Shown here: positions 1 to 32,965 of the stretch, in pieces
Position numbering within the stretch: the stretch's first letter is position 1
Layout: each line of letters starts with the position of its first letter
Assembly (NCBI GenBank): GCA_016931225.1
Contig: JAFGFE010000044.1
Location: forward strand, 1 to 32,965
DNA from: Candidatus Zymogenaceae bacterium
Lineage (GTDB): Bacteria; Desulfobacterota; Zymogenia; Zymogenales; Zymogenaceae
DNA length: 32,965 nt
Direction of reading: 5' to 3'
Made by a program: the position numbers and the translations under genes
Notes under the pieces: model-generated
Databases searched by the model: none
Told to the model about the DNA's origin: nothing
The model's input: the letters and a program-made list of their open reading frames with translations, nothing else

Positions 1-387
1 ATTTGTGTATGAAGAAACGGTAGCCGAGGAGAGCGTGGCGTAGTATAGTAGAACCATCTCACAGGAAGGCAAACTGTCAACGCAACTTGTGACTACCGCA
101 CATTACAAACAGAGAATACCTTGCTAATAATACTAATAACATTTTTAATGAAGCCTTTAGGGAAGCAGTTGATGAGTTTGATGATTTTTATATATATTTT
201 TCTGATAAAGATGAATATATAAGAAATATTAGTGATTTTGGAGTAACTTACTCCAATTTATCAGACATTTCCCATTCCCGTAGTGCTTTTTTTGAGTCGA
301 TCTCGGAAGAGTAAAGCTATGGTTTGCGTGTTTTTTTAAATAAAGCACCTCCCATCCCTTTGGTCACCTCCCCCACAATCCACCCCC
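1..387. other. Region without an intact gene
   Basis: This stretch holds no complete gene. In the second forward frame the first 43 bases read as a short peptide tail ending at a TAG (41-43), which could be the end of a gene starting outside the window, but 13 codons cannot establish that. Positions 93-314 read open and look like a coding remnant (listed separately). From 315 to 387 the sequence is a T-rich then C-rich spacer leading to the stop codon of the reverse-strand sensor kinase. I see no convincing hairpin terminator here. Confidence 0.5.
93..314 (+). pseudogene. AT-rich 3' remnant of an unrecognised gene
   Basis: An open frame runs from just after a TGA at 90-92 to a TAA at 312-314. 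It encodes about 73 residues rich in Asn, Asp, Phe and Ile, with coding-like texture in the second half (FDDFYIYFSDKDEY, then a Ser-rich tail ending SISEE). There is no in-frame ATG, GTG or TTG near the beginning, so it looks like the 3' end of a gene whose 5' part is missing or rearranged. Its composition is much more AT-rich than the sensor kinase beside it and resembles the 7.4-11 kb island, suggesting acquired DNA. I do not recognise the family. It could also be non-coding AT-rich sequence that happens to stay open. Confidence 0.3.
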
Positions 388-3225
388 TCACCCGTCCAAC
401 ACCTCCCGCACCTTCCCAAGGAGCTTTTTGATCACGAACGGCTTTTCCAGGTATCCCCGGGCGCCCATCTGCCGCATTTCCCGGTGCAGGTCCGGCCCCG
501 CGTATCCGGTGGAAAACAGCACCGTCACGTCCGGATCGATCTTCTTCAGCTCGGAGAACACCTCCCGCCCGTCCATGTCCGGCATCTTCAGATCCAGTAT
601 CACCAGGTCCGCTTTGGTGTCGGCATAGGCCCCGATACCTTTTTTCCCGGAATTGAAAGCGTGGACGGTATAGCCGTAGTCGCTCAGGATGTTCGTGGTC
701 ATGGAGAGGATATCCTCCTCATCGTCGATGATCATGATCGTCTCGCTTCCCCCGGTGATCTCGGCCGCCTGGTCCGAGAAGAGATCGGCATGCTTTTCCG
801 ACGCGGGCAGCAGAACGGTCACGGATGTTCCCTTTCCTAGTTCGCTTTCGATTTCAATATAGCCTCCGTGGCCCTTGACGATGCCGAAGACGACGCTCAT
901 GCCCAACCCCGAGCCGCCGCTCTTTCCCCTCGTGGTGAAATAGGGCTCGAACACCCTCAGCAGCGTGTCCCTGTCCATGCCCGTTCCGGTGTCCGTGCAC
1001 CGCATGCTGACGTACAATCCCTCTTTGATGGTGAAAAGATCCTTTTCGACGGGGTGATCGAAGCGTTTTGTCCCGGTCTCGATGGTAAACGTCCCGCCTT
1101 TCGTCATCGCCGCCTGGGCGTTGACGCAGATATTCATAATCACCTGGTATAATTGGGATTCGTCCCCCTCCACATTGGGAATGTCGCTGTCCAGGTTAAG
1201 GTGCAGTGCGATTGATTTTTCCAGGGTCTTGGAAACGAGTTGATACACATCTTTGACGACCCGGTTCAGGTCTATCGTCGTGATCTCCTTGGACCTCTTT
1301 CTCGTGTATGATAAAAGCTGGGAGGTCAGCTCCGCCGCCCGGACCGATGACTTTTCTATGGCGTCGAGTCCCTTTTGGACGGTATCATCCCCGGTCGTTT
1401 TCGTTTTCAAAAACGACGCATATCCCAGGATCGTCGCCAGGATGTTGTTAAAATCGTGGGCGATGCCGCCGGCCAGCGTACCGATGGCCTCCATCTTCTG
1501 GACGCGGAAGAGTTGCTCCTGGGTTTTTCTCAGCTTCGAGATATCCTTGCTGATCCCCTGGTAGGCAACGATTCTTCCATCGGGCGCTCGGACCGCCACC
1601 GCGCTTAAAATACTGTCGATGGGGGTGCCGTCGCTCTTTTTCATGGTAAGCGGGTAGTTTTTTACAAATCCGTCGCGCTCGATGCTCTTTCGGAGTTTCT
1701 CCCGGTCCTCCGGATAAAAATATACGATATCCTCAATCTTTGTGGAGAGAAGCTCATCCCGGGTCAGTCCGAAAATCTCCTCCGCCGCCGGATTGATATC
1801 CAAAAATCTCCCGTCCACCGAGGAGATAAAGACTATGTCTATTGATGTGTTGAACAGATCGAGGTATTTCTGTTCCGCCTGTTTCAGCTCGGTGATGTCA
1901 ATAAGAATCCCGTCGAATCCGGTGACGCTCCCATCCGTATCCAGGCGGATGCGTGTCAGGTCCCGCACCCATTTAATCTCATCCGTACGGGTGATGAGGC
2001 GATAGGGCTGGTGTGTGATCGAATCCGCGTTCGGGTTGGCTGTGGCTGTATTTACCTCCTCCGTTACCCGGTCGATGTCGTCGGGATGAATAATTTCAGA
2101 ATAGGCGACGGCGCCGCTTGTAAAATCTCCGGCGGTATACCCGAACATTCGATTCACGTTTTCGGAGACGTATTCCACCGGCCATCCCTCCAGGTTTTTC
2201 CATATGAACGCCACCACGGGGCTTCGCTCGATAATGTTCCGGGAAAGTTCGAGCATCTCCCTGGTTTCATATTCATCGGTGACGTCTCGAAAGACCATCA
2301 CGGTGCCGATTGGCTGATTTCCCTCAAGGCGAATGGGCGCAGCACTGTCGGCTATCTGTCTGACGGTTCCGTCTTTTGAGATAAGGCTTGTGTGATTCGC
2401 CAGCCCCACGGTAACACCCTTTTCGAGCACCGTATGCACCGGATTTTCCACCGGCTCCATCGTCCGGGTGTTGACGATGTAAAACACATCGATCAGGGGG
2501 CTTCCGATGGCTTCCTCGAGGGAAACGCCGCAGAGCTTTTGCGCCACCGGGTTTATGCGGATGATTCGTCCCTCAAAGTCGGTGACGATCACGCCGTCGC
2601 CGATGGAGTCCAGCGTGGTGATCAGCTCCCGACGGCTTCGGAGGAGGGCCCGGTGGGCCTTGATCGCCGCCATCGCCAAGGCGGAGATAACGCCGACCAG
2701 CAGAGATTCGATGAAAAACGGCTGATCCCTCCAGCCCTCAAGGATCATCGGGAAAATGGGTATATCCCGAAGTACGGCAAGGACACTCCATATGAACGGT
2801 GTGGTGAATGCCTGGTAGCAGAAGATTACCAGCAAAAACCAGCCCACGCCGTAGGCCGAGAGATTTGTCAGGCGGGCAAGGAAGCGGCCGTGGACCAGGC
2901 GGACGACCACGAGGGTGGGTATCAGATAGAGGAGATTCCCGAAGAAGGCCGTGGCGAGGGATACCTGGTGAAATCCGCTGGCGGAGATGATCATCGCAAC
3001 CACAAGCGCCAGCCACCAGCGGGAGAGAAGGGCGAAGGCAATAAATCCAAACGCCTGCCGGATATCAAAGAATACCTCGGTGTTGGGAATCTCGACGCTG
3101 AAGTAACTCAACAGGGCGCCCAATCCCCCCAGGACGACCGTCATTAGAAGGTCATTATTGAGTGATACTGAACGCATCATGGGCTGTGGAGATTGAAATT
3201 TTTTCCGATCGAACATGTAACTCAT
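388..3225 (-). CDS. Membrane-bound PAS hybrid sensor histidine kinase with C-terminal receiver
   Basis: This is a two-component hybrid kinase. Numbered from the longest open frame (977 residues, start 3321), residues about 52-225 form five or six membrane segments. Three PAS-type sensor regions follow (about 230-350, 360-480, 485-600). Next comes a HisKA domain with the H-box GGIAHDFNN (phospho-acceptor His622), then a HATPase domain with N-box around 727-738 and G-boxes around 776-820. A receiver domain ends the protein, with acidic residues DDEED, phospho-acceptor Asp910 and conserved Lys960. I place the start at the ATG at 3225 (MSYMFDRKK) or the next ATG at 3216. The longest-frame GTG at 3319-3321 overlaps a perfect extended -10 box, so it cannot be the translation start. 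No dedicated output regulator lies next to it, and the signal sensed is unknown. Confidence 0.9.
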   Translation of the reverse strand: MSYMFDRKKFQSPQPMMRSVSLNNDLLMTVVLGGLGALLSYFSVEIPNTEVFFDIRQAFGFIAFALLSRWWLALVVAMIISASGFHQVSLATAFFGNLLYLIPTLVVVRLVHGRFLARLTNLSAYGVGWFLLVIFCYQAFTTPFIWSVLAVLRDIPIFPMILEGWRDQPFFIESLLVGVISALAMAAIKAHRALLRSRRELITTLDSIGDGVIVTDFEGRIIRINPVAQKLCGVSLEEAIGSPLIDVFYIVNTRTMEPVENPVHTVLEKGVTVGLANHTSLISKDGTVRQIADSAAPIRLEGNQPIGTVMVFRDVTDEYETREMLELSRNIIERSPVVAFIWKNLEGWPVEYVSENVNRMFGYTAGDFTSGAVAYSEIIHPDDIDRVTEEVNTATANPNADSITHQPYRLITRTDEIKWVRDLTRIRLDTDGSVTGFDGILIDITELKQAEQKYLDLFNTSIDIVFISSVDGRFLDINPAAEEIFGLTRDELLSTKIEDIVYFYPEDREKLRKSIERDGFVKNYPLTMKKSDGTPIDSILSAVAVRAPDGRIVAYQGISKDISKLRKTQEQLFRVQKMEAIGTLAGGIAHDFNNILATILGYASFLKTKTTGDDTVQKGLDAIEKSSVRAAELTSQLLSYTRKRSKEITTIDLNRVVKDVYQLVSKTLEKSIALHLNLDSDIPNVEGDESQLYQVIMNICVNAQAAMTKGGTFTIETGTKRFDHPVEKDLFTIKEGLYVSMRCTDTGTGMDRDTLLRVFEPYFTTRGKSGGSGLGMSVVFGIVKGHGGYIEIESELGKGTSVTVLLPASEKHADLFSDQAAEITGGSETIMIIDDEEDILSMTTNILSDYGYTVHAFNSGKKGIGAYADTKADLVILDLKMPDMDGREVFSELKKIDPDVTVLFSTGYAGPDLHREMRQMGARGYLEKPFVIKKLLGKVREVLDG

Positions 3226-3309
3226 TCCTGTCGATTCAACGTCGCTGTTTAGATGGTTCGCACCGCCGAATTCCGGTGCTGGCAAACTCCCGCAAAAGAA
3301 TAATTGTAT

Positions 3310-3318
3310 ATTATAGCA
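3310..3318 (-). promoter_or_regulatory. Extended -10 promoter of the hybrid kinase gene
   Basis: Read on the reverse strand, the bases are TGC followed by a perfect TATAAT (the hexamer is 3310-3315). That is the extended -10 form, TGnTATAAT. A T-rich segment lies about 18 bases upstream, but there is no good -35 box, as expected for this promoter class. The predicted transcript begins near 3303, about 80 bases upstream of the chosen start codon. Confidence 0.6.
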
Positions 3319-3561
3319 CACATTATCCTGTAAAAAGAATTATTTTGTATATAATATGTAAGCAAAATATTACACTTTACAATATAAAATCAGGTTATTA
3401 TCGAAGGTCGATCGATATTCCGTTCGCGTACTCTTTTCTCGGATTCGGGCCCGTGTGGGATGTCCCCCCCCTTTTTTATACGTTGTCATGATACAATCAC
3501 CAAAGATGTGTCATCAAAAAAACCGCCATTTTAACCAGTTTTTAACGGGAGACTGATACTC

Positions 3562-4044
3562 ATGCGAAAGAAAGAACGGGAGATAACCGATCCCGCCGGG
3601 ATCAGGGATGTTCTGACCCGGGCGGTGGTGCTGCGCCTTGGGCTTTTCGACGGTCGAACTCCATATATAGTCCCGGTGAACTTCGGGTACGACGGCAAGG
3701 CCGCACTGTTCATACACTCAGGCCACGAGGGGTGGAAGATGGAAATCCTGAAACACCACCCCAGGGTCTGCTTTGAGGCGGAGGTGGATGTGGCGGTTAT
3801 CCCGCCCGTCAAGCCGGATAATCACTGCGGGTTTTCCATGGCCTATCGCTCGGTCATCGGCTTCGGAGTCGCTTCGATCCTTGATGACCCGGCCCGGAAG
3901 ATCGACGCCCTCAAAACCATCGTCCGGCACCTCTCGCCCGAGAGATCGCCCGATGACATTGTCTTTCCCGACGGGACAGTGGAGGCCACCGCCGTCGTCA
4001 GGATAGATATCGATTCCATGACCGGGAAAATGGACAACTGCTGA
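3562..4044 (+). CDS. NimA-like pyridoxamine 5'-phosphate oxidase family flavoprotein
   Basis: This 160-residue protein fits the small FMN-binding split-barrel family that includes NimA-type proteins and PNPOx-like oxidoreductases. Family-like features are an N-terminal segment (EITDPAGIRDVL), a strand carrying PYIVPVNFGYDG at about 34-45, the segment LFIHSGHEGWKMEIL at about 50-64, then VCFEAEVD. A YRSVIGFGVA strand (about 95-104) and a helix (KIDALKTIVRHL) follow. These proteins usually act in the cytoplasm as homodimers reducing small organic substrates with FMN, but the real substrate cannot be read from sequence. The start ATG at 3562 follows a GGGAGA ribosome-binding site. The downstream amidohydrolase is on the same strand after a 108-base gap that contains AT-rich promoter-like sequence, so co-transcription is uncertain. 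Confidence 0.8.
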   Translation: MRKKEREITDPAGIRDVLTRAVVLRLGLFDGRTPYIVPVNFGYDGKAALFIHSGHEGWKMEILKHHPRVCFEAEVDVAVIPPVKPDNHCGFSMAYRSVIGFGVASILDDPARKIDALKTIVRHLSPERSPDDIVFPDGTVEATAVVRIDIDSMTGKMDNC

Positions 4045-4152
4045 GGGGAAACAGCGCCACGACACGGTTGTAAACAGACGTTGTTGGTGGTATAGTTTCC
4101 CCTGGGTCGAATATAATTATATACTATCATGTATGTTGCATGGTAACAAATA

Positions 4153-5499
4153 ATGAACCGCACTTTTCCCATCGCTCTTGTCGGCGCCAACGTCATCGAC
4201 GGTCATCTGGAATCCGCCGTTTCTCCGAACGCAACGATACTCATTGAACACTCCGAGGAAAGCGGCATCGGCGGTCGTAACGGCGTCATCACGGCCGTCG
4301 ACCGGAGGGATCAGGTAAAAATACCCCCCCGCGCCCGGGTCATAGACTGCTCGGGGACGTACATCATCCCCGGACTCATCAACGCCCACGTCCACACCAT
4401 TGGGGACGGAAAGCCGAGATCCTTCAGCACATCGAGGCAGCGAAGACGGCTGGCCCGGTTTCTCAGATCGTTCCCCGGAAAAATCGCCGCCACGGCCATG
4501 ATGAAAAGAAACGTGCGTACCGCCCTGGCAAGCGGCGTGACGACCATTCGGGCGGTGGGGGATCCGTGTCTGTATGACATCACTGTCAGGACACGCATCG
4601 ACGCGGGGAAAGACAGGGGCCCCCGGATACTCACCGCCGGCCCGATCCTCTGCGCCTCGGGCGGCCACGGCGGGGAGGTGTTCGGCAGGGTGGCGGATTC
4701 ACCCTGGGAATTTCGAAAAGCGGTCCGGCTGGCCATCGCAGATGACGTCGATTTCATCAAGATCACCAGCACCGGCGGCGTGACCGACGCAAAAAGGCCC
4801 GGGGAGGCGGGCCGCCCACACATGACCCCGGAGGAGATCGCCGCGGTCTGTGACGAGGCACACCGGGCGGGGCTGCTGGTGGCGGCCCACGCCGAGAGCG
4901 CACACGGCGTGATGGAGGCCCTGGAGGCGGGGGTGGATACCATCGAGCACGGGGCGGAGTTGACCGACGAGCACATCGAGCTGTTTTTGGATAATCCCAA
5001 CAGCCTCAGGGGATACAGCGCCCTCATTCCCACCCTCACGGTGGTCATGAACATCACGGAGGCGGCCCCCGAGGCGTCGGGCCTGAGTCGTGTGCAATAC
5101 GAAAACGCCTGGCGCATCCGGGAGGAGGTGATCGCCGGGTTCAGGAAGGCCTACGCCGCCGGGGTGAAAATCGGCGTGGGTACCGACGCCGGGTCGCCCC
5201 TGACCCCCCAGTACGACACGGTAAAAGAGCTGTTTCACTTCATGGCGATCGCCGGAATGACCCACCGGGAGGTCATCCACCGGGCCACCATAGACACCGC
5301 CCGGATCATCGGCGTCGATGACGTGACCGGGTCGATCCGGGCGGGGAAATCCGCGGATCTTGTGGTGCTGGACGGCGACCCCACAAGCGATATCCGCTGC
5401 CTCATGCAACCCCGGATGGTGGTGGTCCGGGGGGACGTCATCGAGCATCCCCGGTACCGACCCATCGGGAAGATAGAAAAGCTCCGGGGCGGGAGGTAG
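4153..5499 (+). CDS. Metal-dependent amidohydrolase, imidazolonepropionase-like
   Basis: This 448-residue protein belongs to the amidohydrolase superfamily, in the cyclic-amide/peptide hydrolase branch close to imidazolonepropionase and prolidase-like enzymes. The visible metal-site residues are the HxH pair His79 and His81 in GLINAHVH, a possible carboxylated Lys203 in FIKITSTGGV, His246 in VAAHAES, His266 in TIEHGAEL and Asp345 in VGTDAGSPL. The N- and C-terminal parts form the usual composite beta sandwich (ADLVVLDGDPTSDI near 401-414). Length is normal for the family. No signal peptide is seen, so it is probably cytoplasmic. The substrate is not predictable. The stop codon is followed almost at once by a G-rich tract. 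Confidence 0.88.
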   Translation: MNRTFPIALVGANVIDGHLESAVSPNATILIEHSEESGIGGRNGVITAVDRRDQVKIPPRARVIDCSGTYIIPGLINAHVHTIGDGKPRSFSTSRQRRRLARFLRSFPGKIAATAMMKRNVRTALASGVTTIRAVGDPCLYDITVRTRIDAGKDRGPRILTAGPILCASGGHGGEVFGRVADSPWEFRKAVRLAIADDVDFIKITSTGGVTDAKRPGEAGRPHMTPEEIAAVCDEAHRAGLLVAAHAESAHGVMEALEAGVDTIEHGAELTDEHIELFLDNPNSLRGYSALIPTLTVVMNITEAAPEASGLSRVQYENAWRIREEVIAGFRKAYAAGVKIGVGTDAGSPLTPQYDTVKELFHFMAIAGMTHREVIHRATIDTARIIGVDDVTGSIRAGKSADLVVLDGDPTSDIRCLMQPRMVVVRGDVIEHPRYRPIGKIEKLRGGR

Positions 5500-5504
5500 C
5501 CATA

Positions 5505-5533
5505 GGGTTGGGGGAGGGGGGGGCGGGGATGGG
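5505..5533 (+). other. Putative G-quadruplex-forming tract
   Basis: Five runs of G (3, 5, 8, 4 and 3 bases) are separated by loops of one or two bases (TT, A, C, AT). This meets the common four-run G-quadruplex rule with very short loops. It lies six bases after the amidohydrolase stop codon and about 45 bases upstream of the rhomboid start, on the coding strand, so it would also be present in a read-through transcript. Confidence 0.6.
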
Positions 5534-5579
5534 TAAGTCAACAAACCACATTATATATGATTATAGATAGAAACACATT

Positions 5580-6299
5580 ATGATACCTTTGAGAGACAAC
5601 GTACCGGCAGAGAAGACCCCGTTCGTCACCTATGTTCTTATCGCCATAAACATCGCGGCGTTCTTCTATGAGCTGGCCCTGGGCAAGGGATTGGATACCT
5701 TCGTCTTCTACTACGGCGTGGTGCCCGAAACCGTCACCTCCGGCCTCTACGGCCCCCAATATACGATCCTACCCTTCTTCACCTCGATGTTCCTCCACGG
5801 CGGGTGGCTCCACATCATCGGGAACATGCTGTTTCTGTGGATATTCGGGGACAACGTGGAGGACCGGATGGGGCATTTCCTCTATCTGATTTTCTACCTG
5901 GCATCGGGGCTGGGCGCGAGCCTGCTGCACGTGGTGTCGGACCCGCATTCGGCCGTCCCCACCATCGGGGCCAGCGGCGCCATCGCCGGCGTCATGGGGG
6001 CCTATTTCGTCCTCTACCCCAAGGCGCGGGTGACAAGCGTGGTGATCCTCATCTATTTTATCCGGCTGATGGAGATACCGGCGGTGGTCTTTCTGGGGAT
6101 ATGGTTTCTCATCCAGATCTTTTCCGGCGTGGCCTCCATCGGTGCGGACGCGGCCTCGGGCGGCGTGGCCTTCTGGGCCCACGTGGGGGGATTTATCGTG
6201 GGACTGGCGGGGGGCGGCCTGGCGAGGCTCTTGACCAAGGACCCCACCAAGGGGAGGGTGGAGGTGATTACGAGGGACGGGAAGCGGTATTTGCATTGA
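5580..6299 (+). CDS. Rhomboid family intramembrane serine protease
   Basis: This 239-residue polytopic membrane protein has the rhomboid hallmarks. The loop and helix HGGWLHIIGNMLFLW contain His78 and the oxyanion residue Asn82. The catalytic serine motif GASGAIAGVMGAY places Ser132, and the catalytic histidine His201 lies in AHVGGFIVG. About six membrane helices are visible. Rhomboids cut single-pass membrane proteins within their transmembrane segment. The gene after it, starting 80 bases downstream, encodes a protein with one N-terminal membrane anchor, so a protease-substrate or partner relation is possible but only inferred. There is no clear Shine-Dalgarno before the ATG at 5580. The last ~110 bases of this gene recur at 7312-7424. 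Confidence 0.93.
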   Translation: MIPLRDNVPAEKTPFVTYVLIAINIAAFFYELALGKGLDTFVFYYGVVPETVTSGLYGPQYTILPFFTSMFLHGGWLHIIGNMLFLWIFGDNVEDRMGHFLYLIFYLASGLGASLLHVVSDPHSAVPTIGASGAIAGVMGAYFVLYPKARVTSVVILIYFIRLMEIPAVVFLGIWFLIQIFSGVASIGADAASGGVAFWAHVGGFIVGLAGGGLARLLTKDPTKGRVEVITRDGKRYLH

Positions 6300-6379
6300 T
6301 GGGGCGGTCTCCCTCCCTTTCAAAACCGGGGGAAATATATATTTGAAACTCATTTTCAACGCGATGATATGGAGTTGTC

Positions 6380-7195
6380 ATGGGCCGCGATGATTTTGCC
6401 GTCACTCCCGCCTATTCCGGCGAGGAGATCCCGAGCGGACAGCTTATCGTGGAGGAAAAATCCCGCCGGGGGTGCGCCTGTTTCCTGATACTCCTGGCCT
6501 TGGTGGGTGGTATGGTGATATATGCCCAACTGGTGATGGACCCGGTAACGCTGAACCTGATGCTGATCACCGTGAACAATCAGGAGGTGAAGGAATATGC
6601 CATCAGGAACCTGGCGCGGGAGGGTAATTCCCGGGCAGTGGACGCCCTGAAAAAGGAGCTTGGTCACCCGAATGCGGGCATTCGGTGCAGGGCCGCCTGG
6701 GCCCTGGGTGAGATCGGGAGTCACGACGGGATAGATCCGCTGCGGAAGGTAGTGAAGCACGGGATGGACGACGAACTGTCGTACTATGCGGTGAGATCGC
6801 TTCTTTCGATCGCCACCCGCTGTCCCGACGGCGCTCCCCGAGGTGAAAAATGCAGGGATGACACCGCCGCCGTAGAGGTGGCTGAAATATGTTTACACGG
6901 GTGCATGATATCCCACGTCGATTATATCATCTGCGAATCCCTGTTCGATGATGATGTGAATGTGCGGATTCTTGCCGCACAGATCCTGGTGAGTGTTGCC
7001 ACTGAAAATGTCCGATATATGCTGGAGGCGGCCCGGGAAGACGAGGATGAGCGGGTGCGGGAGGCGGTGGACATGGCTCTGGATGGGCTGGGACCGCCCC
7101 CGTCAACAAAGCCTGAGTATCTGTATCCAGACGATACGATATACCCACTGTTGGAAGAGGAATACATCCCGAGGCTACCTCTGTATATAGAGTAA
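6380..7195 (+). CDS. Membrane-anchored HEAT-repeat protein, copy 1
   Basis: This 271-residue protein has a ~30-residue hydrophilic N-terminus, one membrane segment at about 31-53, then HEAT/PBS-lyase-type helical repeats. The clearest are VKEYAIRNLAREGNSRAVDAL (split over 70-90), IRCRAAWALGEIGSHDGIDPL (101-121) and VRILAAQILVSVA near 194-207, with a last VREAVDMALDGLG around 227-238. A segment RCPDGAPRGEKC (about 147-158) interrupts the repeats and is shared with the paralogue at 11108-12022. Both copies also share the first 14 residues and a C-terminal YPL-E-E motif. HEAT repeats usually mediate protein-protein contact. The function is unknown. The start ATG at 6380 is in the same sequence context (ATGGAGTT then the start) as the second copy. 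Confidence 0.8.
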   Translation: MGRDDFAVTPAYSGEEIPSGQLIVEEKSRRGCACFLILLALVGGMVIYAQLVMDPVTLNLMLITVNNQEVKEYAIRNLAREGNSRAVDALKKELGHPNAGIRCRAAWALGEIGSHDGIDPLRKVVKHGMDDELSYYAVRSLLSIATRCPDGAPRGEKCRDDTAAVEVAEICLHGCMISHVDYIICESLFDDDVNVRILAAQILVSVATENVRYMLEAAREDEDERVREAVDMALDGLGPPPSTKPEYLYPDDTIYPLLEEEYIPRLPLYIE

Positions 7196-7250
7196 TCGGT
7201 GTGATGGAAGGTGGGCCGGCCGCGAAAACACCACGATGCAGATGTACACC

Positions 7251-7278
7251 CCGTTGCCGTTCTGTTAAAAGGTAACGG
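7251..7278 (+). repeat. Hairpin downstream of HEAT copy 1
   Basis: The arms at 7251-7258 (CCGTTGCC) and 7271-7278 (GGTAACGG) pair over eight positions with one G-T wobble around a 12-base loop. No T-run follows, so it is a weak candidate for a terminator. It lies between the HEAT gene and the rhomboid remnant. Confidence 0.35.
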
Positions 7279-7311
7279 AGGGACCCGCCGGGAGGTGCCT
7301 GTCCGCCGCCG

Positions 7312-7424
7312 GAGGGGGGCATCGTGGGACCGACGGGAGGCGGCCTGGTGAGGCTTTTGACCAAAGACCCCACAAAGGGGAGGGTGGAGGTGATTACGAG
7401 GGACGGGAAGCGGTATTTGCATTA
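7312..7424 (+). pseudogene. 3' remnant of a second rhomboid gene
   Basis: These ~113 bases match the end of the rhomboid gene at 5580-6299. The frame reads IVGPTGGGLVRLLTKDPTK, then GRVEVITRDGKRYLH and a stop, against IVGLAGGGLARLLTKDPTK in the intact gene. In the last ~75 bases the differences are a few synonymous changes, one Ala-to-Val change and a TAG in place of TGA. The rest of the gene is absent upstream. It marks the left arm of a tandem duplication whose other element is the second HEAT gene at 11108. The AT-rich island begins directly after its stop codon. Confidence 0.85.
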
Positions 7425-7478
7425 GTATGGTTGTAGTTTGATTTTATAGTAAAATAAGTATATTATTCATGTTCATGT

Positions 7479-9857
7479 ATGTATTTTAGAAACGATGGAA
7501 AAGAAATGACATTCATATTTCAAAATAGTACACAAAACAAAATTTTTGAAGGTCTGTATAGATATGTCGGTAGGCAGTCAGCGATGTTTTATCTTGATTT
7601 ATGTAAGTTGTTGGGTGATGAAATCGAGATAGAGACAAAAACACATGTTGTAGCTCATTTAGCAAGAGAGATAGAAGGAAATATAATCGACCTATTAATT
7701 CCTGATACTGTTAAAACAAGTGACAATACAAAGAAGCAGCAGTTAAGTGATATTTTAAATACTCATGGTATTGACAATGATTTATTAGAAAAGGAATTGG
7801 AACTATTAGTACAAGATGCTGATGAAAAAAGTAAATACTCTAAGAAACAAAAAATAAAAGATATTTTGGAGATTTACGATATTGATAATGATGTATTAGA
7901 AAGATTGTGGTTAAGTTTTACAGACAAAGGTTTGCATAAATATGCTCATAGAAATTCTCAACTTCCACCTAGATATTATGATAGTGAATTCAAAGAAATA
8001 ATTGAGAAATTTGAGTATCTATTAATTGAACTTATTAGAATATTTGAGGAACATTATGAAAAGATTTTTTTTAAAAGGATTGATGAAATCTTGAAGAAAG
8101 AGAATCCAAATGAAATTGACTTGACAATATTGAGGGAGAAAATCCCAAATACTTTGATGGCTCTTAACTATTTCTTTGAAAAATGCGAGAACCCAGAATG
8201 GTTGAAATTTAAGGACTTTATAAAGTACTTCCAATATCCACCTATTATTGGTGAAAGAGCATTATGGAAAGCATCGGGTTACTTAGCTAGAGTGGCGCAA
8301 AAAATTCCAGAAAAAATATGCGAAATCATAGTTGAAGTAATACCAGAAACAAACAATGAATTTATTCATAAAGATTTTATTGAAGCAGCTTTAAAAATGA
8401 ATGCAAAATATGCAGAAAGAATAGCAAAGAGAGAGGAAGAATGGATAAATAAAACTAAATACATTGGTTATGCGTTACCTTATGGATATGGTGAATTAAT
8501 AAACCATCTTTGCTCTTTAGGAGTAAAAGATACGACTTTAAAATTAGTGAAAAGTCTTTTTGGGATAACAATTGAAGGGGATAGTGAAGATATTGAACAA
8601 AAGAGAAAACTTGATAATAAATTAAAAATAACTGCAAAATGTGAAGATTTTATATATCAAAAAACATTACGTCTAATACACAAATCGCTAGTTGAAATAG
8701 CTGATATCCAAGCTATTGAGCTTTTCACAAATAAACTAATTAAATACATTGAATCACCAATATATTTTCATAGAGAAACTATCGAGGAGAGTGATCAGAA
8801 TTTTTCAGAAGAAATTGGGAATTTTCTAGTTGAAACGGTTCGAGATATGGCTGAGTATTGTATTGAGATAGGAAAAAAATCTTTTGAGGATATCTATAAC
8901 TATTTCAATTTAAAAGATAATGTGATTTTTATAAGAATCAACTTGCATCTCTTATATGAAAATCCTGATTTAGCAGGATCTTTGTTACTTGAGAACATAT
9001 TAAATAAAGAGTTATTTGATGATAATGAGTGTCATCATGAATATTCACGTCTTTTAGAAAGATATTTTGGTAAATTGAATGGCCAACAAAAACTTGTAGT
9101 ATTTGATTGGATTGAGTCAGGTCCGTGTGACTATGAAACATATAGGAGAAAAAGAAGAGAAAGGTGGAATGAAGAAGCAACAGAAAATGATTTTATTGAA
9201 TATAAAGAGACGTGGCAGCGTGACAAATTTGTCTTAATAGAGAAATATCTAAATGAAGAACGAGAAAAGAAATATGTAGATCTTATTGATAAGTATGGTA
9301 AATCTCTACACCCAACTTTCAGATTTTATTCGGATTCAGGATTTATTGATGAAAGAAGTCCAAAAAATGCTGAAGATTTGTTAAAGTTTACAACTCCACA
9401 GCTGGTTGAATATTTGAATGATGTTGATTTTGGAGAAAGGGATTTTTGGAGTGAACCCTCACCTGAAGGCTTGAGAAATGAAATCACGGAAATGGTTCTT
9501 ATCGATACATATCAATTTTCAAAAGACGCAAAGATTCTAATTGATTTGAGATTCCCTATTTATTTAATTGGTTTTATTCGTGGATTCAATGAATATTTTA
9601 AAAAAAGTAAAGATGACATCAAAGGTGAGATAAAATTTAATTGGTCCACTGTTTTAGTTTTATTGGAGAGCATATCTCAAAAACACGATCCTGATATTCT
9701 TTCACAGAGTAAAAGATTTCACGAGGATAATGATTGGAATTGGGCGAAGAAAGAAGCTATTAGACTTATTGAATCTGGATTAAAATCAAATTGCATATTT
9801 CCTATTCCTATGGAATTTCGTGATATTGTTTGGAGGATAATAACAACCTTAGTTTAA
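7479..9857 (+). CDS. Large helical protein of unknown function, N-terminal part (ends at in-frame TAA)
   Basis: This 792-residue frame is AT-rich and almost entirely alpha-helical, with no membrane segments. I recognise, from memory of large uncharacterised bacterial proteins of roughly 1,100-1,300 residues, the N-terminal pattern (FEGLYRYVGRQSAMFY, then HVVAHLAREIEGNIIDLL at about 57-73), a YAHRNSQLPPRYYDSEF block, IPNTLMALNYFFEKCENP and WKASGYLARVAQKIPE. The family has no function known to me. The start may be the ATG at 7479 or, better placed after a GGAAAAGA motif, the ATG at 7506. The frame stops at TAA 9855-9857, but the same frame continues openly for another 374 codons, and the following residues match the expected next part of the family. 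It is therefore probably one gene broken by a point mutation, or a natural two-part gene. Confidence 0.8.
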   Translation: MYFRNDGKEMTFIFQNSTQNKIFEGLYRYVGRQSAMFYLDLCKLLGDEIEIETKTHVVAHLAREIEGNIIDLLIPDTVKTSDNTKKQQLSDILNTHGIDNDLLEKELELLVQDADEKSKYSKKQKIKDILEIYDIDNDVLERLWLSFTDKGLHKYAHRNSQLPPRYYDSEFKEIIEKFEYLLIELIRIFEEHYEKIFFKRIDEILKKENPNEIDLTILREKIPNTLMALNYFFEKCENPEWLKFKDFIKYFQYPPIIGERALWKASGYLARVAQKIPEKICEIIVEVIPETNNEFIHKDFIEAALKMNAKYAERIAKREEEWINKTKYIGYALPYGYGELINHLCSLGVKDTTLKLVKSLFGITIEGDSEDIEQKRKLDNKLKITAKCEDFIYQKTLRLIHKSLVEIADIQAIELFTNKLIKYIESPIYFHRETIEESDQNFSEEIGNFLVETVRDMAEYCIEIGKKSFEDIYNYFNLKDNVIFIRINLHLLYENPDLAGSLLLENILNKELFDDNECHHEYSRLLERYFGKLNGQQKLVVFDWIESGPCDYETYRRKRRERWNEEATENDFIEYKETWQRDKFVLIEKYLNEEREKKYVDLIDKYGKSLHPTFRFYSDSGFIDERSPKNAEDLLKFTTPQLVEYLNDVDFGERDFWSEPSPEGLRNEITEMVLIDTYQFSKDAKILIDLRFPIYLIGFIRGFNEYFKKSKDDIKGEIKFNWSTVLVLLESISQKHDPDILSQSKRFHEDNDWNWAKKEAIRLIESGLKSNCIFPIPMEFRDIVWRIITTLV

Positions 9858-9890
9858 GAAAAGGAGGATTCAGCAAATGTAAATGAAAAA

Positions 9891-10982
9891 TTGATAGACG
9901 AAAGAATAATGGACCTTGTGACATCTTCAATTAATGTCACTGAGGGGATAGCAATGCATTCAATGTTTGAGTATGCCCGCTGGGTTATGAGAAATGATTT
10001 ACTATCTAAAAATATTAAAAACGAAAATGATCTAAGTTTCGAGTCTGTTATTGAAGTAAAAGATTACATTGAAAAGTATCTAAAGTTTGAGCATAAAGGT
10101 TCTTTAATTATTCAATCCGTTATAGGTCAAGAATTTGGTTGGATAGTACGTATTGATCCTTACTGGGCGAAAAACAACCTTAAAAGAATATTCAATAAGG
10201 ATGATGAGATTTTATGGAGAGCTGCTTGGAATGGGTACATAAAGTTTTCACCACCATATTTTGAAGTTTTTGAAATACTTAAAGAAGAGTATAAAAGAGC
10301 TATCTCAATTATTCCAAACTACCTTCAAACTAGTTCTGAAGACTCTCCATTTATAGATAAATTGGTAAAACACATAATGTATTTCTATTGGCATGGGAAG
10401 ATTGTTTTAGAGGACAATCTGTTTATAAATTTTTGGGAGATAGCAAATGACAAAATAAGAAAAAATGCAATAAGTTTTATAGGCTTAAGTTTGTGGCATT
10501 TAAAAGAAAAGGCATCTAGGAATATAATCCAGAGACTAAAAAAACTTTGGGTTTGGAGAGCAAAAAAGATACAAGAAAGAATTCAAGGAGATGAAGATTA
10601 TCAATATAGCCTAGAAACCGGTTCTTTTGGTTGGTGGTTTTGTTCAAAACAGTTTTTTAATGATGAGGATTCTGAGTGGGTGTTTAATAGTCTGTTGAAT
10701 GCAATAAAGGCATCTGACAAGATTGATGACATACGTGAAGTAGTTGAAGTATTGGCTGAAGTTGCTAATGAAAATGAGGGTATCGTATTGAAGTGTCTTG
10801 ATGAAATTTTAAGGAATTCTCGAGATATTGTAACACTGCTAATAGTACAGGATAATGTATATAAAATACTGGACTCAACATTGAAATCAGAAAACGAAGG
10901 AATTCAAAAAGAAGCAAAAAACTTAATAAATTATTTAAGAACAGAAGGATTTGATGAAAAATTTAAAACACTATTAAAGTAA
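9891..10982 (+). CDS. Large helical protein of unknown function, C-terminal part
   Basis: This 363-residue frame lies in exactly the same reading frame as the previous entry, and a single TAA (9855-9857) separates them. Open sequence begins at 9858. The segment SSINVTEGIAMHSMFEYARWV near the start, followed by LIIQSVIGQEFGWIVRIDPYWA and AAWNGYIKFSPPYFEVF, corresponds to the C-terminal third of the same large-protein family as I remember it. Independent translation could start at TTG 9891 or ATG 9909. A strong ribosome-binding motif, AAGGAGG at 9861-9867, lies immediately after the stop, but the nearest well-spaced ATG (9877) runs straight into a TAA. No function is known. Confidence 0.7.
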   Translation: MIDERIMDLVTSSINVTEGIAMHSMFEYARWVMRNDLLSKNIKNENDLSFESVIEVKDYIEKYLKFEHKGSLIIQSVIGQEFGWIVRIDPYWAKNNLKRIFNKDDEILWRAAWNGYIKFSPPYFEVFEILKEEYKRAISIIPNYLQTSSEDSPFIDKLVKHIMYFYWHGKIVLEDNLFINFWEIANDKIRKNAISFIGLSLWHLKEKASRNIIQRLKKLWVWRAKKIQERIQGDEDYQYSLETGSFGWWFCSKQFFNDEDSEWVFNSLLNAIKASDKIDDIREVVEVLAEVANENEGIVLKCLDEILRNSRDIVTLLIVQDNVYKILDSTLKSENEGIQKEAKNLINYLRTEGFDEKFKTLLK

Positions 10983-11107
10983 TAGAAGTATCAGATTTAT
11001 AAGTAAGAAGCAGACACCTAAAAATACCCCCCCTCATTCCCCTCTTCCAAAACCAGAAAAATGATATATAATAGAGGCTTATTTTAACGCATTATTATGG
11101 AGTTACG

Positions 11108-12022
11108 ATGGGCCGCGATGATTTTTCCGTCACCCCCGCCTATTCGGGCAAGGGGGCTTCCAACACGCCGCTGATCGTGGAGGATAAACCCCGCATCAAG
11201 GGCTGTTCCTGCTGCCTGATAATCGTCGTCCTGATTGCGGCGGTGGGGGTGATTGTCGTTGGGATGATGGACCCGGTGGAGCTGAACCAGAAGCTGCTCG
11301 ACGTGGACGACCCGTCCGTGAAGGAGTACGCCATCAGGAACCTGGCGCACGAGGGCGATCCCCGGGCCGTGGACGCATTGGAGGTGCGGCTCCACGATCC
11401 TGATTCCGACGTCCGAAACGCCGCGGCCTGGGCCCTGGGAGAGATCAGGAGCCCCGACTCGGTCGATTCCCTGTTGGGTGCGGTGGATACCGAGGCGGAC
11501 TACGACCTGTCGTTCTACGCGGTGTCGTCGCTTGTGAAGATCGCCTCCCGCTGTCCCGACGGCGCTCCCCGGGGGGAGGAGTGCGATGACGACGACGTCG
11601 CCGAACAGGTGAACTACTTCTTCGTCCTGTGGTCCGAGGACGATCCCCTCATCGCCTATATCGTCTCCAACTCCCTGTTCGACGACGATGTGGATGTGCG
11701 GATTTTCTCTGCCCAGATTCTTGTGCATATCGCCACCGAGGACGTCCGCTACATGCTGGAGGCGGCCCTCAACGACGAGGACGAACGGGTGCGGGAGACG
11801 GCGGGCCGTGCCCTCGACGAGCTGGACGCCCGGACATCGGACGAGCCGGAGAGCGTCCCCCCGGTGGACGCGCCGAATCCACAGGCGGATGGACCGACCG
11901 TGCCGGCGGAGCCTTCGGGGTGGGAGGAATCGACGACGTCGGAGCACATGTTTCCCGTCGAGGTGGTATACCCGCTGGTGGAAGGAGAATTCTTTCCGGG
12001 CGAGTCTTTGGATGTGGAGTAG
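11108..12022 (+). CDS. Membrane-anchored HEAT-repeat protein, copy 2
   Basis: This 304-residue paralogue of the protein at 6380-7195 shares its first residues (MGRDDFSVTPAYSG), a single membrane segment at about 33-53, the HEAT motifs VKEYAIRNLAHEGDPRAVDAL (split over 71-91) and VRNAAAWALGEIRSPDSVDSL (about 102-122), and the insert RCPDGAPRGEEC. It differs in a longer Pro/Asp/Glu-rich stretch before the shared C-terminal YPLVEGEFFP motif. Nucleotide similarity to copy 1 extends about 70 bases upstream and about 35 bases past the stop, which defines the duplicated unit. The role is unknown; HEAT repeats normally bind proteins. The anchor suggests a location at the inner membrane, with the repeats probably on the outer face if the short basic N-terminus stays inside. 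Confidence 0.8.
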   Translation: MGRDDFSVTPAYSGKGASNTPLIVEDKPRIKGCSCCLIIVVLIAAVGVIVVGMMDPVELNQKLLDVDDPSVKEYAIRNLAHEGDPRAVDALEVRLHDPDSDVRNAAAWALGEIRSPDSVDSLLGAVDTEADYDLSFYAVSSLVKIASRCPDGAPRGEECDDDDVAEQVNYFFVLWSEDDPLIAYIVSNSLFDDDVDVRIFSAQILVHIATEDVRYMLEAALNDEDERVRETAGRALDELDARTSDEPESVPPVDAPNPQADGPTVPAEPSGWEESTTSEHMFPVEVVYPLVEGEFFPGESLDVE

Positions 12023-12205
12023 TCGGTGTGATGAAAACCGGGTCGGTCGCGGAAATGCCGTGCCGCGGATATGCGCCGTCGCCCCTTCTCCTTCCGGTCT
12101 CGGTGCGAAAGAATGGGCTTTCCGCCGCCGCACTTCGGTTGTCGGGAAGGGAGCGCCCGAAAAAAGTGTATATATTATATTACAAATTACACATGAGAGA
12201 GTAAC

Positions 12206-12991
12206 ATGATTGAAACACGAAAGACGGCCCATGCCGCATTACATACACACGGGGGTAATCGCCTCGGCGCGTTGTGCGGGGCGATCGTCGCGCTGATCGC
12301 CGTGCTTCTCATCCTTCCGGCGGTGTTTTCCGCCGATACCTACGCCCTCAAGGATCTTTTGGGAGACGCGGAGCTGGACCCGGCCTACGCCGCCGACAGA
12401 TACAAGACCCGCATCGACATGCTCTCCGGCGTGGTGGGGGCGGAGACCTGGGTGGAGCACTACATCGACGACGCGGGAAAGATCGAGCTTCTCATCTACA
12501 ACAATCTGATATACGGCGTGATCATCAGGCCCACATCGGGCTCGGTGAAATACTATACCCTCAACGATGACCGGCGCACCTATTCGGCCGCCGCCAGCGG
12601 CTCCCCCCAGGGATGGCTGATCGACGAGATGCCGACCGAGGAGGATTTTTTGGAGCGGGCGGCGGAGCTCCTGGACTCCGGGAGATATATCGACGTCATC
12701 GAGGTGCTCGACGAGGCCATCGAGGACTACGGATACAAATCCGCCGAATCGTATTTTCTGATGGCCTACGCCTACGATCAGATGGATGAGATCGAATACG
12801 CCAAGGACTACTATACGCTGGCTTTGAGGCTGGACGGAACCATCGCCGACGCCCTCTACAACCTGGGCATGATCTACAGGAATGAGGGGAACCACACCGA
12901 GGCGGCGAAATACCTTGAACGCTACATCAAGCTGAATCCCTCCCACCCGGACATCGAGAGCATCCGCGCCTATGTCGAATCGAACCGATAA
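12206..12991 (+). CDS. Exported or membrane-anchored TPR protein
   Basis: This 261-residue protein has a hydrophobic segment at about 21-43 ending in PAVFSA, which could be a signal peptide cleavage site or an anchor. A beta-rich domain at about 50-135 (ETWVEHYIDD, KIELLIYNNLIYGVII, VKYYTLNDDRRTY) loosely resembles lipoprotein-type domains. Two or three tetratricopeptide repeats fill residues about 148-255 (AAELLDSGRYIDVIEVLDEA; ADALYNLGMIYRNEGNHTEA). TPR domains bind other proteins, so a scaffold role in the envelope is likely but unproven. Its last 20 bases overlap the start of aroE in another frame, so the two genes are translationally adjacent. Confidence 0.75.
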   Translation: MIETRKTAHAALHTHGGNRLGALCGAIVALIAVLLILPAVFSADTYALKDLLGDAELDPAYAADRYKTRIDMLSGVVGAETWVEHYIDDAGKIELLIYNNLIYGVIIRPTSGSVKYYTLNDDRRTYSAAASGSPQGWLIDEMPTEEDFLERAAELLDSGRYIDVIEVLDEAIEDYGYKSAESYFLMAYAYDQMDEIEYAKDYYTLALRLDGTIADALYNLGMIYRNEGNHTEAAKYLERYIKLNPSHPDIESIRAYVESNR

Positions 12992-13886
12992 TGTCCATAC
13001 GTCCGGGGGGAACCTTCCCCGGACAAATTCCGTCACGGCGTCCACCCGACTCTTCTGCCTGCTGGGGGACCCGGTATCCCACTCCCGGTCTCCCGCCATG
13101 ATGAATCCGGCCCTGGCCGCCGCCGGGATCGACGGGGTGTACCTGGCCCTCAGGGTGACGGCCTCCGACCTGGAACGGACCATTGGGACGTTGAAGGCGG
13201 TGGGGTTCGGCGGGGGGAACGTGACCGCCCCTCACAAGGAGCGGACAGCGGAGCTTGTGGATCGTCTTTCCATCGCGGCGGAGCTTTCGGGGTCGGTGAA
13301 CACCTTGGCGTGGGACGGCGATTTTCTTGTGGGACACAACACCGACGGCACGGGCCTCGTCCGGGCCATCGAGGAGGGTTCCGGTGTGCCCGTTATGGGA
13401 AGCCGTATATTGCTGATGGGGGCGGGGGGCGCGGCCCGGGGCGTGATCCCGGCGCTGTTTCACGCCGGGGCGGCGGAGCTTTTTGTGGCGAACCGCACGG
13501 AGGCACGCGCCCAAACGCTGGCGGATCGTTTCGGAAATCTGGGATCGATAACGCCCCTTCCCCTGGAGGATGGAGCGCTCTTTGATGCGGGTGGGGAGCG
13601 GGATATCGCACAATTCGGCATCGTCATAAACGCCACGTCGGCCCGGGCGACGGGGGGAAAGATCGCCGGCCTTGATCTTTCCAGGATGACATCCGGCTCC
13701 CTCTTTTTTGACATGAACTATTATCACGGAGACGATGAAACCGCCGGGATTCTGAAGAAAACCGGCGTTCGACACGCCAAGGGTCTGGAAATGCTGCTCT
13801 TTCAGGGGGTCGACGCATTTGAATTGTGGACCCACACGCGCGCTCCGGTTTCAATCATGCGCCGGTCGCTTGATTATAAAGAATAA
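12972..13886 (+). CDS. aroE: Shikimate dehydrogenase
   Basis: AroE reduces 3-dehydroshikimate to shikimate with NADPH in the aromatic amino acid pathway. The 304-residue protein shows the substrate-binding segment LLGDPVSHSRSPAMMN at about 30-45 and NVTAPHKE with catalytic Lys89. VNTLAWDG and HNTDGTG follow with catalytic Asp125, then the nucleotide-binding loop GAGGAARG at 150-157, NRTEARA for cofactor phosphate recognition, and GLEMLLFQGVDAFELWT near the C-terminus. The first ~24 residues are longer than usual, but no better in-frame start is visible. The gene overlaps the TPR gene by 20 bases, and pilB follows from its own promoter. Confidence 0.93.
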   Translation: MSNRTDNVHTSGGNLPRTNSVTASTRLFCLLGDPVSHSRSPAMMNPALAAAGIDGVYLALRVTASDLERTIGTLKAVGFGGGNVTAPHKERTAELVDRLSIAAELSGSVNTLAWDGDFLVGHNTDGTGLVRAIEEGSGVPVMGSRILLMGAGGAARGVIPALFHAGAAELFVANRTEARAQTLADRFGNLGSITPLPLEDGALFDAGGERDIAQFGIVINATSARATGGKIAGLDLSRMTSGSLFFDMNYYHGDDETAGILKKTGVRHAKGLEMLLFQGVDAFELWTHTRAPVSIMRRSLDYKE

Positions 13887-13895
13887 TATTATACC

Positions 13896-13925
13896 TTGAC
13901 AATTCCACATATGAGGGAATATCAT
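13896..13925 (+). promoter_or_regulatory. Sigma70-type promoter for the pil cluster
   Basis: A perfect -35 box TTGACA (13896-13901) is separated by 18 bases from TATCAT (13920-13925), which matches five of six -10 positions. It lies 105 bases upstream of the pilB start and just after aroE. It suggests constitutive sigma70-driven expression of pilB and perhaps the genes after it. Confidence 0.65.
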
Positions 13926-14029
13926 AGATATGAAGTCGTATGGGTTGGTCTGCTCACTGCAATTCCTTCCGTAATGCTCATGACATCGGTGCGTGAATAT
14001 AACGCTTACACTATCTGGAGAGTCTACGC

Positions 14030-15829
14030 ATGAATCAGCGTTTGGGACAGTTAATGGTCAGAAACAACCTGCTCACTCCCGAGCAGCTGAAAAAGGCCGT
14101 TGAAGAGTCAAAGAACAGTGGCGGACGTCTGGGCGCTCAGCTTGCCAAGCTCGGATACGTCTCAGAGACCGCGATCACGGAGTTTCTGAGCCAGCAATAT
14201 AACGTTCCCGCGCTTAACATCACCGAGCAGCAAATTGATCCCTCGGTGATGAAGTATGTCAGCGCGGATATCGCCAAGAAAAACCTGGTAATCCCCATTT
14301 CCAGATCCGGGGCGAATCTCATCCTCGCCATGGCCGATCCGTCGAATATGGCGGTGGTTGAGGATATCCGGTTTATGACCGGATTCAATATAGAGGTGGT
14401 TGTCGCCCCGGAAAACGAGATCATCGACGCCATCAAGGCGAATTATGGGGCAAAAGGTCTGGCCGGGAAGGGAAACATATCCCTTGATTCAAAGGATTAT
14501 GATTTCGGTGAAGACGACACCGCGGGAATGAGTGATTTCGATGATATGGGCGCGGATGAGGTGGTGGACGTGGACGACTTCGACTCTCTGGTTCACGGCG
14601 CCGTGGACCAGGTGGAGGTCATCGATACCGATGACGACGACGACATCATGTCGGGCGATGTCGACGCGCCGATCATCAAGCTGGTCAACGGCATATTGAT
14701 CAAGGCGATCAAGCTGGGCGTGAGCGATATCCATATCGAGCCGTATGAAAAGAGCTTTCGTGTACGATACCGCTTGGACGGCGTGCTCAGAAAGGCGATG
14801 GGTCTGCCCCTGAAAATCAAGAACGCCATCACGTCCCGTGTCAAGATCATGTCCCGCCTGGACATCGCCGAAAAGCGGCTTCCCCAGGACGGCCGCATCA
14901 AGCTGAAACTGGGCAGGGGTCGGGAGATGGACTTTCGCGTGTCGACGATCCCGGTGCTCTACGGCGAGAAGGTGGTGCTCAGGCTCCTGGATAAATCCAA
15001 CCTCCAGCTCGACATGACCAAGCTGGGGTTCGAACCCATGGCATTGGACCAATTCCAGGACGCCATCCATCAGCCCTACGGCATGGTCCTGGTGACCGGT
15101 CCCACCGGCTCCGGAAAGACCACAACGCTGTACTCCGCCCTGTCGGAGCTGAACAAAGAATCGGACAACATAATGACCGCCGAGGACCCGGTGGAATTCA
15201 ACCTGGCGGGCATCAACCAGGTGCAGATGCACGACGATATCGGCCTGAATTTCGCGGCGGCACTCAGGTCCTTTTTGCGCCAGGATCCGGACATCGTCAT
15301 GGTGGGTGAGATCCGGGACTTTGAGACCGCGGAGATCGCAATCAAGGCGGCCCTCACCGGCCATCTTGTCCTCTCCACCCTTCATACCAATGACGCGCCT
15401 TCAACCGTCAACCGCCTGCTCAACATGGGCATCGAGCCGTTTCTGGTGGCGTCGTCGTTGAACGCCATCGTCGCCCAGCGTTTGGCCCGAAGGATTTGCA
15501 AGGATTGCTCCGAACCGATAGAGGTGCCTCCCCAGGCCCTCATCGATATCGGCGTGCCGCCGGACGAGGTGAGTGAGTTTCAGCTTCAAAAGGGCAAGGG
15601 ATGCAATGTCTGCGCGGGCACCGGATACAAGGGGAGGGTGGCGCTCTACGAGGTGATGCGCATCAATGATGAGCTTAAGGAGTTGATTCTCAACGGCGCC
15701 TCAACGACGGAACTGAAGCGGGAGGCCATGCGCCACGGAATGAAAAGCCTCAGGCAAGCGGGTATCACCAAAATAAAGGAAGGCGTTACCACCATCGAAG
15801 AGGTCCTGAGGGGCTCAGCCGCCGACTGA
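14030..15829 (+). CDS. pilB: Type IV pilus extension ATPase PilB
   Basis: PilB is the cytoplasmic hexameric ATPase that powers pilin polymerisation. This 599-residue protein has an N-terminal MshEN/GspE-N domain (about 1-140) and an acidic Asp-rich linker (about 158-212). The secretion ATPase domain follows with SDIHIEPY at 232-239 and Walker A GPTGSGKT at 357-364. The Asp box is near AEDPVEF, Walker B LRQDPDIVMVGEIRD has Glu427, and the His box is TGHLVLSTLHTND. A zinc-binding CxxC pair (Cys490/Cys493 and Cys525/Cys528) is typical of GspE/PilB and absent from PilT. Length is normal. It is the first gene of the pil block and is preceded by a TTGACA promoter. Confidence 0.95.
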   Translation: MNQRLGQLMVRNNLLTPEQLKKAVEESKNSGGRLGAQLAKLGYVSETAITEFLSQQYNVPALNITEQQIDPSVMKYVSADIAKKNLVIPISRSGANLILAMADPSNMAVVEDIRFMTGFNIEVVVAPENEIIDAIKANYGAKGLAGKGNISLDSKDYDFGEDDTAGMSDFDDMGADEVVDVDDFDSLVHGAVDQVEVIDTDDDDDIMSGDVDAPIIKLVNGILIKAIKLGVSDIHIEPYEKSFRVRYRLDGVLRKAMGLPLKIKNAITSRVKIMSRLDIAEKRLPQDGRIKLKLGRGREMDFRVSTIPVLYGEKVVLRLLDKSNLQLDMTKLGFEPMALDQFQDAIHQPYGMVLVTGPTGSGKTTTLYSALSELNKESDNIMTAEDPVEFNLAGINQVQMHDDIGLNFAAALRSFLRQDPDIVMVGEIRDFETAEIAIKAALTGHLVLSTLHTNDAPSTVNRLLNMGIEPFLVASSLNAIVAQRLARRICKDCSEPIEVPPQALIDIGVPPDEVSEFQLQKGKGCNVCAGTGYKGRVALYEVMRINDELKELILNGASTTELKREAMRHGMKSLRQAGITKIKEGVTTIEEVLRGSAAD

Positions 15830-15884
15830 TTCGGGTGTATCTGGGCGTACCCAATTCTTTTATTTTTGATCAAAAGGATGACTC

Positions 15885-17027
15885 ATGGCAAGTCTTCACC
15901 AATTGCTGAAAATAATGGTGGAAAAGGGGGCGACGGACCTTCATGTAACCACCGGCTCGCCGGCAATGCTGAGAATCGACGGCCTATTGGTTCCGATCTC
16001 AATGGAACCTCTCTCCGCGACGGACACGAAGAATTTATGCTACAGTATCCTCACGGATTCCCAGAAACACAAGTTTGAAGAGGAAAGCGAGCTGGACCTC
16101 TCCTTCGGCGTGAAGGGGCTTTCCCGGTTTCGCGGTAACATCTTCGTCCAGCGGGGGGCGATGGCGGCGGCCTTTCGCGTCATCCCCTATAAATTTATGA
16201 CATTCCAGGAGCTGGGACTGCCGCCGATCGCCGAAGAAATCTGCAAAAAGCCCCGGGGACTGGTCCTGATAACCGGTCCCACCGGGTCCGGCAAATCCAC
16301 GACGCTTGCCTCGATGATTAACAAGATCAACGAGGAACGTCATGAGCATATCATCACGATCGAAGACCCCATTGAATACCTCCACCCCCACAAAAATTGT
16401 ATCGTCAATCAGCGGGAAGTGGGGGCGGATACCCAGAGCTTTAAAAGCGCCCTGAAGTACATACTTCGTCAGGATCCAGACATCGTGCTGGTGGGAGAGA
16501 TTCGCGACCTCGAAACCATCGAGGCCGCGCTGACCACCGCGGAAACCGGTCACATAGTATTTGCCACTCTGCATACGAACAACGCCGTGCAGACCATCAA
16601 CCGTGTCATAGACGTGTTCCCGCCGTACGCCCAGCCCCAGGTCCGTGCCCAGATTTCCTTCGTGCTGGAGGCGGTGCTCTGCCAGCAGCTTCTTCCGAAG
16701 GCCGGGGGCAAGGGGAGGGTCCTTGCCCTGGAGGTCATGGTGCCAAACGCGGCCATCAGAAACCTGATTCGAGAGGACAAGATTCACCAGATATACTCGT
16801 CGATGCAGGTGGGCCAGATGAAATTTGGCATGCAGACGATGAACCAGTCCCTGTTCAGTCTCTATAACAAGGGACTGATTACGCTGGATATGGCGATGGG
16901 CAGATCGACGGACGCGGAAGAGCTTCGTCAGATGCTGTCGAAAGGCACCACCGTCGTGAAGAAAGGCGCGGCGCCCTCGGCCGGCAGCGGCGGAGGCGGC
17001 GGAGGCCCGAAGCCCGCGGCGCCGTAA
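15885..17027 (+). CDS. pilT: Type IV pilus retraction ATPase PilT
   Basis: PilT depolymerises pili and powers twitching motility. The 380-residue protein has the PilT N-terminal PAS-like domain (ATDLHVTTGSPAMLRIDG), Walker A GPTGSGKST at 131-139, Walker B DIVLVGEIRD around 199-208, the His box TGHIVFATLHTNNA and the PilT signature AIRNLIRE at 290-297. There is no CxxC pair, which separates it from PilB. The C-terminus carries an extra Gly-rich tail (GSGGGGGGPKPAAP) beyond the usual end. The start ATG at 15885 follows an AAGGATG ribosome-binding site, 55 bases after pilB, consistent with an operon. Confidence 0.95.
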   Translation: MASLHQLLKIMVEKGATDLHVTTGSPAMLRIDGLLVPISMEPLSATDTKNLCYSILTDSQKHKFEEESELDLSFGVKGLSRFRGNIFVQRGAMAAAFRVIPYKFMTFQELGLPPIAEEICKKPRGLVLITGPTGSGKSTTLASMINKINEERHEHIITIEDPIEYLHPHKNCIVNQREVGADTQSFKSALKYILRQDPDIVLVGEIRDLETIEAALTTAETGHIVFATLHTNNAVQTINRVIDVFPPYAQPQVRAQISFVLEAVLCQQLLPKAGGKGRVLALEVMVPNAAIRNLIREDKIHQIYSSMQVGQMKFGMQTMNQSLFSLYNKGLITLDMAMGRSTDAEELRQMLSKGTTVVKKGAAPSAGSGGGGGGPKPAAP

Positions 17028-17205
17028 TCCGGGTGGTATGATAAAATGGGAAAGGGTGGGGAATCGGCCGGTGTGTTAAACGGAAAAGACCGATTGTTTT
17101 AAGAGAGATATCGAAGACATGACAGGGAACAGGGTGGAGGGGAGGCAAGACACCGCCCGACGAAATACACATAGAATCAATCAAGCAAGGCCGTAGAGGA
17201 AAGAA

Positions 17206-18423
17206 ATGCCAGTATTCAAATACACAGGCAAGGATAGCTCGGGAAATAACAAAAGCGGAGAAATCGAGGCCGCAAACCAAGCGGCGGCGACGGCGATGCT
17301 TCGCCAGCAGAAGATTTCTCCCAGCTCCATAACGGAAAAGAAGAGCGAAGGCCTTTCCATGGAGATCACCATCCCGGGTCTGGAGGCGAAACCGGATAAA
17401 AAAGACCTGACAATTTTTACCCGACAGTTCGCCACCATGATCGACGCCGGTCTTCCCCTGGTTCAGTGCCTGGATATTCTTGCCAGCCAGCAGGAGAAAA
17501 AAACGTTTAAGATCATCATCACGAAGATCAAGGAAGACGTCGAATCCGGTTCCACGTTTGCCGACGCCCTGGCAAAGCACCCGAAACTGTTCGATTCTCT
17601 CTATGTGAACCTTGTGGCGGCGGGAGAGATCGGCGGTATTCTCGACACGATTCTCAACCGCCTGGCGGCGTATATTGAAAAGGCGGAGTCTCTGAAACGA
17701 AAGGTGAAGGGCGCCATGGTCTATCCGTCCACAATCATCGGCGTCGCCATCGTGGTTACGGCGTTGTTGTTGGTGTTTGTGGTTCCGATGTTCCAGGAGA
17801 TGTTTGAAGGCGCCGGTGTTCCCCTTCCCCTGCCGACTCAGATCCTCATCAATATCAGTGAGATGATCAAAAGCTATATCATCTTCGCGGTGGTCGGTAG
17901 CATTGTCGGCGTCATCGCGTTCATCTATTTTTACAGAACGCCCGCCGGGCGACGGATAGTGGATGAGTTGATGCTGAAACTCCCTGTCTTCGGGCCGCTG
18001 TTGATAAAGGTGGCCGTCGCCCGGTTCACCCGCACCCTCGGAACCATGATATCCAGCGGCGTTCCGATACTGGACGCCCTGGAGATCACCGCCAAGACAT
18101 CCGGAAACGTCATCGTTGAGCAGGACGTCATGAACACCAGGACCGGGATCACCGAGGGAAAAACCATCGCGGAGCCGTTGAGTCAGAGCAGGGTGTTCCC
18201 GCCGATGGTCGTCCAGATGGTCTCGGTGGGCGAGGCCACCGGTAATATGGACGCCATGCTCAACAAGGTCGCGGATTTCTATGACGACGAGGTGGACGTG
18301 GCGGTGGAAGCGCTGACGTCCTTGTTGGAGCCGATGTTGATGGTGTTTCTCGGTATCGTCGTGGGCGGTATGGTTATGGCGCTGTACCTGCCGATCTTCA
18401 ATATGGCCGAAGCCATGGGTTAA
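17206..18423 (+). CDS. pilC: Type IV pilus inner-membrane platform protein PilC
   Basis: PilC (GspF family) is the inner-membrane platform that couples the PilB/PilT motors to the pilus base. The 405-residue protein begins with the expected FKYTGKDSSGN motif. It contains two T2SSF domains (about 66-190 and 270-400), each with the pattern FTRQFATMIDAGLPLVQCLD or FTRTLGTMISSGVPILDALE, and three membrane helices at about 172-195, 222-243 and 376-396. Length is normal. The ATG at 17206 follows AGAGGAAAG. The 178-base gap from pilT contains a short inverted repeat AATCGG/CCGATT near 17074-17095 followed by GTTTT, which might attenuate the transcript. Confidence 0.95.
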   Translation: MPVFKYTGKDSSGNNKSGEIEAANQAAATAMLRQQKISPSSITEKKSEGLSMEITIPGLEAKPDKKDLTIFTRQFATMIDAGLPLVQCLDILASQQEKKTFKIIITKIKEDVESGSTFADALAKHPKLFDSLYVNLVAAGEIGGILDTILNRLAAYIEKAESLKRKVKGAMVYPSTIIGVAIVVTALLLVFVVPMFQEMFEGAGVPLPLPTQILINISEMIKSYIIFAVVGSIVGVIAFIYFYRTPAGRRIVDELMLKLPVFGPLLIKVAVARFTRTLGTMISSGVPILDALEITAKTSGNVIVEQDVMNTRTGITEGKTIAEPLSQSRVFPPMVVQMVSVGEATGNMDAMLNKVADFYDDEVDVAVEALTSLLEPMLMVFLGIVVGGMVMALYLPIFNMAEAMG

Positions 18424-18506
18424 ACGGCCGCGTATTCAACAACGGCGACCGACGGCACTCGGGATGGTCGCCGAAGGTTCAGTATATACACAGAGATATC
18501 TCTAAC

Positions 18507-18535
18507 AAGGGCGCTCGGATTTCCGAAGCGCCCTT
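18507..18535 (+). terminator. Strong GC-rich hairpin between pilC and the PilS-like gene
   Basis: The arms AAGGGCGCTCGGA and TCCGAAGCGCCCTT pair over about 13 bases with one bulged A and a very small loop. There is no T-run after it, so a classic rho-independent terminator is not certain. It ends only 5-11 bases before the GTG/ATG start of the next gene, where a ribosome-binding site should lie, so it could also control translation. Confidence 0.55.
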
Positions 18536-18546
18536 ATGGTGTGGGC

Positions 18547-20256
18547 ATGATCAAACACGTTGACGAACGCAAAAAAATCGATATCAAGAAGAACATCGAA
18601 TGGCTGATGTTCCTTCGCGTTGTCGTGATTTCTGTGCTGCTGGGAGCGTCGGTCATATTTCAATATACCGCCAAAGGAACGATAGCCTTCTTCGGCAGGG
18701 AACTGATATACCTGTACCTCCTCATCGGGTTCACCTATTTTCTGACCGGTGTGTATATCGTTATCATCCCCCGGGTGAAAAACCTGAGGGCGTTTGCATA
18801 TCTTCAGATATTCTGGGACGTGATGCTGATTACCGGGTTGGTTATTTTGACAGGCGGGATCGACAGTATCTTCACGTTTTTGTACATCCCCCTCATCATA
18901 GCCGCAAGTATTATACTTTATCGCTCAGGAGGCTTTATCATCGCGTCGATCTCCAGCATTCTATACGGGATCGTCGTCGATCTGATTTTTTTTGGCTTTA
19001 TTGCTCCATATGGTTCCACGGCCCGTCTGGAATACAGCGACAGTTATATTTTCTATAATATCTTTATTAATATCGCCGCATTCTACCTTGTGGCGTTTCT
19101 GTCGGGCTATCTGGCCGAACAGGTGAAAAGGACGGGCGAGGAACTTATTGAGAAGAGAATCGATTTTGAGGAGTTGAAGATTCTCAATAACGAAATCATG
19201 CAGAATATACAGACCGGCCTGATTACTATAAACAAGGACGGACAGATAATTTCCATCAACCGCCAGGCGGAGCTGATTACCGGCAAAAGCCTCAAGGAAG
19301 TATGGATGAGCCATATCGATGATGTGTTTCCGAACCTGCTGGAGAATGTGGACTTCCCAAACCTGGTGTATATGGAGCCGGGCCTCAATCGCTGGGATAA
19401 GGAGTTTATTTCACATACGGGTCGGAAGTACCAACTCGGATTTTCCATGTCTCCGCTGGCTACGCACACCGATGGAGAGACCGGGAAGGTCATACTCTTC
19501 CAGGACATCACCCGCATCAGGGAGATGGAACATGAGATCAAACGGTCCGACAGGCTCGCCACCCTGGGAAAGCTTGCCGCCAACCTCGCCCATGAGATCA
19601 GGAACCCTCTAGCGGCCATGAGCGGTTCCATCCAAATGCTCAATCAGGATATGTCGTTGTCGGGTGAGAACAAACATCTGATGAATATAGTTCTTCAGGA
19701 GATTGATCGATTGAATCACCTGATTACAGATTTTCTCATGTACGCCCGTCCCACTGAACCCAAACGCCATACGCTTGATCTGAAGAATGTTATCACTGAG
19801 ACCATCGCGCTTTTTCGTAACACTCCCAAGGGCACACATAATATATCAATCGAAACGGAGTTTTACGGCGACTCCGTAACCGACGGCGATTACATGCAGC
19901 TCAAGCAGGTGTTTTGGAATATATTTCTGAATTCCGCAGAGGCGATGCCCGAAGGAGGCGTTATTTCCGTTTCGATGCAAAACACGAATGATGCGGCGGA
20001 TGGCATGATTGAGACGAGGATTCGTGACACCGGCCCCGGAATCAACACGAAGATACGGGAGTTGGTTTTCGACCCCTTCTTTTCCACGAAGGACGGCGGC
20101 ACCGGCCTTGGCCTGTCGACGGTGAGGCAGATCATCGAGACCCACGGCGGTAGTGTCGTCGTCGGAAACGCCGATACGTCGGGGACGGAAATCATCATCC
20201 AGCTCAAGGGGCACAAAGAGGCGGTGTCGCCCGCCGATCCGGCGCCAAAAAAATAG
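18547..20256 (+). CDS. PilS-like sensor histidine kinase
   Basis: PilS normally phosphorylates PilR to control pilin expression. This ~569-residue protein has six membrane helices within about 22-190, a PAS domain (about 210-325; MQNIQTGLITINKDGQII), a HisKA domain with LAHEIRNPLAAM (phospho-acceptor His351 in the GTG-start numbering), N-box FWNIFLNSAEAM and G-boxes RDTGPGI and GGTGLGLS. This layout and its position after pilB-pilT-pilC match PilS. The start may be ATG 18547 or GTG 18541; neither has a good ribosome-binding site because a hairpin occupies the upstream bases. No PilR gene follows, so I leave the symbol blank. Its partner may lie elsewhere. Confidence 0.85.
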   Translation: MIKHVDERKKIDIKKNIEWLMFLRVVVISVLLGASVIFQYTAKGTIAFFGRELIYLYLLIGFTYFLTGVYIVIIPRVKNLRAFAYLQIFWDVMLITGLVILTGGIDSIFTFLYIPLIIAASIILYRSGGFIIASISSILYGIVVDLIFFGFIAPYGSTARLEYSDSYIFYNIFINIAAFYLVAFLSGYLAEQVKRTGEELIEKRIDFEELKILNNEIMQNIQTGLITINKDGQIISINRQAELITGKSLKEVWMSHIDDVFPNLLENVDFPNLVYMEPGLNRWDKEFISHTGRKYQLGFSMSPLATHTDGETGKVILFQDITRIREMEHEIKRSDRLATLGKLAANLAHEIRNPLAAMSGSIQMLNQDMSLSGENKHLMNIVLQEIDRLNHLITDFLMYARPTEPKRHTLDLKNVITETIALFRNTPKGTHNISIETEFYGDSVTDGDYMQLKQVFWNIFLNSAEAMPEGGVISVSMQNTNDAADGMIETRIRDTGPGINTKIRELVFDPFFSTKDGGTGLGLSTVRQIIETHGGSVVVGNADTSGTEIIIQLKGHKEAVSPADPAPKK

Positions 20257-20339
20257 TCTCTCGTTCGCTGGAATGTGATTCATCCAGAACGTCGTTATCA
20301 GTTCACATCCCTCCCTCGGTATCGTTTCTTAGAAATCGG

Positions 20340-20368
20340 TTGACTTTCAAAAAGACAGATGATACAGT
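20340..20368 (+). promoter_or_regulatory. Sigma70-type promoter for the receiver protein gene
   Basis: TTGACT (20340-20345) is separated by exactly 17 bases from TACAGT (20363-20368), about 70 bases upstream of the receiver gene. Five of six -35 positions and four of six -10 positions match. It implies that this gene is transcribed separately from the pil block, with a strong GGGAGGA ribosome-binding site at 20424-20430. Confidence 0.55.
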
Positions 20369-20438
20369 TTTTTATCGTTTTCCCCTGTGAATTTGTTACA
20401 CATCTTTTATCGTTGTTATTATCGGGAGGAATTCAGTC

Positions 20439-21035
20439 ATGCCGACATGGGAAATCGGGAAAATAGGCGACATTGCGCCGATTACGGTACTTCTTATCGA
20501 GAGCGATCAATCATACGCCCGGCTTATTAAAGAAATTATCTCCGGTATCTCCGAGAAAAGAGGCAACATCTTCGAGCTGAAACAGGCGGAATCGATGGAG
20601 GAGGGAATCGTCTTACTCAAGAACGATACAATCGATGTGGTGCTCCTGGAGCTGCAGCTTCCGGACAGCGAAGGCCTGTTCACGTTTTTGAAGGTCCACC
20701 ATGCGGAACCGGATGTGCCGGTGGTGGTTCTTTCGAGCCTGGAAGACGATGAAACGGCGGTTCTGGCCGTTAAGGAGGGGGCTCAGGATTACCTGTACAA
20801 GGCGGTTGTTACTCCCGGTGTCCTTGTCAGGTCCGTTCGGCATGCGGTTGAAAGGAAGCGCGCCCGAGATCAATATAATCGATCTATGGAGGAGATAGAA
20901 GAGCTTCTGGATAAAAGAACGGAACAGCTTGTCTTGACCCAACAGAAGCTCGACAGGCTTGAGGAATCGCAGCGGCGGCTCTCCAGCGAGCTGGGAAAAG
21001 TGCTCTCCGAGGTCAGATCGATGAAGAAGGATTGA
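20439..21035 (+). CDS. Receiver-domain protein with altered phospho-acceptor and coiled-coil tail
   Basis: This 198-residue protein has a receiver (CheY-like) fold over residues about 15-140, followed by a helical, charged tail (about 145-195; EEIEELLDKRTEQL, SQRRLSSELG) that looks like a coiled coil. The position normally held by the phospho-acceptor Asp is Glu71 (VVLLELQLPDSEG), and the acidic pair reads Glu21-Ser22 (LLIESDQ). The switch region residues (VVLSS, then Lys121 in DYLYK) are kept. The receiver is therefore probably not phosphorylated in the normal way and may be locked in one state. There is no DNA-binding domain. It follows a PilS-like kinase where PilR is often found. Confidence 0.82.
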   Translation: MPTWEIGKIGDIAPITVLLIESDQSYARLIKEIISGISEKRGNIFELKQAESMEEGIVLLKNDTIDVVLLELQLPDSEGLFTFLKVHHAEPDVPVVVLSSLEDDETAVLAVKEGAQDYLYKAVVTPGVLVRSVRHAVERKRARDQYNRSMEEIEELLDKRTEQLVLTQQKLDRLEESQRRLSSELGKVLSEVRSMKKD

Positions 21036-21351
21036 GACGGCACAGAGGTACGTATCGTATCCACGGATCAAAAACTCTTCCGGGATGCATCACGGAAGGA
21101 AGATGTGTGATCGTCTGTATCGACGAGGATGTACATATTGGGAGAGGCGATGTATGGGTGTGGCGGTGTGTTATCCTCTTCTTTCGCACACCGCGTGAGC
21201 TTGGTGTAAATCCGCGGATACTACAAAAACGGCGCCGGAATACAACGGTGTCGTTTTTGTACGAGTGTTTTGAAACGTCCGCTGTCACCTTCTCGCAGCT
21301 TTGATCAAACGTACCATCCCTTCGGATGAATTTCAGCGGGGATCCTCTCCG
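21036..21351. other. Convergent intergenic region
   Basis: This 316-base gap separates the receiver gene (+) from the V4R gene (-), which converge here. The only clear element is the bidirectional terminator at 21223-21260. Short open frames over the region show no recognisable protein character. Confidence 0.5.
21223..21260. terminator. Bidirectional rho-independent terminator
   Basis: The arms at 21223-21236 (ACAAAAACGGCGCC) and 21247-21260 (GGTGTCGTTTTTGT) pair along 14 positions with two G-T wobbles around a 10-base loop. The A-run on one side and the T-run on the other give a U-tract in both directions. It fits termination of the receiver gene on the forward strand and the V4R gene on the reverse strand. 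Confidence 0.75.
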
Positions 21352-21945
21352 TTACCGTTCCATCAGGGTGAAATAACAGGTGTCATCACCCTTTCCCATA
21401 CAGGAGATTTCGGTGGCTATGTATTTCCCCTTGCCGTACGCCCAGTCGGCGATATACGTCATAACACCGGCATAGACCGAGCACATGGGGCGGTCGGATG
21501 TGTAGTTCTCACACAGAAGACAGTCGAAGCAGTCGAAATCTACGGGAGCCGATTCCTTAACGACGAGCCTTCCCTTGCCGCTGGCGGCGACAAACAACTC
21601 CATCCCCTTCATAAACCGTTCGTGAGGATCCGGCAACTCCTTGAAATAATCAAGAATGTGGCCGATTTCGTCGGCGTATCGGAGGTTTGTGTAACCCAGA
21701 CGTCTCCAGATACCGATAGCTCCATTCAGGCCGACGAGATGTACCACTTCATCGTAGATCTTCGCTTGTTCGGGGACTGTGATGCATGGTTCTAGGTTGT
21801 ATTCAGGGGGATTTTCATACAGATTGTCCATCCCGATGTTTCTAAAAAGAATCTTCGCCCCGTTGTCTCCCATAATCTCCAACACGCCGTCGACTACCGC
21901 CCTGATTGCCATATTTGAAGTCATTTTTGTAATTTCCTCATTCAT
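21352..21945 (-). CDS. V4R-domain-like cysteine-rich protein
   Basis: This 197-residue protein ends in a cysteine-containing domain (Cys139, Cys142, Cys145 and Cys155, then Cys182 and Cys190). Its layout, with an MCSVYAGVMTYIADW helix followed by EISCMGKGDDTCYFTL, resembles the V4R (4-vinyl reductase) domain, a small-molecule or metal-binding module found in regulators and in Bch/methanogen proteins. The N-terminal part (MAIRAVVDGVLEIMGDNGAK) also fits that fold. I choose ATG 21945, which has AAAGGA seven bases upstream, over the TTG at 21966. It has its own promoter and an inverted repeat in the leader. It could be a ligand-binding sensor, but no ligand can be named. Confidence 0.7.
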   Translation of the reverse strand: MNEEITKMTSNMAIRAVVDGVLEIMGDNGAKILFRNIGMDNLYENPPEYNLEPCITVPEQAKIYDEVVHLVGLNGAIGIWRRLGYTNLRYADEIGHILDYFKELPDPHERFMKGMELFVAASGKGRLVVKESAPVDFDCFDCLLCENYTSDRPMCSVYAGVMTYIADWAYGKGKYIATEISCMGKGDDTCYFTLMER

Positions 21946-21966
21946 AGCTGGATCCTTTTGAGACAA

Positions 21967-21991
21967 TACCTGAAACAGCGCAATTCAGGTA
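21967..21991 (-). promoter_or_regulatory. Inverted repeat in the leader of the V4R gene (possible operator)
   Basis: TACCTGAA (21967-21974) and TTCAGGTA (21984-21991) form a perfect 8-base inverted repeat with a 9-base spacer. It lies between the predicted transcription start (near 22001) and the ribosome-binding site, a typical place for a repressor operator or a leader hairpin. Confidence 0.5.
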
Positions 21992-22007
21992 TAAAAATCC
22001 GTGCCGT

Positions 22008-22035
22008 ATTATACATAATAATGTCGATTTGGCAA
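22008..22035 (-). promoter_or_regulatory. Sigma70-type promoter for the V4R gene
   Basis: On the reverse strand, TTGCCA (22030-22035) is separated by 16 bases from a perfect TATAAT (22008-22013). The predicted start is about 55 bases upstream of the ATG at 21945. Confidence 0.65.
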
Positions 22036-22309
22036 GCATTAAAAATATGGAAGCATATCGTTGTGTGTGCTTAAAATCAACCTGCACATGTCAACGATCT
22101 TGTATACATGGTCTGCATAAACGACTCCCGGCGATGGTAAGACTGGGGGGGTGATATGGGGAGCCGTATAATCCTCGACTGGATGTAGTTTTATCTTCGA
22201 TACGGCGGATTTTTTTATCCTGTTTTGGCCGTGATCCTCTTTTGGTATCTCCGGGCCGACGACGATGCTTTTCGGGATGGAAGGTTTTCAGGTAAACCGG
22301 CGTCGATGA
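22036..22309. other. Intergenic stretch without recognised features
   Basis: Together with the promoter region to its left this makes a ~360-base gap between the V4R gene and the DUF6485 gene. It holds a G-run near 22145-22151. An imperfect hairpin, AAACC...GGTTT (22294-22323), overlaps the end of the DUF6485 gene. I see no gene in it. Confidence 0.4.
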
Positions 22310-22504
22310 TTACGACCAGGTTTCTATGAATCGTTTGAGCGAGCGGTCGTATGTGCGCTCCACGTCGTCGGGGAATAAACATGCCGGAAGCTCCTTTTTC
22401 TTCCAGTGATACTGGATACACTCACAGCACTTTCCCTTTCTGCTGCAGGGTTCATACGTACAGTTGCAGTGCTCCATGTTTTTTTCAACGTTGTCACACT
22501 TCAC
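22310..22504 (-). CDS. Small cysteine-rich DUF6485-type protein
   Basis: This 64-residue protein has eight cysteines (3, 13, 15, 20, 26, 27, 29 and 42) in the pattern [22 protein letters not shown], then [18 protein letters not shown] recognise this as the small family often labelled DUF6485, common in anaerobes, with no established function. The Cys spacing suggests metal binding, probably Zn or an Fe-S centre. It lies 50 bases downstream of the amidohydrolase-2 gene on the same strand and may be co-transcribed with it. Confidence 0.8.
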
Positions 22505-22554
22505 GGCTGACTCTCCTCATGGGTGGTTCGGGTTCTGTGATGTGAGCGTATCCG

Positions 22555-23370
22555 TTACAGACCCAGCAGACGTTTCGGATTCGCCTCGGTCATCATGGTA
22601 AATGTGTCTTCTTTCAGGTTCAACTCCTTCAATTCGTTCATGATTCTCACCCGGGAAAGGAGCGGGTAATCACTGCCGAAAAGGACCTTCGCCTTCAGGT
22701 ATGAATTTGCGGCCTGGATGACGCCGGGGGGAATATGCCTGGGCGCCCACCCGGCGATGTTGAAATAGACAAACGGGTTTCTCCTGACCACCGCCAGCGC
22801 CTCCTCCCACCAGGGGTAGCCGAAATGGGCGATGATCAGGCTCAAGCCCGGAAAATCAACCGCCACGTCGTCCACAAAGAGGGGCCGGCAGTATCGTATC
22901 TTCGTGCCGGCGTGAAACTGGGTGCCGGTATGAAACAGTACCGGAACGCCCAGCTCCTGGGCGGCTTCATAGAACGGATATATCTTCGGATCATTGATAT
23001 CAAGGTCGATCAGGTGCGGCAGGAGCTTGAGCCCCTTGAGTCCTAGATCGGTAACGGCCTGCCTGAATTCCTTGACGCCGTTTTTCCCCTTGTGGGGATC
23101 GACGGAGGCAAATCCGATGAAGCGGTCGGGATATGTGGAGATGCTTTGGGCTACCAGGTCGTTGGAGACCCGGTATTGATGAATGGTCTCGGCGTCCACC
23201 GCCACGATGACCGATTTGTCCACCCCCGCTTCATCCATGTCTTTGATGATGTCCTCGATGGTGGGCATGCCCATTTCGCCGAACATGTGTTTGTAACTCT
23301 CGGCCATTTTCTCAGGCAATGATTCAATGGCCTCCTTCGTCCAGAGCTGTGAGTGAGTATCTATGATCAT
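22555..23370 (-). CDS. Amidohydrolase-2 (ACMSD-like) TIM-barrel protein
   Basis: This ~271-residue protein fits the amidohydrolase-related family that includes ACMSD-type decarboxylases. Numbered from ATG 23370 it shows IDTHSQLW (His6, Gln8), VPVLFHTGTQ (His147), LSLIIAHFGYPWWEEAL (His182) and KVLFGSDYPL (Asp234). The first metal motif is normally HxH but here is HxQ, so metal binding may be weaker or altered. I place the start at 23370 because the motif IDTH lies at the extreme N-terminus in this family and an AGGGGAG ribosome-binding site precedes it; the frame is open further upstream without coding character. Cytoplasmic; the substrate is unknown. Confidence 0.82.
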   Translation of the reverse strand: MIIDTHSQLWTKEAIESLPEKMAESYKHMFGEMGMPTIEDIIKDMDEAGVDKSVIVAVDAETIHQYRVSNDLVAQSISTYPDRFIGFASVDPHKGKNGVKEFRQAVTDLGLKGLKLLPHLIDLDINDPKIYPFYEAAQELGVPVLFHTGTQFHAGTKIRYCRPLFVDDVAVDFPGLSLIIAHFGYPWWEEALAVVRRNPFVYFNIAGWAPRHIPPGVIQAANSYLKAKVLFGSDYPLLSRVRIMNELKELNLKEDTFTMMTEANPKRLLGL

Positions 23371-23587
23371 GAGAATGCTCCCCTTGCTTGAAAAACGATG
23401 GGGTATCCTATCACAACAGACCCGTGAAGGCAAGGGGTGAAGGGAGCTCCCTTTTCCTCATGCACTTCCGGGTCGGTCGGGATGCGGCGTCCCGGTGTGG
23501 GTACGAGCAAAGGCATCTTTCGGATGTGGGGCGCCGGGTCGACGCGTTGATTTTTTTGATTAATGGGATCGAAAAGGAAAAGGGGCG

Positions 23588-23604
23588 CCGGTGAATGTTA
23601 CCGG
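23588..23604 (-). terminator. Possible terminator after mobB
   Basis: The sequence CCGGTAACATTCACCGG on the reverse strand forms a short imperfect hairpin starting five bases past the mobB stop codon. It is followed by CGCCCCTTTTCC. The T-run is short and offset, so termination is only plausible. Confidence 0.35.
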
Positions 23605-23608
23605 AAGG

Positions 23609-24103
23609 TCAGCGGCCCAGGATTTTTTCCGCGATCAAATCCGCCATCCGCGAGGGATCGTCCAGGGGGAGCACCGGGACGGTTGCTTGAAGATCGGTAT
23701 CGGCGGCTACGGCGAAGAGGGTGTCGTCGTTTGAGCACAAAAGGGATTCATGCACGCCCTTTCTGAACACCTCGATCTTCGGGTGGATGTCGTTTTTATA
23801 CCCCTCCGAGAGGATCAGGTCCGCATCGCGGCCGAATCGATCTCTGATTTCTACGAGGGTCAGGTCGTGGTCGGTGTCGGCGATGACGGCGATCTTCTCC
23901 GGCGATGATATGATAGCGGCAGCCGCCCCGGCCTGCTTGAGGCGAAAGCTGTCCTTGCCGGGCTTGTCCACCTCGAAGCCGTGGACATCGTGCTTGACGA
24001 TGGTTATGCGTACGCCCCGTTTTACCAGCTCCGGTATAAGCCGTTCCAGGTAGGTGGTCTTGCCGCTGTCGGAATACCCGACGACGCTGAGAATCGGGAT
24101 CAT
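23609..24103 (-). CDS. mobB: Molybdopterin-guanine dinucleotide biosynthesis adaptor MobB
   Basis: MobB is a GTP-binding protein that assists MobA in making the bis-MGD form of the molybdenum/tungsten cofactor. This 164-residue protein starts MIPILSVVGYSDSGKTT with the Walker A loop at 9-17, followed by RGVRITIVKHDVHGFEVDKPGKDS (split over 30-53), which carries the typical KHD/H motif, and FRLKQAGAAAAIISSPE. The segment DLILSEGYKNDIHPKIEVFR is also characteristic. Its start overlaps the end of mobA by four bases (ATGA), so the two are translationally coupled. It implies that the organism makes a molybdo- or tungstoenzyme, such as formate dehydrogenase, elsewhere in the genome. Confidence 0.93.
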   Translation of the reverse strand: MIPILSVVGYSDSGKTTYLERLIPELVKRGVRITIVKHDVHGFEVDKPGKDSFRLKQAGAAAAIISSPEKIAVIADTDHDLTLVEIRDRFGRDADLILSEGYKNDIHPKIEVFRKGVHESLLCSNDDTLFAVAADTDLQATVPVLPLDDPSRMADLIAEKILGR

Positions 24104-24699
24104 GTCCGGTCTTTCTTCCGCCGCCGGGCGATGATCTCCGCCCGGTCGATGTCCTCCGGCGTATTCAGGTTCATAAGGGAATCCAGCTCCGGGTCGATGG
24201 CGCGAAGTTCCCGTCCCGAAACCTTTCTGATCTTCATCCGGTTAAAAAATGAGACGATCTGACACCGCCCGGCCCGTATGCTTTGTTTCACCTCGTCGAT
24301 GCAGGCTTTCGAATAGACGGAAAACAACGGTTCGTAGTATTCCCCCAGCACCGGCACGGCGATATCCGCGTCTTCCCGTACGGAGATGATATATTCCATC
24401 AGTCGTGGTTCGATAAAGGGCATGTCGCATCCCAGGGCGAAGACCGCCTCGGTTTCGGCGTAAAACAGGCCGGTGTAAAGCCCCCCCAGGCTCCCGAATC
24501 CGGGGTGAATGTCACAAAAGACATCGACCCCCATGTGCTCGAATGCGGCTGCGGTGTTGGCTATGATGATGGCCCTCTCGCACGCGGCCTGTGCGGCGGT
24601 CAGGACCCGCTCGATGAGCGGGACGCCGTCGACCGTCAGAAAGGCCTTGTCCGCCCCCATGCGAACGCCCTTTCCCCCGGCCAGGATGACCGCCGTCAC
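24100..24699 (-). CDS. mobA: Molybdenum cofactor guanylyltransferase MobA
   Basis: MobA transfers GMP from GTP to molybdopterin. The protein shows the nucleotidyltransferase signature TAVILAGGKGVRMGADKAF at the extreme N-terminus, GVPLIERVL, then GCDMPFIEPRLMEYI with the metal-binding Asp, and VPVLGEYYEPLFSVY. I prefer the GTG start at 24699: a good GGGAAGG ribosome-binding site lies six bases before it and the protein then begins at the conserved motif, whereas ATG 24723 has no such site. The gene lies 37 bases after the UshA-like selenoprotein gene and overlaps mobB. Confidence 0.93.
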   Translation of the reverse strand: MTAVILAGGKGVRMGADKAFLTVDGVPLIERVLTAAQAACERAIIIANTAAAFEHMGVDVFCDIHPGFGSLGGLYTGLFYAETEAVFALGCDMPFIEPRLMEYIISVREDADIAVPVLGEYYEPLFSVYSKACIDEVKQSIRAGRCQIVSFFNRMKIRKVSGRELRAIDPELDSLMNLNTPEDIDRAEIIARRRKKDRT

Positions 24700-24736
24700 G
24701 TTTAACCTTCCCGCAGTATGCATCGATCGGCTTTCG

Positions 24737-25693
24737 TCAGTTCGGGTCCAGCACCACCGACGAAGGATTATGCTCCTTGAGCCAGTAGTAGAACTCGTTC
24801 TCGATCTCCCGTACCTCCCGATGCCGGGGAACGAGGCTTCCCGCGGGGATCATCTCGGTTTCGAAGTCCGCCGGCCCATCGGCCGCCATGCGTATCGTCA
24901 CACGGGCGATGCGTTTTCCCTTCTCGTCGGCCGATACCATCACCGCATCCCCCGCCGCCATCGGGACGGGAAGGGGCTGGGGTTCGCTGGTGGTGATAAT
25001 CAGGTCGATGCCGTCGACCTCGTCGGCGAGGCCATAGACGTCCTGCCTGTCCATCGCCGCCAGGAGAACCACCAGGTCGCATTGCCCCTCGATCATTTCA
25101 ATCGCCGTTTCCGCGGCGCTTGCGGGATCGGTAATGATGAAGGTATCGAAGTCGTGGGCGCCGGAGGCGCCTTCCCCCATTACGCCGATGAACCCCACCG
25201 ATACGCCCCCGATCTCGACGATCGTGTACGGTTCGAAGGCCGGCATGAAGGTGTCGGCCGAGAGGAGGTTGGCCGACACCAGGGGGAGGGAGTACTCATG
25301 TTGCAGTGCGGTGAGGAAATCCAGCCCCGCCGCCAGGTCGTTTGGGCCGACGTTCACCACATCATAGCCCATCTCGAAGAACCCACGGGAGACCAGTCCC
25401 GCGGCGATCTTGTCCTCCTCCTCGCTGGTGGGGAAGAGGCCGGTCCGCCGGAAGAGAAAATTACCCGCATCGACCACGATTACATTTTCGTAGCCGTTTT
25501 CCATGTCCTCGATCAATGTTGCCCGCCGGGCGAGCCCGCCCAGTTTTTTGTTTTCTCAGGCGCAGGGGAGGACCTCACCCCAGGTATCGCAGGAATGGAC
25601 GATGGTGATCGACGCCGCCAAGGCACGCACAGGCAGGATGACCCCGGCCGCAAGCAGGGCGCACACCATGATGACAAGCAGTCTTCGGTTCAT
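24737..25693 (-). CDS. Probable periplasmic UshA-like selenoprotein (in-frame TGA as Sec46)
   Basis: From ATG 25693 (ribosome-binding site GAGG) the frame encodes a signal peptide (MNRRLLVIMVCALLAAG, then LPVRALA), then SITIVHSCDTWGEVLPCA, a TGA at 25558-25556, and ENKKLGGLARRATLIEDM. It continues without a break for 259 further residues to 24737. The part after TGA resembles the metallophosphoesterase domain of UshA/5'-nucleotidase proteins (IVVDAGNFL, GYDVVNVGPNDLAAGLDFL, LPLVSANLL, GVSVGFIGVMG). Homologues I recall have PCGC here, so TGA sits at a cysteine position, giving Cys44-Ala-Sec46. A SECIS-like hairpin lies 12 bases after TGA. The usual metal ligands look lost (DTHG is DTWG, GNHE is GPND), so it may be a redox rather than a phosphatase protein. 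The total is 318 residues. Alternative: a pseudogene or a sequencing error. Confidence 0.75.
25526..25543 (-). promoter_or_regulatory. Candidate bacterial SECIS element
   Basis: Starting 12 bases after the in-frame TGA, reverse-strand CTGGGC (25543-25538) pairs with GCCCGG (25531-25526) in a six-base stem (one G-U pair) around the loop GGGCUC. The loop begins with GG about 18 bases after the TGA. This is the distance and loop character expected of bacterial SECIS hairpins bound by SelB. Confidence 0.6.
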
Positions 25694-25770
25694 ATCGCCT
25701 CGTGGTTCCTTCTCTATTAGGTATACTGATCATCCCACAGTTTTCTTGCGTATAGGATGACGGAAACGCC

Positions 25771-25779
25771 ATTATAGCA
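25771..25779 (-). promoter_or_regulatory. Extended -10 promoter of the selenoprotein-mobA-mobB operon
   Basis: On the reverse strand the bases read TGC followed by a perfect TATAAT (hexamer 25771-25776), the same nine bases as at the hybrid kinase promoter. No good -35 box is visible. It lies about 78 bases upstream of the ATG at 25693. Confidence 0.6.
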
Positions 25780-25798
25780 TATTTTTTTAAGGGGCGTT

Positions 25799-25822
25799 GT
25801 TTCAGATACATAAATCTGAAAC
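25799..25822 (-). terminator. Perfect inverted repeat after the PgaB-like gene
   Basis: GTTTCAGAT (25799-25807) and ATCTGAAAC (25814-25822) pair perfectly over nine bases with a six-base loop. It starts 11 bases after the stop of the PgaB-like gene and just upstream of the selenoprotein promoter. There is no T-run, so it may be a weak terminator or a protein-binding site. Confidence 0.45.
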
Positions 25823-25832
25823 GAATTGTCGA

Positions 25833-27185
25833 TTATTCCCCGGTCAAGAGCCGCCTCGCCTCATCCAACGGCGCGTCCTTTCGATACGGCACCAGAACGA
25901 GGCCGATTTTCTCCCTCTCACACAGAAACGACGAGAGGGTGAGAAGATCCGCCCCGCTCACGGCCCGGCCCGTCTGCCAGTCGATGAGCTGGGGCTTGAT
26001 GACGAGCCGCTTGGGGTCCCCCGCCATGAAGACGCCGGATTCGCACAGCTCCCGGTATTCCGGTCCCAATTCCGAAAGGTCGCCCAATCCTTTCTCCGCC
26101 ATCATCTGGCGCTGGTAGGCCATGATGAAAAAATAATCGGCACCGGCCCGCTCGAACTCCCCCAGGTCCTGGGAGAGCCAGGTCAGGGCCAGGTCCGGCC
26201 GGAGGACGGCCTCGTACGAGAGGTTGACGCAAAAGAGCATCTCCGGCCGATCTTTCTTCACCCCGTCGATGATATTTTTCACCACGTCGCCCAAACGGCG
26301 GGACTTGAACGCCGCCCAGTCATAGAAGGCGTCGGTGTAGCCGTGGACGTAATACTTGGTGCCCGCACCGTTGAGGTAAGGGTCGACGTAGAACGTCTCG
26401 GGCTCGATCTCTTTTCCGTAGAGTTTTTCCGCATCCTCCCCCATCCCCTCGGCGTGTTTGAGGACCAGGTCGTCCTGGAAGAGGACGCCGTCGATGGAAT
26501 AGGCCGCCAGGTCCCGGTAGAGTCCCACGAGGCGCTCTACCTCCAAGTCGGAAAAAAGATTGACCCCGAAGGCGGGGACCAGGGTTTTCGTTTTAAAGTC
26601 GTATTCCAGAAGGCCGTAGGCGTCGTTTCCCTCCACGGCGTAGCGGGTGGTCATCCAGGCGAAGAGGGAGAGATCATTGGCCTTCGCCGCGGCGATCATC
26701 GTCCCCAAAACGTCGTCCACCACCGGGGCGTGTTCGGTGGCAAAATAGACCCCGGCGTCGCACCTTGGCTCGGCGAAGGGATAGAAGCGGTCCCCCTTGT
26801 TGTGGAAGACCCGGACGATGACCGTGTTGCATCCGAGGTCCTTGACGGCCGCCATCTCGTCGATGAGGCCCTCAAGGCTCTTGGACTCGAACAACAATAC
26901 CTGCACCCCCCGGATCGGTTCTCTTGGGAGGGTCGTCTTCTTTTTGAAGATGCCGGCGGTGGCGGTGGAGGCGCCCCGGTCTGCGGCGTCGGCGATGATG
27001 ATATCAAGACTGACGGATGCCGCCCGGGATTCATCGGCGAGGACCCGGGGGGAGAAGGGCAGGATTACGGCAAATAGTAAAAGAAAGACGCACACGCCCC
27101 GAATGGGAAATCGAGCAAAAAAACGGTTCGCGATAGTGGTGCGGATACGGGAAGCGTCCCCGGGGGCACAGGTGTGGAAAATCAT
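25833..27185 (-). CDS. Exported PgaB C-terminal-like glycoside hydrolase family protein
   Basis: This 450-residue protein has an N-terminal hydrophobic signal (about 28-52; VCVFLLLFAVILPFSPRVLA). A TIM-barrel domain follows, resembling the C-terminal glycoside hydrolase domain of PgaB/HmsF (poly-N-acetylglucosamine processing). Key matches are GVQVLLFESKSLEGLIDEM, LGCNTVIVRVFHNKGDRFYP, LSLFAWMTTRYA and especially IDGVLFQDDLVLKHAEG, where the paired Asp residues are the expected catalytic/binding acids. The N-terminal deacetylase domain of PgaB is missing. It probably acts in the periplasm or outer membrane on an exopolysaccharide, but the substrate is inferred. It starts 10 bases after the gph-like gene and is likely in the same operon. 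Confidence 0.78.
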   Translation of the reverse strand: MIFHTCAPGDASRIRTTIANRFFARFPIRGVCVFLLLFAVILPFSPRVLADESRAASVSLDIIIADAADRGASTATAGIFKKKTTLPREPIRGVQVLLFESKSLEGLIDEMAAVKDLGCNTVIVRVFHNKGDRFYPFAEPRCDAGVYFATEHAPVVDDVLGTMIAAAKANDLSLFAWMTTRYAVEGNDAYGLLEYDFKTKTLVPAFGVNLFSDLEVERLVGLYRDLAAYSIDGVLFQDDLVLKHAEGMGEDAEKLYGKEIEPETFYVDPYLNGAGTKYYVHGYTDAFYDWAAFKSRRLGDVVKNIIDGVKKDRPEMLFCVNLSYEAVLRPDLALTWLSQDLGEFERAGADYFFIMAYQRQMMAEKGLGDLSELGPEYRELCESGVFMAGDPKRLVIKPQLIDWQTGRAVSGADLLTLSSFLCEREKIGLVLVPYRKDAPLDEARRLLTGE

Positions 27186-27195
27186 GGGGGCGTCC

Positions 27196-27849
27196 CTATT
27201 CGAAGTAGTCGTCGAGGTCGGTGATGCGATCGATGATCACATGGGCGCCCGCCTCCTCCAGGGAGTCCCGGGTGCCGAAGCCGTAGGTCACCCCGCAGGC
27301 GATGACGCCGGCGGCACGGGCGGATTCGATGTCGTCCACCGTGTCCCCCACCATCACCGTCCGGGCGGGATCGGTCCCGAATTTCTCCAGGGCCAACAGG
27401 ATCGGCTCCGGCTCCGGCTTCATCTTGGGGGTGCTGTCCGACCCGATGATCAAATCGATATAGGGTAAAAGCTCCAGGCCCGAGAGGACCTTTTCGGCCA
27501 TGTAGTTGAGCTTGTTGGTGACCACCGCCTTTTTCTTTTCGAGATTTGACAGGGTATCCATCACGCCGGGGAAGGGGACGGTGTGATCCAGAAGATGCGA
27601 ATCCAGGTATTCGATGTAGGAGCGCATGGTGTTGAACTTCTCCTCCTCGTTCTCCCCCGCGGCGTTTTTGAGCATCTTCGAGATGCCGCTTCCCACCAGC
27701 GTCACGATCTCGTCTTCAGTCAGGGGGTTCATCCCCAGGCTTTTCAGGGCGTGGTTGATGGCGGCGGCCAGGTCCTTTTTCGAGTCCGCCAGGGTTCCGT
27801 CCAGATCGAAGAGGAACAGGTCCACTTCCCGCTTTCCGTTCAGGCTCAT
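27196..27849 (-). CDS. HAD hydrolase, phosphoglycolate phosphatase-like
   Basis: This 217-residue HAD-superfamily phosphatase has all four motifs. Motif I is LFLFDLDGTLADS with nucleophile Asp15 and acid Asp17. Motif II is VVTNKLN. Motif III has the Lys in TPKMKPEPEPIL. Motif IV is VMVGDTVDDIESARAAG. The cap and the LVGSGISKML segment resemble phosphoglycolate phosphatase (Gph), which removes phosphate from 2-phosphoglycolate produced by DNA repair or oxygenation. Specificity within this family is not certain from sequence. It has a clear sigma70-type promoter upstream and is followed after 10 bases by the PgaB-like gene. Confidence 0.88.
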   Translation of the reverse strand: MSLNGKREVDLFLFDLDGTLADSKKDLAAAINHALKSLGMNPLTEDEIVTLVGSGISKMLKNAAGENEEEKFNTMRSYIEYLDSHLLDHTVPFPGVMDTLSNLEKKKAVVTNKLNYMAEKVLSGLELLPYIDLIIGSDSTPKMKPEPEPILLALEKFGTDPARTVMVGDTVDDIESARAAGVIACGVTYGFGTRDSLEEAGAHVIIDRITDLDDYFE

Positions 27850-27920
27850 GTCGTCCGCTTCCTTTCGTGCTTTTTTCTCTGATCAACTCAGCGGTGTTTT
27901 GCTTTCAGTGCGTGAGCGAA

Positions 27921-27948
27921 ATTATAACAAATTATTTTACCATGACAA
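27921..27948 (-). promoter_or_regulatory. Sigma70-type promoter for the HAD/PgaB-like operon
   Basis: On the reverse strand TTGTCA (27943-27948) is separated by 16 bases from a perfect TATAAT (27921-27926). The predicted start is about 65 bases upstream of the HAD gene. Confidence 0.65.
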
Positions 27949-28025
27949 TAAAAAAGATGCGGTTTTAATGTCGTTCGTGTCGGGGTGTGTTGGGATAGGC
28001 GTTGATAAGTGTCCATAAAAACCGT

Positions 28026-28053
28026 TTGCCTTCTATAGTTGGTATGGTAGTAT
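28026..28053 (+). promoter_or_regulatory. Possible promoter for the STAND/TPR gene
   Basis: TTGCCT (28026-28031) and TAGTAT (28048-28053) are separated by 16 bases and lie about 35 bases upstream of the start codon. Each box matches four of six consensus positions, so this is weak support. Confidence 0.3.
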
Positions 28054-28087
28054 GCGTGAAGAATGATTATATCTAATCGAGAAGGTC

Positions 28088-30367
28088 ATGAAAGAAATTG
28101 GTGAAATGGGATTTAGTAACATTTTTAATATTCTTCGTGCAATATCCATCGGGGTTATTTCATCGGCAGTTTTTAAATTACTAGAAATAGCACATAATCT
28201 TTTTTTTGTTCGATTCAAGGATTATAGGTTCATATGGAAAAGGTCGCGCTCCATTGAGCCTCAGGACGTTATGATTCTGCGAGGCTATAAAAACCAGGGA
28301 TATAATGAGTTTTATTTCGAACGTCCCCATGACGAAGAAATCCGAAGACGACTTGCAGACGGACAGCATACTATAATTATGGGCCAACCTCTTTCCGGAA
28401 AGACTAGGAGTTTTTACCATGCGTTGAAAAAAAACGAAAAAGACTATTACGTGACCATGCCGGACGAGACAAAAATAACCAATGCCTCTTATGCAGTTCC
28501 TCGATTTTATAGTTTTTTGCCGTGTATACGAAGGCGCCGTATCTTGTTTCTTGATGATGTTCAACAATATACTCGGGAGAAAAAATTAAAATCCTTGTTA
28601 TATGGATTTCAGAAGGCAGGCGTCGTCATTGTCGCTACATGCAGAAAGGGAGAGGAGGAGCGCGAGTTTTTGGAAGACGAAGTGAAGTATTTGTTCGGTG
28701 AACCGATCATCATACCAAATATTGAGTCGAGCGAGAGAGCGCGATTGTCCAATGAATTGGAAAAGGAAATCGGTTTGTATATACCAAAAGAGTTTGATGG
28801 TAATATCGGTACCGTTTTTCTGGACCTGGAAGTCATAGAAAAGCGATACAAGGAAATGGGGGATAAGAAGCGAAATATGCTCCTTGCTCTCCAACGCCTC
28901 AGGAGCCTGGGCGTTCACCGAGGGTTATATGTATTTGATGTATCCTGGGTGCTTTCGGTTTATTGCAGTATATATGATGAGGGAAATTATAAGGAACAAC
29001 AAATATACACTGAAAAATTCGATGACCTATTAACTGAACTCGATGAAAACGGATTTATCCGAAGAAAAAAGAACTCGATCCGAATAGAGGAGGCATATCT
29101 TGAGAGAATTGTAACTGAAGTTAAGATAGCAGTTAAGGACTTCAAGGATTCCATCCACATTTTCCAGGATGACCCCGAAGCCCTCATCAATCTCGCTAAA
29201 AAAGCGATAGAATTGGGTGAAAGATCCCTTGAAAAAGAGGCGTTCATGACCGTTGCTATCGAGGCCCTGGAGTTGGCATTAAAAACTGAGATAACAGGAC
29301 ACATATATGCTAGCGCGAAAAACAGTCTCGGGATTGCATATAGAAAGCGTTCTGAAATCCGTGGGGCGACAAACGATCTCGAAACAGCAATATTATGCTA
29401 CATAGACGCCCTGGAAGTATTTACTCCCCATCGTTTCCCCATGAGCTATGCAACAGCTCAGAATAATATGGGATATGCGTATACAGACCTTGCGGGATAC
29501 CATAATCCGGTGGAGAACCTGGAGCGTGCCGTTCGTGCGTATGGGGAGTCACTGAAGGTTTATACCCTGGAACGCACCCCGATTGACTACGCCTACACCC
29601 AAAACAACCTAGGAATTGCATATAGAATTTTTGCGGGCTACCGGGAGCCGGTTGATAACCTGGAGCGGGCCGTTGCGGCGTGTGAGAAAGCATTGGAAGT
29701 ACGAACCTTAAAACTTTACCCGATTGACTACGCCATGACCCAGAACAACTTGGGAAATGTGTATAGAGACTTGGCAAGTTACCGGAACCCGGAGGAGAAT
29801 CTTGAGTTGGCCGTTTCTGCGTTTAATGAGGCGTTGAAGGTCTATACCCTGGAACGCACCCCGATGGACTACGCTATAACCCAGAACAACCTTGGGAGTA
29901 CGTATAGCAGTTTTGCGGACTACCGTGAGCCGGTGGAGAACCTCAAACGAGCTGTTGCGGCGTGTGAAGAGGCGCTGAAAGTGAGAACCCTGGAGCGCTC
30001 TCCGAAAGACTACGCAATGACCCAGGGCAACTTAGGAATTATGTATCGAAAACTTGCAAAATATCATGAGGAGCCTAAGGAGTATTTACGAAAGTCCATA
30101 AAAGCGTACCAGGAAGTGCTAAAGGTATTTAGTAATCCACGGTTACTTATCTACTATGCTCAGACGATGGGAAACCTAGCCATTACTTATATTCAGCTGG
30201 CCCGTTTGGAAAACCGGGAGGAACACTGCCAGGAGGCGAGGAGATGCATCAACGAGGCCCTGAATATTTATACAGAAAAAGAATTTCCCTTGGATTATCA
30301 GAGGATGATGCGTATTCTTGAGGCAATCGATGAGATATACGGCCGGGTGCAAAAGGAACTGAAGTAA
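28088..30367 (+). CDS. STAND-like P-loop NTPase with TPR repeats
   Basis: This 759-residue protein starts with a hydrophobic/amphipathic segment (about 11-40). A P-loop NTPase module follows with Walker A IIMGQPLSGKT (motif 99-106) and Walker B RILFLDDVQQY (Asp156/Asp157). A sensor-like IVATCRKGEE comes next, then a helical/winged-helix-like region to about 350, and a TPR array. Four 47-residue repeats at about 454-641 are nearly regular (YA-TQNNLG-AY pattern, ending TLERTP), with diverged repeats on both sides. P-loop plus TPR is the layout of STAND signalling ATPases, many of which work in anti-phage defence or stress signalling; no effector domain is visible. GC content is lower than its neighbours, suggesting transfer. 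The ATG at 28088 follows GAGAAGG. Confidence 0.8.
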   Translation: MKEIGEMGFSNIFNILRAISIGVISSAVFKLLEIAHNLFFVRFKDYRFIWKRSRSIEPQDVMILRGYKNQGYNEFYFERPHDEEIRRRLADGQHTIIMGQPLSGKTRSFYHALKKNEKDYYVTMPDETKITNASYAVPRFYSFLPCIRRRRILFLDDVQQYTREKKLKSLLYGFQKAGVVIVATCRKGEEEREFLEDEVKYLFGEPIIIPNIESSERARLSNELEKEIGLYIPKEFDGNIGTVFLDLEVIEKRYKEMGDKKRNMLLALQRLRSLGVHRGLYVFDVSWVLSVYCSIYDEGNYKEQQIYTEKFDDLLTELDENGFIRRKKNSIRIEEAYLERIVTEVKIAVKDFKDSIHIFQDDPEALINLAKKAIELGERSLEKEAFMTVAIEALELALKTEITGHIYASAKNSLGIAYRKRSEIRGATNDLETAILCYIDALEVFTPHRFPMSYATAQNNMGYAYTDLAGYHNPVENLERAVRAYGESLKVYTLERTPIDYAYTQNNLGIAYRIFAGYREPVDNLERAVAACEKALEVRTLKLYPIDYAMTQNNLGNVYRDLASYRNPEENLELAVSAFNEALKVYTLERTPMDYAITQNNLGSTYSSFADYREPVENLKRAVAACEEALKVRTLERSPKDYAMTQGNLGIMYRKLAKYHEEPKEYLRKSIKAYQEVLKVFSNPRLLIYYAQTMGNLAITYIQLARLENREEHCQEARRCINEALNIYTEKEFPLDYQRMMRILEAIDEIYGRVQKELK
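29447..30154 (+). repeat. In-gene 141-base tandem repeats encoding TPR units
   Basis: Within the STAND/TPR gene, units begin at 29447, 29588, 29729, 29870 and 30011. The first four are exactly 141 bases (47 codons), and the fifth is one codon longer and diverged. The units keep the same protein pattern but differ in bases, so the repeats are old duplications under protein-level selection. Confidence 0.75.
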
Positions 30368-30437
30368 TATTTTTCTCCCTTTCACCCAAAACATGTCTTC
30401 TCTGAGAGTTTCAATTTAATATACCCCCCCTTTCTGC

Positions 30438-30469
30438 TTGACAATTTCCGTGCTTTCTTCGACTATACG
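30438..30469 (+). promoter_or_regulatory. Promoter of the PLP decarboxylase gene
   Basis: A perfect TTGACA lies at 30438-30443. Possible -10 boxes are GACTAT at 30461-30466 (17-base spacer) or TATACG at 30464-30469 (20-base spacer). The TTG of this box is also the first codon of the longest open frame, which therefore cannot be the start of the protein. Confidence 0.5.
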
Positions 30470-30560
30470 TATATCAAAAATTTATTATTCCTCCTCCCGT
30501 GCGACGGGGAGTGAGGCGAGCGGCCCGCCGGCGGCGGGGACGTATCGCGGAGCGGAACTG

Positions 30561-32000
30561 ATGACGAAGAACAATAAAAACGACCGCAGCATGCTGACGC
30601 TGTCTCGTGATGAGATGAGGCGGATCGGCTATCGGGCGGTCGATATCCTGGTGGACTATTTTTCAACCGTGGCGGAAAAGCCGGTGGCCACGGTGGTTGA
30701 TCGAAAGACGTCGGAGAATCTCTTCCTCGAGCCGCCCCCGGAGGAGGGGCGGGATATCGACCAGGTCCTCAAACGAGTGACCGATGACCTGATGGAGAAC
30801 CTCGCCCATGTCAATCACCCCCGATTTTTCGCCTTCGTCTCCGGCCCGGGAAACTACATTGGGACCCTGGCGGATTTTTTGGCGTCGGGTTTCAACGTCT
30901 TTTCCTGCACGTGGCTGGAGAGTTCCGCGGCGTCGGAGCTGGAGATCGTCACGGTGGACTGGCTCCGTCAGATGATGGGGATGCCCACCGGCGCCGGGGG
31001 GATCTTCGTTTCCGGCGGCTCGGCGGCCAACATGACCGGCCTGGCGGTGGCTCGTGCCCAGAAGCTCGGCGGGCCGGATGATTCGGCCCGGGCCTATTTC
31101 TCCGACCAGACCCACTCCTCGGTGGAGCGGGGTCTTCTGATGCTGGGCTTCCGGCCCGATGCCATTCGAAAGCTCCCGTCGAAGGACGACTTCACCCTGG
31201 ACCCGGAGATCCTTCGTAAAGCTGTCTCCGAGGATCGGGACAAGGGGCTTCTGCCGTTCGCCGTGGTGGGGAACGCCGGCGCCGTCAATACCGGCGCAGC
31301 CGACCCCATGGACGCCATCGCCGATATCTGTGCCGATGAAAATCTCTGGTTTCACGTGGACGGGGCCTACGCCGCCCCCGCGATCCTCACCGACGAGGGG
31401 AAGGCGGCCTTTGCCGGACTCGGCAGGGCGGACTCCATCACCGTGGACCCCCACAAGTGGCTCTTCCAGCCGCTGGAGATCGGCTGCGTGCTGGTGAAGG
31501 ACGCGGCGCACCTCTTTGACACCTTCCACATCTTCAAGGAATACATCGCCGACGCCGATGCCGACGCCGGTGAAGTGAACTTCGGCGACTGGGGGATGCA
31601 GCTCTCCCGGGGATTCAGGGCGCTAAAGCTCTGGATGACGATCCAGGTGTTCGGGATGCGGGCCATCCGGGAGGCGGTGGCCTGGGGCCTGGAGCAGGCC
31701 CGGGAGGCGGGGAGGATGATCGAGGGGACGGAGCATCTGGAAATCGTCACGCCGCCGAGCCTGGGGGTCGTCACCTTTCGATACCGCCGCCCCGGCTTTT
31801 CCGAAGACGACGCCGACCGCATCACAGGTCCGATCGTGGAGGACATGACGAAAGACGGCTACGCCCTGGTGACAAGCACACAGCTTTGGGGCCGGCCGGT
31901 GCTGCGGCTCTGCACCATCAATCCCAGGACGACCCTGGAGGACATCCAAGAGACGTTAAACCGCATCGTCGCCTTCGGCGATCGCCGGGAGGTGTTGTGA
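30561..32000 (+). CDS. Group II PLP-dependent amino acid decarboxylase
   Basis: This 479-residue enzyme belongs to the group II pyridoxal-phosphate decarboxylases (aromatic-L-amino-acid/glutamate/tyrosine decarboxylase family). It shows HPRFFAFVSGPGNYIG, the segment FVSGGSAANMTGLAVARA, SDQTHSSVERGL, WFHVDGAYAAP with Asp267 contacting the PLP nitrogen, and SITVDPHKWLF with the Schiff-base Lys299. The C-terminal domain ends with LRLCTINPRTTLEDI. The start at ATG 30561 follows CGCGGAGCGG and leaves the promoter outside the gene. The substrate (aromatic amino acid or other) cannot be fixed from sequence. A cytoplasmic homodimer is expected. It stands alone with its own promoter. Confidence 0.88.
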   Translation: MTKNNKNDRSMLTLSRDEMRRIGYRAVDILVDYFSTVAEKPVATVVDRKTSENLFLEPPPEEGRDIDQVLKRVTDDLMENLAHVNHPRFFAFVSGPGNYIGTLADFLASGFNVFSCTWLESSAASELEIVTVDWLRQMMGMPTGAGGIFVSGGSAANMTGLAVARAQKLGGPDDSARAYFSDQTHSSVERGLLMLGFRPDAIRKLPSKDDFTLDPEILRKAVSEDRDKGLLPFAVVGNAGAVNTGAADPMDAIADICADENLWFHVDGAYAAPAILTDEGKAAFAGLGRADSITVDPHKWLFQPLEIGCVLVKDAAHLFDTFHIFKEYIADADADAGEVNFGDWGMQLSRGFRALKLWMTIQVFGMRAIREAVAWGLEQAREAGRMIEGTEHLEIVTPPSLGVVTFRYRRPGFSEDDADRITGPIVEDMTKDGYALVTSTQLWGRPVLRLCTINPRTTLEDIQETLNRIVAFGDRREVL

Positions 32001-32161
32001 GATGGCGTAACAGGGAATGTACCAACGGAGAGTGCGGCGACGGAGACGGACGCGGATGAAATAGTCCCTCTTTCCTTCCCCTGAAGACGTCACGCCAAAG
32101 ACCCGGCCGGGAGGGCGTCGTCTTGTCCGACTTGCCGGATTTCTATTACACAAACTCCACT

Positions 32162-32641
32162 CTAGACCATGGGCTCATTTTCCGGGGGGATATCCGTTTT
32201 CGGCGGTCTGCTCTGCAAAAAACCTGTAAAGGCCATTTCCTCGATCTTATCGGAAAGCAGTCTGATTCTTCCCAAAAACCACCCCATGATTATCAACAGA
32301 ATCGCATCGGATACATAGACGACATTCAATTGCGTGAGGATTCTGGGGAATACGACCGCCCGTAATATGATAACCGTGATAATAATCAATATTCCCGCAA
32401 TGTTCCATTCAACGGTGAGTTTGCTGTCTTCTTCGCTCTGTTTTACCTGCAGTGTTCTGTTTAATATCCCGGCCATCACTCTCCCGACAAGAAGAAAAAG
32501 AATATAATGAAAGGGAAGGGTATTGACAAAGGAATCGTACAGCGTAATACCAAACACCGTGAGAAAAATCAGAAAATAGATCAGCTTTCTGAGTCTTACC
32601 CGTCTATCGACGTGGTTTTTGTAATAATCTCTTTTCGTCAT
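32162..32641 (-). CDS. Small four-helix membrane protein of unknown function
   Basis: This 159-residue protein has four hydrophobic helices: about 20-37 (LIYFLIFLTVFGITLY), 43-60 (PFHYILFLLVGRVMAG), 80-97 (NIAGILIIITVIILRAV) and 108-125 (VVYVSDAILLIIMGWFLG). Between the second and third is a charged cytoplasmic-like loop (QVKQSEEDSKL), and the tail is charged and Pro-rich. I do not recognise the family. A second small membrane-protein frame lies upstream on the same strand, so the two may form an operon. Confidence 0.65.
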   Translation of the reverse strand: MTKRDYYKNHVDRRVRLRKLIYFLIFLTVFGITLYDSFVNTLPFHYILFLLVGRVMAGILNRTLQVKQSEEDSKLTVEWNIAGILIIITVIILRAVVFPRILTQLNVVYVSDAILLIIMGWFLGRIRLLSDKIEEMAFTGFLQSRPPKTDIPPENEPMV

Positions 32642-32705
32642 AAAGAGCCCTCTGTGAGGATGATCTTACCAGCAAACAATATGTCTGTATTTCAAAGGAT
32701 ACAGA

Positions 32706-32927
32706 CTACAGCAGATGCAGAACACATGCCGCCATGAAGCACAGGATGGTCCCGTTAATGATCTCAACAAAAAGAAGCTTGTTTGGATACGATGATTGAA
32801 TCCACATATCGAAAAAACGGGGAATAATTCTGATCCCGACGAGAATCAGGCCGAAATACAATATACTGATGGGGCTAAGATGTCCTGAACGAGACTTGAG
32901 TTGACAGTGGCCGTACCTCCCGGCATG
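32706..32927 (-). CDS. Short hydrophobic ORF, possible membrane protein
   Basis: A reverse-strand frame of up to 73 codons ends at TAG 32706-32708. Its last ~57 residues have two hydrophobic stretches (ISILYFGLILVGIRIIP and LFVEIINGTILCFMAACV), like a small membrane protein. There is no in-frame ATG near the beginning (a TTG codes for the Leu of ILYFG), so the start is unclear and the gene may be degraded or use a rare start. It lies upstream of the four-helix membrane protein. Confidence 0.35.
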   Translation of the reverse strand, partial: HAGRYGHCQLKSRSGHLSPISILYFGLILVGIRIIPRFFDMWIQSSYPNKLLFVEIINGTILCFMAACVLHLL

Positions 32928-32965
32928 TCAATGGCGGTTACACAGTCATAACCTGCCGATCCAGA

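What the first reader, a model, noticed from the sequence alone, without database searches (positions are those of the whole stretch)
24737..25693. Probable new selenoprotein: UshA-like periplasmic protein with Cys-Ala-Sec
The frame runs from a signal peptide through an in-frame TGA (25558-25556) into a long conserved domain without other interruption. The flanking motif LPCA-TGA-ENKKLGGLARRA matches the PCGC...LGGLARRA motif that I recall from homologues, placing TGA at a conserved Cys. A six-base-pair hairpin with a GG-starting loop lies 12 bases after TGA. A caller that treats TGA as stop would truncate the protein and lose its signal peptide.
Basis: partly seen in the sequence, partly recalled or inferred. 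Interest (0 to 1): 0.85.

Follow-up and report, generated by a model that had tools for sequence, protein, structure and literature searches.

The report
Short haem-less UshA-like selenoprotein
This gene almost certainly reads an internal stop signal as the rare amino acid selenocysteine, giving an exported protein shaped like a nucleotide-cleaving enzyme that has lost its cutting residues but kept a reactive selenium; it is a short, previously unmodelled branch of an already known selenoprotein family.

Summary
Confirmed. On the minus strand, 25693-24737 encodes a 318-residue protein with a signal-peptide-like start and one in-frame TGA (25558-25556, Sec46, motif LPC-A-U). All three other genomes of the class carry the orthologue (47-52% identical) with TGA at that codon, in a conserved gene order (HAD - GHL13-like - this gene - mobA - mobB - amidohydrolase). 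The genome has selA, selB, tRNA-Sec and a selD that itself contains a TGA. The position is Sec in 59 and Cys in 11 of 70 aligned homologues, nothing else. A 7-bp hairpin with a GGCU loop starts 12 nt after the TGA; pairing exceeds codon choice in Sec members but not in Sec-less ones.

The family is known: NCBIfam NF041198 'UshA-like (seleno)protein', CxU, listed since 2008. The window gene is an unmodelled short branch: no tetrahaem tail, 208 bits against a cut-off of 275, and one of eight canonical 5'-nucleotidase metal or catalytic residues kept. A full-length tetrahaem CxU paralogue sits in the same genome. Most likely it is an exported selenol/thiol redox protein on a dead metallophosphoesterase scaffold; substrate and partner are unknown. 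It is real and easily mis-annotated, but a variant of a known kind.

The parts
24737..25693 (-). Selenoprotein gene, 318 codons with TGA as Sec46, plus terminal TGA
   Evidence: orthologues L019, L020, L021; NF041198 match
25616..25693 (-). Probable signal peptide, residues 1-26 (cut after ALA), no lipobox
   Evidence: read from the translation by eye; orthologues start alike
25562..25564 (-). Codon of Cys44, the Cys of the C-x-U motif
   Evidence: Cys in all 4 clade members and all 28 haem-bearing members, absent in 9 of the other 38
25556..25558 (-). In-frame TGA read as selenocysteine 46
   Evidence: TGA in all orthologues; column is Sec or Cys in 70 of 70
25526..25543 (-). SECIS-like hairpin: 7-bp stem, loop GGCU
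   Evidence: fits the bacterial rule quoted in PMC13188914
27196..27849 (-). HAD-family phosphatase, first gene of the conserved order
   Evidence: Pfam HAD_2; same place in L060, L061, L062
25833..27185 (-). GHL13/PgaB-like protein just upstream
   Evidence: Pfam GHL13; same place in L060, L061, L062
24100..24723 (-). MobA-like molybdenum cofactor guanylyltransferase, just downstream
   Evidence: same place in L060 and L061
23609..24103 (-). MobB, molybdopterin-guanine dinucleotide synthesis protein B
   Evidence: same place in L060 and L061
22555..23433 (-). Amidohydrolase (Amidohydro_2), last gene of the conserved order
   Evidence: same place in L060 and L061

Best explanation
The TGA at 25558-25556 is read as selenocysteine by the genome's own SelA/SelB/SelD/tRNA-Sec machinery, guided by the hairpin that starts 12 nt after the codon. 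The product is an exported 318-residue selenoprotein with the fold of the N-terminal metallophosphoesterase domain of 5'-nucleotidases, forming a haem-less branch of the UshA-like CxU selenoproteins. Because nearly all metal-binding and catalytic residues of the phosphoesterase are lost while Sec46 is kept, the working group is most likely the selenol of Sec46, paired with Cys44, acting in thiol/selenol redox chemistry outside the cytoplasm. Electrons would pass to or from a separate partner; in the tetrahaem relatives the candidate partner is the C-terminal cytochrome domain of the same chain. Shown: frame, TGA conservation, Sec machinery, conserved hairpin, loss of ligands, conserved gene order. 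Predicted: fold. Inferred: actual Sec insertion, export, redox activity, partner and substrate.
For: Sec genes: tRNA-Sec, SelB, SelA, SelD with its own TGA. TGA kept in every orthologue of the class and common across the phylum. Position is Sec 59, Cys 11, other 0 of 70. Hairpin pairing 5.58 of 7 in Sec members against 4.10 expected from synonymous codons (sd 0.13), and no excess in Sec-less relatives, 3.50 against 3.76; 88.9% of cells paired against 27-53% when slid. Fold: pLDDT 95, Z 33.6 to E. coli UshA. Only 1 of 8 canonical residues kept. CxU fused to four haems in the paralogue and relatives. Redox-type neighbours of other members.
Against: No protein-level proof of Sec. The hairpin overlaps conserved codons, and only one pair shows a double change, in four closely related sequences. 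Cys44 is missing in 9 of 70 relatives, which weakens an obligatory C-x-U pair family-wide. The mob genes give no direct redox link. No partner is identified.
Confidence: 0.75

Rival explanations
1. It is a selenoprotein, but Sec46 serves as a metal ligand or nucleophile in a remodelled active site, for example acting on a sulfur compound, rather than as half of a redox pair.
For: Sec is kept even where the CxU cysteine is lost. The fold is shared with SoxB (Z 32.6), which by general knowledge hydrolyses a Cys-bound sulfur adduct. D36 is kept in all four clade members.
Against: All other canonical metal ligands are lost in the window protein and Cys44 is kept throughout the clade. The relatives are fused to cytochromes.
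Confidence: 0.2
2. The TGA is a true stop: a pseudogene, a sequencing error, or a gene that starts at the TTG at 25516 and makes a 259-aa protein.
For: A standard caller gives the 259-aa ORF. Raw reads were not available.
Against: The same TGA in three other genomes, codon-like substitution on both sides, Sec machinery, and a hairpin constrained beyond codon choice.
Confidence: 0.03
3. TGA is reassigned to another amino acid such as Trp in this lineage.
For: None beyond the open frame.
Against: Sec-less homologues have Cys there. A dedicated tRNA-Sec, SelA, SelB and SelD exist. The gene itself ends with TGA at about the length at which two orthologues end with TAA or TAG.
Confidence: 0.01
4. 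It is an active nucleotidase or phosphatase with an accessory Sec.
For: Predicted fold and distant sequence similarity to 5'-nucleotidases.
Against: Seven of eight canonical metal or catalytic positions are changed and the C-terminal substrate domain is absent.
Confidence: 0.03

Closest known systems
NF041198 UshA_like_PCGU, 'UshA-like (seleno)protein' (COG0737, CxU; PMC2398784, PMC9312934, PMC13188914)
   Same: N-terminal domain homologous (E=2.8e-61), Sec at the same position, CxU motif, LGGLAR block, SECIS-like hairpin at the same distance
   Different: About 200 residues shorter, no tetrahaem C-terminus, 207.7 bits against a cut-off of 275, x is A/V/I/G instead of G, more metal-site residues lost, no lipobox
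NF049981 UshA-like (seleno)protein family 2 (CxxU)
   Same: Short, haem-less, same fold family, Sec at the aligned position
   Different: CxU rather than CxxU; 55.5 bits against a cut-off of 140, matching only the first 92 of 262 positions; lies apart in the tree
L002, the paralogue in the same genome (G000:C40:16536-18212)
   Same: CxU selenoprotein of the same family, same hairpin
   Different: Full NF041198 member (447 bits), four CXXCH haem motifs, lipobox-like start, 31-32% identical
E. coli UshA, CD73 and SoxB
   Same: Predicted fold of the N-terminal metallophosphoesterase domain (Z 32-34 over about 279 residues)
   Different: No Sec/Cys site in the hydrolases; the window protein lacks the C-terminal domain and nearly all metal and catalytic residues

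Membership tests
Bacterial selenoprotein (general) | In-frame TGA conserved in orthologues, aligned with Sec/Cys in homologues | tested here: met
Bacterial selenoprotein (general) | selA, selB, selC and selD in the genome | tested here: met
Bacterial selenoprotein (general) | SECIS hairpin right after the TGA | tested here: met
   rule from PMC13188914. No dedicated bSECIS predictor was available
Bacterial selenoprotein (general) | Selenium present in the protein | not testable with these tools
   needs 75Se labelling or mass spectrometry
NF041198 UshA_like_PCGU (equivalog) | Score over the curated cut-off (275 bits) | tested here: not met
   207.7 bits; orthologues 179-192
NF041198 UshA_like_PCGU (equivalog) | Match over the full 519 positions, including the haem-binding tail | tested here: not met
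   positions 17-269 only; no CXXCH in the protein
NF041198 UshA_like_PCGU (equivalog) | C-x-U motif | tested here: met
   CAU here; CVU, CIU and CGU in orthologues
NF049981 UshA-like family 2 | Score over the curated cut-off (140 bits) and CxxU motif | tested here: not met
   55.5 bits; motif is CxU
5'-nucleotidase / metallophosphoesterase | Fold of the N-terminal domain | tested here: met
   (predicted model)
5'-nucleotidase / metallophosphoesterase | Two-metal site and catalytic His (DxH, GD, GNHE, H217, GHxH) | tested here: not met
   1 of 8 kept (residue roles from general knowledge of E. coli UshA)
5'-nucleotidase / metallophosphoesterase | C-terminal substrate-binding domain | tested here: not met
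   318 aa in all; the model aligns to the N-terminal part of the nucleotidases; no Pfam hit

The most novel reading that the evidence does not exclude
A metallophosphoesterase scaffold has been turned into a stand-alone exported selenol oxidoreductase that serves molybdenum-enzyme maturation (mobA/mobB operon), with Sec46 as its one indispensable catalytic residue.
Probability: 0.15. Interest if true: 0.55.

Novelty: new variant of a known kind. Interest (0 to 1): 0.36.

Why it matters
Homologues of this protein are widespread in the phylum (a match in 217 of 395 sampled genomes; this includes some ordinary nucleotidases), and the catalogue passages read here assign the UshA-like selenoproteins no function. 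The short branch falls below the NCBIfam cut-off, so a pipeline that relies on that model would probably truncate it at the TGA and lose its signal peptide. The alignment also makes a testable point: across the family the phosphoesterase residues decay while Sec or Cys at position 46 is kept without exception, so the useful assay is for selenol chemistry rather than nucleotidase activity.

Tried and rejected
Pfam gave no hit for the window protein. Rfam at a lax threshold gave only a weak miRNA match far below its cut-off, so it neither supports nor opposes the hairpin. The genome-contig scan with the protein alone brought only three distant named relatives (L057-L059, 33-37% identical), all of the tetrahaem type. 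The mobA/mobB linkage was sought beside about 40 other fetched stretches around family members and not found, so among those examined it is specific to this class; one short relative sits next to an FdhD gene (L097), too little to build a molybdenum link on. Pseudogene, sequencing error, TTG restart and TGA reassignment were considered and rejected (see rivals). Literature searches found no functional study of the UshA-like selenoproteins in the library held. A first version of the hairpin test grouped sequences wrongly and crashed; one search replaces it.

Full report
Observation. The minus strand 25693-24737 encodes 318 residues and a terminal TGA, with one internal TGA at 25558-25556. A standard caller starts after it, at a TTG, and reports 259 aa. 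The N-terminus reads as a signal peptide ending ALA|AS (by eye).

Is it selenocysteine? The genome (3.73 Mb, 99% complete) holds tRNA-Sec (77.1 bits, gathering 47; anticodon TCA), SelB (371 bits, cut-off 242), SelA (599 bits, cut-off 268) and SelD (357 bits, cut-off 125), whose own frame contains a TGA. All three other genomes held for the class have the orthologue, 47-52% identical, each with one TGA at the same codon; one of them, L021, is cut off at a contig end. Differences from the orthologues concentrate at third codon positions both before and after the TGA (for example 3, 3, 8 before and 10, 8, 21 after, against L020), which fits translation of both sides in this frame.

Homologues. 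In a sample of 395 genomes of the phylum, 217 have a match, and most of the better matches carry one internal TGA; the weaker ones include ordinary nucleotidases without it. I aligned the proteins from fetched loci. In the 70 that belong with the UshA-like (seleno)proteins, position 46 is Sec in 59 and Cys in 11, never anything else. Cys44 is present in all 4 window-clade and all 28 haem-bearing members but absent in 9 of the other 38. Sec is therefore better conserved than its partner Cys.

SECIS. The strand after the TGA folds into a 7-bp stem with loop GGCU starting 12 nt after the codon. [quoted passage not shown] PMC13188914). The stem overlaps the LGGLAR codons, so I tested it against synonymous recoding with each gene's own codon usage. 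Sec members pair 5.58 of 7 positions, expected 4.10 (sd 0.13, highest of 1000 draws 4.60). Sec-less relatives pair 3.50, expected 3.76. For the window gene alone, 2.6% of recodings reach 7 of 7. On 27 distinct CxU sequences, 88.9% of cells pair, against 27-53% when the partner is slid; one stem pair changes from U-A to G-C, in four sequences. Relatedness of the sequences tempers these numbers.

What the protein is. The match to NF041198 'UshA-like (seleno)protein' is strong (E=2.8e-61) but covers only positions 17-269 of 519 and scores 207.7 against a cut-off of 275; the orthologues score 179-192. The same genome holds a full member, L002 (447 bits), whose C-terminus carries Cytochrome_C554 with four CXXCH motifs and whose start looks like a lipobox (by eye). 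In the tree the four window-clade proteins form one fully supported clade. It lies among tetrahaem CxU proteins, with moderate support for the enclosing branches (SH-aLRT 88 and 92), which suggests that the haem tail was lost. Other haem-less CxU members exist elsewhere (L101, L102, L103, L105), so being haem-less is not unique to this clade.

Fold and active site. AlphaFold2 with the 74-row alignment (Sec entered as Cys) gives pLDDT 95 and pTM 0.90. The model matches the N-terminal domain of 5'-nucleotidases (1ush Z 33.6, rmsd 2.3, 279 residues) and SoxB (2wdc Z 32.6, rmsd 2.5, 279 residues). Of eight canonical positions (DxH, GD, GNHE N and H, H217, both in GHxH; roles from general knowledge of E. 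coli UshA), the window protein keeps only D36; the others read W, N, P, N, A, S, P. The four clade members each lose at least six, L021 being read only as far as its contig goes. The C-terminal substrate domain is absent. Hydrolase activity is therefore unlikely.

Context. The order HAD phosphatase - GHL13-like - this gene - mobA - mobB - amidohydrolase is the same in L060 and L061; L062 shows the upstream part as far as its contig goes. None of these five neighbours turned up beside the other family members fetched. Operonic neighbours of other members include thioredoxin, DsbD-like, rhodanese, Fe-S and SBF-permease proteins, which fits a redox role but does not identify one.

Mechanism. Best reading: an exported selenol protein on a dead phosphoesterase scaffold, with C44-U46 as a redox pair and a separate electron partner where the relatives may use their own haems. 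Sec insertion is strongly supported by comparison; redox use is inference. The main rival keeps Sec but makes it a metal ligand or nucleophile.

Novelty. The family is known: COG0737 UshA-like with CxU was listed from ocean metagenomes in 2008 (PMC2398784) and appears in later catalogues (PMC9312934; PMC13188914). No functional study was found in the library searched. The new element is a short branch below the curated cut-off, in a conserved mob operon, found only in one small class among the genomes searched.

Noticed in passing
L067 (own genome, C33:20044-20973): The genome's selD frame contains one TGA, so SelD is probably itself a selenoprotein.
   Followed up: no
L036, L034, L097, L104, L096, L099, L106, L079: Family members that keep the TGA/Sec but have lost the CxU or CxxU cysteine (for example ADSGU, DPVGU, PLRLU): Sec without its Cys partner.
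   Followed up: partly
L088, L090, L093: CxxU-type members lie near SBF (sodium/bile-acid-type) permease genes, and L088 also has a DsbD-like gene beside it.
   Followed up: no
L079, L080, L081, L082, L083, L108, L109: A recurring small gene (cluster of 7 by BLAST, probably the HD-domain/YfbR-like 5'-deoxynucleotidase family that 7 scanned neighbours match) sits next to haem-less, mostly CxxU-type members.
   Followed up: no
L105:2505-4560, + strand: Tandem pair of UshA-like selenoprotein genes, one haem-less with CAU and the next with CGU and four haem motifs.
   Followed up: no
L090, L092, L093, L094, L089: Sec-less branch with a C-x-x-C-C-like motif (for example PCGTCPDGGDNGGLP) and no SECIS-like pairing: natural Cys forms of the family.
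   Followed up: partly
window 7479-9857 and 9891-10982, + strand: Two long neighbouring ORFs (792 and 363 aa) without a Pfam match at 1e-3.
   Followed up: no
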